Below, in pieces: positions 1 to 64,000 of a DNA stretch of 64,000 bases. Positions within the stretch are counted from its first letter, which is position 1; each line of letters begins with the position of its first letter. Origin of the DNA: an uncultured Oscillospiraceae bacterium (GTDB lineage Bacteria; Bacillota; Clostridia; Oscillospirales; Oscillospiraceae); assembly GCA_949841355.1 (NCBI GenBank), contig CATKZP010000013.1:1-64000 (forward strand). The letters run 5' to 3'. Under the pieces are notes generated by a model. The model did no database searches. It saw nothing but the letters and a program-made list of their open reading frames with translations, and was not told the DNA's origin. The translations under genes and the position numbers were made by a program.

Positions 1-389
1 CCGCCGCTTCCTCAAAGGTCACGGGGTCGTTGGGGGCGAAATTGCCCGCCGTCTTGCCGTTGATGATGCCCGCCTTCACGGCGATGCTCACCACCTCGGC
101 GTACCAGGCGTCCGCGCTCACGTCGTCAAACGTCTTGTCGCTCTTGGCAGTCAGGCCCAGCATCTTCACCAGCATGCTGGCGAATTCCGCGCGGGTCATG
201 CTCTTCTCCGGGGTGAACGTGCCGTCCCCGTGGCCGCCCAGAACGTCGTAGTCCGCCCAGCGCCCGATGGCGTTGGCGGCCCAGTGGTCCTCCGCCACGT
301 CGTCAAACGTGGCTGCCGCCGCAGGCACGAACAGCAGGCTTGCGACCATGCAGACGGCCAGGAGGGCGGCTAAGAGTTTCTTGCTCATT
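1..389 (-). CDS. S-layer homology (SLH) domain surface protein, N-terminal part
   Basis: Only the first 129 codons are inside the window; the gene runs off the left edge. The product begins with a clear signal peptide (MSKKLLAALLAVCMVASLLF, then an A-rich cleavage region near residue 25). Two SLH repeats follow: FDDVAEDHWAANAI near residue 27 and FDDVSADAWYAE near residue 90. SLH domains of this kind bind secondary cell-wall polymers, so the protein is probably exported and wall-anchored. Whatever follows the SLH part cannot be seen. The start ATG at 389 has an AGGGAGG ribosome site 8 bases upstream and a strong promoter of its own. Confidence 0.88.
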
Positions 390-422
390 TTGGATTTACC
401 TCCCTGTGTTTTTAGTGTACTT

Positions 423-467
423 TGTGGCGGGAACTCCCGCCACAGGGGCTTATAATAATTATAAGCC
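423..467 (-). promoter_or_regulatory. Palindrome over the -10 plus 5'-UTR hairpin of the SLH gene
   Basis: Positions 447-467 form a perfect palindrome (GGCTTATAA, loop TAA, TTATAAGCC) that contains the -10 hexamer of the SLH promoter. Positions 423-444 form a second perfect 10-bp stem (TGTGGCGGGA/TCCCGCCACA) in the transcribed leader. The first could be an operator, the second an mRNA-stabilising hairpin. Both roles are inferred. Confidence 0.5.
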
Positions 468-486
468 TGCTCCCAAATTTTTTCAA
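458..486 (-). promoter_or_regulatory. Sigma-A-type promoter of the SLH gene
   Basis: On the minus strand TTGAAA (486-481), a 17-bp spacer and TATAAT (463-458). Transcription should start near 451, giving a leader of about 60 nt. Confidence 0.65.
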
Positions 487-516
487 GTCCTTTTCGCAAT
501 TTTTTGAAACAAAGTT

Positions 517-1857
517 TCACCCCACATTGCCCTGCCCTGCCGGGATGATCACAGTGATCTCGAACCACTCTCCCCCGCTGTGAACCGTAACGGCCCCGCC
601 GTACTTGCCCGCGGCGCGGCGGATGGATTTAATGCCATATCCATGATACGCGCTGTCCGCCTTGGTGGTCACCGGCAGGCCGTCCTGGAACTCCAGCGTC
701 TCCGGGCAGTAGTTTTCACACCGCACCACCAGAAAGTCTTTTTTTGTGTGCACCACCAGATGGATCAGGCGTTTTTCCCGCTCCTTCACCCGCAGCTCAC
801 ACTCGATGGCATTGTCCAGGATATTACCGAAGATGGTGCAGATATCCATTACGTCCAGGAAATCCAGCTTCTCCCCGTCGGCCACGCAGGTGAGCTCCAC
901 GCCGTGGCGGGCGCAGTACAGGCTTTTGCCGGTGAGCACGGTGTCCAGCACGGAGTTTCCGGTTTTGTTCTGGGCCTCGTAGTCTCGGATCTCCTCCTCC
1001 ATCCCGTCCAGGTAGGCCGAGCGCTTGGCGGCGTCCGGCTCGGCGCGCAGCACGGCGATCTGGTGCTTCAGGTCGTGGTATTTGTGGTTGATTACGTCGA
1101 TGCTCTCCCGGGACAGGCAGTATTGGTTATATTGATTTTGGAGGATATTCTGGATGGAGTTCAGCTCCCGCTGCATATACAGCTCGCACCGCTGGACGTG
1201 GTAGGCGTACAGCATGGCCACCCCCGCCAGATCCACCAGGGTGCGGATATTATAGATGTCGGTGAGCTTGGAGCCGGCGAAGGGGGTATTGCTGTATACA
1301 AAGCTGAGATTGCTCAGCAAAAAGCAGGCCAGGGCGATGAGCACCGGGCTGCCCAGCTCCCGCAGCTGGAAGGTCATGGCGGCGCGGGGGTCGTCCCGGC
1401 GCTTTTCCAGCCAGCACATGCCCAGAAAGACCGCCGCGTACACCGCCGCCAGCACCGCCAGGCCCAGCGCCGTCTCCCGCACCCCCGCCTCCCGCCAGCC
1501 CAGGACGTACAGGGCATAGGAATACAGCTGCCACCCCAGCGAGGCCGCGAACTCCGCCAGCACGAAGGCACGGGCGGTGCAGTAGGCCGCGCTGGCCACC
1601 GGCATGTCGCAGCAGGCGGCCACCAGGGCCAGCATCAACCCCACCGCCGCCGCCATGCAGGGCATCCAGAGCAGGATGGGCAGCCCGTCGGTGAGGGTGA
1701 GGAACGCGCACTGCGCCGCCAGCCCCAATCCCAGCAGCCCCCACAGGCGCACCCCGCCGCACCGCCGGGGATATTTGGCGATGACGGTGAGGCAGGCGCA
1801 CCATTCCGCGACGGCGGTGGCCATCCGTGGGATGTCGGACAGGTAGACGGTGCTCAC
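517..1857 (-). CDS. GHKL-domain sensor histidine kinase (AgrC/quorum-sensing type)
   Basis: 446 residues. The N-terminal half is very hydrophobic, with about six membrane segments (to about residue 215). It is followed by a GHKL kinase core: INHKYHDLKHQIAVL carries the probable phospho-acceptor histidine, FGNILDNAIEC is the N-box, and YHGYGIKSIRRAAGKYGG the glycine-rich G-box. The layout matches AgrC-like kinases that sense peptides or other extracellular signals. It starts at a GTG that overlaps the stop of the response-regulator gene (GTGA), so the two are translationally coupled. No AgrB/AgrD peptide genes are adjacent. The signal is unknown. Confidence 0.88.
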   Translation of the reverse strand: MSTVYLSDIPRMATAVAEWCACLTVIAKYPRRCGGVRLWGLLGLGLAAQCAFLTLTDGLPILLWMPCMAAAVGLMLALVAACCDMPVASAAYCTARAFVLAEFAASLGWQLYSYALYVLGWREAGVRETALGLAVLAAVYAAVFLGMCWLEKRRDDPRAAMTFQLRELGSPVLIALACFLLSNLSFVYSNTPFAGSKLTDIYNIRTLVDLAGVAMLYAYHVQRCELYMQRELNSIQNILQNQYNQYCLSRESIDVINHKYHDLKHQIAVLRAEPDAAKRSAYLDGMEEEIRDYEAQNKTGNSVLDTVLTGKSLYCARHGVELTCVADGEKLDFLDVMDICTIFGNILDNAIECELRVKEREKRLIHLVVHTKKDFLVVRCENYCPETLEFQDGLPVTTKADSAYHGYGIKSIRRAAGKYGGAVTVHSGGEWFEITVIIPAGQGNVG

Positions 1858-2564
1858 GGGCGCACACCCCCCACCCAGTCCGCCAGGGCCTCCAGAAAGG
1901 GCGCCCTGCGCCCCCGGCTGATGAGCAGCTTGTCCCCCCGGACCATGGCGCAGCCGTCCTGCACGCCGTCCACGTGCTCCAGGTTCACCAGATAGCCCTT
2001 ATTGCACCGGGCGAAGCCCTTGCCCGCCAGCGCCTGCTCCGCCTGCTGGAGTGTGGCGGTGGATGCGTGTACGCCGGACCGGGTGTGGAACATCAGCTGG
2101 CGGCCCAGCCGCTCGATATAAAAGATCGCGCCCGTCTCCAGCTTCATCGCGCCTCCCTTCACCGGCACGGTGATGCAGGCGTCCTCCTTTTTCTTTACGT
2201 ATTGCAGCGCCCTGCCCAGCCGCTGAGAGAAGGAAAAATAGCTCACTGGCTTCAGGATATAATCCAGGGCGTTCACCGCATAGCCTTGAATGGCGTACTG
2301 GGCCAGATTGGTGACAAAGACAATGACCACCTCCGGGTCCTTTTCCCGGACATAGCCCGCCGCCGTCATCCCGTCCATGAAGGGCATTTCCACGTCCATG
2401 AGGATCAGGTCGAATTCCGGCTTGTACCGCTCCACCAGGTCCTCCCCGTTGTCGTAATGGGTCACCTGAAAGGCGCGGCCTGTCTCCCGGCCATAGTCTC
2501 CGATATACCGCTCCAGCTGGGCAAAGCACTGCGGGTCGTCCTCCGCGATAGCAATGCGGATCAC
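1854..2564 (-). CDS. LytTR-family response regulator (AgrA-like)
   Basis: About 236 residues: a receiver domain followed by a C-terminal LytTR DNA-binding domain. The acidic pocket is AIAEDD near the N-terminus, the phospho-acceptor aspartate sits in LILMDVEMPFMDG, and NALDYILKPV holds the conserved KP. LytTR features include FYIERLGRQLMF and the C-terminal FARCNKGYLVNL. Two in-frame GTG codons are possible starts. The second (2564) is preferred because GAGAGGAG lies 8 bases upstream, whereas the first (2573) is on top of it. It is the first gene of the operon with the kinase and is presumably phosphorylated by it. Targets are unknown, but direct repeats lie in its own leader. Confidence 0.87.
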   Translation of the reverse strand: MIRIAIAEDDPQCFAQLERYIGDYGRETGRAFQVTHYDNGEDLVERYKPEFDLILMDVEMPFMDGMTAAGYVREKDPEVVIVFVTNLAQYAIQGYAVNALDYILKPVSYFSFSQRLGRALQYVKKKEDACITVPVKGGAMKLETGAIFYIERLGRQLMFHTRSGVHASTATLQQAEQALAGKGFARCNKGYLVNLEHVDGVQDGCAMVRGDKLLISRGRRAPFLEALADWVGGVRP

Positions 2565-2599
2565 TGCGTTCACTCCTCTCGTTGGGTTCGCCCGTGCGA

Positions 2600-2647
2600 G
2601 TCCGGGGAATTGTATGAAAATGTCAATTTATGCCCCGTCCGGGGAAT
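2600..2647. repeat. Pair of 11-bp direct repeats in the LytTR operon leader
   Basis: GTCCGGGGAAT occurs at 2600-2610 and exactly again at 2637-2647, 37 bp apart, between the promoter and the start of the LytTR gene. LytTR regulators bind direct repeats, so autoregulation is possible. The usual spacing is shorter, so this stays tentative. Confidence 0.4.
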
Positions 2648-2664
2648 GCTTTCACATTATTATA

Positions 2665-2693
2665 ATTATATTCCATTCTGTCCCGGCTGTCAA
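2665..2693 (-). promoter_or_regulatory. Consensus sigma-A promoter of the LytTR/GHKL operon
   Basis: On the minus strand TTGACA (2693-2688), 17-bp spacer, TATAAT (2670-2665). Both hexamers are perfect. The transcript would have a leader of about 95 nt holding the direct repeats. Confidence 0.75.
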
Positions 2694-2732
2694 TCGACGC
2701 CCTCCGCGCCCCTGCGGTTCCCGGAGCTTTTC

Positions 2733-2790
2733 TAATTTTTCGTGAACTTTGCTTTCCTGTATTGAAATTTTCCCGGAAAGATGGTAACAT
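2733..2790 (+). promoter_or_regulatory. Promoter of the small P-loop gene with an upstream 16-bp element
   Basis: TTGAAA (2762-2767), 17-bp spacer, TAACAT (2785-2790). Upstream, TAATTTTTCGTGAACT (2733-2748) is repeated exactly before murB at 56264-56279, suggesting a shared regulator site or a common UP-type element. Confidence 0.5.
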
Positions 2791-2842
2791 AGGAATATCC
2801 AAGGGGGACTCCCCCCAATACCAAGTTTAAGGAGTGGTCAAA

Positions 2843-3253
2843 ATGGTCAAGGTTATCATGGGCCTGAAGGGCACCGGAAAGACCAAGCAGATGATCGACC
2901 TCATCAACACAGCGGTGGATACAGAGCACGGCAACGTGGTTGCCATCGCCCACAATTCCAAGCTGAACTATAAAATCAATTACAAAATCCGCCTGGTGGA
3001 CACCTCTGACTACAGCATCCCCAACTACGACACCCTGCGGGGCTTCCTGTACGGCCTGTATGCCAGCAACTACGATATCACCCACGTATTTATCGAGAGC
3101 CTGAACAAGCTGGTCCCCACCGTGGGCAACGAGGACGTGGAGCCCTTCCTGGACTGGCTGGAGGCGTTCTCTCAGAAGAGCGGGATCAAATATACCATCT
3201 CCATCAGCGAGGACGCGGCCAAGGCCAGCGACGGCGTAAAGAAATATTTCTGA
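2843..3253 (+). CDS. Small P-loop ATP-binding protein of unknown role
   Basis: 136 residues. The only recognisable motif is a Walker A-like loop at the extreme N-terminus, GLKGTGKTKQ (residues 7-16). A hydrophobic strand ending in HVFIESLNKL could be a Walker B strand, but the acidic residue is not typical. The start at ATG 2843 is chosen because TAAGGAG is 8 bases upstream; an in-frame GTG at 2834 overlaps that ribosome site. The gene is monocistronic, with its own promoter and a strong terminator. No transmembrane segment is evident. I do not recognise a characterised homologue. Confidence 0.75.
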   Translation: MVKVIMGLKGTGKTKQMIDLINTAVDTEHGNVVAIAHNSKLNYKINYKIRLVDTSDYSIPNYDTLRGFLYGLYASNYDITHVFIESLNKLVPTVGNEDVEPFLDWLEAFSQKSGIKYTISISEDAAKASDGVKKYF

Positions 3254-3272
3254 GCAAACCAGTGTTCCGAAA

Positions 3273-3310
3273 ACCGGGCGGGCCGTTGCCCGCCCGGTCT
3301 TATTTTATTT
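3273..3310 (+). terminator. Intrinsic terminator after the small P-loop gene
   Basis: A GC-rich 11-bp stem (ACCGGGCGGGC / GCCCGCCCGGT, loop CGTT) followed by CTTATTTTATTTT. Confidence 0.85.
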
Positions 3311-3327
3311 TGACAGGAGGCAGTCAT

Positions 3328-3834
3328 ATGGATTGTACCCAGGCCATCCGCGCCCGGCGGAGCATCCGCCGGTTCAAGCCCGGCGCCCCCGTCCCCAGGC
3401 AGGACGTGGAAACCATGCTGGAGGCGGCCATGATGGCCCCCAGCGCCCGCAACCTCCGTCCCTGGGAGTTTTTCGTGGTGGATAACCCCGAGCTGAAGGC
3501 CCGGCTGCGCCGCGCCCACCCCTTCTCCTCCATGCTGGACACCGCCGCGCTGGCCATCGTGGTCTGCGGTCGGCCCGACGATCAGAAGGGCGTGGTGTCG
3601 GGCTACTGGCCGCTGGACTGCGGCGCGGCGGTGGAAAACCTGCTGCTCCAGGCGGTGGCGCTGGGCTACGGCGCGTGCTGGTGCGGCTGCTGGCCCAGCC
3701 CCAGAATCTCGGTTCTTCAGGAAATCTTAGGCACCCAGTCCGTCCCCGTGGCCCTCATCGCCGTGGGCGTCCCCGACGAGGACCCCGCCCCCCGAGGCTT
3801 TTATCAGGCCGACAAGGTCACATGGCTGAGCTAA
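3328..3834 (+). CDS. Nitroreductase-family FMN oxidoreductase
   Basis: 168 residues. MDCTQAIRARRSIRRFKPG is the classic nitroreductase opening, with Arg residues that bind the FMN phosphate. MMAPSARNLRPWEF is the second FMN-binding segment, and GYGACWCGCWP near residue 115 the glycine-rich third. These enzymes use NAD(P)H to reduce nitroaromatics, quinones or flavins; the natural substrate cannot be told. The ATG at 3328 has AGGAGG 7 bases upstream. Earlier in-frame starts would lie inside the preceding terminator. The debranching-enzyme gene follows after 24 bases, so co-transcription is likely although the functions are not obviously linked. Confidence 0.88.
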   Translation: MDCTQAIRARRSIRRFKPGAPVPRQDVETMLEAAMMAPSARNLRPWEFFVVDNPELKARLRRAHPFSSMLDTAALAIVVCGRPDDQKGVVSGYWPLDCGAAVENLLLQAVALGYGACWCGCWPSPRISVLQEILGTQSVPVALIAVGVPDEDPAPRGFYQADKVTWLS

Positions 3835-3858
3835 ACCTTCAGGAAGGATGATGCTGGT

Positions 3859-5964
3859 ATGAACCCTAAACAAAGCCTGAGCGCCAAGGTGGAGCCCGGC
3901 GTGGTGCTGCCCCGCGCCATCCATCTGGTCCCCCTGGAAAACATCGCCGGGTTCGACGTGCGTCCCGGCTTTTACGACACCAACGGCGCCACCGCCATCC
4001 CCGGCGGCGTGAACTTCACCGTCCACTCCCACGGGGCCTCGGGGGTGGAGCTGCTGCTGTTCCACCGGGCGCAGGACGAGCCCTTCGCCGTCCTCCCCTT
4101 CCCCGAGCACTACCGCATCGGCAATGTGTACTCCATGATTGTGTTCAAGCTGAACATCGAGGAATTTGAGTACGCCTACCGGGTTGACGGCCCCTACGAG
4201 CCGGAAAAGGGCCTGATTTTTGACAAAAGCCGCTATCTGCTGGACCCCTACGCCAAGGCGGTCACCGGCCAGAGCGGCTGGGGCAATACCACTCCCCATG
4301 GCCAGCACTACAAGGCCCGGGTGGTGAAGAACGACTTTGACTGGGGCAATATGCGCCAGCCCCTCATCCCCACGGAGGACCTCATCATCTACGAGCTCCA
4401 CGTGCGCGGCTTCACCAAGGACCCCTCCTCGGGGGTGGCCTGCCCCGGCACCTTCGCCGGACTGATGGAAAAGCTGGACTACCTTCAGGAGCTGGGGGTG
4501 AACGCCATTGAGCTCATGCCCATTTTCGAGTTCGACGAGATGCTGGACTACCGGGAGGTGAACGGGCAGAAGCTCTATAACTACTGGGGCTACAGCACGG
4601 TGAGCTTTTTCGCCCCCAACACCAGCTACACCGCCTCCACCGAGTATAACCGGGAGGGGAACGAGCTGAAAAACCTCATCCGGGCCTGCAAGCAGCGGGG
4701 GATCGAGGTATACCTGGACGTGGTGTTCAACCACACCGCCGAGGGCAATGAGATGGGCCCCTTCTTCTCCTTCAAGGGCTTTGACAACAACATCTACTAC
4801 CTGCTCACCCCCGAGGGGTATTACTACAATTTCTCCGGCTGCGGCAATACGCTCAACTGCAATCACCCCATCGTCCACCAGATGATTATGGACTGCCTGC
4901 GCTACTGGGTGACCACCTACCGGGTGGACGGCTTCCGGTTCGATCTGGCCTCCATCCTGGGCCGGGACGAGCACGGGGCGCCCATGGTGTCCCCGCCCCT
5001 GCTGCAGACCATGGCCTTCGACCCCATCCTGGGGGATGTGAAGCTCATTGCCGAGGCGTGGGACGCGGGAGGGCTGTACCAGGTGGGCACCTTCCCCGCC
5101 TGGAACCGCTGGGCGGAGTGGAACGGCCGCTACCGGGACGATATGCGCCGCTACCTGAAGGGGGACGCGGGGATGGCCCAGGCCGCCGCCCTGCGCCTCA
5201 CCGGCTCTCAGGACATCTACGACACCGAGGCCCGGCGCAACGCCTCGGTGAACTTCCTCACCTGCCACGACGGCTTCACCCTCCACGACCTTTACTCCTA
5301 TAACCAAAAGCACAACGAGGCCAACGGCTGGAACAACACCGACGGGGCCAACGACAACAACAGCTGGAACTGCGGCGCGGAAGGGGAGACGGACGACCCG
5401 GAGGTGAACGCCCTGCGCAGCCGGATGGTGCGCAACGCCTTCGCCTTGCTGATGTGTTCCCGGGGCATCCCCATGTTTTTGGCGGGGGATGAGTTCGGCA
5501 ACACCCAGTTCGGCAACAACAACGCCTACTGTCAGGACAATATCACCTCCTGGCTGGACTGGTCCCTGCTGGAAAAGAACCGGGGGCTGTTCCAGTTCTT
5601 CCAGCATATGATCCGCTTCCGCAAGGAGCACAAGGTCCTGCGCCGGGACATGAGTGGCGGAGCCTGCGGCTTCCCCGACGTAAGCTTCCACGGCGCCGCC
5701 CCCTGGACGGACCGCTTCACCTCCCAGGACCGCTACGTGGGCGTGATGTTTGCCGGCGCGGAGCGCAATGTGGGCCCCCAGATTGTCTACGTGGCCTCCA
5801 ACGCCTACTGGGAGCAGCTCAGCGCCGCCCTGCCCCAGCTGCCCGCGTCCATGCGCTGGCAGTGCGTGGTGAACACCTGGGACGAGGAGCAGCATCCCTG
5901 GCTGCTGGACGGAAACTGCTTCACCATCGGGCCCCGCAGCGTGATGGTATTCCAGGCGAAATAA
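3859..5964 (+). CDS. glgX: Glycogen debranching enzyme, GlgX/isoamylase type (GH13)
   Basis: 701 residues, the usual length for GlgX/isoamylase. An N-terminal CBM48-like domain (about 30-150, with VNFTVHSHGASGVELLLFH) precedes the GH13 barrel. Conserved regions: DVVFNHTAEG (I), DGFRFDLASIL with the nucleophile Asp (II), LIAEAWDAGG with the acid/base Glu (III) and FLTCHDGFTLHDL (IV). It hydrolyses alpha-1,6 branches of glycogen or limit dextrins in the cytoplasm. No other glycogen genes are nearby. ATG 3859 follows an AGGAAGG site; two closer ATGs (3848, 3851) run into a stop. Confidence 0.92.
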   Translation: MNPKQSLSAKVEPGVVLPRAIHLVPLENIAGFDVRPGFYDTNGATAIPGGVNFTVHSHGASGVELLLFHRAQDEPFAVLPFPEHYRIGNVYSMIVFKLNIEEFEYAYRVDGPYEPEKGLIFDKSRYLLDPYAKAVTGQSGWGNTTPHGQHYKARVVKNDFDWGNMRQPLIPTEDLIIYELHVRGFTKDPSSGVACPGTFAGLMEKLDYLQELGVNAIELMPIFEFDEMLDYREVNGQKLYNYWGYSTVSFFAPNTSYTASTEYNREGNELKNLIRACKQRGIEVYLDVVFNHTAEGNEMGPFFSFKGFDNNIYYLLTPEGYYYNFSGCGNTLNCNHPIVHQMIMDCLRYWVTTYRVDGFRFDLASILGRDEHGAPMVSPPLLQTMAFDPILGDVKLIAEAWDAGGLYQVGTFPAWNRWAEWNGRYRDDMRRYLKGDAGMAQAAALRLTGSQDIYDTEARRNASVNFLTCHDGFTLHDLYSYNQKHNEANGWNNTDGANDNNSWNCGAEGETDDPEVNALRSRMVRNAFALLMCSRGIPMFLAGDEFGNTQFGNNNAYCQDNITSWLDWSLLEKNRGLFQFFQHMIRFRKEHKVLRRDMSGGACGFPDVSFHGAAPWTDRFTSQDRYVGVMFAGAERNVGPQIVYVASNAYWEQLSAALPQLPASMRWQCVVNTWDEEQHPWLLDGNCFTIGPRSVMVFQAK

Positions 5965-5967
5965 GAC

Positions 5968-6005
5968 AAAAAATCCCCGCTGGCCGAAACCAGCGGGGAT
6001 TTTTC
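5968..6005. terminator. Bidirectional terminator between glgX and the fhs remnant
   Basis: AAAAAATCCCCGCTGG, loop CCGAAA, CCAGCGGGGATTTTT. A-run on one side and T-run on the other, so it can serve glgX and the minus-strand fhs copy. Confidence 0.85.
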
Positions 6006-6010
6006 ACGCT

Positions 6011-6088
6011 TTAAAACAGCCCCGAGATGACGCCGTTCTCGTCCACGTCGATCTTTTCCGCCGCCGGCACCTTGGGCAGGCCCGGCAT
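6011..6088 (-). pseudogene. Duplicated 3' end of fhs (25 codons plus stop)
   Basis: This 78-bp stretch matches the last 78 bp of fhs (6226-6303) except at three positions. Read on the minus strand it gives the same 25 residues (starting [19 protein letters not shown]) and the same TAA stop, because all three differences are silent. The terminator directly downstream suggests that this was once the true end of an fhs gene. There is no ribosome site, so it is not expected to be expressed as a protein. Confidence 0.8.
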
Positions 6089-6132
6089 GGCTCCCCACGG
6101 GGCAGGCCCCGCGGGGGCCCCTCAATCTTACC

Positions 6133-6163
6133 GAAACCGGCGGAAGTCAATTCCGCCGGTTTC
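6133..6163. repeat. Perfect inverted repeat in the spacer between the two fhs ends
   Basis: GAAACCGGCGGAA, loop GTCAA, TTCCGCCGGTTTC: a 13-bp perfect stem. A second small hairpin (GCCGCA/TGCGGC) lies near 6196-6210. The 137-bp spacer 6089-6225 is therefore hairpin-rich and non-coding, resembling dispersed intergenic elements. No T-run follows on the minus strand. Confidence 0.6.
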
Positions 6164-6225
6164 AAGGTTTTTGCCGGGCGAAAACGCTTGTACGCCGCAC
6201 TTGCGGCGGGCATGACCATGCCGGT

Positions 6226-7890
6226 TTAAAACAGCCCCGAGATGACGCCGTTCTCATCCACGTCGATCTTCTCCGCCGCCGGTACCTTGGGCAGGCCCGG
6301 CATGGTCATGATGTCCCCGGTCTGCACCACCACGAAGCCCGCTCCGGCGCTCGCCCTCACCTTGGACACGGCGACGGTGAAGCCCTCCGGCCGGCCCAGC
6401 TTGGTCTGGTCGTCGGACAGGGAGTACTGGGTCTTGGCCATGCACACCGGCAGGCCGCCGAGGCCCATAGCCTCCAGCCGGTCCAGCTCCTTGGAGGCCG
6501 CGGCGGAACAGCTCACCCCGGCCCCGCCGTAAATGCGCTTCACGATGGTCTCGATCTTGTCCCGCAGAGGCCGGTCCAGCTCGTAGGCGAAGCGGAACTC
6601 ATGGGGCTGGCCGCACAGGCGCAGCACCTCCTCCGCCAGCACGACGCCACCCTCGCCGCCCCTGCCCCACACCTCGGACAGCGCCACGTTCACCCCCAGC
6701 GCCTTGCACCGGTCGGAGATGAGGGCCAGCTCGGCGTCGGTGTCGTTGACGAAGCGGTTGACGGCCACCACGCAGGGCAGGCCGTACACCTGGGTGATGT
6801 TCTCCACGTGCTTGAGCAGGTTGGGCAGGCCCCGCTCCAGGGCCTCCAGATTCTCCGCCCCCAGCTCAGCCTTGGGCACGCCGCCGTTATATTTCAGCGC
6901 CTTCACCGTGGCCACCACCACCACCGCGCTGGGGTCCAGCCCCGCCGCCCGGCACTTGATGTCCAAAAACTTCTCCGCGCCCAGGTCCGCGCCGAAGCCC
7001 GCCTCGGTGACCACGTAGTCCGCCAGCTTCAGGGCAGTGTCGGTGGCGGACACGGAATTGCAGCCGTGGGCGATGTTGGCGAAGGGCCCGCCGTGAACCA
7101 GCGCCGGGGTGTTCTCCAGGGTCTGGACCAGGTTGGGCTTGATGGCGTCCTTCAGCAGCGCCGCCATGGCCCCCTGGGCCTTCAGGTCCGCGGCGGTGAC
7201 GGGCTTGTCGTCGTAGGTGTAGCCCACGATGATGCGGGCCAGCCGCTCCTTCAGGTCCTTCAGATCGGAGGCCAGGCACAGCACCGCCATCACCTCGGAG
7301 GCCACGGTGATGTCGAAGCCGTCCTCCCGGGGCACGCCCTGCATCCGGCCTCCCAGGCCGTCCACCACCTGGCGCAGCTGCCGGTCGTTCATGTCCACGC
7401 ACCGCCGCCAGGTGATTTTCTTGGGGTCGATGCCCAGGGCGTTCCCCTGCTGGATGTGGTTGTCCAGCATCGCCGCCAGCAGGTTGTTGGCCGCGCCGAT
7501 GGCGTGGAAGTCCCCGGTGAAGTGGAGGTTGATGTCCTCCATGGGCACCACCTGGGCGTAGCCGCCCCCCGCCGCGCCGCCCTTGACGCCGAACACCGGG
7601 CCTAGGGATGGCTCCCGCAGGCAGAGCAGCACGTTTTTGTCCAGCTTTTTCAGCGCGTCCGCCAGCCCTACGCTGGTGGTGGTCTTGCCCTCCCCGGCGG
7701 GGGTGGGGTTGATGGCGGTGACCAGGATGAGCTTGCCCTTCCGGGGGCGCTGGCGCAGGGGGGCGGTGTCGATCTTGGCCTTCACCCTGCCGTAGTGCTC
7801 CAGCAGGCTCTCGTCGATGCCGGCGTTTGCCGCCACCTGGCTGATGGGGAGCATTTGGGCGCTCTGGGCGATCTCGATGTCGGTTTTCAC
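6226..7890 (-). CDS. fhs: Formate-tetrahydrofolate ligase
   Basis: 554 residues, the normal family length. It makes 10-formyl-tetrahydrofolate from formate, THF and ATP, feeding purine synthesis and, in anaerobes, the methyl branch of one-carbon metabolism. The ATP loop is [19 protein letters not shown] near residue 65; conserved stretches include [31 protein letters not shown] and [16 protein letters not shown]. It starts at GTG 7890 with AAGGAGG 6 bases upstream and has its own promoter. The stop is followed by a hairpin-rich spacer and then a second copy of the gene's last 78 bp, so the transcript probably continues to the terminator at 5968-6005. Confidence 0.96.
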
Positions 7891-7947
7891 GGCGGTTCCT
7901 CCTTATTCTGGTTTCCATAATAACGGTCATAACTCCTGATACGGAGA

Positions 7948-7976
7948 GTTATCCACAACTTCCACAAGGTTTTCAA
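7948..7976 (-). promoter_or_regulatory. Probable fhs promoter overlapping a DnaA-box sequence
   Basis: Minus strand: TTGAAA (7976-7971), 17-bp spacer, GATAAC (7953-7948). The plus-strand 9-mer TTATCCACA (7949-7957), identical to the consensus DnaA box, overlaps the -10. Whether DnaA binds is unknown. Confidence 0.4.
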
Positions 7977-8093
7977 CAGCTTCAACACTTAGGGCCCCAA
8001 CCGGCTTTCACGAATTCAAATATTTATTCAAACCGGAAAACCCTAGTTTTATCACACGGTAAAGCGCCGTTTTAGTTGACATAACGCAAATTA

Positions 8094-9104
8094 TTACCCT
8101 CTGGAGATGTCCAGACTTGCCTTAGCGTTTAATTCCCACCCGGCGGTGTGTCCCGCCAGATACTCGTAGTACCCCTGGGAACCGATCATGGCCGCATTGT
8201 CGCCGCACAGGGCCAGCGGCGGCAGCCACAGCCTGGCCCCGGCCTGGGCGCAGGCCCGCTCCAGATCCGCCCGGATGCGGCTGTTGGCGGCCACGCCCCC
8301 CGCCACGGCGATCTTGCGGTAGCCCGTCATACCGTCCGCCTCCATCACCCGGGGAATGAGCGAGTCGGACACCGCCGCGGCGAAGGAGGCCGCCAGGTCG
8401 TGGAGGTCCAGCTCCTCCCCCTTCTGGGACGCGTTGTGGATGGCGTTGAGCACCGCCGTTTTCAGCCCCGAAAAGGACATGTCCAGCGGGTGGTCGGCCA
8501 CGTGGGCCCGGGGGAACGTGAAGGCCCGGTCGTTCCCGCCCTGGGCCATCCTGTCCATGGGCCCTCCGCCGGGGTAGCCCAGCCCCAGCACCCGGGCGGT
8601 CTTGTCGAAGCACTCCCCCGCCGCGTCGTCCCGGGTGGAGCCCAGCACCTGAAAGTGGGTGTAGTCCTTCACGTCCACGATGGCGGTGGTGCCGCCGGAC
8701 ACGCACAGGCACAGGAAGGGGGGCTCCAAATCGGGGTGGGCGATGTAGTTGGCGGCGATATGTCCCCGGACATGGTGGACGGGGATGAGGGGCACTCCCA
8801 GCCCAAAGGCGGCGGACTTGGCGAAGGACACCCCCACCAGCAGCGCCCCGATGAGTCCCGGGGCGTAGGTGACGGCCACGGCGTCGATGTCTCCCTTGGA
8901 CAGCCGCGCCTGGCGCAGCGCCTCGTCCGCCAGGCCGGAGATGGCCTCCACGTGCTTGCGGGAGGCGATCTCGGGCACCACGCCGCCGTAAATGGCGTGC
9001 ATGTCCGCCGAGGAGGCGATAACGGAGGACAGCACCGTCCGACCGTCCCGCACCACGGCGGCGGCGGTCTCGTCGCAGGAGGATTCAAAGGCTAAAATAT
9101 TCAT
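8094..9104 (-). CDS. tsaD: tRNA N6-threonylcarbamoyltransferase TsaD
   Basis: 336 residues. TsaD transfers the threonylcarbamoyl group to A37 of ANN-decoding tRNAs (t6A). The N-terminus MNILAFESSCDETAAAV is diagnostic. The metal-binding histidines are in VHHVRGHIAANY, and further signatures are LCVSGGTTAIVD and GGVAANSRIRADL. ATG 9104 is preferred over an in-frame upstream ATG at 9140 because the protein family begins with MxILAFESS and an AAAGGG site precedes it. The start lies 20 bases inside the preceding small gene. RimI, often linked with TsaD, is three genes upstream; tsaB and tsaE are not in the window. Confidence 0.96.
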   Translation of the reverse strand: MNILAFESSCDETAAAVVRDGRTVLSSVIASSADMHAIYGGVVPEIASRKHVEAISGLADEALRQARLSKGDIDAVAVTYAPGLIGALLVGVSFAKSAAFGLGVPLIPVHHVRGHIAANYIAHPDLEPPFLCLCVSGGTTAIVDVKDYTHFQVLGSTRDDAAGECFDKTARVLGLGYPGGGPMDRMAQGGNDRAFTFPRAHVADHPLDMSFSGLKTAVLNAIHNASQKGEELDLHDLAASFAAAVSDSLIPRVMEADGMTGYRKIAVAGGVAANSRIRADLERACAQAGARLWLPPLALCGDNAAMIGSQGYYEYLAGHTAGWELNAKASLDISRG

Positions 9105-9384
9105 GAAAGCACCCTTTCTCTGGTAATTTGGAGGGTTCAATCACAATCCATCCAAACTTCGGTTGAAAGTCACGAAAGCATTGGGGACAGATCCAATGCC
9201 GACCGTCCTGGGTCACATACCCTTCCTGGAGCGTCTCCTCGAATTTGGAGAATTTAGCCCAGCAAAAAGCACAGTGGCTGTGATCCGATTCCGGAACGGG
9301 GGCCTGCCAGGCCCGGTGAAACAAGGACTGTCCGCGGAGAAATTCTTCCTGTCCAGTCAGCCGCCAATCATCCGATTCAACCAT
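9085..9384 (-). CDS. Small cysteine-rich protein, probably zinc-binding
   Basis: 99 residues. Two CxxC knuckles, HCAFCWAKF and WICPQCFRDF, about 33 residues apart suggest one zinc ribbon. Tryptophan and phenylalanine are abundant, and no signal peptide or membrane segment is seen. It overlaps the upstream acetyltransferase by 8 bases and tsaD by 20 bases, so translation is tightly coupled. AGGAGGAG precedes ATG 9384. I do not recognise a named family. Its position suggests a nucleic-acid or tRNA-related accessory role, but that is only guilt by association. Confidence 0.75.
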   Translation of the reverse strand: MVESDDWRLTGQEEFLRGQSLFHRAWQAPVPESDHSHCAFCWAKFSKFEETLQEGYVTQDGRHWICPQCFRDFQPKFGWIVIEPSKLPEKGCFHEYFSL

Positions 9385-10006
9385 ATGTCTCCTCCTGGCC
9401 GGGGAACGCCTCCTCCACCCACTCGGGGGCGGGCTTTACCGCCTCGCCGGGCTTCAGCGGCAGCTGGATGTACCGCTCCATATGGGCGGGAGAAAAATAC
9501 TCCGCGTACACGCTCCGGTGGAGGGCCTCCACCTTCCGGTCGTCGGTCTCCGGGCCCCGGTAGAGGCAGTGGAAGCGCACCCCGAACAGGGCGCACATGT
9601 AGTCCAGCACCCGAAAGCCGCTGCGCTCATAAAAGGCGATGCGCCGCCGGCGCAGGCCGTTCTCCTCCTGGGAGGCGTCGGGCCCGGGGGCCTCCGCCTC
9701 CCCGAAGAGCTGGCCGTACCGGTCCGCCAGCAGGGCCAGAATCCTCGTGCCCAGCCCGCCGCTGCGCCTGCCCCGGAGCACCCCCAGGTACTCCAGCAGC
9801 GCCCCCTCCCGGCCCTGGGGGAGCCACAGCATGGCGTAGCCCACCGCCTCTCCGTCTTCCGTCGCCAGCAGGGGGTCGTAGCGGCCCATATCCATCAGCC
9901 GCAGCATAGCCGCCAGCGGCTTCAGCTCCGACTTGGGAAAGTCGGCGGTCATCTCGTTCTGATAGAGGGCGGTGAGCTCCTCTTTTGTCAATCGCTGCAA
10001 TTCCAT
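9377..10006 (-). CDS. GNAT-family N-acetyltransferase
   Basis: 209 residues. A GNAT fold is suggested by GEAVGYAMLWL (beta-4), LLEYLGVLRGRRSGGLGTRIL with an acetyl-CoA loop (R-x-x-G-x-G/T), and RRIAFYERSGFRVLDY (the usual YERxGF close). The C-terminal 60 residues are extra. The substrate is unknown. The start is three bases after the rimI stop, and its CAGGAG ribosome site lies inside the end of rimI, so the two are translationally coupled. Two adjacent acetyltransferases in one operon may act on different substrates. Confidence 0.82.
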   Translation of the reverse strand: MELQRLTKEELTALYQNEMTADFPKSELKPLAAMLRLMDMGRYDPLLATEDGEAVGYAMLWLPQGREGALLEYLGVLRGRRSGGLGTRILALLADRYGQLFGEAEAPGPDASQEENGLRRRRIAFYERSGFRVLDYMCALFGVRFHCLYRGPETDDRKVEALHRSVYAEYFSPAHMERYIQLPLKPGEAVKPAPEWVEEAFPGQEETYG

Positions 10007-10009
10007 GGC

Positions 10010-10459
10010 TTACTCCTGAAAGATTAATGTCATCAGCACCGCGTCCTCCCGGGGCGCGTCGTAGTAATTTCTGCGCCGCCCCACCGCCGCGAAGCCGTGC
10101 TTTTCGTACAGCGCGATGGCCGGGGCGTTGGAGGCGCGCACCTCCAGCATCAGCGCGGCCAGATGCTCCCGGCCGAAGCCCGTCAGGGCGGACAGCAGGG
10201 CGTCCGCCACCCCCTGCCGCCGGTGCTCCGGCGCCACGGCGATATTGTCCAGATTCCCCTCGTCCAGCACCACGGACACCACCGCGTAGCCCAGCACCGC
10301 GTCCCCCTCCCCCTGGGCCAGCAGGACGGCCGCCCGGGAATTTTCCAGCGCCTCCCGGAACAGCGCCTCGCTCCACGGGTCGGCGGGGAAGCAGATTTTT
10401 TCCAGCGCGGCCACCTGGGGCAGATGACCGGCGGTCATGGGAATGATGTGAAAGCTCAT
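10010..10459 (-). CDS. rimI: Ribosomal protein S18-alanine N-acetyltransferase RimI
   Basis: 149 residues, typical RimI length. Signatures: LEKICFPADPWSEALF near the start (RimI-type 'FxxPWS' region), VSVVLDEGNLDNIAVAPEHR, RRQGVADALL (acetyl-CoA loop) and LEVRASNAPAIALYEKHGF. It acetylates the N-terminus of ribosomal protein S18 or related targets. The ATG at 10459 overlaps the stop of the methyltransferase gene (ATGA). Linkage to tsaD downstream is common in bacteria. Confidence 0.9.
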   Translation of the reverse strand: MSFHIIPMTAGHLPQVAALEKICFPADPWSEALFREALENSRAAVLLAQGEGDAVLGYAVVSVVLDEGNLDNIAVAPEHRRQGVADALLSALTGFGREHLAALMLEVRASNAPAIALYEKHGFAAVGRRRNYYDAPREDAVLMTLIFQE

Positions 10460-11067
10460 GCGCCCGCCTCCGTCCGCCGGAACAGCAGCTGCCGCCAGAT
10501 GGGCATATCCGAGGACAGCTCCCGGCAGTAGGAAAACCACCTTTGCGCCGCTCCCACCACCTCGTCCGGGGTGTGGGCGATGAAATTGCGGTCGTACCGC
10601 TCCCCGTCGATCTCCCGCAGGCTCCACTCGTCCAGCCTGCCGCGCCCCTCCCGGATGGAGGCCAGCACATAGCCGCCGCGCTTGACCACCTTGGCCATTT
10701 GGGCGAAGGCCCGGGGCAGGTCCGCCGTCTCCACGTGGACCAGCCCGGCGGACAGCAGGATGCCGTCCACCATGCCGATGTGGGCGTAGTCCTCCAGCAT
10801 ATCCCCCTGGTAAAAGGGGATGTCCGGGTTGCGCTCCCGGGCGATTTTCAGGCTCTCGCCGCTGAAGTCCAGCCCCAGCGCGTCAAAGCCCCGCTCCCGG
10901 ATGCGCCCGGTCTCGTATCCCGCGCCGCAGCACAGGTCCAGCACCCGCCCGCCGGGGGGCAGAAGGGACAAAAACTCGTCCAGGCAGGGCAGGTATGCCT
11001 GGTCGTCGTAACCGTTGGCGGCCCATTCCGCCGCGGTCTTGTCGTAGTATTCCTGTACGCCCTTCAT
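10456..11067 (-). CDS. Class I SAM-dependent methyltransferase
   Basis: 203 residues. Motif I is VLDLCCGAGYETGRI, followed by LGLDFSGESLKIARE (motif II), FYQGDMLEDY (motif III) and AKVVKRGGYVLASIRE (post-motif). This is a methyltransferase-11 type small-molecule or tRNA enzyme; the substrate cannot be told. An in-frame ATG at 11082 exists, but the GGAGG just upstream of the second ATG favours 11067. It starts 17 bases after the stop of the nucleoside-phosphorylase gene and its stop overlaps rimI. Confidence 0.86.
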   Translation of the reverse strand: MKGVQEYYDKTAAEWAANGYDDQAYLPCLDEFLSLLPPGGRVLDLCCGAGYETGRIRERGFDALGLDFSGESLKIARERNPDIPFYQGDMLEDYAHIGMVDGILLSAGLVHVETADLPRAFAQMAKVVKRGGYVLASIREGRGRLDEWSLREIDGERYDRNFIAHTPDEVVGAAQRWFSYCRELSSDMPIWRQLLFRRTEAGA

Positions 11068-11083
11068 TTGACCAGCCTCCATT

Positions 11084-11836
11084 TTATAGTCTCGCCGCCG
11101 CTTCCAGCGCCAGGCGCAGGTACTTTTCGTAGTCCGACGCGGGCACCGCCCCCCAGGTGCGGGGGTCCCAATCGGCGCCGTCCAGGCTGTCCTCGGCGTA
11201 GAGGAACTGGTACACCTCCGCGCCCCGGAACCGCCCCACCGCCATGGCGGAGGCGCACTCCATATCCACGGCGATGCAGCCGTCCGCCCGGCGCTTTTCC
11301 ACGTTGGCCCTGGTCTCCCGGTAGATGGCGTCGGTGGTCCACACCCGGCCCTTCACATAGGGCAGGCCCAGTTCGTCGAAAATCTCCCCCAGCCGCTCCG
11401 CCGTGGGGATGTCCACATAGTCCGCCGGGGGCAGGTAGTGGTAGCTGGTCCCCTCGTCCCGGCAGGCGGCGGTGGGCAGGATGAGGCGCCCGGCGGTGAG
11501 GGATGCGTCCAGCACCCCGCAGGAGCCGTACAGCAGCACCCGCTTCGCCCCCAGGGCCAGCAGCTCCTCCATCAGCGCCGCCGTGGCCGCGCCGCCGATG
11601 AGGGTCTGCGCCATTCCCAGCTCCCGGCCGCTGTGGGTGAGCGCGTACACCGGGATGGGCCTCCCGCCGCTGAGGGTGGCCGCCACACGGGTCTCCCAGC
11701 CTTTTTGCAGCGCCTGGAGGGATTTCTCCTCAAAGGTGAGCACCACCCTATCCGGAAAGCCGTCCGCCGGCCGGATCATGTGGGCAGGCTTCAAAATCTC
11801 CTCGGAAACGGGGTCGAAGGTGTCGAATAAGCTCAT
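11084..11836 (-). CDS. Nucleoside phosphorylase / nucleosidase family protein
   Basis: 250 residues, PNP_UDP_1-like. VYALTHSGRELGMAQTLIGG, VLLYGSCGVLDASLTAGRLIL and the nucleoside-binding IAVDMECASAMAVG support a purine/uridine phosphorylase fold. These enzymes cleave nucleosides with phosphate (or water) to the base and ribose-1-phosphate. The exact base is uncertain. ATG 11836 has AGGAGG 8 bases upstream, with an earlier in-frame ATG lying in the hairpin-rich spacer behind polA. It heads the run to tsaD. Confidence 0.83.
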   Translation of the reverse strand: MSLFDTFDPVSEEILKPAHMIRPADGFPDRVVLTFEEKSLQALQKGWETRVAATLSGGRPIPVYALTHSGRELGMAQTLIGGAATAALMEELLALGAKRVLLYGSCGVLDASLTAGRLILPTAACRDEGTSYHYLPPADYVDIPTAERLGEIFDELGLPYVKGRVWTTDAIYRETRANVEKRRADGCIAVDMECASAMAVGRFRGAEVYQFLYAEDSLDGADWDPRTWGAVPASDYEKYLRLALEAAARL

Positions 11837-11876
11837 TATGAAGTGCCTCCTAATGTATAGCGACCGCAGGCCGCCC

Positions 11877-11959
11877 CAACCGCGAGCCCAGCGCAAGCGG
11901 GTCGCGGTTGGAGACGAGGAGCAAGGGAGCGGCGTGAGGAATGCCCGCCAGGGCGTTCC
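11877..11959. repeat. Hairpin-rich intergenic element between polA and the phosphorylase gene
   Basis: Two strong stem-loops. At 11877-11910 CAACCGCGA pairs with TCGCGGTTG, with an inner CCC/GGG. At 11938-11959 GGAATGCCC faces GGGCGTTCC with one mismatch. Neither is followed by a T-run, so this looks like a structured intergenic element rather than a simple terminator. Confidence 0.55.
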
Positions 11960-11983
11960 GAATGGAGCAGACTTTGCGACGAG

Positions 11984-14650
11984 TCAGTGGCACTGCGCCC
12001 AGGTGCGGCCCACGTTGGCGTCCGCCTTCAGCGGCACCGCCAGCGCCGCCACCCCCTCCATCTCCTCCTGGAGCAGGGCTTTCACCCGCTCGGCCTCCCC
12101 CTCGGGGCACTCCACGATGAGCTCGTCGTGGACTTGGAGGACCAGCCGGGCCTCCAGCCCCTCGGCCCGCAGGCGGGCGTCCACCCGGATCATGGCCAGC
12201 TTGATGATGTCCGCCGCCGTGCCCTGGATGGGCATGTTCAGCGCCACCCGCTCGCCAAAGGAGCGGGTATTGAAGTTGGAGCTCTTCAGCTCCGGCAGCC
12301 AGCGGCGGCGGCCGTAGAGGGTGGACACAAAGCCGTCCTCCCGGCCCTGCTCCACCACCCGGGTCATATAGGCACGCACGCCGGAATAGTGGTCAAAATA
12401 CTTCTCCATATACTCCTTGGCCTGGGCCACGGTGACGTGGATGTCCTCCGACAGGGAGAAGGCGGAAATGCCGTACACAATGCCGAAGTTCACCGCCTTG
12501 GCCGCCCGGCGCAGCTCCGGCGGCACCGCGTCCTGGGGCAGGGAGAACACCTGGGAGGCGGTGACGGTGTGGATGTCCACCCCGGAGTTGAAGCCCGCGA
12601 TCATGGCCTCGTCCCCCGACATGTGGGCCAGCAGCCGCAGCTCGATCTGGGAGTAGTCCGCGTCCACCAGCACTTTGCCTTTCGGCGCCACGAACATTTT
12701 CCGCATCTCCGCCCCCAGGGGGGTGCGCACGGGGATATTCTGCAAATTGGGCTCGGTGGAGGAGAGCCGCCCCGTGGCGGTGACGGTGTTTTGGAAGCTG
12801 GTGTGAATCCGCCCGTCCCCGGCGATCACCTTGCCCAGCCCCTCCACATAGGTGGAGCTCAGCTTGGTCAGCTGCCGGTAATCCAGCACCCGGCCCACGA
12901 TCTCGTGGCGGGGGCGCAGCTTTTCCAATACGTCTACATTTGTAGACCAACCTGTCTTGGTTTTTTTCACCGGGGGCAGGCCCAGCTTGTCAAAGAGGAT
13001 ATGCCCCAGCTGCTTGGGGGAGAGGATGTTGAACTCCTCCCCCGCCAGGGCGTAGATCTCCGTTTTCAGCGTGTCGATGCCCAGCTGGAGCTGCCTGCCG
13101 AAGTCGCCCAGGGTCTGGGCGTCCACCAGCACCCCGGCCTTCTCCATCCGGGCCAGCACCGGGCACAGGGGCAGCTCAATGTCTGTGAGCACCGACAACA
13201 GGCCGTATTCCTCCAGCCTGGGCTGAAACAGCCCGTAAAACGCCTCGATCCAGGCGGTATCCTCGTACCAGGCGGTCTGGGCCTTGAGGCCGTCGTCCAG
13301 CAGAGAGAAGGCGGTCTCCTCTTTATAGGCGGCGGACTGCTCCACCTCCTTTTTGAAATAGGACACCGCCAGCTTGCGCAGCTCGTAGCTGCCCGCCGTG
13401 GGGTCCAGCAGGTAGGCGGCCAGCTCGGTGTCGAACACGAAGCCCTCCGGCTCAATGCCCTCGTCCAGCAGGGCCCGGCACAGCTCCTTCACCCCGTGGG
13501 TCACCTTTTTCACGCCGGGACCGAACAGGGCGGACAGCAGGGCGTGGTAGTCCCCCTCGTAGGCGGCGGCGCGGATGTCGTACAGATACGCCTGCCTGCC
13601 GTCGTCCTCGGACAGGGATACCGCCACCCCGGCCAGCCCGGGCAGGGGCAGGACGGCCACACAGTCCGCCCCCTCCCATTTGGCCAGGGCGTCCTCAAAA
13701 TCCGCCCCGGTGAGGACGGGGACCGCGGTGACCTGGACCTCCGCCGGCTCCTCCTCCGGCGCGCCCCCCGCCGGGCCGGGGGTGAGCTTCAGCTTGTCGA
13801 TGAGCTTAGAAAACTCCAGCTCCAGCAGCTTTTGGTACAGCGCCGGTTCGTCGAAGGGCTGTCGTTTTGCCTCCGCCGGGTCGAAGCCCATGGGCGCGTC
13901 GGTGCGGATCACCGCCAGGTCGTAGCTCAGCCGGGCGTCCGCCTCCCCCTCGGTGAGCTTTTTGATGACGCCGGGCTTGGCGTTGATATCCGGCAGCCTG
14001 CCGTAGATGGCGTCCACCGACTGGTACTCCTGAATCAGCGCCATGGCAGTCTTTTCCCCCACTCCCTTCACGCCGGGGTAGTTGTCCGACGTATCCCCCA
14101 TCAGGGCCTTCAGGTCGATCATGTGGATGGGTTCAAAGCCGTACTCGGCCCGGAATTCCTCCGGCGTGACGTTCCGGGTGGTGGTCTGGCCCATGCGGGT
14201 GGTCACCAGCTTGACGGTGGTGCGTTCCCCGATGAGCTGGAGAGAGTCCTTGTCCCCGGTGACGATCACGGTATCGCCGCCCTGCTCCCCGTTCACCCGG
14301 GCCATGGTGCCCAGCAGGTCGTCCGCCTCCCAGCCCTCCAGCTCATAGCGGCGGATGTTCATGGCGTCCAGCACCTCCTTGAGCACCGGCATCTGGACCG
14401 CCAGCTCCTCCGGCATCCCCTTGCGCTGGGCCTTATACTCCGCGAACGCCTTGTGGCGGAAGGTGGGCGCGCGCATGTCGAAGGCCACCGCCAGCCCCTG
14501 GGGCTGCTCCTCGTCCAGCAGCTTGAGCAGGATGTTGAGAAAGCCGAAAATGGCGTTGGTGGGCAGGCCCTCCCGGGTGGTCAGGTTCTGGCTGACGCCG
14601 TAAAAGGCCCGGTTGACGATGGAATTGCCGTCGATGACCATTAGCTTCAT
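11984..14650 (-). CDS. polA: DNA polymerase I
   Basis: 888 residues. An N-terminal 5'-nuclease domain (MVIDGNSIVNRAFYG, KALMGDTSDNYPGVKGVGEKTA) is followed by a middle 3'-5' exonuclease-like domain and a C-terminal family-A polymerase domain. The polymerase domain has DADYSQIELRLLAHMSGD (motif A), RRAAKAVNFGIVYG (motif B) and LQVHDELIVE (motif C). The middle domain lacks the classic D-x-E exonuclease motif (VLPLPGLAGVAV in its place), as in Bacillus and Taq enzymes, so it is probably non-proofreading. It joins Okazaki fragments and repairs gaps. ATG 14650 is preferred over GTG 14659 because GAGGTG sits 6 bases before it. Confidence 0.96.
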   Translation of the reverse strand: MKLMVIDGNSIVNRAFYGVSQNLTTREGLPTNAIFGFLNILLKLLDEEQPQGLAVAFDMRAPTFRHKAFAEYKAQRKGMPEELAVQMPVLKEVLDAMNIRRYELEGWEADDLLGTMARVNGEQGGDTVIVTGDKDSLQLIGERTTVKLVTTRMGQTTTRNVTPEEFRAEYGFEPIHMIDLKALMGDTSDNYPGVKGVGEKTAMALIQEYQSVDAIYGRLPDINAKPGVIKKLTEGEADARLSYDLAVIRTDAPMGFDPAEAKRQPFDEPALYQKLLELEFSKLIDKLKLTPGPAGGAPEEEPAEVQVTAVPVLTGADFEDALAKWEGADCVAVLPLPGLAGVAVSLSEDDGRQAYLYDIRAAAYEGDYHALLSALFGPGVKKVTHGVKELCRALLDEGIEPEGFVFDTELAAYLLDPTAGSYELRKLAVSYFKKEVEQSAAYKEETAFSLLDDGLKAQTAWYEDTAWIEAFYGLFQPRLEEYGLLSVLTDIELPLCPVLARMEKAGVLVDAQTLGDFGRQLQLGIDTLKTEIYALAGEEFNILSPKQLGHILFDKLGLPPVKKTKTGWSTNVDVLEKLRPRHEIVGRVLDYRQLTKLSSTYVEGLGKVIAGDGRIHTSFQNTVTATGRLSSTEPNLQNIPVRTPLGAEMRKMFVAPKGKVLVDADYSQIELRLLAHMSGDEAMIAGFNSGVDIHTVTASQVFSLPQDAVPPELRRAAKAVNFGIVYGISAFSLSEDIHVTVAQAKEYMEKYFDHYSGVRAYMTRVVEQGREDGFVSTLYGRRRWLPELKSSNFNTRSFGERVALNMPIQGTAADIIKLAMIRVDARLRAEGLEARLVLQVHDELIVECPEGEAERVKALLQEEMEGVAALAVPLKADANVGRTWAQCH

Positions 14651-14697
14651 AGGGGACACCTCACAGTTTGATTGAGCGCGGCGGATGATAACATAGG

Positions 14698-14726
14698 ATT
14701 ATACCATTATTTTTAAAAGGAAGCAA
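14698..14726 (-). promoter_or_regulatory. polA promoter with extended -10
   Basis: Minus strand: TTGCTT (14726-14721), 17-bp spacer ending TGG, TATAAT (14703-14698). TG one base before the -10 makes it an extended -10 promoter. Confidence 0.6.
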
Positions 14727-14797
14727 GGGCGGGACGGCCGCGTCCCTTTTTCCGCCCGGGTCCCGGCTCAAACCGCCGGAAATTTCGCAAAAGCGGA

Positions 14798-14826
14798 TTG
14801 ACCCCGCCGGAATTCTGTGCTAGGAT
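14798..14826 (+). promoter_or_regulatory. Promoter of the carbon-nitrogen hydrolase gene
   Basis: TTGACC (14798-14803), 17-bp spacer, TAGGAT (14821-14826), 39 bases before the start codon. It is divergent from the polA promoter. Confidence 0.55.
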
Positions 14827-14864
14827 CAGGACCAGAGACCCCAATTCACAAAGGAGGCCCGCCC

Positions 14865-15746
14865 ATGGACACCCTGAACATCGCCCTGCTGCAGATCGCC
14901 CCCGGCGCCGCCCTGGAGGAAAACCTGGAAAAGGGGCTGGCCGCCTGCAAAAGGGCCAAGGACCTGGGGGCGGACATCGCCCTGTTCCCCGAGATGTGGA
15001 GCTGCGGCTACCAGATCTACGGCCGCCCCGCGGAGGAGTGGACCGCCCGGGCCATCCCCGCCGGAGGGAGCTTCGCCCGCGCCTTTCAGGCCCTGGCCGG
15101 GGAGCTGTCCATGGCCATCGCCGTCACCCTGCTGGAGGAGCACCCCGGCGGCCCCCGCAATTCCCTGCTTCTCTTCGACCGCTCCGGCGCACAGCGCCTG
15201 GCCTACGCCAAGGTGCACACCTGCGACTTCGACGCGGAGCGCTGGCTCACCCCCGGGGAGGAATTCCATACGGCGCAGCTGGACACCGCCAAGGGGCCCG
15301 TCCAGGTGGGGGCCATGATCTGCTACGACCGGGAGTTCCCCGAGAGCGCCCGCGTGCTCATGCTCCAGGGCGCGGAGCTGATTTTGACGCCCAACGCCTG
15401 CCCCATGGAAATCAACCGCCTCTCCCAGCTCCGGGCCCGGTCCTTTGAGAATATGCTGGCCATAGCCACCTGCAATTATCCCCAGGGCGTGCCCGACTGC
15501 AATGGCCGCTCCACCGTATTTGACGGCGTGGCCTACCTGCCCAACGAGGAGCAGTCCCGGGACACCTGCATTTTGCAGGCGGGCGGCGAGGAAGGGGTCT
15601 ACCTGGCCAGGCTGGACCTGGACCGGCTGCGCCGCTACCGGGAGAGCGAGGTCCATGGAAACGCCTACCGCCGCCCCTCCAAATACGCCCTTCTCACCAG
15701 CCCCCGGGTGGACCCGCCCTTTGTCCGGGACGGCCGCAGGCCCTAG
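14865..15746 (+). CDS. Carbon-nitrogen hydrolase (nitrilase superfamily)
   Basis: 293 residues. The catalytic triad is visible: Glu in IALFPEMWSCGY, Lys in LAYAKVHTCDFD, and Cys in GAMICYDREFPES. The last pattern is typical of amidases such as N-carbamoylputrescine amidase or omega-amidase rather than true nitrilases. It hydrolyses a C-N bond of a small amide in the cytoplasm; the substrate cannot be read from the sequence. ATG 14865 has AAAGGAGG 8 bases upstream. Single gene with its own promoter. Confidence 0.87.
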   Translation: MDTLNIALLQIAPGAALEENLEKGLAACKRAKDLGADIALFPEMWSCGYQIYGRPAEEWTARAIPAGGSFARAFQALAGELSMAIAVTLLEEHPGGPRNSLLLFDRSGAQRLAYAKVHTCDFDAERWLTPGEEFHTAQLDTAKGPVQVGAMICYDREFPESARVLMLQGAELILTPNACPMEINRLSQLRARSFENMLAIATCNYPQGVPDCNGRSTVFDGVAYLPNEEQSRDTCILQAGGEEGVYLARLDLDRLRRYRESEVHGNAYRRPSKYALLTSPRVDPPFVRDGRRP

Positions 15747-15797
15747 CAAACGCCGCCCGCCGGCGGGGAAGGACGGAAAAATTTTTCGCATCAGGGG

Positions 15798-15826
15798 TTG
15801 CAATCCGCCCTGGGGCGTGGTAGAAT
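15798..15826 (+). promoter_or_regulatory. Promoter of the rimP-nusA-infB operon
   Basis: TTGCAA (15798-15803), 17-bp spacer, TAGAAT (15821-15826). Start of transcription is expected near 15833, just before the leader hairpin. Confidence 0.6.
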
Positions 15827-15847
15827 AGCATGAATGTTAGGGTAAGA

Positions 15848-15881
15848 AAGGAGTGAGGCATACGCCTCACTCCTTCTATTT
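15848..15881 (+). terminator. Leader hairpin (possible attenuator) of the rimP-nusA operon
   Basis: AAGGAGTGAGGC, loop ATAC, GCCTCACTCCTT, then CTATTT: a perfect 12-bp stem with a weak T-tail. It lies about 15 nt after the predicted start and 23 bases before rimP. The operon encodes NusA, a factor that acts on hairpin pausing and termination, so feedback attenuation is a natural reading. The stem also contains an AAGGAG sequence. Inference only. Confidence 0.55.
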
Positions 15882-15903
15882 GAAGGGAAGGAGCTGACGC
15901 CAG

Positions 15904-16347
15904 ATGGCAAAGGTCACCGACACCGTGGAGAAGCTGGCCCTGCCCATCGTCGAGCAGGCCGGGTGCACGCTGTGGGATGTGGAATACGTCAAGGAGGCCG
16001 GAGAGTGGTTCCTTCGGGTCTACATCGACCGCCCGGGCGGCGTGGACATCGACTGCTGCGAGGCGGTCTCCCGCCCCCTGTCCGACGTGCTGGACCAGTG
16101 CGACCCCATTCAGGGCAGCTACACCTTCGAGGTGTCCTCCGCCGGGCTGGACCGGGCGCTGCGCAAGAGCGCCCACTTCGCCCAGTGCATGGGCCGGCAG
16201 GTGGACGTGAAGCTCTACCGCCCTGTGGACGGGCGCAAGGCGGCCACCGGGGCCCTCACCGGATACGAGGACGGGGCCGTGACGGTGGACGGCGTCCGGT
16301 ACGAGAAGAAAGACGTGGCCCAGGTGCGCCTGCACGTCGAGTTTTGA
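15904..16347 (+). CDS. rimP: Ribosome maturation factor RimP
   Basis: 147 residues. N-terminal domain with CTLWDVEYVKEAGEWFLRV and YIDRPGGVDIDCCEAVSR; central DPIQGSYTFEVSSAGLDR, the family signature; C-terminal SH3-like beta barrel. RimP assists 30S subunit assembly, binding near S12/S5. GAAGGAGC lies upstream of ATG 15904. It is the first gene of the operon and is followed by nusA after 14 bases. Confidence 0.95.
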   Translation: MAKVTDTVEKLALPIVEQAGCTLWDVEYVKEAGEWFLRVYIDRPGGVDIDCCEAVSRPLSDVLDQCDPIQGSYTFEVSSAGLDRALRKSAHFAQCMGRQVDVKLYRPVDGRKAATGALTGYEDGAVTVDGVRYEKKDVAQVRLHVEF

Positions 16348-16361
16348 AGGAGTTAAACGAC

Positions 16362-17516
16362 ATGGCCAAGAAAAAAATCGCCGCAAAGAGCACGGAGCTG
16401 GACGCCAAGGAATTTTTCGCCGCCATCTCCGATATTGAAAAGGAAAAAGGCATTCCCAAATCCTATATGCTGGAAAAAATCACCCAGGCCCTGGTGGCCG
16501 CCTACAAGCGGGACCACGAGGGCATCACCGACAACGTGGTGGTGGACGCCAACGAGGAATTGGAGACCGTGCGCATGTTCGTCAAAAAGGACGTGGTGGA
16601 GCTGGTGGACAATCCCCACACCGAAATCGCCTTGGAGGAGGCCCAAAGAGCCCTGCCCCGGGCCCAGCTGGGGGACGTGCTGCGCATTGAGATCAAGCCC
16701 AAAAACTTTGGGCGCATCGCCGCCCAGACCGCCCGCCAGGTCATCATCCAGGGGATGCGGGAGGCGGAGCGCGGCATGATCTTCGACGAGTTCTCCGCCA
16801 AGGAGCACGAGATCCTCACCGGCTCCGTCACCCGGGTGGACGAGCGCAACGGCTCGGTGGCCATCCGCCTCACCTCCGGCTCCGAGTTCACCGACGCGTT
16901 TTTGTCCGCCGGGGAGCAGGTCAAGGGCGAGGTCATCCGGGAGGGCGACCGGGTCCGGGTGTATGTGGTGGAGGTCCGCCGCTCCACCCGGGGGCCGCAG
17001 GTGCTCATCTCCCGCACCCACCCGGGGCTGGTCAAGCGGCTGTTTGAGCTGGAGGTACCCGAGATCTACGACGGCACAGTCCAGGTCATGTCCATCGCCC
17101 GGGAGGCGGGCAGCCGCACTAAGCTGGCGGTGTGGAGCGACGACGAGAACGTGGACCCCATCGGCGCCTGCGTAGGCCCCAGAGGCCAGCGCGTGAACGC
17201 CGTGGTGGAGGAGCTGCGGGGCGAAAAGGTGGACATCATCAAGTGGTCCGACGACCCCGGACAGTACGTAGCCGCCGCCCTGGCCCCCGCCGACGTCATC
17301 AGCGTCACCGAGCTGGAGGCGGGCAAGAGCTGCCGGGTGGTGGTGCCTGACGACCAGCTGTCCCTGGCCATCGGCAAGGAGGGGCAGAACGCCCGCCTGG
17401 CCGCCCGGCTCACCGGCTTTAAAATCGACATCCGCCCCGCCAGCGCCCCCGAGCCCCCCGAGGAGGAAGAGGGAAGCGCGGAGGATAGCCGCGCAGGGGA
17501 GCTTGGCGCGGAGTGA
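16362..17516 (+). CDS. nusA: Transcription elongation/termination factor NusA
   Basis: 384 residues, the short Firmicutes form with no C-terminal acidic repeats. An N-terminal RNAP-binding domain (to about 130) precedes the S1 domain (ILTGSVTRVDERNGSVAIRL), KH1 (DPIGACVGPRGQRVNAVVEEL) and KH2 (LSLAIGKEGQNARLAARLTG). It modulates pausing, termination and antitermination. ATG 16362 is preceded by GAAGGAG. The last codons (RAGELGAE, stop) lie inside a dispersed structured repeat that begins near 17496, so that element supplies the NusA tail. Confidence 0.96.
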   Translation: MAKKKIAAKSTELDAKEFFAAISDIEKEKGIPKSYMLEKITQALVAAYKRDHEGITDNVVVDANEELETVRMFVKKDVVELVDNPHTEIALEEAQRALPRAQLGDVLRIEIKPKNFGRIAAQTARQVIIQGMREAERGMIFDEFSAKEHEILTGSVTRVDERNGSVAIRLTSGSEFTDAFLSAGEQVKGEVIREGDRVRVYVVEVRRSTRGPQVLISRTHPGLVKRLFELEVPEIYDGTVQVMSIAREAGSRTKLAVWSDDENVDPIGACVGPRGQRVNAVVEELRGEKVDIIKWSDDPGQYVAAALAPADVISVTELEAGKSCRVVVPDDQLSLAIGKEGQNARLAARLTGFKIDIRPASAPEPPEEEEGSAEDSRAGELGAE

Positions 17517-17610
17517 GTCCAAAAGCCAGGGCCCACGGTGTGGGACCGGGTTTTGGCCGAATCGCAGCGAAAGCGGCCCGGCCACGCGGCCAATCCGCAG
17601 CGTGACAATG
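17496..17610 (+). repeat. Dispersed structured repeat, copy A (nusA/ylxR boundary)
   Basis: About 115 bp, clearly related to copy B at 29050-29165. It folds into stems: CCAAAA (17519-17524) with TTTTGG (17551-17556), an inner CCCAC/GTGGG hairpin (17532-17544), and TTGGCCG (17553-17559) with CGGCCAA (17587-17593). Loops and stems differ from copy B by compensatory changes, which points to a structured RNA or DNA element. It overlaps the 3' end of nusA. Confidence 0.75.
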
Positions 17611-17639
17611 CCGGGATCAGGAGAAAGGGGGAGCACGCA

Positions 17640-17915
17640 ATGCCCAAGAAAATACCCATGCGCCAATGCCTCGGCTGCCGGGAGATGAAGCCCAAGCCGG
17701 AGCTCATCCGGGTGGTGCGCTCCCCCGAGGGAGAGCTGTCGCTGGATTTCCGGGGGAAGAAGCCGGGCCGGGGGGCCTACCTGTGCCCCGACGCCGCCTG
17801 CCTGGCCCGGGCGAAAAAGAGCCGGGCCATTGAGCGGGCCCTGTCCGCCCCCACGCCGCCGGAGGTCTGGGACGCGCTGGAGGCGCAGATGAAGGCGGGT
17901 GACGGCGGTGACTGA
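17640..17915 (+). CDS. rnpM: RNase P modulator RnpM (YlxR)
   Basis: 91 residues, DUF448 family. The N-terminus MRQCLGCREMKPKPELIRVV and the central FRGKKPGRGAYLCPDAACL with KKSRAIERAL are diagnostic. YlxR/RnpM binds the RNase P RNA and tunes its activity. The start ATG 17640 has GGGGGAG 7 bases upstream. The gap from nusA is filled by the dispersed repeat copy A. Confidence 0.92.
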   Translation: MPKKIPMRQCLGCREMKPKPELIRVVRSPEGELSLDFRGKKPGRGAYLCPDAACLARAKKSRAIERALSAPTPPEVWDALEAQMKAGDGGD

Positions 17916-18300
17916 CAGCGCCCTATCCCTGCTGGGGCTGGCCCTGCGGGGGAACAACCTGGCCGTGGGCGAGGCCCCGGTGGAGGAGGCCTGCAAAGCC
18001 CGGCGGGCGTGCCTGATGCTGTCCGCCGCCGACGCCGCCCAGAACAGCGTGGACCGCGCCCGACGCTGGGCGGAGAACGGGGGCATCCCGTGGGCGCGCG
18101 TTCCCTGGGATAAGCAGACCCTGGGCGGCGCCCTGGGCCGCGGCAGCTGCGCCGTCGCCGCCCTCACCGACCGGGGGCTGGCCGGCGCGCTGGCCAAAAA
18201 GCTGATCCAAGCAGACGGGGCGCTGCGCCCCACCCTCGAACCCCTGCTGCATGAGAAAAAGAATGGGCGGGCTCAAAAGCCCGCTGTGCCTGAAACTTAG
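17899..18300 (+). CDS. L7Ae/YlxQ-type RNA-binding protein
   Basis: 133 residues. Position between ylxR and infB plus LLGLALRGNNLAVGEAPVEEA, RACLMLSAADAAQNS and GRGSCAVAALTDRGLAGALAKKL identify a YlxQ-like (L7Ae/L30e fold) protein, which binds kink-turn RNA. It overlaps ylxR by 17 bases. The start is uncertain: GTG 17899 or GTG 17908 are both in frame and neither has an ideal ribosome site. The last 25 residues are basic. Confidence 0.82.
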   Translation: MTAVTDSALSLLGLALRGNNLAVGEAPVEEACKARRACLMLSAADAAQNSVDRARRWAENGGIPWARVPWDKQTLGGALGRGSCAVAALTDRGLAGALAKKLIQADGALRPTLEPLLHEKKNGRAQKPAVPET

Positions 18301-18312
18301 GAGGTGGCCTGT

Positions 18313-20646
18313 TTGAGCCTTGCGAAGCTGAACTGCCGGGATGTGGCCAAGGACTTTGGGATGCAAGCCAAAGCCATTACCGCGATCCTGACCGAACACA
18401 CCAAAGAGACGGTGTCTCCCACCAAGATTTTGACCGACCGGGAGCTGTCCATTATTTTTGAGCATCTGACCCAGCGCAATCAGGTGGATTCCATCGAATC
18501 CATCTATGCCGACGTGTACCACGAGCCGTCCAAGGCCAAGCCGGCCGCCCCCAAAGAGGAGCCCGCCAAGCCCAAGGACGGCAAACCCGCCCAGGCCCAG
18601 GCCAAGCCCGCTCCCGGGCAGAAGGAGCAGCCCAAGCCCGCTCCCGCCAAGCCCATGAGCCGCACCCCGGAGAAAAAGGTGGTGGACACCCGCAAGGGCG
18701 GCGGCGTCAACCTGGAGAAGTACGACCAGCGCCTGGAGGACCTGGCCCCCGACAAGGCCAACCGGATGCAGACCGGCAAGCAGAAGTTCCAGAACCGCAG
18801 CGGCAAGAACCGCGGCCAGAACTTCGGCAGCAAGCGCCGCCAGGAGGAGCAGGACCGGATGCGCCGCCTCCAGCTGGAGATCGCCAAAAAGACCCCCCTC
18901 ACCGTCAAGATTCCCGACGAGATCGGGGTGGGCGAGCTGGCCTCCCGGATGAAAAAGACCGGGGCGGAGGTGGTCAAGTGCCTGATCCGCAACGGGGTGA
19001 TGGCCTCCCTCTCCGACATCATCGACTACGACACCGCCGCTTTAGTAGCCATGGAGCTGGGCTGCAAGGTGGAGAAGGAAGTCATCGTCACCATTGAGGA
19101 GCGGCTCATCGACACCGCCGAGGACCGGGAGGAGGACCTGGTCCCCCGCGCCCCCGTGGTGGTGGTCATGGGCCACGTGGACCACGGCAAAACCTCCCTG
19201 CTGGACCATATCCGCAACGCCAACGTGGTCAGCGGCGAGGCCGGCGGCATCACCCAGCACATCGGCGCCTATCAGGTGGAGGTGAACGGCAAGCCCATCA
19301 CCTTCCTGGACACGCCGGGCCATGAGGCGTTCACCGCCATGCGCGCCCGGGGCGCCATGATTACCGACGTGGCCATCCTGGTGGTGGCCGCCGACGACGG
19401 CATCATGCCCCAGACCATCGAGTCCATCAACCACGCCAAGGCCGCCGACATCCCCATCATCGTGGCCATCAACAAGATGGATAAGCCGGAGGCCAACCCC
19501 GAGCGCATCAAGCAGCAGCTCACCGAGCACGGGCTGGTGCCCGACGAGTGGGGCGGCGACACCGTTATCTGCCCCATCTCCGCCAAGACCGGCATGGGCA
19601 TCGAAAATCTGCTGGAGATGGTCACGCTCACCGCCGAGATGCGGGAGCTGAAGGCCAACCCCAACCGCACCGCCCACGGCGCGGTCATCGAGGCCCGGCT
19701 GGACAAGGGCCGCGGCCCCGTGGCCACTCTGCTGGTGCAGAACGGCACCCTGAAGCAGGGTGACGTCATCATCGCGGGCATCGCGGTGGGCCGCGTGCGC
19801 GCCATGACCGACTACAAGGGCAATAAGGTCACCGAGGCGGGCCCCTCCGTCCCCGTGGAAATCATCGGCATGGGCGAGGTGCCCGGCGCGGGCGACGACT
19901 TCCACGCCGTGGCCGACGAGCGCATGGCCCGTGAGCTGGTGGAGCAGCGCAAGAGCGAGATGAAGAACGCCACCACCGGCGCCGCCAAGCAGAAGGTGTC
20001 CCTGGAGGAGCTGTTCAGCCAGATCCAGGCGGGCGAGATGAAGGACCTGAACATCATCGTCAAGGCCGATGTGCAGGGCTCCGCCGAGGCGGTCAAGGCC
20101 AGCCTGGAGAAGATCTCCAACGAGGAGGTCCGGGTGCGGGTCATCCACTGCGCGGTGGGCGCCATCAACGAGTCCGACGTGATGCTGGCCGCCACCTCCA
20201 ACGCCATCATCGTGGGCTTCAACGTCCGCCCGGACAAGAACGCCGCCGACTCCGCCGGGCGCAATAAGGTGGACATGCGGATGTACCGGGTGATCTACGA
20301 CTGCATCAATGAGATTGAGGCCGCCATGAAGGGCATGCTGGCCCCCAAGTTCAAGGAGGTATCCCTGGGCCAGGCCGAGGTGCGCCAGGTATACAAGATC
20401 ACCGGCGTGGGCTTCGTGGCCGGGTGCTACGTCACCGACGGCAAGGTGGCCCGGAACGCCCAGATCCGCCTGGTGCGGGACGGCATCGTCATCCACGAGG
20501 GCGTGATGAACTCCCTCCAGCGCTTCAAGGACAGCGTGAAGGAGGTCGCCCGGGGCTACGAGTGCGGCATTGGGATCGAGAAGTACAGCGACATCAAGGA
20601 GGGCGACGTCATCGAGGCCTTCGTAATGGAACAGATTGAGGTATAA
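18313..20646 (+). CDS. infB: Translation initiation factor IF-2
   Basis: 777 residues. IF2N domain ([18 protein letters not shown]), then a low-complexity linker of Lys-Pro-Ala repeats (about 75-145), then a second IF2N-like part and the GTPase domain: [12 protein letters not shown] (G1), DTPGHEAF (G3), NKMDKPEAN (G4), with domains II-IV after it. It places initiator tRNA on the ribosome. TTG 18313 is the likely start because AGGAGG (18299-18304) lies 8 bases before it; an in-frame GTG at 18304 overlaps the ribosome site. Confidence 0.96.
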
Positions 20647-20653
20647 TTGCGCA

Positions 20654-20681
20654 GGGGCGGGCGGCTTCGCCCGCCCCTTTT
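20654..20681 (+). terminator. Hairpin with short T-run between infB and the next gene
   Basis: GGGGCGGGCG, loop GCTT, CGCCCGCCCC, TTTT. Strong stem with a short tail; probably partial termination, since rbfA-ribF continue downstream. Confidence 0.7.
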
Positions 20682-20698
20682 GCGGGAAAGGAGCGCCC

Positions 20699-21097
20699 AT
20701 GAGCTGTGTCTATCTGCTGGCGGCGGACAAGGAGCTTCCCCTGGTCAACTGCCGGGAATATCGCGTGAAAACTGTTGGCAAAACCGAGATTGGCGTGGAG
20801 GCCGGCTTCCAAGTGGCCCCACACCAATACTACCGCCGGAGCGTGGATGAACTGGGCTATCCCATGAAACACTACCAATACGAGCTGTCCTTGGAGGCCG
20901 GCGAGAAGGATTTGGACAGCCTCAAGCAATACCTCATCGGGCACTTTTCCCCCGGCGAAAGCGTGGAGCTCTGGCACCTATGGGTGGGGGAGCATTCCCG
21001 CCTGGTCCGCTGTCATGGCGGTCTCTCAGAATTCGATATGGACACCCTCAGGCAGTTTTTGGACACGGAACAGGCCTGCTTTACCGTTACAATTTAA
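20699..21097 (+). CDS. Hypothetical protein inserted between infB and rbfA
   Basis: 132 residues. No recognised motif. It is acidic to neutral and has no signal peptide or membrane helix. The sequence alternates short hydrophobic strands (MSCVYLLAADKELPLV, VELWHLWVGEHSRLV) with charged helices, suggesting a small alpha/beta fold. AAAGGAG precedes ATG 20699. It lies after a terminator-like hairpin and 10 bases before rbfA, where most Firmicutes have nothing. Function unknown; lineage-specific passenger or assembly factor are both possible. Confidence 0.72.
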   Translation: MSCVYLLAADKELPLVNCREYRVKTVGKTEIGVEAGFQVAPHQYYRRSVDELGYPMKHYQYELSLEAGEKDLDSLKQYLIGHFSPGESVELWHLWVGEHSRLVRCHGGLSEFDMDTLRQFLDTEQACFTVTI

Positions 21098-21107
21098 GGA
21101 GGAACTT

Positions 21108-21503
21108 ATGCCAAGCAATCGAATCGGACGCATCAACGAGGAGATCCAGCGGGAGCTGGCCTCCCTTATCCCCACTGTCAAGGACCCCCGGGTGGCGGAC
21201 GCGGGCATGGTGAGCGTCACCGCCGTGGAGACCACCCAGGATTTGAAATACGCCAAAATCTACGTCAGCGCCCTGAATAAGGACAGCATCGCCCAGCTTT
21301 TGAAGGGGCTGAAGTCCGCCGCGGGCTACCTGCGCCGGGAGCTGGGCCGGGCCCTCAACCTGCGCAACACCCCCGAGCTGTCCTTCGTGCGGGACGACTC
21401 CATCGACCAGGGGGCGCATATTCTGGACATGCTGCGCAACCCCGATGTGGTCAAGCCCCCCAACCCCGCCAACGCCCACATCGTACTGGACGAGGAGGAC
21501 TGA
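21108..21503 (+). CDS. rbfA: Ribosome-binding factor A
   Basis: 131 residues. MPSNRIGRINEEIQRELASL is the family opening; SVTAVETTQDLKYAKIYVS contains the KH-fold core and LNLRNTPELSFVRDDSID the conserved C-terminal stretch. RbfA helps mature the 5' end of 16S rRNA in the 30S subunit. AGGAGG is 5 bases upstream of ATG 21108. nrnA follows after 3 bases. Confidence 0.95.
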   Translation: MPSNRIGRINEEIQRELASLIPTVKDPRVADAGMVSVTAVETTQDLKYAKIYVSALNKDSIAQLLKGLKSAAGYLRRELGRALNLRNTPELSFVRDDSIDQGAHILDMLRNPDVVKPPNPANAHIVLDEED

Positions 21504-21506
21504 GCC

Positions 21507-22466
21507 ATGGACTGCCGGGAAGCGGCGGCGTTTTTGGCCGCCCATGACAACTACCTGATCCTGACCCATAAGCGCCCCGACGGCGACACCATTGGCTGCG
21601 CCGCCGGGCTGTGCCGCGCCCTGCGCAAGCTGGGCAAGACCGCCTTCGTGCTGCCCAACGAGGACGCTACCACCCTGATGGCGGGCTACCTAGGCGGCCT
21701 CACCGCGCCGGAAAGCTATGCCCCGGACACGGTGGTGAGCACCGATGTGGCCACCGAAAACCTGCTGCCGCCCAATGCGGAGGTTTATAAGGGACGCATC
21801 GACTTGGCTATCGACCATCATCCCTCTCAGGAATTTTTCGCCCGGGAGACCTGCCTGGAGGCCGATAAGGCCGCCTGCGGTGAGATTATCTGGAAGATCT
21901 GCACCCATCTGGGGGTCATGGACGGGGAGATCGCCACGCCGCTGTATGTGGCAGTGGCCACCGACTGCGGCTGCTTTGTGTACGCCAACACCACCCCACA
22001 CACCCACAGGGCGGCGGCGGCGCTGATGGAGCAGGGCATCCCCTTCCAGGCGCTGAACAAGCGGCACTTCCGCACCAAGTCGATGGCCCGAATGAAGCTG
22101 GAAAGCCTGATTATCGAGCATATGCACCTCTATCATCAGGGCACAGTGGCAGTGGCCCCCATCTCTCTGGAGCTGATAGCTCAGGCCGGCGCCACCAGCG
22201 AGGACACGGATGACATCGCCGCCTTCCTGGGCCAGCTCCAGGGTGTGCTCCACACCGCCACTATCCGGGAGCACGAGGGTGGAGAGTGCCGCGTCTCCGT
22301 GCGCACCAAGGCGGACGAGCTCAACGCCACCCGGGTGTGCGAGCGGCTAGGCGGCGGGGGACACAGGGCGGCCTCCGGCTGCACCGTGAAGGGGACGGTG
22401 GAAGAGGCGGAGCGGGCCATCCTGGCCGCCATCGACGCCCAGCTGGCGGAACCTACGCAGGACTAA
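21507..22466 (+). CDS. nrnA: DHH-family phosphoesterase NrnA (nanoRNase / pAp phosphatase)
   Basis: 319 residues. DHH motifs are complete: [13 protein letters not shown] (I), [11 protein letters not shown] (II), [12 protein letters not shown] (III) and [15 protein letters not shown] (IV). The DHHA1 part ends with [17 protein letters not shown]. NrnA degrades 2-5-nt RNAs and dephosphorylates 3'-phosphoadenosine-5'-phosphate. The usual position between rbfA and truB supports the call. ATG 21507 lies 3 bases after rbfA. Confidence 0.94.
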
Positions 22467-22469
22467 GCC

Positions 22470-23357
22470 ATGGCAAACGGCATCATTATCATCGACAAGC
22501 CCGCCGGGTGGACCTCCATGGACGTGTGCGCCAAGCTGCGGGGGATGTTCCGCGAGAAGCGGGTGGGCCACGCCGGGACGCTGGACCCCATGGCCACCGG
22601 AGTACTCCCCGTGTTCATCGGTCGGGCCACCCGGGCGGTGGAATTCGCCGCCGATTCCGACAAGGAGTATATCACCGGGTTAAAACTGGGCGTGGTCACC
22701 AACACCCAGGACACCACCGGCGAGATCCTGGAGGAGCGGCCCGCCAGCGTGACCCGCGGGGAGCTGGAGGGGGTGCTGCCCCGGTTCACCGGAGCCATCG
22801 AGCAGATCCCGCCCATGTACTCCGCCATCAAAATCAACGGCAAAAAGCTGTACGAGCTGGCCCGCAAGGGCCGAGAGGTGGAGCGCAAGCCCCGGCCCGT
22901 CACCATCCACGCCCTGGAGGTGCTGGACGAGCCCCTCCCCCAGGGGACGGACTTTCTCCTGCGCATCGCCTGCTCCAAGGGTACTTATGTGCGCACCCTG
23001 TGCCACGACATCGGACAGGCCCTGGGCTGCGGTGGGTGCATGTCCTCTCTGCGGCGGGTAAAGGCCGCAGGCTTTACCCTGGCTGACAGCGTGACGCTGG
23101 ACGCCGTCCAGCAGGCGGCGGACCGGGGGGAGGGGGAGTCCTTGCTGCTCCCGGTGGACCGTTTCTTCGCCGGTCTGCCGGTGCTGCTGCTGAAAACCGC
23201 CGGGGCGGAGAAAAAGATCCGCAACGGCGCGGCGCTGGCCGCCCGGGGCATCCGCGAGGGGGAGTACCGGGTCTACGGCCCGGACAAGACATTTTTGGCC
23301 CTTGGGAGAGTGGCGGACCACCAGCTCGTCACCGTCAAGAGCTTTTTTGAGGTATAG
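22470..23357 (+). CDS. truB: tRNA pseudouridine(55) synthase
   Basis: 295 residues. [16 protein letters not shown] and [17 protein letters not shown] contain the catalytic Asp (GTLDP). [22 protein letters not shown] and [15 protein letters not shown] follow, then a short PUA-like C-terminus. It makes Psi55 in the T-loop of tRNAs. The start is three bases after the nrnA stop. Downstream ribF starts 8 bases after the stop. Confidence 0.96.
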
Positions 23358-23364
23358 GAGCTGG

Positions 23365-24276
23365 ATGGACATGGAACAACAAACACGAGTGATCGCCCTG
23401 GGCTTCTTCGACGGGGTGCACCTGGGCCACGGGGCGCTGCTGCGCACCGTAGCGGAGCGGGCCCAGGCGCTGGGGGCCGTCCCCTGCGCCTTCACCTTCG
23501 ACCGCAGCCCCGCCGCCGCCCTCACCGGGAGGGAGGTACCCCTGCTCACCGGAGTGGACGACCGGCGGGAGCTGATGGAGCGGCTGTACGGCATCCGGGA
23601 GGTGATCGTGGCCCCCTTTGACGTGATGCGCCAGATGGACTGGCGGGACTTCGTGAAGCAGTACCTGCAAACGCAGCTGGGCGCGGTCCACGTGGTGGCC
23701 GGCCACGACTTTCACTTCGGCTACAAGGGGGAGGGCAATCCCCAGCGCCTGGCGGACCTGTGCCGGGAGCTGGGCATGGGCTGCGACATCATCCCCAAGG
23801 TGGAGCTGGACGGGATCACCGTGTCCTCCACCCATATCCGCACCCTGGTGGCGTCAGGTGAGACGGAGCGGGCCCGGCAGTTTCTGGGCCACCCCCACGT
23901 CCTGTCCGGCCCGGTGGTCCACGGCCATGAGCTGGGCCGCACCCTGGGCTCCCCTACCGCCAACCTGCTGGTGCCTCCGGGGGTCATCGCCCCCGGCTTC
24001 GGCGTGTACGCCACCCGGGTGTACCTGCCGGACGCGGTGCGTCCAGCGGTGACCAACGTGGGCGTGCGCCCCACGGTGAATCAGAATGCCGCCGCCCTCA
24101 CCGTGGAGCCGTGGATTCTGGACTATGAGGGCGATTTGTACGGGCGGAACATCCGGGTGGAGTTTTACGCCCAGCTCCGGCCGGAGCGGAAGTTTTCCGA
24201 CCTCCAGGCCCTGCGGGCGGCCATCCTGGAAAACGCGGACCAGACCCGGGCCTATTTCGCCCGCCTGCCGAGGTGA
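23365..24276 (+). CDS. ribF: Bifunctional riboflavin kinase / FAD synthetase
   Basis: 303 residues. FMN adenylyltransferase domain: VIALGFFDGVHLGHGALL, VAGHDFHFGYKGEGN and TVSSTHIRTLVASGE. Riboflavin kinase domain: GRTLGSPTANLLVPPGV and VTNVGVRPTVNQN. It converts riboflavin to FMN and FAD, which the Bcd/EtfAB enzymes nearby need. Start: ATG 23365 (4 bases after AGGAG) or ATG 23371 (10 bases after); neither spacing is ideal. Confidence 0.94.
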   Translation: MDMEQQTRVIALGFFDGVHLGHGALLRTVAERAQALGAVPCAFTFDRSPAAALTGREVPLLTGVDDRRELMERLYGIREVIVAPFDVMRQMDWRDFVKQYLQTQLGAVHVVAGHDFHFGYKGEGNPQRLADLCRELGMGCDIIPKVELDGITVSSTHIRTLVASGETERARQFLGHPHVLSGPVVHGHELGRTLGSPTANLLVPPGVIAPGFGVYATRVYLPDAVRPAVTNVGVRPTVNQNAAALTVEPWILDYEGDLYGRNIRVEFYAQLRPERKFSDLQALRAAILENADQTRAYFARLPR

Positions 24277-24282
24277 ACCGCC

Positions 24283-24990
24283 ATGCCGGCTACTTGGATC
24301 AACGTACTCCTGATTCTGCTGGGGGGCGGGCTGGGGCTCGCCTTCAAGAACCTCATCAGCGACCGGCTCATGTCCATCCTCACCCACGCCCTGGGTCTGT
24401 GCGTGCTGTGCATCGGCATCGGCAGCGCCACCGGCACCCAGGACATGCTGTGCGTCATCGTGTGCATGGTGGCGGGCACGGTGATGGGCCACGCCATCGA
24501 CATTGAGCGCCGCCTGGAGGGCGCGGGGGATTTCCTCCGGGCCCGGCTCATCCGGGGGAAGGGCGGCGGCCGCTTCACCGAGGGCTTTGTCAGCGCCTCT
24601 CTGCTGTTCTGCGTGGGGGCCATGGCCATCACCGGGTCCATCGACGCGGGGCTGAACCACGACTACGGCACCATCGTCTCCAAGGGCGTCATTGACGGAG
24701 TTACCTCCATCTCCTTTGCCGCCGCCATGGGCGCGGGCGTGCTGTTCTCCGTCATTCCCCTGCTCCTCTATCAGGGGTCCATCACCCTGCTGGCAGGGTG
24801 GATTGGGCCCTATCTGCCCGCCGCCGTCATCACTGAGATGACCGCCGTGGGCGGGGTGCTCATCATCGCCATCGGGGTGAACATGCTGGAGCTGGGCCGG
24901 GAAAAAATCAAGGTGGGCAATATGCTGCCGGCCATATTCCTGCCCATCGCCTACCTACCCCTGGCCGGAATGCTTCCCTTTTTGCCCTAA
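24283..24990 (+). CDS. DUF554 family membrane protein
   Basis: 235 residues with about six or seven hydrophobic segments. The opening WINVLLILLGGGLGLAFKN, the middle EGFVSASLLFCVGAMAITGSI and ITEMTAVGGVLIIAIGVNML are typical of DUF554, a family of unknown transport or sensing role in the inner membrane. ATG 24283 is 6 bases after ribF with a GAGGTG ribosome site, so it is the last gene of the operon, followed by a strong terminator. Confidence 0.86.
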   Translation: MPATWINVLLILLGGGLGLAFKNLISDRLMSILTHALGLCVLCIGIGSATGTQDMLCVIVCMVAGTVMGHAIDIERRLEGAGDFLRARLIRGKGGGRFTEGFVSASLLFCVGAMAITGSIDAGLNHDYGTIVSKGVIDGVTSISFAAAMGAGVLFSVIPLLLYQGSITLLAGWIGPYLPAAVITEMTAVGGVLIIAIGVNMLELGREKIKVGNMLPAIFLPIAYLPLAGMLPFLP

Positions 24991-24996
24991 AATTCG

Positions 24997-25027
24997 CGCC
25001 GCTCCGAAACCGGGGCGGCGTTTTTTT
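24997..25027 (+). terminator. Terminator of the rimP-ribF operon
   Basis: CGCCGCTCC, loop GAAAC-region, GGGGCGGCG, then TTTTTTT. A clear Rho-independent terminator. Confidence 0.88.
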
Positions 25028-25066
25028 CCGCCCTGCGGAAATTGGGGAAAGTTCATCAAAAAATCC

Positions 25067-25095
25067 TTGCAATCACTGGGGAAAGGCGGTATACT
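25067..25095 (+). promoter_or_regulatory. Promoter of the butyrate operon
   Basis: TTGCAA (25067-25072), 17-bp spacer, TATACT (25090-25095). It leaves a leader of about 175 nt before crt. Confidence 0.65.
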
Positions 25096-25102
25096 TATGT
25101 GA

Positions 25103-25278
25103 GAATATAGGGAACGATCTTCCCCCACCCCCATGCGGCATGACCGGCGGTCAGCGTCCGGTTCCTTGCCGCGCGGCTTTGCCCATTGTTTGTTAAAAAA
25201 ATGGCGAAGATTGGGAATTCGGGCGGGAGCATGGTTCGCTGTCTTCCCACACTTTTCATTACTTAAGGAGGCAAACTG
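25103..25278 (+). promoter_or_regulatory. Long structured leader of crt with a Rex half-site
   Basis: The leader folds: GCGGCA (25135-25140) can pair with TGCCGC (25167-25172) around an inner TGACC/GGTCA hairpin (25141-25153). TTGTTAA at 25190-25196 equals half of the Rex operator (TTGTTAAnnnnTTAACAA), but the second half is not there. Rex-type redox control of crt operons is known in clostridia; here it is only suggested. Confidence 0.35.
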
Positions 25279-26064
25279 ATGTCATTTGTGAATTTTGAGC
25301 AGCAAGGCGCTGTGGCTGTCCTCACCATCGACCGCCCGAAGGCTCTCAACGCCCTCAATCCCGAGGTGCTGGCCGACCTGAAGGCCGCTTTCGAGGGCAT
25401 CGACCAGAACGCCGTGCGCTGCGTGGTCCTCACCGGCGCGGGCGACAAGAGCTTCGTGGCTGGCGCCGACATCGGCTCCATGTCCACCATGACCAAGGCT
25501 GAGGGCGAGGCCTTCGGCAAGCTGGGCAATGACATCTTCCTGATGATCGAGAGCTTCCCCCTGCCCGTCATCGCTGCGGTGAACGGCTTCGCCCTGGGCG
25601 GCGGCTGTGAGCTGGCCATGTCCTGCGACATCCGCATCTGCTCCGACAACGCCATGTTCGGCCAGCCTGAGGTGGGCCTGGGCATCACCCCCGGCTTCGG
25701 CGGCACCCAGCGCCTGGCCCGCCTGGTGGGCATGGGCATGGCCAAGCAGCTGCTTTACACCGCCCGGAACATCGACGCCAACGAGGCCCTGCGCATCGGT
25801 TTGGTCAACGCCGTGCTCCCCCAGGCGGAGCTGCTGGACGCCGCGCTGAAGATGGCCGGCCAGATCGCCAAAAACGCTCCCATCGCCGTGCGCGCCTGCA
25901 AAAAGGCCGTCAACGAGGGGATGCAGGTGTCCATCGACAAGGCGGTGGAGATCGAAGAGAAGCTCTTCGGCGGCTGCTTCGAGACTCACGACCAGGTGGA
26001 GGGCATGGCCTGCTTCCTGTCCCGGGAGAAGCCCAAGCCCAAGGCTGTCTTTACCAACAGCTGA
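25279..26064 (+). CDS. crt: 3-hydroxybutyryl-CoA dehydratase (crotonase)
   Basis: 261 residues, enoyl-CoA hydratase fold. AVNGFALGGGCELAMSCD forms the oxyanion hole and one catalytic region. FGQPEVGLGITPGFGGTQRL carries the second catalytic Glu region. It converts 3-hydroxybutyryl-CoA to crotonyl-CoA in the butyrate pathway. AAGGAGG is 8 bases before ATG 25279. It is the first gene of crt-hbd-bcd-etfB-etfA. A thiolase gene is not in this operon and must be elsewhere. Confidence 0.93.
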   Translation: MSFVNFEQQGAVAVLTIDRPKALNALNPEVLADLKAAFEGIDQNAVRCVVLTGAGDKSFVAGADIGSMSTMTKAEGEAFGKLGNDIFLMIESFPLPVIAAVNGFALGGGCELAMSCDIRICSDNAMFGQPEVGLGITPGFGGTQRLARLVGMGMAKQLLYTARNIDANEALRIGLVNAVLPQAELLDAALKMAGQIAKNAPIAVRACKKAVNEGMQVSIDKAVEIEEKLFGGCFETHDQVEGMACFLSREKPKPKAVFTNS

Positions 26065-26139
26065 GACCTGGCCGGGCGCGGCCGTACACAGTAATCCCAG
26101 AAGCAATCTCATATATTATTGTGAAAGGAAGTTTTTATC

Positions 26140-27012
26140 ATGAGTAAAGTTGGCATCATCGGCGCGGGCACCATGGGTCAGGGCATCGCCAAGGCCTTTG
26201 CGCAGAGCGGCTGGACCGTGGCTCTGTGCGACATCAAGCAGGAGTGGGCCGACGGCGGCAAGGCTAAGATTCAGAAGGGCTACGCCAAGCTGGTGGAAAA
26301 GGGCAAGATGGACCAGGTCAAGGCCGACGGCATCTGCGCCGCCATCACCGCGGGCCTGAAGGAGGACCTGTGCGCCGACTGCGACCTGATCGTGGAGGCC
26401 GCCTTCGAGGACATGAAGGTCAAGCAGACCACCTTCGGTGAGCTGGACAAGATTTGTAAGGAAGGCTGCATCTTCGCCTCCAACACCTCCTCCCTGTCCA
26501 TCACCGAGATCGGCAAGGGCCTGAGCCGCCCCCTCATCGGTATGCACTTCTTCAACCCCGCCGACCGGATGAAGCTCATCGAGGTCATCGCCGGGGCCAA
26601 CACCCCCGCCGCCACCGTGGAGAAGATCACCGAGATCTCCACCGAGCTGGGCAAGACCCCCGTGCAGGTCAACGAGGCCGCCGGCTTCGTGGTCAACCGC
26701 ATCCTCATCCCCATGATTAACGAGGCCGCCTTCATCAAGATGGAGGGCGTGTCCAACATCGCCGGCATCGACGCCGCCATGAAGCTGGGCGCCAACCACC
26801 CCATGGGCCCCCTGGAGCTGGGCGACTTCATCGGCCTGGACATCTGCCTGGCCATCATGGACGTGCTGTATAACGAGACCGGCGACAGCAAGTACCGCGC
26901 CTGCCCGCTGATCCGGAAAATGGTCCGCGGCGGCAACCTGGGCGTTAAGTCCGGCAAGGGCTTCTATGTCTACAACGCCGACCGCACCAAGACCGCCGTT
27001 GACGAGCTGTAA
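26140..27012 (+). CDS. hbd: 3-hydroxybutyryl-CoA dehydrogenase
   Basis: 290 residues. NAD(P)-binding Rossmann loop VGIIGAGTMGQGIAKAF at the N-terminus; SNTSSLSITEIG; catalytic His in IGMHFFNPADRMKLIEVI; C-terminal domain with NEAAGFVVNRILIPMINEA and GANHPMGPLELGDFIGLD. It reduces acetoacetyl-CoA to 3-hydroxybutyryl-CoA. GAAAGGAAG precedes ATG 26140. Confidence 0.95.
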   Translation: MSKVGIIGAGTMGQGIAKAFAQSGWTVALCDIKQEWADGGKAKIQKGYAKLVEKGKMDQVKADGICAAITAGLKEDLCADCDLIVEAAFEDMKVKQTTFGELDKICKEGCIFASNTSSLSITEIGKGLSRPLIGMHFFNPADRMKLIEVIAGANTPAATVEKITEISTELGKTPVQVNEAAGFVVNRILIPMINEAAFIKMEGVSNIAGIDAAMKLGANHPMGPLELGDFIGLDICLAIMDVLYNETGDSKYRACPLIRKMVRGGNLGVKSGKGFYVYNADRTKTAVDEL

Positions 27013-27047
27013 GAGCCGTCCGGCAAGCTATAAGGAGGGAAAATCTC

Positions 27048-28202
<1,155 letters not shown>

Positions 28203-28217
28203 GGAGGTAGAAACACC

Positions 28218-29024
28218 ATGAAAATTATTGTCTGTGTCAAGCAGGTGCCCGACACCTCCGGCGTGGTGGCCGTCAAGGCCGACGGCACCATGGACCGCGC
28301 GGCCATGGCCACCATTTCCAACCCCGATGATATGAACGCCCTGGAGGCCGCCCTCCAGATCAAAGAGACCAACCCCGACGTGAAGGTGTGCGTCGTGTCC
28401 ATGGGTCCCCCGCCCACGGAGTCCATGCTCCGCGAGTGCCTGGCCATGGGCGCCGACGAGGCTTACCTGGTGTCCGCCCGTGAGTTCGGCGGCGCCGACA
28501 CCTGGGCCACCTCCAACACCCTCACCGCCGCCATCGAGAAGATCGGCGTGGACAAGGGCGACATCGTGATGTGCGGCCGTCAGGCCATCGACGGCGACAC
28601 CGCCCAGGTGGGCCCCCAGATCGCTGAGAAGCTGGGCCTGCCCCAGGTCACCTATGTCACCGCCATCGACTACAAGGACGGCGAGCTGACTGTCCGGCGC
28701 GAGCTGGAGGACGGCTACATGACCATCAAGGTCCAGACCCCCTGCGTGCTCACCTGCATCAAGGAGCTGAACACCCCCCGCTATATGAGCGTGTCCGGCA
28801 TCATGGATTGCTATGCCAAGCCCTACACCATGTGGGACTTCAACGCCCTGATCGACAGCAAGTGGATCGGCGCCGTGGAGAACGTGGGCCTGAAGGGCTC
28901 CCCCACCCAGGTGTATAAGTCCTTCTCCCCGCCGGTGAAGGGCGCGGGCACCATGCTGGAGGGCGCCGACAAGGCCACCTGTGAGAAGCTGGTGTCCATT
29001 CTGGGCGAGAAGCACATCATTTAA
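28218..29024 (+). CDS. etfB: Electron transfer flavoprotein beta subunit
   Basis: 268 residues. MKIIVCVKQVPDTSGVV opening, VVSMGPPPTESMLRECLAMGADEAYLV, and CGRQAIDGDTAQVGPQIAEKLGLPQVTYV are family signatures. It binds the bifurcating FAD/AMP site and docks NADH. AAGGAGGT is 10 bases before ATG 28218. The product is Bcd-partnered, and the gene lies 16 bases after bcd. The gap to etfA is unusually long because a dispersed repeat sits there. Confidence 0.95.
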   Translation: MKIIVCVKQVPDTSGVVAVKADGTMDRAAMATISNPDDMNALEAALQIKETNPDVKVCVVSMGPPPTESMLRECLAMGADEAYLVSAREFGGADTWATSNTLTAAIEKIGVDKGDIVMCGRQAIDGDTAQVGPQIAEKLGLPQVTYVTAIDYKDGELTVRRELEDGYMTIKVQTPCVLTCIKELNTPRYMSVSGIMDCYAKPYTMWDFNALIDSKWIGAVENVGLKGSPTQVYKSFSPPVKGAGTMLEGADKATCEKLVSILGEKHII

Positions 29025-29049
29025 AGGAAGCGCTGAGCGTCTGCCTGTG

Positions 29050-29165
29050 AGGGAGCTTGGAACGGAGCGAAGGCAAAAGCCCAGGGCCCACGAAGTGGGA
29101 CCGGGTTTTGCCTGAGTCGCAGCGAAAGCGACCGAACGGTCAGGCAGGCGCGAAGCGTGACAATA
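29050..29165 (+). repeat. Dispersed structured repeat, copy B (etfB/etfA boundary)
   Basis: About 116 bp, related to copy A at 17496-17610 in the same orientation. Stems: GGCAAAA (29072-29078) with TTTTGCC (29106-29112), inner CCCAC/GTGGG (29087-29099), and TGCCTGA (29109-29115) with TCAGGCA (29140-29146). The two outer stems share GCC bases and are mutually exclusive. In copy A the equivalent pairs are CCAAAA/TTTTGG and TTGGCCG/CGGCCAA. Confidence 0.75.
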
Positions 29166-29188
29166 TGGAAAGGGGCGCAACATTATTT

Positions 29189-30295
29189 ATGGCTTATAAT
29201 AGTAAAGACACCGCCGCCTTCAAAGGCGTGTGGGTATTCTGTGAGCAGCGGGACGGCGTCATCCTGGGCACCGGCTACCAGCTGCTCAGCGAAGGCCGCA
29301 AGCTGGCCGACGACCTGGGCGTGGAGCTGTGCGGCGTGCTGCTGGGCAGCGACGTGAACGAGACCTATGCCAAGGCCCTGGGCGGCTACGGCGCGGACCG
29401 CGTGTATATCTGCGACCACCCCCTGCTGAAGGACTACACCACCGACGCCTACACCAAGGTGCTGTGCGATCTGGTGGAGGAGAAGAAGCCCGAGGTGTTC
29501 CTCATCGGCGCCACCAACATCGGCCGCGACCTGGGCCCCCGCGTGGCCGCCCGGCTGCATACCGGCCTGACCGCCGACTGCACCCACCTGGACGTGGACG
29601 TGGAGAAGTACAAGGCCTTCCTCAAGACCACCTCCACCATCGACGTGGACAACACCCCCTTCGAGGACAATAAGAACCTGAAGATGACCCGTCCCGCCTT
29701 TGGCGGCCACCTGATGGCCACCATCGTGTGCCCGGATTACCGTCCCCAGATGTCCACGGTGCGTCCCGGCGTGATGCAGACCCAGGCCTTTGACGAGGCC
29801 AAGAGCCAGCAGACCGTGCTGGAGAAGGTGGACGTGAAGCTGGACGCCTCCGACATCCACGTGGACCTCATCGAGATCAAGAAATCCGCCAAGAAGCTGG
29901 TGGACCTGATCGGCGCCGACGTGGTGGTGGCCGTGGGCCGCGGCATCAGCTCCAACCCCACCCGGGGCATCGAGATCGCTGAGGAACTGGCCAACGTGCT
30001 GGGCGGCGTAGTGGGCGCCTCCCGCGCCATCGTTGACGCGGGCTTCATCAGCGCGGACCACCAGGTGGGCCAGACCGGCAAGACCGTCCACCCCAAGATC
30101 TACGTGGCCCTGGGCATCTCCGGCGCCATTCAGCACCTGGCCGGCATGCAGGACTCCGAGTGCATCATCTCCGTGAACAAGAACGCCGCCGCCCCCATCT
30201 TCGATGTGTCTACCTATGGCATCACCGGCGACCTGTTCAAGGTCGGCCCCATGCTCACCGAGGCCATCAAGGCCTTCAAGGCCAGCAAGGGCTGA
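29189..30295 (+). CDS. etfA: Electron transfer flavoprotein alpha subunit
   Basis: 368 residues. N-terminal ETF domain (GVWVFCEQRDGVILGTGYQLL) and C-terminal FAD-binding domain with VVVAVGRGISSNPTRGIE, VGASRAIVDAGFISADHQVGQTG, PKIYVALGISGAIQHLAGM and IISVNKNAAAPIFDVSTYGI. It forms the heterodimer with EtfB. ATG 29189 is the start by homology; the ribosome site (GGAAAGGGG) is 12-13 bases away, longer than usual. In-frame upstream codons from 29057 lie inside repeat copy B and are not part of the protein. Confidence 0.94.
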   Translation: MAYNSKDTAAFKGVWVFCEQRDGVILGTGYQLLSEGRKLADDLGVELCGVLLGSDVNETYAKALGGYGADRVYICDHPLLKDYTTDAYTKVLCDLVEEKKPEVFLIGATNIGRDLGPRVAARLHTGLTADCTHLDVDVEKYKAFLKTTSTIDVDNTPFEDNKNLKMTRPAFGGHLMATIVCPDYRPQMSTVRPGVMQTQAFDEAKSQQTVLEKVDVKLDASDIHVDLIEIKKSAKKLVDLIGADVVVAVGRGISSNPTRGIEIAEELANVLGGVVGASRAIVDAGFISADHQVGQTGKTVHPKIYVALGISGAIQHLAGMQDSECIISVNKNAAAPIFDVSTYGITGDLFKVGPMLTEAIKAFKASKG

Positions 30296-30319
30296 GCAAT
30301 TTCATCAAACCGCTTTCTT

Positions 30320-30360
30320 AAAACCCAAAGCGGCCTCTTCGGAGGCCGCTTTGGGTTTTT
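30320..30360 (+). terminator. Terminator of the butyrate operon
   Basis: AAAACCCAAAGCGGCCTC, loop TTCG, GAGGCCGCTTTGGGTTTTT. An 18-bp stem with a T-run. Confidence 0.92.
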
Positions 30361-30486
30361 GTGCAATTTAGCAGAAATTTTGTATCAAAATATGTAGGCT
30401 GACCATCGCTGGTGTCCCAGAACACCCCAGATTTTCCACATCTTGTATCCGCGTCATATTTTGTCGAATTCTGCGATTTCTTTTGC

Positions 30487-30514
30487 TTGCAACTGAGCAA
30501 AAAGTACGGATAAT
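30487..30514 (+). promoter_or_regulatory. Promoter of the 89-aa gene
   Basis: TTGCAA (30487-30492), 16-bp spacer, GATAAT (30509-30514), 31 bases before the GTG start. The stretch 30361-30486 upstream shows nothing else recognisable. Confidence 0.5.
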
Positions 30515-30545
30515 AGGAATTAAGAAAGCGAGGTGAACCGAATAC

Positions 30546-30815
30546 GTGCGCGAATTATTCCTGCAAACCGTAGAGCTGGCCGATCAGGCCGGCGCGGTCC
30601 GGCGCTATGACTACTCCATCCTCATCGGGGAGATGGACGTGGGCGCTTTCGCCTGCGAGAGCTATGGCGTCAAGATCGCAGAACAGGGCGGCGAGCAGGC
30701 CAGCGTACCAAATGTGACATGCAGCGCCGCCCGCATCGACGAACTCAGCGGCCTGCTGGTACGCAACGGCGTTACGCCCGCCGCCCTGAATGATGTATTG
30801 TCCGATTGGCTGTAA
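30546..30815 (+). CDS. Small conserved hypothetical protein (DUF6514-like)
   Basis: 89 residues, MRELFLQTVELADQAGAVRR at the start, then YDYSILIGEMDVGAFACESYGVKI. The pattern of strands ending in a 'CESYGVKI' motif resembles a small Clostridia family of unknown function (I recall it as DUF6514; not checked). It begins with GTG at 30546, with a GAGGTG site 9-10 bases upstream. The stop codon lies inside a 34-bp tandem repeat. No membrane segment or signal is seen. Confidence 0.7.
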   Translation: MRELFLQTVELADQAGAVRRYDYSILIGEMDVGAFACESYGVKIAEQGGEQASVPNVTCSAARIDELSGLLVRNGVTPAALNDVLSDWL

Positions 30816-30890
30816 ACTGTCCTTGGCCGTACTGCCCTACCGGCTCCAAAAGTCCTGTAGCTGTACTGTCCTACCGGCTGTAAACTGTCC
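30808..30890 (+). repeat. 34-bp tandem repeat, about 2.4 copies
   Basis: Units start at 30808, 30842 and 30876. GGCTGTAAACTGTCC is identical in the first and third, and degenerate (GGCTCCAAAAGTCCT) in the second. GTACTGCCCTACCGGCT (30829) recurs as GTACTGTCCTACCGGCT (30863). The array overlaps the stop codon of the preceding gene. Confidence 0.75.
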
Positions 30891-30918
30891 GACGGCTCTA
30901 AATATAACCCCCAGCGCG

Positions 30919-30953
30919 AGGGCGGGGAGAACCACGGTTCTCCCCGCCCTTTT
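30919..30953 (+). terminator. Terminator after the 89-aa gene and its repeat
   Basis: GGGCGGGGAGAAC, short loop, GTTCTCCCCGCCC, TTTT. It reaches the stop codon of the convergent ATPase fragment. Confidence 0.8.
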
Positions 30954-31756
30954 ACTCGTCTTTCAGCGCCAGCACCTGGTCGGCCACCTGGTCCGCCATC
31001 CGGGCCACGCCGTCAAAGTCCACGTAGGGGTTATACAAGCCTTCCAGGCGGTCGTGCGCCTCCTTGGCCTGGCTCAGACCCGCCACCCCTTCGTCCAGCA
31101 GCGCCGCCGCCACCCGCTTTGTAAAGCGCAGCCGTGGGCGGTTGAGGCGGTATGCCTCCGTGTCCGCCATGGCGTCCAGCCGAAGCCGCCGGTAGGCGCG
31201 ATGAGGCCAAGGGTCCTCCTGGGTGGAGGTGACAAAGGCCAGGGACAGCCCCGGGAAAATGAGGTGGGCCAGCCGGTCGGGGGCCATGGGGTCCGGGCAG
31301 GCCACCGCGTCGTGGCCCGCGGCCAGGGCCGCGGTGAGGATAGGGGCGAGCATGTGGTGCGCCAGCCCGTAGCCGCCCGCCAGCTCATACACCCGGTCCG
31401 CCTGGGCAGACACCGTATCCCAAAGGGTAATCGCCCCCTTGTGGGTGACGGCGGACAAAAAGCGCTGCTCCGCCCGTCCCCCGCCCTGAGGCGGCCGCTT
31501 CAGCTCCCGGCTGATGATGCCCGCCGCCCGCTTTCCCAGCCGCTTACGCACCGGCTCGGTGTCCACCAGCTCGTTCATATCCCGGCGCAGCTCCCCCGCC
31601 GCCCCCAGGCAGCGGTACACCCGCTTGTAGTGGCCCTGGTACTCCGCTGCGGCGGCCAGGATATCCTGCTTCAGGGGTTGAAGCCCGGAGTGGTCGTAGT
31701 ACTGGCTCAGGTCTATGTAGCGCTCCACCACGCCGGGGCATTTGGGCTCAACTACG
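30952..31756 (-). pseudogene. 3' part of a P-loop ATPase gene (PRK06851-like), split by the element
   Basis: 268 codons up to the insertion junction. It begins at HVVEPKCPGVVERYIDLSQYYD and runs to the natural stop at 30952. The matching 5' part lies 10.9 kb away at 42688-42958. Joining them across the shared TGGG gives GCG CCC CAC GTA with the frame restored and a protein of about 359 residues, the length I expect for PRK06851-type ATPases. Read from the element side, an open frame continues to 32001, but that stretch is element DNA including a tRNA relic. The fragment has no start of its own. Confidence 0.85.
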
Positions 31757-31772
31757 TGGGAGGTGGTTACCA
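31751..31772. other. attL of the element
   Basis: ACTACG (host) TGGG (core, 31757-31760) AGGTGGTTACC (element). Combined with the right end, the element junction would read AACCCCCT-GGG-AGGTGGTT, whose arms are an inverted repeat at 7 of 8 positions, as expected for a serine-recombinase attP. Confidence 0.7.
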
Positions 31773-31823
31773 AAGGACACTTTGGGGGACAAGCTGTTTG
31801 AGATGACAGGCGTAACTGCTCAT

Positions 31824-31848
31824 AAAAAAGCGGCAGGCAAACTGCCGC
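31824..31848 (-). terminator. Terminator downstream of the tRNA-Leu relic
   Basis: Minus strand: GCGGCAG, loop TTTGC, CTGCCGC, then TTTTTT (31829-31824). It lies just behind the tRNA relic, as for a genuine tRNA gene. Confidence 0.8.
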
Positions 31849-31854
31849 CGAATC

Positions 31855-31924
31855 ACGTGCCGGACTCGAGCTGGGTACTGGGCCTTCGCAGTGGATTTTG
31901 AGTCCGCTGCGTCTACCGATTCCA
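31855..31924 (-). pseudogene. Truncated tRNA-Leu (CAA) relic
   Basis: Minus strand: TGGAATCGGTAGACGC (D-arm of leucine tRNAs), then GGA-CTCAAAA-TCC, an anticodon arm reading CAA, a variable arm, and CTCGAGTCC resembling the T-loop. The 5' acceptor and first D-arm bases are missing, replaced by AT-rich element DNA, and the T-stem does not pair well. It is therefore a remnant, probably an attachment-site identity segment of the neighbouring tyrosine integrase. Confidence 0.7.
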
Positions 31925-32024
31925 AATAAAGTACACAAAACAGAACACAGAATTTGCAAAGAAGTGCAGAGCAAAACCGCACTTCTTTTTATTATAAACA
32001 CAAAATGGAAAGGAATGGCTGTTT

Positions 32025-33140
32025 ATGGTTGCCGGTCACTTACAAGAGAAGAAGGGCTACTGGTACATAGTTTTGAATTTGTATAACGAGCAGGGGAAGC
32101 GAAAGACTAAATGGATTGCTACCCATCTGCCCATACAGGGCAACAAGCGTCGCGCGGAGGAACTGCTGCTCCAAACCCGGCAGCAGTACGCTGACAGCCG
32201 GGAAAGCAGCGGGCTGCTGTTTGCTGACTATATGCTTCAATGGCTGGAGAAGATGAAGCCGAAGGTATCACCCACCACCTACCATGGCTATAAGTATAAT
32301 ATTGAACGGGGAATCTGTCCTTACTTCCGTGAACGAGGCATTACGCTGGCCAAGCTGCGGCCCGCTGATTTGGAGCAGTACTATGCGCACCTCCAAACCC
32401 AGGGCCTTTCGGCCAATACCGTGATCCACTATCATGCCAACATCCATAAGGCGCTGCGGGATGCTGTGCGGCTGGATTTGGTGGATCGAAATGTCGCAGA
32501 ACTTGTGGAACGGCCAACTAAGGCGGAGTATATTCCAAGTTACTATTCTGTGAAAGAGGCGAACGAGCTGCTGGAAAAGCTCCGCGGGCATTGGCTATGG
32601 CTGCCGGTGTTGCTGTCTCTCTTTTATGGCCTGCGCCGGAGTGAGGTACTGGGGTTGCAGTGGAAAAGTGTGGACTTCGATAACGAAACCATTTTAATTC
32701 AGCATACCCGCATTCATCAGGAAATGGATGGGCGGGAGACAGCGGTAGGCCGGGATATCCTCAAGCGGAAGTCAAGCTGCCGCACACTCCCCATGACGGA
32801 TCAAATCAAGGCTGTGCTGCTGGCGGAGCAAGAGCGCCAGGGCAGTCTTAAACCACTGTTGCCGGAGGATTACGTATGTGTCAACCCGAACAACCAACCC
32901 ATTTCCCCAAACTACTACAGCCAGTGTTTTAAAAGGTTTCTGCGGGATCATGGGCTGCGGGAGGTGAGACTGCACGATTTACGTCATACCTGTGCCTTTC
33001 TGCTGATTCAGAATCGGACGCCGCTGATCGAGGTTCAGCAGTGGCTGGGGCACAGCACACTGGAAACGACGGCTGACCTGTACGCTCACCTGGAGTATGA
33101 AACGAAAATCAACAGCGCTGAGACGCTGAAAAAAATTTAG
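32025..33140 (+). CDS. Tyrosine recombinase (phage/ICE-type integrase)
   Basis: 371 residues. N-terminal AP2-like arm-binding domain (HLQEKKGYWYIVLNLYNEQG), SAM-like core-binding domain (about 65-160) and catalytic domain with YGLRRSEVLGL (Arg I), LHDLRHTCAFLL (His-x-x-Arg), QWLGHSTLETT and YAHL (Tyr nucleophile). All catalytic residues are present. ATG 32025 is used; another ATG at 32015 is in a different frame and begins MAVYG, the opening I would expect for this family, so a small insertion near the start is possible. It sits beside the tRNA-Leu relic. Confidence 0.88.
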   Translation: MVAGHLQEKKGYWYIVLNLYNEQGKRKTKWIATHLPIQGNKRRAEELLLQTRQQYADSRESSGLLFADYMLQWLEKMKPKVSPTTYHGYKYNIERGICPYFRERGITLAKLRPADLEQYYAHLQTQGLSANTVIHYHANIHKALRDAVRLDLVDRNVAELVERPTKAEYIPSYYSVKEANELLEKLRGHWLWLPVLLSLFYGLRRSEVLGLQWKSVDFDNETILIQHTRIHQEMDGRETAVGRDILKRKSSCRTLPMTDQIKAVLLAEQERQGSLKPLLPEDYVCVNPNNQPISPNYYSQCFKRFLRDHGLREVRLHDLRHTCAFLLIQNRTPLIEVQQWLGHSTLETTADLYAHLEYETKINSAETLKKI

Positions 33141-33200
33141 CCGCAGGATGCCTGCATCCCGGGCAATTCATTGCATCCCAACGCATTTAGTGTTCCTGAC

Positions 33201-33229
33201 TTGACAATCTTCATCCAATAAGCTATGGT
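33201..33229 (+). promoter_or_regulatory. Promoter of the RlaP-CCA unit
   Basis: TTGACA (33201-33206), 17-bp spacer, TATGGT (33224-33229), 35 bases before the TTG start. Confidence 0.55.
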
Positions 33230-33263
33230 TTAGAAATAAATCAAAAAATAGGAGGTGGCCGGA

Positions 33264-34265
33264 TTGAGCCTTCTCGATAGACCAGAATACAATTTTCTGC
33301 AAACCGACCCGCGCTTGGGAAAGAATATCATCTTCCTCACCTATGGCGGCAGCCACGCCTACGGCACCAACGTGGAGGGTTCCGACATTGATATCCGGGG
33401 CTGTAGCCTGAACAGTAAAGCCGATCTACTGGGCATGGGTAGCTTTGAGCAGGTGGTAGACGATCACACGGACACCACCGTGTATGCCTTCAATAAGCTG
33501 CTGGGTCTGCTCATCAACTGCAACCCCAACACCATTGAGCTGCTAGGCTGCAGGCCGGAGCACTATTTTGTGCTCACTCCCATTGGCCGGCAGCTTCTCG
33601 ACCGGCGCAAGATGTTCCTCTCCCGGCGGGCGGTCAACTCCTTCGGCGGCTATGCGGGGCAGCAGCTCCGGCGGCTGGAGAACGCCTTGGCCCACGATGC
33701 CTACCCCATCCAGGCCAAGGAACGGCACATCATGGGCTCCTGTGAGAACGCCATACTCTCTTTCCCGGAGCGCTACCGCACCTTTAGCCCGGCGCAGATC
33801 AGGCTGTCTGTGGGTGAGGCGGTCGGTAAACCCCAGGTGCTGGCGGACATCAATATGGAGCGGGTCCCCCTGCGGGAGTTCACCGGCATGATGGGCGAGC
33901 TGGTGGAGATCACCCGGAATTACGACAAAATCCATCACCGCAACAAAAAGAAAGATGACGCCCACCTGAACAAGCACGCCATGCACCTGGTGCGGCTATA
34001 CCTGATGTGCCTGGACATCCTGGAAAAGGAGGAGATCGTGACCTACCGGGAGGCGGATCACGGCCTGCTCATGGACATTAGGAACGGACGGTATCAGAAG
34101 GAGGATCATACCTTCAGTGCCGAGTTTTATGATCTGCTGAACGACCTGGAAAAGCGACTGGACTACGCCGCCAAGCATACCTCCCTCCCGGAAACGCCCG
34201 ACCTGGCCGTGATTGAGGCGTTTCAGATGGAAGTCAATGAAAGGGTGGTGCGCGGTGAAATTTGA
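33264..34265 (+). CDS. RlaP-like Pol-beta-superfamily nucleotidyltransferase
   Basis: 333 residues. The nucleotidyltransferase signature is GGSHAYGTNVEGSDIDIRG near residue 28: the GS plus paired Asp that bind metal-NTP. The protein resembles COG3541/RlaP, a family linked to RNA-ligase and RNA-repair operons. It starts at TTG 33264 with AGGAGGTGG 4-9 bases upstream; an in-frame GTG at 33255 overlaps the ribosome site. Its last 11 bases overlap the CCA-adding gene, so the two are coupled. Role in adding nucleotides to damaged RNA is inferred. Confidence 0.8.
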   Translation: MSLLDRPEYNFLQTDPRLGKNIIFLTYGGSHAYGTNVEGSDIDIRGCSLNSKADLLGMGSFEQVVDDHTDTTVYAFNKLLGLLINCNPNTIELLGCRPEHYFVLTPIGRQLLDRRKMFLSRRAVNSFGGYAGQQLRRLENALAHDAYPIQAKERHIMGSCENAILSFPERYRTFSPAQIRLSVGEAVGKPQVLADINMERVPLREFTGMMGELVEITRNYDKIHHRNKKKDDAHLNKHAMHLVRLYLMCLDILEKEEIVTYREADHGLLMDIRNGRYQKEDHTFSAEFYDLLNDLEKRLDYAAKHTSLPETPDLAVIEAFQMEVNERVVRGEI

Positions 34266-35592
34266 CATTCCTGCCGGGGCGCGGCATATCCTCCAGACGC
34301 TGGCCGCGGCGGGCCATGAAGCCTATCTGGTGGGCGGCTGTGTACGGGACCTGCTGCGGGGTGTGCCGCCCCACGACTGGGATATCTGCACCTCCGCTCT
34401 GCCGGAGGAGACGGAACGGTGCTTTGCGGACCGGCGGGTTATCGAGACCGGCCTGAAACACGGCACCGTCACGGTGGTGGAGGAAGGCGAACCTTACGAG
34501 ATCACCACCTACCGCACCGAGGGGCCCTATTCCGACAGCCGCCGCCCGGATTTTGTGTGTTTCGTGCCCAACCTGGAGGAGGATCTGGCCCGCCGGGATT
34601 TCACCATGAACGCCATCGCCATGGATCTGCAGGGAAATCTGCGCGACCCATATGGCAGCGCGGACGATATCAAATCCAGACTGATCCGTTGCGTGGGCGA
34701 ACCGGACCAACGATTCCAGGAGGACGGGCTACGGGTGATGCGGGCGCTGCGGTTCGCCGCCGTATTTGGCTATGAGATTGAAGAACGTACCGCTCGAGCT
34801 GTCCACGAAAACCGGGCCATGCTGGACCGGGTAGCGGCGGAGCGGATCAACACGGAGCTGTGCAAGCTGCTGGTGGGACAAAACGCCGGGGAGGTTTTGT
34901 GGCAGTACCCGGACGTGTTCTGCCAGTTCTGGCCGGAGCTGGGGCCACTGGTGACGCTGGAGCAAAACAACCCCTGGCACTGCTGGGGAGGCTGGGAGCA
35001 CACCATCCGCGCCCTGGAGGAGGCTCCCGCCGATGTGACCCTGCGGCTGGCCATGCTACTCCACGACATCGGGAAACCCGCCTGCAAATCCACCGATGAG
35101 AAGGGGATCGACCACTTCTACGGACATCCGGCGGTGAGCGCCCAGCTGGCGGACAAGATGCTCCGGGCGCTAAAATTCGACAATAAGACCCGGGAGCGGG
35201 TGGTGCTGCTGGTGGAGCGCCACGATGTACAGCTGCTGCCCAGGAGCCAGGTCATCCGCCGCTGGCTCAACCGGCTGAGTCCGGAGGCGTTCTTTCAGCT
35301 TCTTGACATCAAGCGGGCGGATAATATGGGGCAGGCCCCGGAAAAGGTACGAGACCGCCTGGCGGAGCTGGACGTGATTAGGGCCAAGGCGGAGCGGATT
35401 CTGGCAGAGCGCCAGTGCCTCACGTTAAAGGATCTGGCGGTGAATGGGCGGGATGTGATTGCTGCGGGTGTCGCGCCGGGCCCAGAGGTGGGGCAGGTGC
35501 TGGAGGGACTATTGGGGCAAGTACTCAGCGGAAGTATCCCAAATGAGAGAGAAGCCCTGATGAAATCAGTCGGCTGCCAGGTGCCTAATTAA
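34255..35592 (+). CDS. cca: CCA tRNA nucleotidyltransferase with HD domain
   Basis: 445 residues. Class II Pol-beta head: AYLVGGCVRDLLRGVPPHDW with D-W-D metal site, RRDFTMNAIAMD, and RFQEDGLRVMRALRFAAVFG. An HD phosphohydrolase part follows: LAMLLHDIGKP with later HDVQLLP. Enzymes of this kind add or repair the 3'-CCA of tRNA; the HD domain can remove 2',3'-cyclic phosphates. GTG 34255 is the start. It lies on the element next to an RlaP-like gene, and a separate housekeeping copy is likely elsewhere in the genome. Confidence 0.9.
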   Translation: MKFDIPAGARHILQTLAAAGHEAYLVGGCVRDLLRGVPPHDWDICTSALPEETERCFADRRVIETGLKHGTVTVVEEGEPYEITTYRTEGPYSDSRRPDFVCFVPNLEEDLARRDFTMNAIAMDLQGNLRDPYGSADDIKSRLIRCVGEPDQRFQEDGLRVMRALRFAAVFGYEIEERTARAVHENRAMLDRVAAERINTELCKLLVGQNAGEVLWQYPDVFCQFWPELGPLVTLEQNNPWHCWGGWEHTIRALEEAPADVTLRLAMLLHDIGKPACKSTDEKGIDHFYGHPAVSAQLADKMLRALKFDNKTRERVVLLVERHDVQLLPRSQVIRRWLNRLSPEAFFQLLDIKRADNMGQAPEKVRDRLAELDVIRAKAERILAERQCLTLKDLAVNGRDVIAAGVAPGPEVGQVLEGLLGQVLSGSIPNEREALMKSVGCQVPN

Positions 35593-35595
35593 CAT

Positions 35596-35637
35596 AACTG
35601 GGAGAAGCAGACGCTCGGGCGTCTGCTTCTCCCAGTT
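35596..35637. terminator. Bidirectional terminator between the two cargo units
   Basis: AACTGGGAGAAGCAGACGC, loop TCGG, GCGTCTGCTTCTCCCAGTT: a perfect 19-bp stem between convergent cca and the RT-nitrilase gene. Confidence 0.88.
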
Positions 35638-35660
35638 GTTCAGATCTTCTATATTATGTT

Positions 35661-38600
35661 TCAATCTTTGGTCAAATACTCCCATAGGGTGCCGTTCTGC
35701 TTGTATGCCGGGATATCCTTGTCAAAACGGGGCGGGGTTGCCTTAAAATGGAAATCATCCCGCTGGAGTTCATACTCCTTTCGCTGGTAAGTCCGCAAGG
35801 GACCCAGCTTAATATGATCCGTCAGGATCGTGTGGTTGCGCCCACCCTTTGTTTTGATCAGGTCGCGCTCCTCCGATTTCGCCGGCACCATGACCCGGCT
35901 GTCTCCGTAGTCGGAGGAATTGACCTGTATGCAGTAGCAGTGCAGATCCCGGCACAGCGACTCTACAATACTGCTGAAGTAGGGCACATCCCGATTCCAC
36001 TCCACCGCTACCGTCAGATCTGCAAGAGACTGGAACAGTGAGCGATCTGTGATGGAGGCCAGTTCGTAGCAGCAATAGACAGAAAACCATAGATCCCGCC
36101 AATAGAACAGCTCATATTGTTTTCCCTGGAATGGATTCATCCGATAGCCCCGGATCATCCGGGCCTCATTGGGGGAGTAATGTACCTTGTGGTGACATAC
36201 GACGTGGGCAAACTTGTAATCGTTTTCCCGATAGGGCAGGATGACTGCGGTCAAATTGTAAACCTTCCGGGGAGTGTCGTCATCAGGCGGGGCGGAGATA
36301 ACGTGCTCGATTCCCGTAACGAGTGCCATTTGGTTGTTGGCGCACAGCCTGGAAATGTCGGGCAGCCACTCCCAGGGGAGGAAATTTTCCGGCAAGACCA
36401 GCAAATCAGCTTTAGCCACAAGGGCTTCCTTCAGTAGCTTGGAAACCTGTTGATACCGTTTGTAGGAGCGGTTGGGCTTCTCGGTCAGGGCCCGCTCAAA
36501 ATCGGTCACATACAGCCGGGCATTGCCCACGGCGACTTTGATTTCGCCAGAGGCCGGGGAATTCACCCGGACAGCACAGCGGCCCTGCGCACCCCCCTTT
36601 TTGATGGGCTTTGCCTCTGCGGACAAAGGGAAGCCGCTGCTGCCGTCGTCCAGTCTTCCGTAGTTCCACAGGTTGTAAAGTTTGTTGATTTTGTCGATTT
36701 GGAGTGAGGGGTCGTCAAGTGGCTCTCCAGCGGCGATGCTCTTGCAGAGGAGTGCATACGAAATTTCATGGGGTGTCACCAGATAGGGGAAATAGTAGTA
36801 GAGTTCCTCCACCAGATCCCAGTCCACATGGGAGCGGAAGGCTTCCATATGGCACAGATTGACGGTTTCGTTTTCCTCGTCAAACACATCCTCGTCCAGC
36901 CACCCCACTGGAAGCGGCAAGACATATTTGTTCACCATGCGGCACTTGCAGTATGCCGCACGCTGTTCCTTCAGCTCGGTTTCTCGGAACAGAGGAAAAT
37001 CAGCGGCTTTTATTTGGGCTTCCGCTGCCTGAATCGCCGCAAGGGCTTTGTTCATATCCTTCCCCCAGCATAGCGCAGAAGTGCGACAAACGGCGGCGCG
37101 AAGCGTCAGGTACAGGCCATGGCGGTGCGCCGGGTCTTGGCTTTGGAGCGGTTCATCGGACACCTCATATGCGGCAATGGCCCCCAAGATGTTTTTTACC
37201 AGCTTTTCATAGTAATCCAAGCGGTCGTTTATGACCAGAATCTCCAGAAGTCTCTCCCATAGAGTGTAGTTTTCAATCAGCGCACGCCGGTTCAGGATTG
37301 TCAGCAGATCCCGGTCGAATGCGTTCTCTTGCTTATCGCGGATCAGGTTTCCGACCTTACGGTATTTCCCTAAAAATTTGGAAAGGGAAAATTTGTCCAG
37401 CGAAACGCTGGACACGCCCCGCAGCTTATGGGGTGTGTCGCTGTTGGACAGCTTGAATATTTCGCTGTAGTCGTTGTCACCCAAGGTGCGGTCTACATCT
37501 GGGAGATAGCGAAATTCACTGGCGTTGCGCCCGATTTCTGCACGGAAGCAGTCCAGCAGCGCCCGTGTGGAGCCCTCGCGGAAGTAGAAAATTTTGACCT
37601 TGTCGTTTTGAACCTGGATGTCTGAGCCAATGTCTTCACCGCCGTGCGGCCCAAGCAGAACCGGGTCAATGCGATAGACGTGGAAGGGGGCCGCCTGTGG
37701 GGTACCTTTCTGGGACTGAAGGGCTTCCTGCTGCTGCTTCTCCGCCCTCTCCTTCATTTCTTTCTGTTTTGGGGTCATTTCACCTTTTGGCACGTCTTGC
37801 AAGATACAAGTTTTAAGCGTCCTGCGCTGGCCATCCTGTTCAGATCCAGAACCAAAATAGTACTCAATGACATCGTTGGCCGTCAATTTGTCCTCGTTCG
37901 CTGAGGTGCCGCGGGCCCTTCCATGCAGGGGGCTGTTTTTCTCTACCTTGTCGACGATAATGATATCATCTACATACCTGCCGTAATAAACGGGGTTGAT
38001 GAGTTTGCTGATGGCCTCGTCAAAGGGCGTCAGGATCCAGTTCGAGAGGATGTATGAGGGAAGAAAACCAATGGACAAGAATGTCCGCCGACCCAACGCA
38101 AGCTCCTTATCCTGATTGAGCTGGCGGACTTTGTCGGAATAGACTTGGAGGACCTGGTAGACAAACGTGTGGACACGCTTTACCCAATCCGGATAATCCT
38201 CCACGGATTTCTGGAATTGCTGGTAAATATCAGAAAAATCCTCCTTGGAGATATGAACACTGTAGAAAAAGTTGCGGAAGTCAAGGGTAAGGATGAGCGC
38301 GTCCTGATTGCTGTTCAGCCGCTCCTTTGCATGGGTCAGTGCGGTGTCCCGCCAGCTCTCGTACTGGGAGAAATAGGGTTCAAACAGGTAGGGGGAGTAG
38401 GTAACCATCCCGCTGTCAGGATTGTAGAGATTTTTGCGCAGCCGGTTGCCGTAGGAGTGCTCGTACATCAGGGAGTGATCCGGGTCATCCCGGTCATCCA
38501 GACAGGAGCCGACAGTCAGTACCCAGAGCGCGCCGAGGATGTGCCCGGCGACCGGAAGGTCGATAAAATATTTTGCCGCTTCCATCCGAACCGGCTCGCT

Positions 38601-38888
38601 GTCAGCGTTAAAAATGATCTGCCCATCTGTACAGCCACAAAGCCGTTTTGGAAAAACAAACGTATCGATTTTTTCGAGAATATCCGCGGTGAAGTCTTCC
38701 CAGACATCGTCGCTCCCGTCCAGGGCATGGGCGATTTTGGATATATGCCCCTCCACGCCGCTGTTTTCAAAGGTCACCAGGTCATCCACCAGCGGAAGCT
38801 GTGTTTTGTCAAAGTACAGGTGGTTTTTCAGCTTTTTATAAGCTTTCTCAATCCATTCCCTGGTGAGGACGTTCATTTTCTTTTCCAT
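35661..38888 (-). CDS. drt1: Reverse transcriptase-nitrilase fusion (DRT type 1 / UG1-like defence protein)
   Basis: 1075 residues. The N-terminal half is a reverse transcriptase: LTLDFRNFFYSVH (motif A, Asp near 203), SIGFLPSYILSNW (motif B) and YYGRYVDDIIIV (motif C, YVDD at 305-308). The C-terminal part is a nitrilase domain with Glu in LVLPENFLPWEW (about 834), Lys in CHHKVHYSP (about 901) and Cys in YCCYELAS (about 940). This fusion defines defence-associated RT type 1 (UG1), shown by others to block phage. The start at 38888 overlaps recQ by 41 bases, with GGAGG 10 bases upstream; an ATG four codons later is possible. Confidence 0.9.
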   Translation of the reverse strand: MEKKMNVLTREWIEKAYKKLKNHLYFDKTQLPLVDDLVTFENSGVEGHISKIAHALDGSDDVWEDFTADILEKIDTFVFPKRLCGCTDGQIIFNADSEPVRMEAAKYFIDLPVAGHILGALWVLTVGSCLDDRDDPDHSLMYEHSYGNRLRKNLYNPDSGMVTYSPYLFEPYFSQYESWRDTALTHAKERLNSNQDALILTLDFRNFFYSVHISKEDFSDIYQQFQKSVEDYPDWVKRVHTFVYQVLQVYSDKVRQLNQDKELALGRRTFLSIGFLPSYILSNWILTPFDEAISKLINPVYYGRYVDDIIIVDKVEKNSPLHGRARGTSANEDKLTANDVIEYYFGSGSEQDGQRRTLKTCILQDVPKGEMTPKQKEMKERAEKQQQEALQSQKGTPQAAPFHVYRIDPVLLGPHGGEDIGSDIQVQNDKVKIFYFREGSTRALLDCFRAEIGRNASEFRYLPDVDRTLGDNDYSEIFKLSNSDTPHKLRGVSSVSLDKFSLSKFLGKYRKVGNLIRDKQENAFDRDLLTILNRRALIENYTLWERLLEILVINDRLDYYEKLVKNILGAIAAYEVSDEPLQSQDPAHRHGLYLTLRAAVCRTSALCWGKDMNKALAAIQAAEAQIKAADFPLFRETELKEQRAAYCKCRMVNKYVLPLPVGWLDEDVFDEENETVNLCHMEAFRSHVDWDLVEELYYYFPYLVTPHEISYALLCKSIAAGEPLDDPSLQIDKINKLYNLWNYGRLDDGSSGFPLSAEAKPIKKGGAQGRCAVRVNSPASGEIKVAVGNARLYVTDFERALTEKPNRSYKRYQQVSKLLKEALVAKADLLVLPENFLPWEWLPDISRLCANNQMALVTGIEHVISAPPDDDTPRKVYNLTAVILPYRENDYKFAHVVCHHKVHYSPNEARMIRGYRMNPFQGKQYELFYWRDLWFSVYCCYELASITDRSLFQSLADLTVAVEWNRDVPYFSSIVESLCRDLHCYCIQVNSSDYGDSRVMVPAKSEERDLIKTKGGRNHTILTDHIKLGPLRTYQRKEYELQRDDFHFKATPPRFDKDIPAYKQNGTLWEYLTKD

Positions 38889-40725
38889 GCGCCGTATGCC
38901 TCCAATCCCTGATCGTTTCTAAAAATGCCTTCCCGTACCGCTGGGCTTTAACAGCACCTACGCCGGCCACCTCCATAAATTCCTCCATGGTGCCGGGCTG
39001 CCGGACCGCCATATCTGCCAGCGATGCGTTGGAAAAAACCACATAGGCCGGGACTCCCGCCGCCGTGGCCAGCTTGGTACGCAGGGCGCGCAGGGCGGAC
39101 AGGAGTTCCGCATCCGCTGGAGCAAAAGCTGTGGGTCCGGCCTTGCCTCCGGGGGTTTCCTCGGCATCCTCCTTCCGTCGGATATAGACCACCCGCTTCC
39201 CCCGAAACAGCACCTGCTTTGCCTTGGGGGTGGTGCGCAGTACTGGGTAGTCCGCGCCATCCAGCAGAAGGTAGCCCTGCTCCAACAGACAGTCAATATA
39301 AGCCCGAATCTGCATCCGGTCCACGACCGCCATGATGCCATAGGTGGGCAGCTTGTCCAGCCCCAGCTGGAGCACCCGCTGATCCCGGCTCCCCCGGAGC
39401 ATCCGGACAATGGAAACAATCCCCAGGCCAGAGGGATACTGCCGCTCCACCCGGGTGACGGCGGAGAGAATTTTTTGTGCCTCCACTGTGATATCCCGCT
39501 GCTCCAGCTCTCCAGTGCAACTGCTGCATTTGCCGCAGTATTCTGGGGCGTCTTCACCGAAATAGCGCAGCAGGTACCCGCGTAGACAGCGGTTGGTTTT
39601 GCAGTAGGCAGTCATTTTGTCCAAACGCCGCAGGTCGCGCAGACGAATTTGCTCCCGCTCCTGTTCCGGCAGATTCTCGTTTTCGGAGCCGCTGTTGATG
39701 AGAAACTTCGCCGTTTGAACGTCGCCTTCTGAGAATAGCAGCGAACAGTGGGCATAGGCCCCGTCCCGTCCGGCACGACCCGCCTCCTGGTAGTAACTCT
39801 CCAGGTCCTTGGGCATATTGTAATGCACCACAAAGCCCACGTTGGATTTGTCAATGCCCATGCCAAAAGCGTTGGTGGCCACCATGATCCGAGCGCGGTC
39901 GTACACAAAATCCTCCTGGTTGTGCCTACGCTCCTCATCCGGCAGTCCCGCGTGGTATCGGGTGGCGGAGAAACCGTCCGCCATCAGCGCGGTGCACACG
40001 AACTCCACCGTTTTGCGGGTGGCGCAGTAGACGATGCCGCTCTGCCCCGGCCGCTGGCTGAGGAATCGCTTCAGATATGCCTCCTTACTTTTGGGCCGGA
40101 CCGTCTCAAAATAGAGGTTGGGCCTGTCGAAGCCGGTGGTGATACACAGCGGATCCTTCAGCAACAGGAGCCGCCGGATATCTTCCTTGACCTGATCGGT
40201 GGCAGTGGCGGTGAAAGCCCCCACGGTTGGGTGGCAGGGGAGCTGCTGCAAAAAATCCGCGATTTTCAAATAGCTGGGCCGGAAGTCCTGCCCCCACTGG
40301 GAGACGCAGTGGGCCTCGTCCACTGCCAGCAGAGAGACCTCCGCCTCTTGGGCAAAGCGGAGAAAGCCCGGCGTGGACAGTCGCTCCGGCGCAACATAAA
40401 TCAGCCTGTATGCTCCCTGTCTGGCCCTACGGAACACCTCATGATACTGTTCTTGGGACAGGGTGGAGTTGATAAAAGCCGCAGGGACCCCCGCCTGAGT
40501 CAGTGCGGTTACCTGGTCTTTCATCAGAGAGATGAGGGGGGACACCACCAGTGTCACCCCCGGCAGCAGCAGCGCAGGGATCTGATAGCACACCGATTTG
40601 CCGGCCCCGGTGGGCATGACCCCCAGCACATCCCGGCCACCAAGTAAAGCATCCACCAACTTCTCCTGTCCCGGACGAAATTCACTGTGACCAAAATATT
40701 GTTTTAATACCGTATATTTATCCAC
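38848..40725 (-). CDS. recQ: RecQ-family DNA helicase
   Basis: 625 residues. Walker A GVMPTGAGKSVCYQIP, DEAHCVSQWGQDFRP (DEAH box), TATATDQVKEDI, AFGMGIDKSNVGFVVHYNMP, QEAGRAGRDG, then a Zn-cysteine cluster (CRGYLLRYF, YCGKCSSC) and an HRDC domain at the C-terminus. It unwinds DNA 3'-5'. GTG 40725 is preferred over GTG 40737 because GGTGG lies 8 bases upstream and the protein then begins MDKYTVLKQYFG. Its stop lies 41 bases inside the DRT1 gene, so the pair is translationally coupled. Confidence 0.93.
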   Translation of the reverse strand: MDKYTVLKQYFGHSEFRPGQEKLVDALLGGRDVLGVMPTGAGKSVCYQIPALLLPGVTLVVSPLISLMKDQVTALTQAGVPAAFINSTLSQEQYHEVFRRARQGAYRLIYVAPERLSTPGFLRFAQEAEVSLLAVDEAHCVSQWGQDFRPSYLKIADFLQQLPCHPTVGAFTATATDQVKEDIRRLLLLKDPLCITTGFDRPNLYFETVRPKSKEAYLKRFLSQRPGQSGIVYCATRKTVEFVCTALMADGFSATRYHAGLPDEERRHNQEDFVYDRARIMVATNAFGMGIDKSNVGFVVHYNMPKDLESYYQEAGRAGRDGAYAHCSLLFSEGDVQTAKFLINSGSENENLPEQEREQIRLRDLRRLDKMTAYCKTNRCLRGYLLRYFGEDAPEYCGKCSSCTGELEQRDITVEAQKILSAVTRVERQYPSGLGIVSIVRMLRGSRDQRVLQLGLDKLPTYGIMAVVDRMQIRAYIDCLLEQGYLLLDGADYPVLRTTPKAKQVLFRGKRVVYIRRKEDAEETPGGKAGPTAFAPADAELLSALRALRTKLATAAGVPAYVVFSNASLADMAVRQPGTMEEFMEVAGVGAVKAQRYGKAFLETIRDWRHTAHGKENERPHQGMD

Positions 40726-40770
40726 AGGTAACACCACCCAAATCAGGCGACTTTTGCTGGAATTAAAGCT

Positions 40771-40799
40771 ATTGTAGCATATTGTATAGGCAGAAACAA
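40771..40799 (-). promoter_or_regulatory. Promoter of the recQ-DRT1 operon
   Basis: Minus strand: TTGTTT (40799-40794), 17-bp spacer, TACAAT (40776-40771). Confidence 0.55.
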
Positions 40800-40853
40800 G
40801 ACTGCGGTTATGTCCGGCATAGTATGCTCATAAAATTCTGTGGAGGCGATTTT

Positions 40854-40967
40854 ATGAAAGTCCAACCTTTAATTATCACTGAACATCATCCATCCCACGC
40901 CGCTCCGCTCAATCAAGCCATCCGTCAAACCATCACCGCCTGGCTCACAAAAGAACTCCACAAATGA
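40854..40967 (+). CDS. 37-aa small protein upstream of the serine recombinase
   Basis: 37 residues, MKVQPLIITEHHPSHAAPLN at the start and then a short helical stretch ending LTKELHK. TGGAGG is 7 bases before ATG 40854. Too short for a family call. Its stop is followed by a strong hairpin, so it may be a leader peptide or a small regulator of the recombinase. The surrounding stretch 40800-41075 holds only this ORF and that hairpin. Confidence 0.5.
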   Translation: MKVQPLIITEHHPSHAAPLNQAIRQTITAWLTKELHK

Positions 40968-40996
40968 TGCCTGCGCCGTTTTACCGGCGCAGGCAT
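40967..40996 (+). terminator. Hairpin between the 37-aa ORF and the serine recombinase
   Basis: ATGCCTGCGCCG, loop TTTTAC, CGGCGCAGGCAT, then TTCAAAT. A 12-bp stem without a clean T-run; could attenuate recombinase transcription. Confidence 0.6.
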
Positions 40997-41075
40997 TTCA
41001 AATAAATCCTTGCAGCCCGACTGCTCTTGCTGTATCATGATATTGAGCAGTTACGCCTTTGAGGAGGTGTAACAA

Positions 41076-42614
41076 ATTCTTTGCGCGATCTATACACGGC
41101 TGAGTAAGGAGGATGAAGACAAGCATCAGCCCGAGTCCGAGAGCATCCAAAACCAAAAATCCCTGCTGACCCACTACGCTATCGACCACGGTTGGGACAT
41201 CTACGCCATCTACTGTGACGAGGACTTCTCCGGTATCGACAGCGACCGCCCGGACTTCAACCGCATGATCGAGGCCGCCAAACAGAAAAAGTTTCAAATT
41301 GTCCTGTGCAAGTCCCAGTCCCGATTCACCCGGGACATGGAACTGGTGGAGAAGTACATCCACGGGCTGTTCCCCATCTGGGGCATCCGCTTCATCGCTG
41401 TGGCGGACAACGCCGACACAGAAGTGAAGGGCAACAAAAAGGCCCGGCAGATCAACGGTCTGGTAAACGAATGGTATCTGGAGGATTTGTCCGAGAACGT
41501 CCGCATGGTATTTGATTTGAAACGGCGGGAGGGCAAGTACATCGGCGGCTTCCCCATCTACGGCTATCAAAAGGACCCAGCGGATAAAAACCACATCATC
41601 CCCGATCCGGAGGCTGCCGAGGTGGTGCGCCAGATTTACCAATGGTCCCTGGAAGGCCATGGGCGGCAGAACATCGCCTATCTGCTCAACCAGCAGGGCG
41701 TGCCCAATCCCACCCGCTACAAGGCCGAGCGGGGCTGGACTTGTAACCACCCGATGAAAAACGACTTCGGCCTGTGGAACAAGGTGACGGTAGGACGCAT
41801 CCTCACCAACGAGATGTACACCGGGGTCATGATCCAGGGTCGCAGGAAAAAAGTGAGCTACAAGTCCAAGGTCATCATCGACACGCCGGAGGATCAGTGG
41901 TACCGGGTGGAAGGCACCCACGAGGCCATCATCGACCGGGCCACCTTCGATGCCATCCAGCGAGGGCTTCGCCTGCGCACCAAAACGGACGGATCGGGCG
42001 AAGCCCACCTGCTGTCTGGGCTGGTGAAGTGCGCCGACTGCGGTTCCACCATGAGCAAGTGCTCCAACGGCAAGCGAAGCTACCTCCGCTGCAAGCTGTA
42101 CGCCGACAGCGGCAAACAACGGCTGTGTACCCGCCACTCCGTCCGGCTGGATCAGCTCATCGATCTGGTGTCCGACCGTATTCGTTACTACGTCCAGACC
42201 TATTATGAGCTGAACCCCAACGATCTCCAGCCCCAGGAAGACACCCGGCAGAAAGCCTTGAAGCAGGAGCGAAAGACCCTCGCGGCTCAACTGGAAAAAC
42301 GAAGCCAGGCGCTGAAAACGCTGTATTTAGACAAGGTGGCAGGGATTATCAGCGAAGGCCAGTTTGTGGAGCTGAACCGATCCTTTCTGGACGAAAAAAG
42401 CCGCCTGGAACAGCGGCTGGCAAAAATCGAGGAAGAGCTTGAAAAACGGGAACAACCTCAGCAGCAAGCCGACTTGATGGAAAAGGCGCGGGAGTTGCTG
42501 AAGTTGGAAACCGTTCCTCGGGAACTGGTGGTAGGCTTGATTGAACGCATTGAAATCGGCGAACGAAATCCCAACACCGGCAAGCAAGAGGTCAAAATAA
42601 ACTGGAAGTTCTAA
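41076..42614 (+). CDS. Large serine recombinase with apparent AUU start
   Basis: 512 residues if started at ATT 41076. The catalytic serine lies in LCAIYTRLSKEDED, followed by QNQKSLLTHYAIDHGW, a recombinase domain (about 180-300), a zinc ribbon (VKCADCGSTMSKCS ... RLCTRH) and a C-terminal coiled coil. A TAA at 41070-41072 closes the frame upstream, and the first in-frame ATG (41265) would remove the catalytic serine. GAGGAGG lies 8 bases before ATT, so AUU initiation is the best reading. The gene ends 70 bp from attR and is the likely integrase of the element. Confidence 0.85.
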   Translation: MLCAIYTRLSKEDEDKHQPESESIQNQKSLLTHYAIDHGWDIYAIYCDEDFSGIDSDRPDFNRMIEAAKQKKFQIVLCKSQSRFTRDMELVEKYIHGLFPIWGIRFIAVADNADTEVKGNKKARQINGLVNEWYLEDLSENVRMVFDLKRREGKYIGGFPIYGYQKDPADKNHIIPDPEAAEVVRQIYQWSLEGHGRQNIAYLLNQQGVPNPTRYKAERGWTCNHPMKNDFGLWNKVTVGRILTNEMYTGVMIQGRRKKVSYKSKVIIDTPEDQWYRVEGTHEAIIDRATFDAIQRGLRLRTKTDGSGEAHLLSGLVKCADCGSTMSKCSNGKRSYLRCKLYADSGKQRLCTRHSVRLDQLIDLVSDRIRYYVQTYYELNPNDLQPQEDTRQKALKQERKTLAAQLEKRSQALKTLYLDKVAGIISEGQFVELNRSFLDEKSRLEQRLAKIEEELEKREQPQQQADLMEKARELLKLETVPRELVVGLIERIEIGERNPNTGKQEVKINWKF

Positions 42615-42672
42615 AATTAGGGCACCACGACCACGTCGTGGTGCCACCCACACAGCTCAAAATGTACTAACG

Positions 42673-42694
42673 GCACAACCCCCTGGGGCGCTGT
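42673..42694. other. attR of the element
   Basis: GCACAACCCCC (element) TGGG (core, 42684-42687) GCGCTG (host). See attL for the reconstructed attP and attB. Confidence 0.7.
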
Positions 42695-42958
42695 TCCGTC
42701 TACCAGTGCCGCTCCCAGCTGCGGCAAAATCAGCGCGTCCAACGACTCCGGATCGCCGGAGCACAGTACCTGCTGGGTCTCCAGCCCCGCAGCCTGAGCG
42801 TGGCGCTCCACCCGGCGCATGAGGGTGGACTTGCCGCTGCCCGGCCCGCCCTTGATGATGTATACCGCCCGCAGCCGCTCCGGATCGGACAGCTGATGGT
42901 AGAGGGAGTAAAAACCTGTGGGCGTATTGCCGCCCAGAAAATATCGAATGTTGGGCAT
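42688..42958 (-). pseudogene. 5' part of the P-loop ATPase gene (PRK06851-like), split by the element
   Basis: The first 90-91 residues, MPNIRYFLGGNTPTGFYSLY at the start, with Walker A VYIIKGGPGSGKSTLMRR near residue 33 and a SGDPESLDALILP segment. At the junction (GCG CCC then element DNA) the frame runs into CAGGGGG of the element and stops at 42617 after about 22 foreign codons. The rest of the gene is at 30952-31756. An AGGAGG ribosome site precedes ATG 42958, so a short truncated peptide may still be made. The intact protein would be a cytoplasmic ATPase of unknown role. Confidence 0.85.
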
Positions 42959-43115
42959 CCTGAAGCCTCCTCCAAGTTTTGGCGCCGCCCGCTGCTGTTG
43001 GGCAGGGCTGCCTCTCGTTTCCCTTTAATCTATGTGCGGCGGCGGGGAATGGTGCGCCGCTCCCCTGCTCCACCCTATTTCTTCCGGCCCGTCCCGTATG
43101 CGGCTGGGACCAGCC

Positions 43116-43151
43116 AAAAATAAACGGACCCCGGTTTTTACCGGGGTCCGT
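43116..43151 (-). terminator. Terminator of the phosphorelay operon
   Basis: Minus strand: CGGACCCCGG, loop TAAAAA, CCGGGGTCCG, TTTATTTTT. Follows the hybrid kinase stop by about 5 bases. Confidence 0.88.
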
Positions 43152-43155
43152 CTTG

Positions 43156-45723
43156 TCATTTCAGGTATTTGTCCAGCAGGCGCAGGACCTCCTGCACGTC
43201 GATGGGCTTAGCGATGTGGGCGTTCATGCCGCAGTCCAGGCTGCGCTTCACGTCCTCGGCAAAGGCGTCCGCCGTCATGGCGATGATGGGCAGGTCCCTG
43301 TCCTCCCGCTCCAGGGTGCGGATGACCTGAGTGGCTTCGTAGCCCCCCATCACCGGCATTCGGATGTCCATGAGGATGGCCTCGTAATGCCCCACCGGGG
43401 ACTGCTCGAACATCTCCACACAGATCTGCCCGTTTTCCGCCCAAGTCAGCTCCAGCCCCTCGGCGCTGAGCAGCTCGTAGGCGATCTCCCAGTTCAGCTC
43501 ATTGTCCTCCGCCACCAGCACCCGCCGGCCCCGCAGGTCCGGACCCTTCTGCGCCGGCTTTTTCTCTCCTTCCTCCAGCGGCCCTGCGAACTGGCGCAGG
43601 CTGTTGAACAGGGTGGACTTGAACAGCGGCTTGGAAATAAACCCGGTGATGCCCGCCTCCTTGGCCTTCCCCTCAATCTCTCCCCAGTCGTAGGCGGAGA
43701 TGAGCAGAATGGGCACCTTATCCCCCAGCTCCTGGCGGATGCTCTTGGCGGTGGCGATGCCGTCCATTCCAGGCAGCTTCCAGTCCAGCAAAATAATCTG
43801 GTAATTGTCTCCCCGCCGGTGGCGTTTGATTACCATTTCTACCGCGCTCTCCCCGTCCAGCGTCCACTCGGCGCTGATGCCAATGGAGTTCAGGGCGGAC
43901 ACCGTGCTTTCGCACAGCTGCCGGTCGTCATCCACCACCAACATATTCCAGTTGGGCAGAATCATGTCCTCTTCCAGCACCTGGGCTTTTTCCAGATCCA
44001 GGGTGACGGAAAATTGAGTTCCCTTGCCCTGCTTGCTCTCCATGTCTATCGTACCGCCCATGGCGTCCACCACGATGTACTTGGTGATGGCCATGCCCAG
44101 ACCGGTACCTTCGGTGCGGTGCACCCGGGCGCTGTCCTCCCGGGCGAAGGAGTCGAAAATGTGCTTTTGGAACTCTTGGGACATGCCGATGCCCGTGTCC
44201 CGCACCTCAATATGGATGCGCACAAAGTCGTCGCCCTTGGGGGAATCCTCCTCATAGAGGGCCATGTGGATTTCCCCGCCCTCGGGGGTAAATTTGATGG
44301 CGTTGGACAGCAGATTGAGCAGCACCTGGTTGAGGCGCACACTGTCGCACAGCACGTTTTCCGTGGAAATGTCGTGGATGAACACATCGAACTGCTGGCG
44401 CTTGGCCTTCACCTGGGGCTGGCAGATGGCTACGATGCCATCCACCACCTCCCGCAGGGACACCTGGTCCATGTTCAGCGTCATCTTGCCGCTCTCAATC
44501 TTGGACATGTCCAGCACATCGTTAATCAAGCCCAGCAGATGCTTGCTGGACAGGGTAATCTTTTTCAGGCAGTTGTGCACCTGCTGGGTGTCGTCGATGT
44601 TGGCGGTCGCAATGGCCGTCATACCCACAATCGCGTTCATGGGAGTGCGGATATCGTGGCTCATGTTGGACAAAAACTCGCTCTTGGCCCGGTTTGCGTG
44701 TTCAGCCTCTTTCTGTGCCTCCTCCGCGGCCTGGCGGGCCTCCTCCACCTCCCGCAGCTGCCTCCGGGTCAGTCCATAGTACTTGTAGAATACCAGCAGC
44801 AGGGCAGTGAGAATGATGGTGCCGCTGAGAATGGTCAGCGAACTCCACTCATGGCTGAATCCAGTGACGATGGCGTCCATGGAGCCGTAGGGCAGGAACG
44901 TGATCAGGAACCACTCGGAATAGGGCAGGCGGGTGCAGTAGAGGTGGTAGCGCTCCCCTCCCATGGTAAACTCGTTGGAGTAGTCCGCCCCTTGAAGCAT
45001 AGAGGCTTGCAGCTCTTCCAGGTACTCATCCGCCGTAATGCCGTTCACATCATCGTAGAGCACCCGCACCCGCTCAAAATAGTTATTGCGGTAAGCGTCA
45101 TTGCTGCGGATGACGAAGGAGCCGTCCCGCCGGATGATAAAGGAGTAGGCCCGCTCGTTGTTTTCCTCCAAAGAGAGGTTATTGCTGATGTAGGACACAG
45201 GCAGTCCGGCCACTAAGGCGGCGCAGTCGTGCTCCGGAGTGGGCGGATGCGGGGATGGCATCCCCAGCAGAACCACCTTTTCCCCCTGGGCATCGGTGCC
45301 GATGGCCACCTTTTGCTGGTCCTTGCGCAGGGAGTCCAGGAATGGCTCCGGATCGGTGACGGTGAGCTGGGAGCCATAGAGCATCTCAAAGCTGCCATCG
45401 TTGCCGTAAAAGCCCAGGTAAGCGAAATCCCGGGCCTTGGCCTGGGCCATGAGCTGCTGCTGCAAGGTCTCGTCCTCATGGATCACCTCGGAGGGGATGG
45501 TGCCTACCAGCGCCCGCAGCTGGTCCATCTGTATCCCGATGATACTCTCAAAGTGAACCGAGGTCTGCTGGCTCATGCTGGACATATACAGCGTCCCCAC
45601 CTGGTTGATGGTGACGGCGCTTTGATTGCCCATGTGAACGGCGAAAAGGGCGAATACGCACACACAAAGCAGCGCTACACCGACCAGGCTGGTAATCAAA
45701 AACCGGGTCGTCTTGTTTTTCAT
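43156..45723 (-). CDS. Hybrid sensor histidine kinase with two receiver domains
   Basis: 855 residues. One membrane segment at the N-terminus, an extracytoplasmic sensor of about 240 residues, a second membrane segment, then a coiled coil and HisKA (SNMSHDIRTPMNAIVGM, His phospho-acceptor). HATPase_c has NLLSNAIKFT and GTGLGMAITKYIV. Receiver 1 is LVVDDDRQLC ... IILLDWKLPGMDG; receiver 2 is VLVAEDNELNWEIA ... AILMDIRMPVMGG. Phosphate should pass His-Asp-Hpt-Asp. ATGA overlap with the Hpt gene. The ligand is unknown. Confidence 0.93.
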   Translation of the reverse strand: MKNKTTRFLITSLVGVALLCVCVFALFAVHMGNQSAVTINQVGTLYMSSMSQQTSVHFESIIGIQMDQLRALVGTIPSEVIHEDETLQQQLMAQAKARDFAYLGFYGNDGSFEMLYGSQLTVTDPEPFLDSLRKDQQKVAIGTDAQGEKVVLLGMPSPHPPTPEHDCAALVAGLPVSYISNNLSLEENNERAYSFIIRRDGSFVIRSNDAYRNNYFERVRVLYDDVNGITADEYLEELQASMLQGADYSNEFTMGGERYHLYCTRLPYSEWFLITFLPYGSMDAIVTGFSHEWSSLTILSGTIILTALLLVFYKYYGLTRRQLREVEEARQAAEEAQKEAEHANRAKSEFLSNMSHDIRTPMNAIVGMTAIATANIDDTQQVHNCLKKITLSSKHLLGLINDVLDMSKIESGKMTLNMDQVSLREVVDGIVAICQPQVKAKRQQFDVFIHDISTENVLCDSVRLNQVLLNLLSNAIKFTPEGGEIHMALYEEDSPKGDDFVRIHIEVRDTGIGMSQEFQKHIFDSFAREDSARVHRTEGTGLGMAITKYIVVDAMGGTIDMESKQGKGTQFSVTLDLEKAQVLEEDMILPNWNMLVVDDDRQLCESTVSALNSIGISAEWTLDGESAVEMVIKRHRRGDNYQIILLDWKLPGMDGIATAKSIRQELGDKVPILLISAYDWGEIEGKAKEAGITGFISKPLFKSTLFNSLRQFAGPLEEGEKKPAQKGPDLRGRRVLVAEDNELNWEIAYELLSAEGLELTWAENGQICVEMFEQSPVGHYEAILMDIRMPVMGGYEATQVIRTLEREDRDLPIIAMTADAFAEDVKRSLDCGMNAHIAKPIDVQEVLRLLDKYLK

Positions 45724-46085
45724 CCCCCGGCCTCCTCCCGGAAGGCCTGGATAGCTTGCGCGGTCTGGGCATAATCCGCCTTGACCCGCTGAAACAGCTC
45801 CTGGGTCTGCGCGCCGGTCTCACCGGCCCGCAGCAGCTCGGTGAGCTGGCTGCTGGAATCCAGCAGGGCGCTGAACGCCATGTTGGCGCACACGCCCTTG
45901 ATGGTGTGGGCCGCCCGGAACGCCTCAGACAGATCTCCCGCCTCCATGGAACTGCACAGCAGGTCGAAGCTGCCGTCCTCCAGGAATTTCAGCACAAACT
46001 TCTGCACCAGCCTCTCACTGCGCAGCCGGCCCATGGCCTCCTCGTAATCGCCGTTCAGCGCGGCGTAGCACTCCTTCAGCGTCAT
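45720..46085 (-). CDS. Hpt-domain phosphotransfer protein
   Basis: 121 residues, all-helical. AFRAAHTIKGVCANMAFSAL carries the HTIKG phospho-acceptor histidine; MTLKECYAALNGDYEEAMGR begins the first helix. A single Hpt protein between a hybrid kinase and a receiver-containing enzyme is the expected shuttle of a multistep phosphorelay. It overlaps both neighbours by ATGA. GGAGAG lies upstream of ATG 46085. Confidence 0.9.
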   Translation of the reverse strand: MTLKECYAALNGDYEEAMGRLRSERLVQKFVLKFLEDGSFDLLCSSMEAGDLSEAFRAAHTIKGVCANMAFSALLDSSSQLTELLRAGETGAQTQELFQRVKADYAQTAQAIQAFREEAGG

Positions 46086-48178
46086 TTGCTCTCCTCCCCG
46101 CCCTCCGCGTCGATGGGGGACACCGCCGACGTGGCCGTATCAATGGCGTTTTCTTTATGATAGTAGTTATAGCGGCCCTTGTTCCCGCTGTGCTTTACCA
46201 CGTACAGGGCCTGGTCGGCGCAGCGGAACAGCCCGTCATATTCGCTTCCCGCCTCCTGGTTGCTGGCCACGCCCATGCTTACCGAAATAGTGAAGTCCTT
46301 GTAGACGCCGCCGTTCACCCGGCTGTATATGCCCTCGATGGCGGATTCCAGGTCGTCCTTGTACTCCAGGAAGATGAGGAACTCGTCCCCGCCCACCCGG
46401 GCCGCGATGTCGCCGCCCCGGATGCTGTGGCGCAGCCGCTCGGCCAGGAACTTCAGCACCTCGTCACCGAACATGTGCCCATACGTGTCGTTAGCGGATT
46501 TGAAATAGTCCAGATCCAGAATGGCCATGGCGTAGCGGCCAGCGGGCCGGTCCTCCAGCCGCTCGATGATCCGCTTCTGGGCATAGGCCCGGTTGACCAG
46601 CCCCGTAAGGGCGTCGTGGGACGCCTGCCGCTCCAGGCTCTCCAGCTCCAGACGGGAATTGTGGATGTCCATGGCCTTGCCGATGCAGCCGGTATAGCGT
46701 GGGGGCTCCTCCGAGGACCAGGAGGCCCGGGCCACAATGCGGTGCCACCGCTCCTCCCCCTGTATGTTCAGCTTGCAGTCGCACTGCACCACCGGATTGC
46801 CCGGGGTGGTGCTGTGCAGGGCGTCGGCCAGCCTGGCCTGCACGTCCGAGTCAATGATGGCCAGCGCCTCCGCGCTCTGATAGGGGTCCAGCAGCGCCTC
46901 GGGCAGGTCCAGCTTTTCCGAGCCCCAGCTGTTCAGCACCAGCGTGGGGGGGGTGATGGTGTACTCAAACTGGATCTCCTTGGTCAGCGAGGCGAAGAAG
47001 CTGTACTTCATCCGCTCGTGCTCCAGCAGCTCCAGGGTGCGCTCGGAGGCGTTGAGCTCCTTGTGCTTATGCAGCTCCCGCGCCACGTTCTGGATCTCCC
47101 GCTGGCTGCGGCGCTGCTCCCCATTGCCGGTCAGCTCCTCGCGTATCTCGTCCTCGCACTCCTTCAGGCATTCCAGCACCAGCGGGTTGAACTGGCCGCA
47201 CTCCCCGCCCACAATCATGGACACCGCCTGCTCGTGGCTGAAGGGGGGCTTATAAACCCGCTCGGAGGTGAGCGCGTCGTACACATCGGCCATGGCCACG
47301 ATCTGGGCGGAGATGGGGATTTCATCCCCCTTCAGCCCATCGGGATAGCCCCTGCCGTCCCAGCGCTCGTGGTGCCAGCGGCAGATCTGGTAGGCAAAGC
47401 GGACCAGCGACTCGTTCTGGTAGGAGGGCAGGTTTTCCAGCATCTCCGCCCCCACCATGGAGTGGGTTTTCATGATGGCAAATTCCTCCGGGGTGAATTT
47501 GCCGGGCTTGTTCAAGATCTCCTCCGGAATGGCAATCTTACCGATGTCGTGCAGGGCGGAGGCCATGCTGATGACGGAGATGTCCGTCTGATTGACGTGA
47601 TAGCGGTCGGTCTTGCGCACCAGGGCGCTGAGCAGGGTTTCGGTGAGGATATGTACGTTGCGCACATGCATTCCGCTCTCGCCGTTGCGGAACTCCACGC
47701 AGTGGCTGAGAATGTCGATCATCAGGCTGCTGCGCTGCTCCTTCTCATAGATCTGTTCCGTCACCATGGCGGCCAGCCGCTTCTGCTTGGCGTAGAGCAA
47801 AATGGTGTTCACCACCCGGCGGTGGACAATCAGCGCGTCGAAGGGGCGGCTGATGAAGTCGGTGATGCCCAGCTCAAAGGCCCGCTCAATGTGGCTGGAG
47901 CCCCGTTCCGCCGAAATCATGATGACCGGAATATCCTCGATCCACCGGTACTTATTCATCTCCGTGAGCACACCGAAGCCGTCCATCACAGGCATCACAA
48001 TGTCCAACAGCACCAGGGAAATATCCATGCTGTGCTTTTGCATCATCGCTATGCCGTCGGCGCCATTTTCCGCCTCAATGATATCAAACTCACCGCCCAG
48101 CATATCCGCCAGGATCGCCCGGTTCATCTCCGAGTCGTCCACGATAAGTATTTTTTGTCTGTCCGTGATTTTCTCCAA
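46082..48178 (-). CDS. REC-HD-GYP-GGDEF c-di-GMP enzyme
   Basis: 698 residues. N-terminal receiver with LIVDDSEMNRAIL and VLLDIVMPVMDGFG. HD-GYP: ALHDIGKIAIPEEILNK and HHERWDGRGYPDGL, the phosphodiesterase signature. A PAS-like stretch precedes GGDEF: RVGGDEFLIFLEY. It could degrade and make c-di-GMP under control of the phosphorelay. TTG 48178 is the start (GGAGGAGG 6 bases upstream). First gene of the three-gene operon, with the downstream Hpt overlapping by four bases. Confidence 0.92.
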   Translation of the reverse strand: MEKITDRQKILIVDDSEMNRAILADMLGGEFDIIEAENGADGIAMMQKHSMDISLVLLDIVMPVMDGFGVLTEMNKYRWIEDIPVIMISAERGSSHIERAFELGITDFISRPFDALIVHRRVVNTILLYAKQKRLAAMVTEQIYEKEQRSSLMIDILSHCVEFRNGESGMHVRNVHILTETLLSALVRKTDRYHVNQTDISVISMASALHDIGKIAIPEEILNKPGKFTPEEFAIMKTHSMVGAEMLENLPSYQNESLVRFAYQICRWHHERWDGRGYPDGLKGDEIPISAQIVAMADVYDALTSERVYKPPFSHEQAVSMIVGGECGQFNPLVLECLKECEDEIREELTGNGEQRRSQREIQNVARELHKHKELNASERTLELLEHERMKYSFFASLTKEIQFEYTITPPTLVLNSWGSEKLDLPEALLDPYQSAEALAIIDSDVQARLADALHSTTPGNPVVQCDCKLNIQGEERWHRIVARASWSSEEPPRYTGCIGKAMDIHNSRLELESLERQASHDALTGLVNRAYAQKRIIERLEDRPAGRYAMAILDLDYFKSANDTYGHMFGDEVLKFLAERLRHSIRGGDIAARVGGDEFLIFLEYKDDLESAIEGIYSRVNGGVYKDFTISVSMGVASNQEAGSEYDGLFRCADQALYVVKHSGNKGRYNYYHKENAIDTATSAVSPIDAEGGEESK

Positions 48179-48260
48179 GGTATGCCTCCTCCTTTTGCGT
48201 ACACACGTTCACCGCCCGCCGGCGATCCAAGCGCAGCGGCGGGCATACCCACCGCATTGC

Positions 48261-48288
48261 TTTATAGTATACCACAAACCTCTGCCAA
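48261..48288 (-). promoter_or_regulatory. Promoter of the phosphorelay operon
   Basis: Minus strand: TTGGCA (48288-48283), 16-bp spacer, TATAAA (48266-48261). The leader contains a GCCCGCCG/CGGCGGGC hairpin around 48216-48244. Confidence 0.5.
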
Positions 48289-48348
48289 AACACAAGCAGA
48301 TTTCCCAAATCAAGGGGGAACTCCGGCGGAAAAATTATGCGGTTCCGC

Positions 48349-48377
48349 TTTACATTTCCTGCCGTAAGGTATACAAT
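48349..48377 (+). promoter_or_regulatory. Promoter of the beta-CASP enzyme gene
   Basis: TTTACA (48349-48354), 17-bp spacer, TACAAT (48372-48377), 52 bases before the start codon. Confidence 0.6.
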
Positions 48378-48429
48378 ACAATTTGGTGAACTATACATAG
48401 AAGTCGCAGAGAGTTGAGGTGCTTTTTAG

Positions 48430-50025
48430 ATGAAACTAACATTTTTCGGCGCGGCCAAGGCGGTCACCGGCAGCTGTCACTGCGTGGAGGTCAATGGGCA
48501 CAAGGTGCTCGTTGACTGCGGGCTTCAGCAGGGCCGGGACGAACGGGACAACCGGGAGCTGGACTTCACCCCAAGCTACATCGACGATGTGGTGGTCACC
48601 CACGCCCACATCGACCACTCGGGCCGGCTGCCCCTGCTGGTAAAGCAGGGCTTTTCGGGCAATATCTACTGCACCCGGCTGACGGCCCAGCTGCTGTCCA
48701 TCATGCTGCGGGACTCCGCCCAGATCCAGGAAAACGACGCCGCCTATGAAAACCAGAAGGGCCGGCGGGCGGGCAAGCCCCCTGTGGAGCCGCTCTACAC
48801 CCTGGAGGACGTGGAAAAAACCCTGCGCCACCTGGTCACCTGCGAGTACGGCTGGGAGCTGGAGATTTCCGACGGCATCAAGGTCCGCTTTGTGGACGCG
48901 GGCCATCTTCTGGGCTCCGCCTGCGTGGAGATGTGGCTCACCGAACAGGGCTTCACCAAAAAAATCGTGTTCTCCGGCGACATCGGCAACCGCAAGCAGC
49001 CCATCATCCGCTCTCCCCAGCCCATCACCGAGGCGGACTATGTGGTCACCGAGAGCACCTACGGCGACCGCCTGCACAACGTGAAGGAGAAGCCCAACTA
49101 CGCCGACGACCTGGCCCGGGTCATCGACGAAACCCTGGCCAAGGGCGGCAACCTGGTGATTCCCTCCTTCGCCGTGGGGCGCACCCAGGAGCTTTTGTAC
49201 TTCATCCGGGAAATCAAGGAGCAGGGCCTGGTGGACTGCGACCCGGATTTCCAGGTATACGTGGACTCCCCCCTGGCCGGCGCGGCCACCGAGATCTTCT
49301 CCGGCGACCTCACCGGATATCTGGACGACGAGGCGGTGGAGCACCTGCGGGGCGGAGCGCTGTTCCGCTTCCCGGGGCTGAACATCACCGAGAGCACCGA
49401 GGAATCCCGGGAGCTGAACCTGGACCCCCGCCCCAAGGTCATCATCTCCGCCTCCGGCATGTGCGACGCCGGGCGCATCCGCCACCACCTGAAGCACAAC
49501 CTGTGGCGGCCTGAGTCCACCATTCTGTTCGTGGGCTACCAGGCGGAGGGCTCTCTGGGCCGGCGCATTCTGGACGGCGCGGACCACGTGAAGCTGTTCG
49601 GGGAGGAGATCGCCGTGCGGGCGCGGATCGTCCGCTTCCACGGCCTGAGCTCCCACGCCGACCGGGACGGGCTGGTGCGCTGGATCAATCTGTATACCCC
49701 CAAGCCTCAGCAGGTGTTCGTGGTCCACGGCGAGGCCCGGGCGGCGGAGAACTATGCCAACACCCTCACCGAGATGGGCTTCTCCGCCCACGCCCCCAAC
49801 TACGAGGAGGTCTACGACCTGCTGGAGGACCGCATGATCGCCCCCGGCATCGTGCTGGAGCCCAAAGCGGCCCCGGTGGACCCGGGCTCCCCCGCCTACC
49901 GCCGTCTGGAGGACGTGGGAAAGAAGCTCATGGAGGTCATCGCCCACAACAAGGGCGGGTCCAACAAGGATCTCGGCAAGTTTGCCGACCAGCTGCGGGC
50001 GCTCATCTCCAAGTGGGACAGGTAG
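48430..50025 (+). CDS. Beta-CASP metallo-beta-lactamase-fold RNase-like enzyme
   Basis: 531 residues. The metal motif VTHAHIDHSGRLPLL (HxHxDH) follows VLVDCGLQQG; motif 3 region VDAGHLLGSACVEM, and the beta-CASP insert with PSFAVGRTQELLYFI. The C-terminal KVIISASGMCDAGRIRHHL and LSSHADRDGLVRWI are typical of COG1236 enzymes, which cut or trim RNA. Single gene with its own promoter and a terminator. Likely role: mRNA decay or RNA 3'/5' processing in the cytoplasm. Confidence 0.88.
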   Translation: MKLTFFGAAKAVTGSCHCVEVNGHKVLVDCGLQQGRDERDNRELDFTPSYIDDVVVTHAHIDHSGRLPLLVKQGFSGNIYCTRLTAQLLSIMLRDSAQIQENDAAYENQKGRRAGKPPVEPLYTLEDVEKTLRHLVTCEYGWELEISDGIKVRFVDAGHLLGSACVEMWLTEQGFTKKIVFSGDIGNRKQPIIRSPQPITEADYVVTESTYGDRLHNVKEKPNYADDLARVIDETLAKGGNLVIPSFAVGRTQELLYFIREIKEQGLVDCDPDFQVYVDSPLAGAATEIFSGDLTGYLDDEAVEHLRGGALFRFPGLNITESTEESRELNLDPRPKVIISASGMCDAGRIRHHLKHNLWRPESTILFVGYQAEGSLGRRILDGADHVKLFGEEIAVRARIVRFHGLSSHADRDGLVRWINLYTPKPQQVFVVHGEARAAENYANTLTEMGFSAHAPNYEEVYDLLEDRMIAPGIVLEPKAAPVDPGSPAYRRLEDVGKKLMEVIAHNKGGSNKDLGKFADQLRALISKWDR

Positions 50026-50130
50026 GGGCCTGCCCTCTGCCAAGGGCGCGTATGGCAACTTCGGCCTGCTTGGCAAATGGACGCCATTTTCCTGGGACGC
50101 CGGCGCCATGCAAATCACCATAGCAACGCG

Positions 50131-50159
50131 AAAGGGAGCAGCTGGCAGCTGCTCCCTTT
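50131..50159. terminator. Strong inverted repeat downstream of the beta-CASP gene
   Basis: AAAGGGAGCAGCT, loop GGC, AGCTGCTCCCTTT: 13-bp perfect stem, A-run to T-run. The 105 bases between the gene and this repeat show nothing else. Confidence 0.8.
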
Positions 50160-50196
50160 CATAAACGGCTCAATGCAGTTCTAGGCAATAAAAAGT

Positions 50197-50239
50197 GGAG
50201 TGTCCTCACCAGGGTACTCAAACCCTATAAGGACACTCC
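50197..50239 (-). terminator. Terminator of the tRNA cluster
   Basis: Minus strand: GGAGTGTCCT pairs with AGGACACTCC around an inner GGGT/ACCC, followed by ACTTTTTATT. It lies 4 bases after the last tRNA (Pro). Confidence 0.85.
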
Positions 50240-50242
50240 GCA

Positions 50243-50319
50243 TGGTCCGAGTGGCGGGATTTGAACCCACGGCCTCTTGGTCCCGAACCAAGCGCGCTAC
50301 CAACTGCGCTACACCCGGA
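50243..50319 (-). tRNA. tRNA-Pro (CGG)
   Basis: 77 nt, CCA encoded. Anticodon arm CTTGG-TTCGGGA-CCAAG reads CGG. Acceptor TCCGGGT pairs with ACTCGGA; GGTTCAAATCC is the T-arm. Confidence 0.95.
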
Positions 50320-50360
50320 TATTTTGTTTTTAATCACGCGCAAAAGGCCATCCGCCCACA

Positions 50361-50394
50361 GAAAAACGAAGTGGGCGGGCCGCAGCCCGCCCAC
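50361..50394 (-). terminator. Hairpin between tRNA-Cys and tRNA-Pro
   Basis: Minus strand: GTGGGCGGGC, loop TGCG, GCCCGCCCAC, TTCGTTTTTC. Terminator-like, inside the cluster. Confidence 0.75.
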
Positions 50395-50400
50395 TGGATT

Positions 50401-50475
50401 TGGAGGCGCCACCCAGATTTGAACTGGGGCATCAGGATTTTGCAGACCCTTGCCTTACCACTTGGCTATGGCGCC
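50401..50475 (-). tRNA. tRNA-Cys (GCA)
   Basis: 75 nt, CCA encoded. GGGTCTGCAAAATCC gives anticodon GCA; acceptor GGCGCC pairs with GGCGCC; AGTTCAAATCT is the T-arm. Confidence 0.95.
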
Positions 50476-50490
50476 GAACACTATATTATA

Positions 50491-50530
50491 TTCAAAAAGA
50501 AGTGCTTTAGCACTTCTTTTTGAATTTTTT
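50491..50530. terminator. Hairpin between tRNA-Gly and tRNA-Cys
   Basis: TTCAAAAAGAAGTGC, loop TTTA, GCACTTCTTTTTGAA: 15-bp perfect stem. A TATAAT lies just behind it on the minus strand, so tRNA-Cys may have its own weak promoter. Confidence 0.75.
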
Positions 50531-50606
50531 TGGAGCGAGTGACGAGGCTCGAACTCGCTACCTCCACCTTGGCAAGGTGGCGCTCTACCAGATGAGCTAC
50601 ACTCGC
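50531..50606 (-). tRNA. tRNA-Gly (GCC)
   Basis: 76 nt, CCA encoded. CCACC-TTGCCAA-GGTGG gives anticodon GCC; acceptor GCGAGTG pairs with CACTCGC; AGTTCGAGCC in the T-arm. Confidence 0.95.
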
Positions 50607-50609
50607 ATA

Positions 50610-50685
<76 letters not shown>

Positions 50686-50693
50686 ATAGAATG

Positions 50694-50770
<77 letters not shown>

Positions 50771-50790
50771 ACATTTTGGGGATTCGCTTT

Positions 50791-50866
50791 TGGTGGGAAC
50801 AACAGGGCTCGAACCTGTGACCCCTTGCTTGTAAGGCAAGTGCTCTCCCAGCTGAGCTATGCTCCC
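50791..50866 (-). tRNA. tRNA-Val (TAC)
   Basis: 76 nt, CCA encoded. CTTGC-CTTACAA-GCAAG gives anticodon TAC; acceptor GGGAGCA pairs with TGTTCCC. First tRNA behind the promoter. Confidence 0.96.
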
Positions 50867-50898
50867 GTCGTTCCTCCGCTTGTCAGACGGCGAAAGTC

Positions 50899-50927
50899 AT
50901 TATAGCAAACGAATCTCCCCCTGTCAA
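50899..50927 (-). promoter_or_regulatory. Consensus promoter of the tRNA cluster
   Basis: Minus strand: TTGACA (50927-50922), exactly 17 bp, TATAAT (50904-50899). Both hexamers are perfect, as expected for strong stable-RNA transcription. Confidence 0.85.
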
Positions 50928-50951
50928 GTGTTCATTTGAAAAAAGTTGGCG

Positions 50952-51833
50952 TTACTTGGCAGACTCGTCCCGCAGCGCCTCCAGCTCCGCCCTGTCGAAC
51001 CGGTAGACCTGATCGCAGAACTGGCAGGTGAGCTCCGCGCCCCCCTGCTCCTCAATGAGGGAGCTCAGCTCCTCCCGCCCCAGGCTGATGAGGGCCCGGC
51101 TCACCCGCTCCCGGGTGCAGTAGCAGCGGTACTCCACCGGGGCGGTCTCCAGCACCTCCAGCTCGAACTCCCCCAGCACCTCCCGCAGCAAACCCATCGG
51201 GTCCATTCCCGCGTCCAGCCGGGCGCTCACCGCCCCCAGCCGGGCCACGCCCCGCTCCACGGCGGACACCACGCCCTCATCCGCGCCGGGCAGCAGCTGA
51301 ATGAGGTACCCCCCCGCCGCCTGGACGGTCTGGTCCGGGGCGATGAGCACCCCTAGGGCGCAGGCGGTGGGCGCCTGCTCGCTCTCCACGAAGTAGGCCG
51401 CGATATCCTCCGCGATCTCGCCCCCCACCAGCTGCACCGAGCCGATATATGGCTCCTTCAGCCCCAGATCCCGGATGACGGTAAGCTCTCCGTCCGCCCC
51501 CACGGCGGCGCCCACGTCCAGCTTGCCCTTGGCCTTCCGGGGCACGTCCACCGCCGGGTTCTGCACATAGCCCCGGACGTTCCCGCGGCTGTCGGACACG
51601 GCGGTGAGGGACCCCAGCGGCCCGCCCCCCTTGACCCGCAGGGTGACGGACCCGTTCTCCTCCTTCATGGCCGCGCCCATCATGGAGGCGGCCATGAGCA
51701 GCCGGCCCAGGGCGGCCGCGGCCACCGGCCAGCAGTCGTGGATGGCCCGGGCCCGCTCGGCCATATCGGGCGCGGAGATGGCCATGGCCTTGACGGGGGC
51801 GTCCTTGGCGATGACGCGAACGATCTGATCCAT
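50952..51833 (-). CDS. hslO: Redox-regulated chaperone Hsp33
   Basis: 293 residues. LKVKGGGPLGSLTAVSD-like core (VTLRVKGGGPLGSLTAVSDS), GYVQNPAVDVP, and the C-terminal redox switch with CYCTRERV and LTCQFCDQVYRFD (two Cys pairs that hold zinc when reduced). Oxidation releases zinc and activates holdase activity. AAGGAAGG precedes ATG 51833. Last gene behind yerC and the methyltransferase, and it reads towards the tRNA cluster. Confidence 0.94.
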   Translation of the reverse strand: MDQIVRVIAKDAPVKAMAISAPDMAERARAIHDCWPVAAAALGRLLMAASMMGAAMKEENGSVTLRVKGGGPLGSLTAVSDSRGNVRGYVQNPAVDVPRKAKGKLDVGAAVGADGELTVIRDLGLKEPYIGSVQLVGGEIAEDIAAYFVESEQAPTACALGVLIAPDQTVQAAGGYLIQLLPGADEGVVSAVERGVARLGAVSARLDAGMDPMGLLREVLGEFELEVLETAPVEYRCYCTRERVSRALISLGREELSSLIEEQGGAELTCQFCDQVYRFDRAELEALRDESAK

Positions 51834-51836
51834 ACC

Positions 51837-52580
51837 TTAGCCTTCCTTTCGCGCGGCGAAGAAAATCCGGTACGCGCCGTCCCTGGGCACGGACATGGTT
51901 TTGTCGCCGTATACCTTGATCCTGCAAAATCCCGCTTCCCGGAGGAAGTCCTCCGCCTCCTGCCGGGTATAGGCGTATTCCTCGTGGTACTCCCCGCCCC
52001 GGCTCCAGCTGCCGTCCTCCTCCCGGACGAACAGGTCCAGCCCATAGCCGCAGATCCGCCGCCTGGGGCTGTACTCCCCCCGCCAGACGCAGAACAGGTC
52101 CTCGTCCTCGTCCAGGTAGGTCTGGCCGTCCGCCCCCTCCAGGGCTTCCGGGGTTTTGATGTCGAACAGGAACAGCCCTCCCGGCGCCAGCGCCTGATAG
52201 ACCCGCCGGAAGGTCCGGCGCAGCGCGGCGGGCCGGGTGACGTAGTTCACGCTGTCCAGGCAGGAGATCACGGCGTCGGGGCGGTCCAGCAGGGCGAGGC
52301 GGGACATATCCTGGCACAGAAAGAGCACGTCCATCCCCCGGCACTTCTGCTCGGCCGCTGCCAGCATGTCCGGCGACAGGTCCACCGCCGTCATTCGGTA
52401 CCCCCGCCCGGCCAGCAGCGCGGTGAGGCTTCCGGTGCCGCAGCCCAGCTCCGCCACCGTGCGCACGGGCCGCCCGCCCTTCCTAAAGTGCCGCTCCACG
52501 TAGTCCGCCCACCTCCCGTAATCCACGTCGGCGGTGAGCCGGTCGTAGCTCCGGGCCAATACGGTGTAAGCGTCCGTCAT
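51837..52580 (-). CDS. Class I SAM-dependent methyltransferase
   Basis: 247 residues. MTDAYTVLARSYDRLTADVD opening; motif I VAELGCGTGSLTALLAGRG; MTAVDLSPDMLAAAEQK (motif II); FLCQDMSRLALLDRPDAVIS (motif III). YxxLAxxYDxL plus ELGCGTG resembles methyltransferases of Firmicutes with unknown substrates. ATG 52580 overlaps the yerC stop (ATGA). hslO follows three bases after its stop. Confidence 0.88.
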   Translation of the reverse strand: MTDAYTVLARSYDRLTADVDYGRWADYVERHFRKGGRPVRTVAELGCGTGSLTALLAGRGYRMTAVDLSPDMLAAAEQKCRGMDVLFLCQDMSRLALLDRPDAVISCLDSVNYVTRPAALRRTFRRVYQALAPGGLFLFDIKTPEALEGADGQTYLDEDEDLFCVWRGEYSPRRRICGYGLDLFVREEDGSWSRGGEYHEEYAYTRQEAEDFLREAGFCRIKVYGDKTMSVPRDGAYRIFFAARKEG

Positions 52581-52861
52581 TTCTTCAGCCGCGGCAGCAC
52601 GGTTTTGTACCCGTCTGCGCCATACTGCAGCGCCCGGTTCACCCGGCTGATGGTGGCGCTGGACGCCCCGGTGCGCTGGAGGATGTCGTTGTAAATGTAC
52701 CCCTGGTCCAAAAGCTGAGCCACCTCCATGCGCTGGCTCAGGGCCTTGAGCTCGGCCACCGTGCACAGGTCCTGGAAAAATGCCCGGCACTCCTCCTGGT
52801 CCCGCAGGGCCAGCACCGCCTCGTACAGCAGGGCGCTGTGGTCTTGGTTCTCTTTCTGCAT
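52577..52861 (-). CDS. yerC: YerC/YecD-family TrpR-like regulator
   Basis: 94 residues, all helical. LYEAVLALRDQEECRAFFQDL, LCTVAELKALSQRMEVAQLL and the helix-turn-helix TGASSATISRVNRALQYG match the TrpR-repeat YerC family of DNA-binding proteins. The regulated genes are unknown. AAGGAGG is 7 bases before ATG 52861. First gene of the yerC-methyltransferase-hslO set. Confidence 0.9.
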   Translation of the reverse strand: MQKENQDHSALLYEAVLALRDQEECRAFFQDLCTVAELKALSQRMEVAQLLDQGYIYNDILQRTGASSATISRVNRALQYGADGYKTVLPRLKK

Positions 52862-52902
52862 GGCGCATCCTCCTTATCACGGAAACTTATTGATCTGAGG
52901 TG

Positions 52903-52931
52903 ATTTTAACACGCCGCTTTATGAAAGTAAA
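52903..52931 (-). promoter_or_regulatory. Promoter of the yerC operon
   Basis: Minus strand: TTTACT (52931-52926), 17-bp spacer, TAAAAT (52908-52903). Confidence 0.6.
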
Positions 52932-52960
52932 GAGAAAATCCAATAAAGCGCAAAAAGGGC

Positions 52961-52989
52961 TTGCGCCGGGGCGGGAAGTCCTTTATAAT
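52961..52989 (+). promoter_or_regulatory. Promoter of purA
   Basis: TTGCGC (52961-52966), 17-bp spacer, TATAAT (52984-52989). Divergent from yerC. Confidence 0.65.
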
Positions 52990-52998
52990 GGAGCTGCT

Positions 52999-53072
52999 GG
53001 GCTGTCCAAGCAGCCCTGTGCGGGCCGGATAAGGCAGAACCATAGCTGAAATGGCTGCGAATCCCGGCCGCA
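52999..53072 (+). promoter_or_regulatory. Structured leader of purA
   Basis: Hairpin GGGCTG (52999-53004), loop, CAGCCC (53011-53016). Then TGCGGGCCGG (53019-53028) pairs with CCGGCCGCA (53064-53072) around an inner GCAG/CTGC and CCAT/ATGG arm. The 3' strand abuts the ribosome site AGAGGT. It fits no riboswitch class I could recognise, but the position suggests translational control by a purine-related or other signal. Confidence 0.5.
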
Positions 53073-53085
53073 GAGGTATTTTATC

Positions 53086-54369
53086 ATGGTAAAAGCGATT
53101 GTAGGGGCCAACTGGGGCGACGAGGGCAAGGGCAAGATCACCGATCTGCTGGCCGAGACCTCCGACGTGGTGGTGCGCTTCCAGGGCGGCGCCAACGCGG
53201 GGCACACCATCATCAACGACTATGGGCGCTTCGCGCTGCACATCCTGCCCTCCGGCATCTTCTACCCCCACATCACCAACGTGATCGGCAACGGCGTGGC
53301 GCTGGACGCGGCCAAGCTGGTGGACGAGCTGAACAGCATCACCGGCCAGGGCGTGCCCGCCCCCAATCTCATCGTGTCGGAGCGGGCCCAGCTGCTCATG
53401 CCCTACCACGTCCTTCAGGACGCCTATGAGGAGGAGCGTCTGGGCGGCAAGGCCTTCGGCTCCACCAAGAGCGGCATCGCCCCCTTCTACTCCGACAAAT
53501 ACGCCAAAACCGGCATCCAGGTGTGCGACCTCTTCGACGAGGACCGCCTGTGGGAGCGGCTTAGCCGCGCCGTGGAGGTGAAGAACATCCTCTTCCAGCA
53601 CCTCTACCACAAGCCCGCTCTGGACGCCAAGGCCCTGTACGGCCAGCTTTTGGACTACCGGGAGCTGCTGCGCCCCTATGTGGGCGATGCGGTGGGCTTC
53701 CTCCACCGCGCGCTGAAGGACGGCAAAACCGTCCTGCTGGAGGGCCAGCTGGGCTCCATGAAGGACCCCGACCTGGGCATATTCCCCATGACCACCTCCT
53801 CCCACACCCTGGCGGGCTACGGCTGCGTGGGCGCCCCGGTGCCCCCCACCGCCATTCAGGACGTCATCTGCGTCACCAAGGCGTACTCCTCCAGCGTAGG
53901 CTCCAACACCGAGCCCTTTGTCAGCGAGCTCACCGGACCCGAGGGGGACGAGCTGCGCCGCCGCGGGGGCGACAAGGGCGAGTTCGGCGCCACCACCGGC
54001 CGTCCCCGCCGGGTGGGCTGGTTCGACGCAGTGGCCACCAAATACGGCTGCATGGTCCAGGGCGCCACCCAGGTGGCGCTGACCTGCCTGGACGTGATGG
54101 GCTATCTGGACGAGATCCGGGTGTGCGTGGGCTATGAAATCGACGGGCGGATCACCGATCAGTTCCCCACCACTCCGGGCCTCATGCGGGCCAAGCCGGT
54201 GTTCGAGAACCTCCCCGGCTGGAAGTGCGACGTGCGGGGCATCACCGACTACGCCGCCCTGCCCGCCAACGCCAAGGCTTACGTAGAGTATCTGGAACAG
54301 CGCATCGGCGTGCCCATCACCATCGTGTCCACCGGCCCTAAGCGCCACGAGATCGCCCTGCGCAAGTGA
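53086..54369 (+). CDS. purA: Adenylosuccinate synthetase
   Basis: 427 residues, normal length. IVGANWGDEGKGKITDLLAE is the GTP-binding N-terminus, with the catalytic Asp; GGANAGHTI, GIAPFYSDKYAKTGI, and EGQLGSMKDPDLGIFPMTTS follow. It condenses IMP and aspartate with GTP in AMP synthesis. The ATG at 53086 follows AGAGGT. Monocistronic with its own promoter, structured leader and terminator. Confidence 0.96.
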   Translation: MVKAIVGANWGDEGKGKITDLLAETSDVVVRFQGGANAGHTIINDYGRFALHILPSGIFYPHITNVIGNGVALDAAKLVDELNSITGQGVPAPNLIVSERAQLLMPYHVLQDAYEEERLGGKAFGSTKSGIAPFYSDKYAKTGIQVCDLFDEDRLWERLSRAVEVKNILFQHLYHKPALDAKALYGQLLDYRELLRPYVGDAVGFLHRALKDGKTVLLEGQLGSMKDPDLGIFPMTTSSHTLAGYGCVGAPVPPTAIQDVICVTKAYSSSVGSNTEPFVSELTGPEGDELRRRGGDKGEFGATTGRPRRVGWFDAVATKYGCMVQGATQVALTCLDVMGYLDEIRVCVGYEIDGRITDQFPTTPGLMRAKPVFENLPGWKCDVRGITDYAALPANAKAYVEYLEQRIGVPITIVSTGPKRHEIALRK

Positions 54370-54390
54370 CGAGCCGCGCCTCTGCATACC

Positions 54391-54427
54391 AAAAGCGTCC
54401 GCCCCGCTGGGCGGGCGCTTTTATTTT
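54391..54427 (+). terminator. Terminator of purA
   Basis: AAAAGCGTCCGCCC, loop CGCT, GGGCGGGCGCTTTTATTTT. Clear intrinsic terminator. Confidence 0.88.
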
Positions 54428-54430
54428 GTG

Positions 54431-54474
54431 AAGTCAAAGTTCCATCTTGACTTTAATAATATTTATGTTATACT
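54431..54474 (+). promoter_or_regulatory. Promoter and operator-like repeat of the DUF2089 gene
   Basis: TTGACT (54447-54452), 16-bp spacer, TATACT (54469-54474). AAGTCAA (54431-54437) and TTGACTT (54447-54453) are inverted repeats that cover the -35. Transcription would begin near 54481, next to an in-frame GTG at 54482. Confidence 0.55.
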
Positions 54475-54499
54475 TAATATTGTGAAAGTCGGTGATGAA

Positions 54500-54790
54500 A
54501 TGGACACACTGCCCAGCTGGATGGCCGGCCTGGAGGACGAGGACGCGGCCTTCATCAAAAACTTCATTCTCGCCTCCGGCTCATTAAAGGAGGTGGCGGG
54601 GCTGTACGGGGTGAGCTACCCCACGGTGCGCCTGCGTTTGGACCGGCTGATCCAGAAGATCCGGCTGGCTGAGACGGCGCAGCCGGACCCCTACGTGGCG
54701 CTGGTGAAGCGCCTGGCGGTGGACGAAAAGCTGGACTTTGACACCGCCAAGCTGCTGCTCCGCGAGTACCGAAAGACGAAGGAGGAATAA
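54500..54790 (+). CDS. DUF2089-like small regulator
   Basis: 96 residues if started at ATG 54500 (MDTLPSWMAGLEDEDAAFIK). The central LKEVAGLYGVSYPTVRLRLDR is a helix-turn-helix of DUF2089 type, with a C-terminal helix. Start is uncertain: GTG 54482 is in frame and lies almost at the predicted transcript start, so the message could be leaderless. It is followed after 2 bases by a membrane-protein gene, as is common for this family. Self-regulation through the inverted repeat is suggested. Confidence 0.75.
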   Translation: MDTLPSWMAGLEDEDAAFIKNFILASGSLKEVAGLYGVSYPTVRLRLDRLIQKIRLAETAQPDPYVALVKRLAVDEKLDFDTAKLLLREYRKTKEE

Positions 54791-54792
54791 AC

Positions 54793-55170
54793 ATGGGCAC
54801 CGGATTCCACTTTGAGGAGGGCATGGCCCTGTTCACCCTGAATGGGCAGGACATCCCGGTGATCCTGGCGCTGATGGCCGCGGCCCTGGCTGCGGAGGTC
54901 TTTCTGGCGCTGAAACGGGACGGGCGGCTGGGACTGGTCCTGCCCGGGCTGTGGCTGGTTTACACGCTGGTGCGGCTGGCGATCCGCGCCGTCTATCTGG
55001 CGCAGACAGGGGGCGGGTGGCTGGCCGACCCGTGGCAGGCGCTGGCCATTGCCTGCGCGGTGGAGAACGTCCCCACCCTGCTCCTGCTGGCTGCCTACGG
55101 CCTGTGCCGGGCGGGCAAGCGCTGGCGGCTCCGGCGGCAGGTGGACAAAACCCGCATCCAGGACCTTTAA
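54793..55170 (+). CDS. Small membrane protein
   Basis: 125 residues with three hydrophobic segments (about 22-38, 48-68 and 82-102) and a basic C-terminal tail (KRWRLRRQVDKTRIQDL). No family recognised. AGGAGG precedes ATG 54793. Coupled to the DUF2089-like gene, so it may be its target or partner. A terminator follows after 8 bases. Confidence 0.75.
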   Translation: MGTGFHFEEGMALFTLNGQDIPVILALMAAALAAEVFLALKRDGRLGLVLPGLWLVYTLVRLAIRAVYLAQTGGGWLADPWQALAIACAVENVPTLLLLAAYGLCRAGKRWRLRRQVDKTRIQDL

Positions 55171-55178
55171 CCCAGCAC

Positions 55179-55211
55179 GGCGGCAGGGGGCTTCCCCTGC
55201 CGCCATTGTTT
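55179..55211 (+). terminator. Terminator adjacent to parS
   Basis: GGCGGCAGGGG, loop GCTT, CCCCTGCCGCC, ATTGTTT. The T-rich tail overlaps the parS site. Confidence 0.8.
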
Positions 55212-55222
55212 CACGTGAAACA
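55207..55222. other. parS centromere site
   Basis: TGTTTCACGTGAAACA, a perfect 16-bp palindrome identical to the Firmicutes ParB/Spo0J site consensus (TGTTNCACGTGAAACA). It is intergenic, immediately after a terminator. Such sites cluster around the replication origin, so this region is likely origin-proximal. Confidence 0.93.
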
Positions 55223-55277
55223 TTAGTTTGCGCCCGCCCCGGCCGTCCGGCGGTTTTCACCCCTCTCCGCCCCGTGC

Positions 55278-55285
55278 ATACAATG
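55278..55285 (+). promoter_or_regulatory. Sporulation sigma-like -10 upstream of the cysteine-rich gene
   Basis: CATACAAT fits the -10 of mother-cell sigma factors (CATACANT for sigma-E, CATANNNT for sigma-K), with CACC about 15 bases upstream. 62 bases before the start codon. Tentative. Confidence 0.35.
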
Positions 55286-55347
55286 GGAATGGAAGGGGAA
55301 CGCCATACCGGCTCCCCCTCTATCAACCATGATCGGGAGGTACGAAA

Positions 55348-56181
55348 ATGGCCGAATTTATTGAGCCGGGCCCCATCTGTGATACCGCCGGTATTCGCGA
55401 GGCCGTGTGCATCCACACCCGAAAGATTTTTGACAGCTGCCGCGACAAGGACTGCGTAGAGGACCTGCGGCTCTACCCCACCGTCAGCTCCCAGGCCGTC
55501 ATCGACCGGGCCATCAGTTTGAAGGCCGGGCAGGCCGAGCTGCTGTACGCTTACATCGACGTGGAGCCCGTGGGCTTCAACCGGGGCTATTTCACCGTGG
55601 ACGTGCGCTACTTCTACCGGGTGACCGCCGACGCCTTCGTGGGCGCGGCCCGGCCGGTGTCCATCTGCGGTCTGGCCGTGTTTGACAAGCGGGCCATCCT
55701 GTTCGGCAGCGAGGGCAGCGCCAAGGTGTTCTCCTCCAACAGCCGGGCGGACGACCTGGACGAGCAGAACCTGATGAGCACCAACCTGCCGGTGGCGGTG
55801 GTGAACTCCGTGGACCCCATCATCCTGAGTATGCGCCTGTCCGACCCCTGCGAGCCGCCGGTGTGCGCCTGCGGCGACGGGGCGGAGGTGCCCGCGGGCA
55901 TCGCCGGGTGCTTCCCCGGCGAGCTGAACATGGGCGGCGAGGGCCGCAGGGTGTACGTCACCCTGGGCCAGTTCTCCATCATCCGCCTGGAGCGGGACAG
56001 CCAGCTGCTCATCCCCGCCTACGACTACTGCATGCCCAGCAAGGAGTGCACCGCCGGCGGCGGCGAGGAGGACCCCTGCGCCATCTTCCGCCAGGTGCAG
56101 TTCCCCATGGAGGAGTTCTTCCCCCCCAACACCATCACCCCCCAGGAGGGGTATCCGGACAGCAAAAACTGCTGCATGTGA
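55348..56181 (+). CDS. Cysteine-rich conserved Clostridia protein, possibly spore-related
   Basis: 277 residues. ICDTAGIREAVCIHTRKIFD, DSCRDKDCVEDLRLYPTV, YIDVEPVGFNRGYFTVDVRY and LFGSEGSAKVFSSNS recall a Clostridia protein family that I associate with spores, but I cannot name it. Many cysteines are spread along the chain (C-terminal CCM, YDYCMPSKEC). No signal peptide or membrane segment. GGGAGG precedes ATG 55348. The sigma-E/K-like -10 upstream supports a sporulation role. Function not established. Confidence 0.7.
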   Translation: MAEFIEPGPICDTAGIREAVCIHTRKIFDSCRDKDCVEDLRLYPTVSSQAVIDRAISLKAGQAELLYAYIDVEPVGFNRGYFTVDVRYFYRVTADAFVGAARPVSICGLAVFDKRAILFGSEGSAKVFSSNSRADDLDEQNLMSTNLPVAVVNSVDPIILSMRLSDPCEPPVCACGDGAEVPAGIAGCFPGELNMGGEGRRVYVTLGQFSIIRLERDSQLLIPAYDYCMPSKECTAGGGEEDPCAIFRQVQFPMEEFFPPNTITPQEGYPDSKNCCM

Positions 56182-56197
56182 CATGACGCCGCAGGCC

Positions 56198-56238
56198 GGA
56201 GCGCCCGCCGTCCGCCGCTGGCGGGCGGCGGGCGCTCC
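56198..56238 (+). terminator. Very GC-rich hairpin after the cysteine-rich gene
   Basis: GGAGCGCCCGCCGTCCGCC pairs with GGCGGGCGGCGGGCGCTCC with one wobble. No T-run follows (CCGTTGGG), so termination is uncertain. Confidence 0.6.
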
Positions 56239-56263
56239 CCGTTGGGCCGGGCTGCGCTGTCGT

Positions 56264-56311
56264 TAATTTTTCGTGAACTCTATTCTCTTTTCCGGCAAAA
56301 CGTGGTAAAAT
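56264..56311 (+). promoter_or_regulatory. Promoter of murB with the shared 16-bp upstream element
   Basis: TAATTTTTCGTGAACT at 56264-56279 is identical to 2733-2748. -10 TAAAAT (56306-56311), 17 bp after a weak TTCTCT (56283-56288). The element is 3 bp from the -35 here and 13 bp in the other promoter, one helical turn. Confidence 0.5.
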
Positions 56312-56348
56312 AACAAAAAATCTGGTGAACTGACCGGGAGGTCTCCCC

Positions 56349-57326
56349 ATGATAAACTGGAACGCCCTGTATGACCGCCTGCGCGCCGCCGCCCCGTCCC
56401 TGGAGCTGCGCCGGGACGAGCCCATGAGCCGCCACACCTCCTTCCAGGTGGGCGGTCCGGTACCCCTGATGGCCCTGCCCAAGGACGAGGACGAGGTCCA
56501 GGCCGTGCTTTACACCGCCGCCATGGAATTCGGCGTGCGTCCCTTCTTCATGGGCAGGGGCAGCAACCTGCTGGTGAGCGACCAGGGGGCGGACCTGCTG
56601 GTGCTGAAGGCCTGCGACGGCCTGGACCGCCTGGAGCTGCTGCCCGAGGGGGAGTGGCCGGGGCACCGCACCATCCGGGCGGGCAGCGGCGTGTCTTTGG
56701 CCCGGCTGTCCAAGTTCGCCCTGGAGCACGGCCTCACGGGGCTGGAGTTCGCCCAGGGCATCCCCGGCAGCGTGGGGGGCGGCGTGTATATGAACGCCGG
56801 GGCCTACGGCGGGGAGATGGGCCAGGTGGTGTCCAGCGTGTCCTCTGTCTCTCTGCCGGAGGAGGAAGTGGTCCAGCGGATCACGAAGAACCCAGAATTT
56901 TCCTACCGCCGCAGCCAGTTCCAGGCGGGGGACGAGTTCATTCTCCGGGCCTGCTTCACCCTGGAGCCGGGGGACCCCGCCGAAATCAGGGCCAGAATGG
57001 GCGACTTCGCCCAGCGCCGCCGGGAGAAGCAGCCGCTGGAATACCCCAGCGCCGGGTCCGCCTTCAAGCGCCCCGCCCCCGTGGACGGCCGGCCGGTGTA
57101 CGCCGCCGCCCTCATCGACCAGTGCGGGCTGAAGGGGCTGACGGTGGGGGGCGCCCAGGTGTCGGAGAAGCACGCGGGCTTTGTCGTCAACCGGGGCGGG
57201 GCTTCCTGCGGCGATATTATCAAACTGATGGCCCAGGTGCGCCGGCGGGTGCTCCAGGAGACCGGCGTGGCCTTGGAGCCCGAGGTGCGCTATCTGGGTA
57301 AGGAGGGAGAAGGATGGAATTTCTGA
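56349..57326 (+). CDS. murB: UDP-N-acetylmuramate dehydrogenase
   Basis: 325 residues. GRGSNLLVSDQGADLLVL, QGIPGSVGGGVYMNAGAYGGE (FAD phosphate-binding), YRRSQFQAGDEFILRACF and YPSAGSAFKRP with KHAGFVVNRGGASCGD. It reduces UDP-GlcNAc-enolpyruvate to UDP-MurNAc in peptidoglycan synthesis, using NADPH and FAD. GGGAGG precedes ATG 56349. The stop overlaps the rapZ start by 13 bases. First gene of murB-rapZ-yvcK-whiA. Confidence 0.95.
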   Translation: MINWNALYDRLRAAAPSLELRRDEPMSRHTSFQVGGPVPLMALPKDEDEVQAVLYTAAMEFGVRPFFMGRGSNLLVSDQGADLLVLKACDGLDRLELLPEGEWPGHRTIRAGSGVSLARLSKFALEHGLTGLEFAQGIPGSVGGGVYMNAGAYGGEMGQVVSSVSSVSLPEEEVVQRITKNPEFSYRRSQFQAGDEFILRACFTLEPGDPAEIRARMGDFAQRRREKQPLEYPSAGSAFKRPAPVDGRPVYAAALIDQCGLKGLTVGGAQVSEKHAGFVVNRGGASCGDIIKLMAQVRRRVLQETGVALEPEVRYLGKEGEGWNF

Positions 57327-58177
57327 TCGTGTCCGGCCTGTCCGGGGCGGGCAAGTCCACCGTCATGTCCATTTTGGAGGACAGCGGCTTTTTCTGCGTG
57401 GACAATCTGCCCCCGGTGCTCATCCCCAAGTTTGCCGAGCTGTGCCTGGCGGGTACGGGGGCCTATGAGCGGGTGGCCATGGTGTGCGACATCCGGGGCG
57501 GCGAGAACTTCGACGGCCTGTTTGAGGCCATGGACGCCTTGTCCGCCATGGAATTTCGCTACAAGGTGCTGTTTGTGGACGCGGAGGACAGCGTCATCAT
57601 CAAGCGCTACAAGGAGACCCGGCGCAGCCATCCCCTTATGGACGAGCTGGGCAGCCTCACCCGCTCGGTGGAGCGGGAGCGGCAGGTGATGGACCCGGTG
57701 CGCAAGCGGGCCGACTACGTCATCAACACCACCACCCTGCCCGTGCGCAAGCTGCGGGGCCAGGTGCTGGACATGTTCGCCCCCCACCGCAAGAGCGTCA
57801 GCGAGATGAGCGTGACGGTGACCTCCTTCGGCTTCAAATACGGCCTGCCGCTGGAGGCGGACCTGGTGTTTGACGTGCGCTTTCTCCCCAACCCCTTCTA
57901 TGTGGAGGGGCTGCGGCCCCTCACGGGGCTGGACCAGGGGGTGGCGGACTACGTGTTCCAAAGCCCCACCGCCCAGGAGCTGCTGGAAAAGCTGCGGGGG
58001 CTGATGGACTTCCTCCTGCCCCACTTCGTGGAGGAGGGCAAGACCGCCCTGGTCGTCGCCGTGGGCTGCACCGGCGGGCGGCACCGCTCGGTGGCGGTGA
58101 CCCACGCGCTGACGGAATACATCCAGTCCCTGGGCTACGCCGCCGGCGAGACCCACCGGGACATGACGAGGGCATGA
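57314..58177 (+). CDS. rapZ: RNase adapter RapZ (YvcJ)
   Basis: 287 residues. Walker A VSGLSGAGKSTVMSILED, SGFFCVDNLPPVLIPKFAEL, FGFKYGLPLEADLVFDVRFLPNPFY (in part) and GCTGGRHRSVAVTHAL are RapZ-specific. It binds nucleotides and, in other bacteria, tunes GlcN-6-P synthase via sRNA/RNase E; the Firmicutes role is less clear. AAGGAGG is before ATG 57314. It lies in the usual order before yvcK and whiA. Confidence 0.95.
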   Translation: MEFLIVSGLSGAGKSTVMSILEDSGFFCVDNLPPVLIPKFAELCLAGTGAYERVAMVCDIRGGENFDGLFEAMDALSAMEFRYKVLFVDAEDSVIIKRYKETRRSHPLMDELGSLTRSVERERQVMDPVRKRADYVINTTTLPVRKLRGQVLDMFAPHRKSVSEMSVTVTSFGFKYGLPLEADLVFDVRFLPNPFYVEGLRPLTGLDQGVADYVFQSPTAQELLEKLRGLMDFLLPHFVEEGKTALVVAVGCTGGRHRSVAVTHALTEYIQSLGYAAGETHRDMTRA

Positions 58178-58178
58178 G

Positions 58179-59177
58179 ATGGGCGATTTAAAGGTACGCC
58201 GCGGCCCCGCCATCGCGGCGCTGGGGGGCGGCCACGGGCTGTCCGCCATTCTGCGGGGCCTGAAGCTGTATACCGACAATTTGACCGCCATCGTCACCGT
58301 GGCCGACGACGGCGGCGGCTCGGGGGTGCTGCGGGAGGATCTGGGCATGCCCCCGCCCGGCGACATCCGCAGCTGCATGGAGGCCCTGGCCGACACCGAA
58401 TCGCTGATGCAGCAGCTGCTGGCCTACCGCTTCCCCGACGGGCGCCTGGCGGGGCAGGCCTTCGGCAATCTGCTGCTGGCGGCCCTGGACGGCATCTCCG
58501 ACTCCTTCGACCAGGCGGTGGCCCGGATGAGCCAGGTGCTGGCCATCACCGGGCGCATACTGCCCGTGACCAACGCCAACGTCCAGCTGGAGGCCATCTT
58601 CGACAACGGCTCCAGCGTGCGGGGGGAGTCCAAGATCTTCGCCGCCAAAAAGGAGCAGAACTGCCGCATCCATCACGTGCGCCTGCTGCCCGGCCACGCC
58701 CCCGCCCTGCCCGCCGCGCTGGACGCCATCCGGGAGGCGGAGGTGATCCTGCTGGGGCCGGGGAGCCTTTACACCAGCGTCATCCCCAACCTGCTGGTGG
58801 ACGGCGTGGCCGAGGCCATCATGGACAGCCCGGCGCTGAAAATCTACGTCTGCAATATCATGACCCAGGACGGCGAGACCGAGGGCATGACCGCCCAGGA
58901 CCATCTGGCCGCCCTGCTGGAGCACGGGGGGCCGGGGCTGGTGGACCTGTGCCTCTGCAACTCCGACCCGGTGGGGCCGGAGCTGCTGGCGCGCTACTCC
59001 GCCGAGGACGCCGAACCCATGGTGGTGAACCGCCGGGAGGTGGAGCTGCTGGGGGCCGAGGTGGTGTTCCGCCCCCTGATGGACATGGAGTGCGGCTACG
59101 CCCGCCACTCGGGGGTGAAGGTGGCCCGGGCGGTGGTGGAGCTCTACCAGCAGCGGGCGGACACCAAGATTTTTTGA
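58179..59177 (+). CDS. YvcK-family gluconeogenesis / cell-shape factor
   Basis: 332 residues. AIAALGGGHGLSAILRGLKL (UDP-sugar binding loop), VTVADDGGGSGVLREDLGMP, PPGDIRSCMEALADTES, and PGSLYTSVIPNLLVDGVAEA. YvcK binds UDP-sugars and controls carbon flux and peptidoglycan/shape in Bacillus. The start ATG overlaps the end of rapZ by none, separated by one base. Ends 22 bases before whiA. Confidence 0.93.
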   Translation: MGDLKVRRGPAIAALGGGHGLSAILRGLKLYTDNLTAIVTVADDGGGSGVLREDLGMPPPGDIRSCMEALADTESLMQQLLAYRFPDGRLAGQAFGNLLLAALDGISDSFDQAVARMSQVLAITGRILPVTNANVQLEAIFDNGSSVRGESKIFAAKKEQNCRIHHVRLLPGHAPALPAALDAIREAEVILLGPGSLYTSVIPNLLVDGVAEAIMDSPALKIYVCNIMTQDGETEGMTAQDHLAALLEHGGPGLVDLCLCNSDPVGPELLARYSAEDAEPMVVNRREVELLGAEVVFRPLMDMECGYARHSGVKVARAVVELYQQRADTKIF

Positions 59178-59199
59178 TTTGCAAAAGGAGTGAGACGCC

Positions 59200-60111
59200 G
59201 TGGCTTTTTCCGCCGAGGTGAAGGGGGAGCTTTGCCGCCCCCACATCAGCCGCCGCTGCTGCGCCCAGGCGGAGGCCTACGGCGCGCTGCTCTTCTGCGG
59301 GGCTTTCCACCCCCGCCAGGCCCGGATCGTCACCGAGTGCCCCGCGCTGAAGGAGCGCCTGCCCGTGCTGTTCAAAAAGGCGTTCAAGCTGTCCTTCGAC
59401 CAGCTCCCCGAGCCCGGCGAGGGCAAGGGCGCCTTCCTCATCGAGGACCCGGCCAAGCTCCGCGCCGTCTTTGACGCCTTCGACCTGGATCAGGACGCCT
59501 CGGTGTCCCTGCACATCAACCTGGCCCTGCTGGAGGAGGAGCACTGCCGCGCCGCCTTTCTCCGGGGGGCGTTTCTGGCGGGGGGCTCGGTGACGGACCC
59601 CATGAAGGGCTATCATCTGGAGCTGGCCACCTCCCACTACCACGTGGGCCGGGAGCTGCCCGCCCTGCTGCGGGAGGCGGGCTTCGAGCCTAAGGAGACC
59701 CAGCGCAAGGGAAGCCGGGTGGTGTACTTCAAGCAGTCCCACCACATCGAGGACTTTCTGACCTACCTGGGCGCGCCGGTGGCCGCCATGGCGGTGATGA
59801 ACGCCAAGCTGGAGCGGGACCTTCAGGGCCGGGTGAACCGCCAGGTGAACTGTGACAGCGCCAACCTGGACAAGACGGTGGCCGCCGCCCGGGAGCAGCT
59901 GGCCGCCATCCAGCGCCTGCGGGAGCTGGGGCGGCTGGATTCCCTGCCGGACAAGCTCCAGGAGGCGGCGCGGCTGAGAATGGACCATCCCGAGCTGAAT
60001 CTGGCTCAGCTGGGGGCGCTGTGCGACCCGGCCGTGAGCAAGTCGGCGCTGAACCACCGGATGCGGAAATTGTCAGAATTGGCGGAGGGGCTGGGCCATG
60101 AAGCGGTATGA
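59200..60111 (+). CDS. whiA: DNA-binding protein WhiA
   Basis: 303 residues. LAGLIDADG-like N-terminal part (FSAEVKGELCRPHISRRCC, AFLRGAFLAGGSVTDP) and a C-terminal HTH (SALNHRMRKLSELAE). WhiA affects cell division and chromosome segregation. It starts at GTG 59200, AAAGGAG 8 bases upstream. It overlaps the following small gene by 14 bases. Confidence 0.94.
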   Translation: MAFSAEVKGELCRPHISRRCCAQAEAYGALLFCGAFHPRQARIVTECPALKERLPVLFKKAFKLSFDQLPEPGEGKGAFLIEDPAKLRAVFDAFDLDQDASVSLHINLALLEEEHCRAAFLRGAFLAGGSVTDPMKGYHLELATSHYHVGRELPALLREAGFEPKETQRKGSRVVYFKQSHHIEDFLTYLGAPVAAMAVMNAKLERDLQGRVNRQVNCDSANLDKTVAAAREQLAAIQRLRELGRLDSLPDKLQEAARLRMDHPELNLAQLGALCDPAVSKSALNHRMRKLSELAEGLGHEAV

Positions 60112-60652
60112 GTTCCACAGCGCCCTGCCGCCGGAGGAGCTGAAAAAGCGGCTGGCCTGGGAGGTGGCCGTGGAGAACGAGCAGTATAAAAAGCGGTTTA
60201 AGATTGTCCTGCGCTGGAAGGGGGAGTATGCGTTCACCTTCCGCACGGTGGATTATGCCAGCGGTTCCGGGGCATACCGCTCGGCAAATGCAGAGCGCCG
60301 GGGTGTTTCGCTGAATGCTGGACTTGGGGAGTCCTGGAACGCGGCCTTTTCCCCCGTGTTCTGCGGACGGATTCTCCCGAATGGGGATGGCAGTGTGATC
60401 TCCGGCTATTTCCGGCAGCCACTGTGGGGCTGGGCCGTGTTCGTCGGCGGTGTATACGGCCTGGGCTTTATCTCCTGCGCCATAGCGGGACAATACTGGA
60501 TTTATGCCATTGCTGTGCTTCTGGGCCTCCCCATGTTTCGGGATTTCCTGTTTCCAGGTCGGACTAGGGCTGCCGGGGAGCTCTGGGATGTGCTGGAATA
60601 TGTACTGGCATTCATTGAGACAGAGCGGAAACAAGAGATAGACAAGGAGTGA
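60098..60652 (+). CDS. Hypothetical small membrane protein
   Basis: 184 residues. The first 95 residues are soluble (MKRYEFHSALPPEELKKRLA), then two close hydrophobic segments (WGWAVFVGGVYGLGFISC, YWIYAIAVLLGLPMF). A C-terminal region rich in charged residues ends in KQEIDKE. No family recognised. It overlaps whiA and precedes dnaE by 5 bases, so it may be a passenger of either. Its base composition is slightly more AT-rich than its neighbours. Confidence 0.7.
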   Translation: MKRYEFHSALPPEELKKRLAWEVAVENEQYKKRFKIVLRWKGEYAFTFRTVDYASGSGAYRSANAERRGVSLNAGLGESWNAAFSPVFCGRILPNGDGSVISGYFRQPLWGWAVFVGGVYGLGFISCAIAGQYWIYAIAVLLGLPMFRDFLFPGRTRAAGELWDVLEYVLAFIETERKQEIDKE

Positions 60653-60657
60653 CCACC

Positions 60658-63600
60658 ATGGCCTTTGCCCATCTACATTTACATACGGAATACTCCCTTC
60701 TGGACGGCGCGTGCCGCATCGAGCAGCTGGTCCAGCGGGTGAAGGCCCTGGGCCAGACCGCCGTGGCCATCACCGACCACGGGGTGATGTACGGCGTCAT
60801 CGACTTCTACCGGGCCTGCAAGGCCGCGGGAATCAAGCCCGTTATCGGCTGCGAGGTCTACGTGGCCCCCCGCACCCGGTTCGACCGGGTGCACGAGCTG
60901 GACGCCTCCGCCCGGCACCTGGTGCTGCTGTGCCGCAGCGAGCAGGGCTACCGCAATCTCAGCTACATGGTGTCCATGGCCTTCACCAAGGGGTTCTACA
61001 TCAAGCCCCGCATCGACATGGACCTGCTGCGGGAGCACCACGAGGGACTCATCGCCCTGTCTGCCTGCCTGGGCGGGGAGATTCCCCGGCGGCTGCGCGG
61101 CGGCGACTACGAGGGGGCCAAGGCCCACGCCCTGGAGATGCGGGATTTATTCGGGCCGGACGGCTACTACCTGGAACTTCAGGACCACAAGATTGCCGAG
61201 CAGCAGGTGGTGAACGCCGGCCTTCTGCGCCTGAGCCGGGAGACCGGCATCCCGCTGGCGGCCACCAACGACTGCCACTACCTCACCCGGGAGGACGCCG
61301 CCATGCAGGACGTGCTCATGTGCGTCCAGACGGGCAAGCTGGTGGAGGACGCCGAGCGGATGCGCTTCGAGACCCAGGAGTTCTACGTAAAGAGCGAGGA
61401 GGAAATGCGCGCGCTCTTCCCCAACTGCCCCGAGGCCATCGACAATACCCAGAAAATTGTGGACGCCTGCAATGTGGAGTTTGAGTTCGGCAGATACCAC
61501 CTGCCCGAGTTCAAGCTGCCCCAGGGGGAGACCGACGGAAACGCCTATTTTGAGGCGCTGTGCTGGCAGGGCTTCGCCCAGCGCTACCCCTCCGGCGGGG
61601 AGGAGCTGAAGGACCGGCTGCGCATGGAGATGGGGGTCATCCGGCAGATGGGGTTTGTGGACTACTTCCTCATCGTGTCCGACTTCATCGGCTACGCCAA
61701 GGAAAACGGCATCCCGGTGGGGCCGGGGCGGGGCTCCGGGGCGGGCTCCATGGTGGCCTACTGTCTGAGGATTACAGATGTAGACCCCATCAAATACGGC
61801 CTCATCTTCGAGCGGTTTTTGAACCCCGAGCGGGTGACCATGCCCGATATCGACATCGACTTCTGCATCCGCCGGCGGCAGGAGGTCATCGACTACGTCT
61901 CCCGCAAGTACGGCGAGGACCATGTGGTGCAGATCGTCACCTTCGGCACCATGAAGGCCAAGGCCGCCATCCGGGACGTGGGGCGGGTGCTCAACTTCCC
62001 CTACGCCGAGGTGGACAATATCGCCAAGCAGGTGCCCTTCGACATCAAAATGACCCTGGACAAGGCCATGGTGCTGTCCAAGGGGCTGCGGGATCTGTAC
62101 GACGGGGACGAGCGGGTGAAAGAGCTGGTGGACATGGCCCGGAAGATCGAGGGAATGCCCCGCAACGCCTCCACCCACGCCGCCGGGGTGGTCATCACCA
62201 AGCTGCCCGTGTACGAGTACGTCCCCCTGGCCACCAACGACGGCCAACCGGTGACCCAGTACACCATGACCACCATCGAGGAGCTGGGCCTGTTAAAGAT
62301 GGACTTTCTGGGCCTGCGCAACCTGACGGTGCTGGACGACGCGGTGAGAATGGTGCAGAAGGAGATCCCCGGCTTCAAGCTGGAGGACATCCCCGACGAC
62401 GATATGCCCGTCTACCAGATGCTGTCCGACGGCAAGACCTCCGGCGTGTTCCAGATGGAGTCGGCGGGGATGACGGGGGTGTGCGTGGGCCTCAAGCCCA
62501 AGAGCATTGAGGACATCTGCGCCATCATCGCCCTGTACCGCCCCGGACCCATGGACTCCATCCCCCGGTTCCTGGCCTGCGCCCAGGACCCGTCCAAGGT
62601 CACCTACAAGCATCCGGCGCTGGAGCCCATCCTGGCCAACACCTACGGCTGCATCGTCTACCAGGAGCAGGTCATCGAGATCTTCCGCAAGCTGGCGGGC
62701 TACTCCCTGGGCCAGGCGGACATGGTGCGCCGGGCCATGAGCAAAAAAAAGGAGAAGGACGTCCAGCGCGAGCGGGGGACCTTCATCCACGGCGACCCGG
62801 ACCGGGGCATCCCCGGCTGCCAGGCCAACGGCATCCCCGAGGCGGTGGCCCAGTCCATCTACGACGAGATCAACGACTTCGCCCACTACGCGTTCAACAA
62901 GTCCCACTCCCTGGCCTACGCCATCGTGGCCTATCAGACGGCCTGGTTCAAATACCGCCACCCCCGGGAGTACATGGCCGCCCTGCTCACCTCGGTGCTG
63001 GACTCCCAGACCAAGGTGGCGGAGTATATCGCGGAGTGCCGGGAAAACGGCATCGCCCTGCTCCCCCCGGACATCAACGAGTCGGAGACGGCCTTCACCG
63101 TGTCGGGGGCCAACATCCGATTCGGCCTGGCGGCGCTGAAGGGGGTGGGCACGGGCTTCACCGCCGCGGTGCTGGCCGAGCGGGACAAGGCCGGCCCCTT
63201 CGCCTCCTTCCCCGAGTTCTGCGCCCGGATGTATGACTGCGACCTGAACAAGCGGGTGCTGGACAGCCTGATCCGCTCGGGCTGCTTCGACAGCATGGGC
63301 TGCCGCCGCTCCCAGCTGATGCGGGTGTACGAGCAGGTGGTGGACTCCATCGCCCGGGACCGGCGCAAGAATCTGGAGGGCCAGTTCGACCTGTTCGGCG
63401 GGGGCGGCGAGGGGACGGCCGTGCCCACCGTCATCCTGCCCGACATCCCGGAGTTCTCCCCGGCGGAGCTGATGGCCATGGAGAAGGAGACCACGGGGCT
63501 CTACCTCTCCGGCCACCCCATGGACGAGTACCGCCGCCAGGCCCAGAAGTACGGCGCGGCCCCCATCGCCGCGGTGATGGCCGCGGAGGAGGACGGCCCC

Positions 63601-64000
63601 TCCCGCTATGGCGACGGGGTCCAGGTCACGCTGGCGGGGGTGGTGGCGTCGGTGCGCACCAAGACCACCAAAAACAACTCCCTCATGGCCTACGTGGTGC
63701 TGGAGGACGCCACCGGCTCCATCGAGCTGCTATGCTTCTCCCGCACGCTGACGGAGAGCGGGGCCTACCTCAAGGCCAACCTCCCCGTGGTGGTGATGGG
63801 CCGGGTGTCCGTCCGGGACGAAAAGGCCCCGCAGCTGATGGTGGACCGGGTGGTCCCCCTGGGGGACGCCCCCCGGCCGGCGGCGGGCCGGCAGGTGCTG
63901 TGGATCAAGCTGCCCGACGGCGGCGAGAGCTTCGCGTGGCTGAAAAAGCTGCTGAACATGTTCCCCGGGGAGAACCCCGCCGTGGTCTACCTGGCGGACA
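60658..64000 (+). CDS. dnaE: DNA polymerase III subunit alpha (DnaE1 type), truncated by window end
   Basis: The first 1114 codons are in the window, with no stop. PHP domain: HLHLHTEYSLLDGACRIEQL, ITDHGVMYGV. Catalytic aspartates: PDIDIDFCIRRRQEVIDYV. NKSHSLAYAIVAYQTAWFKY and a C-terminal OB-fold (VTLAGVVASVRTKTTKNNS) are seen. It is the replicative or accessory polymerase of the DnaE1/DnaE3 group. AAGGAG is 8 bases before ATG 60658. Only a few dozen residues should be missing. Confidence 0.95.
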   Translation, partial: MAFAHLHLHTEYSLLDGACRIEQLVQRVKALGQTAVAITDHGVMYGVIDFYRACKAAGIKPVIGCEVYVAPRTRFDRVHELDASARHLVLLCRSEQGYRNLSYMVSMAFTKGFYIKPRIDMDLLREHHEGLIALSACLGGEIPRRLRGGDYEGAKAHALEMRDLFGPDGYYLELQDHKIAEQQVVNAGLLRLSRETGIPLAATNDCHYLTREDAAMQDVLMCVQTGKLVEDAERMRFETQEFYVKSEEEMRALFPNCPEAIDNTQKIVDACNVEFEFGRYHLPEFKLPQGETDGNAYFEALCWQGFAQRYPSGGEELKDRLRMEMGVIRQMGFVDYFLIVSDFIGYAKENGIPVGPGRGSGAGSMVAYCLRITDVDPIKYGLIFERFLNPERVTMPDIDIDFCIRRRQEVIDYVSRKYGEDHVVQIVTFGTMKAKAAIRDVGRVLNFPYAEVDNIAKQVPFDIKMTLDKAMVLSKGLRDLYDGDERVKELVDMARKIEGMPRNASTHAAGVVITKLPVYEYVPLATNDGQPVTQYTMTTIEELGLLKMDFLGLRNLTVLDDAVRMVQKEIPGFKLEDIPDDDMPVYQMLSDGKTSGVFQMESAGMTGVCVGLKPKSIEDICAIIALYRPGPMDSIPRFLACAQDPSKVTYKHPALEPILANTYGCIVYQEQVIEIFRKLAGYSLGQADMVRRAMSKKKEKDVQRERGTFIHGDPDRGIPGCQANGIPEAVAQSIYDEINDFAHYAFNKSHSLAYAIVAYQTAWFKYRHPREYMAALLTSVLDSQTKVAEYIAECRENGIALLPPDINESETAFTVSGANIRFGLAALKGVGTGFTAAVLAERDKAGPFASFPEFCARMYDCDLNKRVLDSLIRSGCFDSMGCRRSQLMRVYEQVVDSIARDRRKNLEGQFDLFGGGGEGTAVPTVILPDIPEFSPAELMAMEKETTGLYLSGHPMDEYRRQAQKYGAAPIAAVMAAEEDGPSRYGDGVQVTLAGVVASVRTKTTKNNSLMAYVVLEDATGSIELLCFSRTLTESGAYLKANLPVVVMGRVSVRDEKAPQLMVDRVVPLGDAPRPAAGRQVLWIKLPDGGESFAWLKKLLNMFPGENPAVVYLAD

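Follow-up and report, generated by a model that had tools for sequence, protein, structure and literature searches.

A recQ gene runs into a gene for a reverse transcriptase (RT) fused to a nitrilase in the 64,000-nucleotide stretch of DNA analysed here (the window; contig CATKZP010000013.1, assembly GCA_949841355.1, from an uncultured Oscillospiraceae bacterium of the gut). Is this RecQ part of an anti-phage system together with the RT-nitrilase, or does it merely lie beside it?

The RT-nitrilase is encoded on the minus strand (35661-38888) and comprises 1075 residues. Its open reading frame matches the PADLOC RT_UG5-nitrilase model over the whole protein (residues 3-1058; 7.7e-222, 737 bits). 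The best models outside UG5 give 99 bits for RTasNitrilase and 58 bits for Drt1a (1.2e-16). Because this margin is wide, the DRT1 (UG1) label was rejected and the family name corrected to UG5. Thus, the 'DRT type 1 defence' put forward in an earlier note is retained in one half only: the window gene is very probably a defence gene, but it is not of type 1. UG5-nitrilase, a cousin of DRT1, is listed as a DRT by PADLOC and belongs to the class 3 UG/Abi RTs. The window RT is a full-length best match to this family and differs from it by the recQ gene overlapping upstream.

The same note described the protein as intact, and the alignments agree. YVDD, the RT active site (residues 305-308; 37965-37976, minus strand), is common to 6/6 aligned proteins. 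The catalytic aspartates, Asp203 of motif A, Asp307 and Asp308, are also kept in all six, at identities down to 21%. In the nitrilase region (residues 771-1075; 35661-36578, minus strand), the triad formed by Glu834 (36387-36389), Lys901 (36186-36188) and Cys940 (36069-36071) is identical in 6/6 proteins over the same range of identity. Triad and fold together identify the C-terminal part as a nitrilase, with a Pfam CN_hydrolase score of 21.6 bits, slightly below the cut-off of 23.2. The predicted fold of the full-length RT has a mean pLDDT of 49 and was kept out of all structure searches. Between the window species and a sister species (G014), dN is 0.139 and dS 1.93 for the RT gene, this dS being near saturation, and dN is 0.155 and dS 1.18 for recQ. 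Both genes are under purifying selection between the two species.

recQ is located on the minus strand at 38848-40737 and encodes 629 residues from the mechanically assigned GTG at 40737. The GTG at 40725, noted earlier, is probably the better start, because MDKY or VDKY is found at this position in the relatives G014, G017 and G027. The protein scores 718 bits against TIGR01389 (curated cut-off 640) and contains the DEAD, Helicase_C, RecQ_Zn_bind, RQC and HRDC domains. The motifs GAGKS, DEAH, FTATA and QEAGRAGRDG and the zinc cysteines were found; the meanings that we assign to them are assumed. The best PDB match is 1oyw, which we take to be E. coli RecQ. Judged by its profile, the window RecQ is canonical and ordinary. 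Its position differs: RecQ of this family is encoded by a standalone gene, whereas the window copy is mobile cargo overlapping the RT gene. It is the sole full-length recQ of the genome. Full-length matches are patchy across the genus (6/37 genomes), which rules out a genus core gene and argues that recQ is not a fixed neighbour.

The RT gene had been described as starting 41 bases inside recQ. This is confirmed: both genes are intact and share positions 38848-38888. A GGAGG within recQ codons (38899-38903, minus strand), likely the ribosome-binding site of the RT gene, lies 10 nt upstream of the RT ATG and is also found in the sister species, which supports the start. G014 has both genes, with proteins 76-77% identical to those of the window, a 44-base overlap, the same ribosome-binding site and the same first ATG. 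Because the overlap and the ribosome-binding site persist in G014, a chance overlap is disfavoured, and the view of recQ and RT as one translation unit is supported. A hairpin scan identified a terminator-like hairpin with a 19-bp stem after the RT stop (35596-35637, minus strand), where the RT and CCA genes converge. The region contains 13 terminator-like sites against 5.7 expected from shuffling, and this stem is the longest, the next having 10 pairs. At gathering thresholds, Rfam yielded only tRNAs in the window.

Both genes lie in an integrated element of about 10.9 kb (31768-42671), inserted in a P-loop-motif gene. An uninterrupted copy of this gene, at locus L097, matches the window as far as 31767 and then from 42672 onwards, which places the edges within about 23 bases. 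The N-terminal part of the interrupted gene (42617-42958, minus strand) carries the P-loop motif, its Pfam AAA matches all being below cut-off. The C-terminal part (30952-31767, minus strand) was located by alignment to the intact gene. On the plus strand, the element encodes a tyrosine integrase (32025-33140), an RlaP-family nucleotidyltransferase (33255-34265), a CCA tRNA nucleotidyltransferase (34213-35592) and a large serine recombinase (41073-42614, an open frame of 513 codons).

The CCA enzyme and this serine recombinase are found at the same gene in six genus members: the window species, G014, G1294, G036, G1296 and G002, whose element is split across two contigs. RlaP is present in five of these elements (all but G002). 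An integrase match was also obtained in five, the far end of the G036 element being outside the sequence examined; those of G014 and G1296 share only about 40% identity with the window integrase. DNA similarity to the elements of G1294, G036 and G1296 ends at 35518-35564 and restarts at 40840-40986. Since it flanks precisely RT and recQ, the cargo of the window (35565-40839) consists of exactly these two genes. Two of the six elements (window and G014) contain both recQ and RT, and neither gene is matched in the examined stretches of the other four, so that recQ was rejected as part of the element backbone. The G036 cargo is Wadjet II and that of G1294 an AriA-like ATPase. G1296 carries Wadjet I in another slot, and its CCA-recombinase slot holds only ~134 unmatched bases. 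The calls for these three elements rest on loci L124, L128 and L129. For G002, Wadjet II is the cargo suggested by the gene lengths and by the resemblance of the protein starts. The serine recombinase occurs in six further genus genomes (42 searched), excluded from the element count for having stretches that are cut or differently arranged; the stretches examined gave no RT or RecQ match. Because sister elements exchange exactly the recQ-RT pair against known defence systems, its interpretation as a defence unit has indirect support.

To what extent does recQ accompany UG5 elsewhere? Sixteen UG5-nitrilase loci were assembled, window included, a small sample that leans towards the window's kin. 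Whole-genome RT searches in overlapping samples gave nine genomes with UG5, and the G014 and Syntrophomonas loci came first from a separate search. Left out were L035 and H7 (Leptospira; RT half not UG5-like) as well as H2, H4 and H5, additional plasmid records that repeat the E. coli and Sinorhizobium matches. An exonuclease gene was seen beside a related RT-nitrilase on a Leptospira plasmid. The phage collection searched contained no UG5 match, and a first viral scan gave no relative. A second one, with the A1 profile, gave 31 loci; L036-L039 were used and the other 27 left out because their matches covered short RT stretches only.

A canonical recQ adjoins the RT in 3/16 loci: window and G014, which are the two same-genus loci, and G496, from another family. 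The adjacency therefore occurs in more than one lineage. In G496, recQ ends 47 bases upstream of the UG5 RT, which is disrupted by an insertion carrying a serine recombinase. The pair resides inside an apparent type III R-M/TIR/SIR2-like island (names given by eye). At a fourth locus, in Syntrophomonas, a giant protein of 1604 residues, which combines a RecQ-type helicase with UvrD domains, begins 373 bases past the UG5 RT, and a separate RecQ is encoded elsewhere on the same contig. The RecQ-UvrD giant is also found without UG5 in the examined stretches of G012 and G025. By eye, the N-terminus of the Syntrophomonas protein looks exonuclease-like; neither the PDB nor the Leptospira exonuclease yielded a significant match to it, and this identity is not retained here.

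The remaining 12 loci showed no RecQ match, within flanks that are limited in three cases: the G342 contig starts inside the RT (no upstream flank), the G854 contig extends for 77 bases beyond the RT stretch, and on one side the flank in the E. coli plasmid record is 102 bases long. G854 is the nearest RT relative of G496, and its 7.8 kb upstream flank has no RecQ match. In E. coli, a near-identical UG5 (99% or more) is present in 253 of 5426 genomes; the three neighbourhoods viewed are all without recQ, UG5 being located beside AbiE genes near tRNA-Thr. The earlier note had named absence of recQ from most loci as the outcome that would speak against its proposal. Put to UG5 as a whole, such absence is indeed the rule (12/16), but it does not hold for the nearest kin, where recQ is adjacent in 2/2 same-genus loci, to which the locus in another family is added. 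RecQ is an unusual companion of the RT-nitrilase, as first suggested, and with adjacency in only 3/16 loci it can at best be a partner specific to a lineage.

The RecQ-type label carried by four loci (giant included, G342 counted as being without RecQ) requires 2 changes on the RT tree, and 15/500 label shuffles do as well. In the RecQ tree, the window protein is sister to that of G014 (support 89/94, below the starred level), and the lone RecQs of G017 and G027 are near to both. The window RecQ is slightly nearer to the lone G017 protein than to the paired G014 one (path 0.36 vs 0.41). The paired RecQs do not cluster, 98/500 shuffles being as low.

That lone RecQs are about as close as paired ones would be expected if RecQ were an ordinary repair helicase that had been captured by chance next to a UG5 RT-nitrilase sufficient on its own, the overlap being an accident of tight packing and defence needing the RT gene alone. 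The canonical character of RecQ, a TIGR01389 equivalog and the genome's only full-length one, the 12 loci without a match, and the protection conferred by DRT1 alone (PMC13275509) point in the same direction. On the other hand, the cargo is exactly recQ and RT, and the sister elements carry other defence systems with no recQ in their examined stretches. In addition, the ribosome-binding site and an overlap are retained at 76-77% protein identity, a second adjacency exists in G496, and recQ is too patchy in the genus to be a fixed neighbour. We therefore consider such a capture possible but rather doubtful.

On balance, we lean towards a two-gene anti-phage cassette, recQ followed by the UG5 RT-nitrilase, translationally coupled and moved as one cargo of the integrative element, with RecQ perhaps handling adduct or trigger DNA. 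The second recQ-UG5 pair, in another bacterial family, supports the pairing. The genes form a real, overlapping and co-mobile pair, in which RecQ would be a putative helper, absent from most related loci. Circumstantial support is good for a defence unit, which would be a lineage-specific variant of class 3 DRTs and not a DRT1. Within the literature collection searched, no paper joined RecQ to UG5 or to defence-associated reverse transcriptases, and some papers combine RecQ with reverse transcriptase and phage defence; an earlier mention (Mestre et al. 2022) is possible.

What RecQ might do can be considered in the light of DRT1. According to PMC13275509, DRT1 makes template-free, protein-primed ssDNA adducts that drive a dormant filament; immunity needs both the RT and the nitrilase active sites and is consistent with abortive infection. 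T4 escapers (5/5) had insertions or deletions in the gene of the helicase Dda, which is included in the phage trigger network of DRT1. Activation requires this phage helicase, the complete pathway being called elusive (PMC13275509). DRT1 protects E. coli without a partner; its known occasional partner is not RecQ but the membrane protein drt1b, found with about 18% of drt1 genes (PMC13275509). Purified DRT5S and DRT5L also yield protein-linked DNA, and the priming serine of DRT1, S402, is not shared by the remaining class 3 DRTs (PMC13275509). The main text of that article mentions neither RecQ nor UG5; we infer that DRT5 (DRT5S/L) corresponds to UG5.

Most simply, UG5 would work in the same way as DRT1. 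By analogy with class 3 DRTs, the RT would make template-free, protein-primed ssDNA that stays bound to the enzyme by its 5' end. This adduct DNA would set the oligomeric state and hence nitrilase activity, and nitrilase action would stop infected cells. More speculatively, RecQ may load onto the adduct at its free 3' end, or onto the triggering DNA of phage replication, and remodel it. RecQ could then be the host's own equivalent of the phage helicase on which DRT1 activation depends. RecQ is a 3'-to-5' single-strand translocase, a polarity that would fit action on the free 3' end of the adduct and is suggestive only. The polarity of Dda is the opposite, 5'-to-3'.

A bolder version, which we hold as unlikely, makes RecQ a built-in switch. 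Acting on the 3' end of the adduct, it would keep the nitrilase complex inactive or set it free, infection being sensed via a change in the access of RecQ to DNA. DNA-end-acting enzymes would then be recurrent regulators of RT-nitrilases, since RecQ, the Syntrophomonas RecQ-UvrD giant and the Leptospira plasmid exonuclease gene all adjoin such genes.

RecQ might also be a separate modular defence helicase, a generic helper of several systems (BREX-like, type III R-M, UG5) that is not specific to the RT. A RecQ from G042 (53% identical) is encoded by a gene overlapping a helicase gene that adjoins a BrxD-like ATPase, and the G496 RecQ is located between the apparent type III R-M system and UG5. 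However, the window and G014 cargo holds no other gene, and recQ overlaps the RT gene alone, which makes this generic role improbable. Least tenable is the idea of a genuine DRT1 (UG1) accompanied by an unusual RecQ: DRT1 likewise has an RT fused to a C-terminal nitrilase and is the sole PDB match of the nitrilase profile (9yfd, absent among the matches listed in the nitrilase fold searches), but 737 bits over the whole protein for UG5-nitrilase, as opposed to 58 for Drt1a, leave it hardly any credit.

How class 3 DRTs are triggered may be approached through a UG5 system that encodes a helicase of its own. The cassette is small and the nearly empty slot of the sister element provides a natural control, so that the role of the helicase is directly testable. 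The element itself exchanges entire defence modules within Oscillospiraceae. It resembles defence-carrying integrative elements with exchangeable cargo, having a conserved recombinase and a variable cargo (Wadjet, AriA-like ATPase or recQ-UG5). It differs from them by its CCA tRNA nucleotidyltransferase (6/6), its RlaP protein in most cases, and its position inside a P-loop-motif gene. At this one site, both orientations of the element are observed, those of the window and G014 being different.

The CCA tRNA nucleotidyltransferase encoded by the mobile element (window 34213-35592) is the only match for this enzyme in its own genome. Loss of the element might thus remove a core tRNA gene. In several relatives within the genus, a CCA tRNA nucleotidyltransferase is found on other contigs.

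The large serine recombinase of the element (window 41073-42614) lies in an open frame of 513 codons. No ATG, GTG or TTG is present at its conserved N-terminus, and the copies read in three other genus members (G014, G1294 and G1296) appear to be alike in this respect, which suggests an unusual start codon. A small ORF is located upstream of the recombinase (window 40854-40967), and a similar one is seen in the G014 and G1296 elements. In another genome, G016, two copies of the recombinase face each other near the CCA gene (stretch L176, 8404-11461); no match to the interrupted gene was found within this stretch.

Small ORFs were also observed directly 3' of the UG5 genes of viral contigs (L036, 4222-4911; L038, 10713-11162, on the strand opposite to UG5; L039, 11047-11562). 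Read by eye, they look membrane-spanning, a putative feature reminiscent of drt1b, the membrane protein that occasionally partners DRT1.

Elsewhere, UG5 adjoins genes that, from reading of their sequences, look like Hachiman (G1130; L091, 11281-14626) or Wadjet (G732; L073, 10178-16799). In G042 (L024, 9129-16420), recQ overlaps a helicase gene, which itself adjoins another large gene and that of a BrxD-like ATPase (163 bits, below the cut-off of 350). Finally, a Leptospira plasmid (L035, 1-4232) carries an RT-nitrilase that does not resemble UG5 in its RT half, with a DEDDh exonuclease gene 11 bases downstream.
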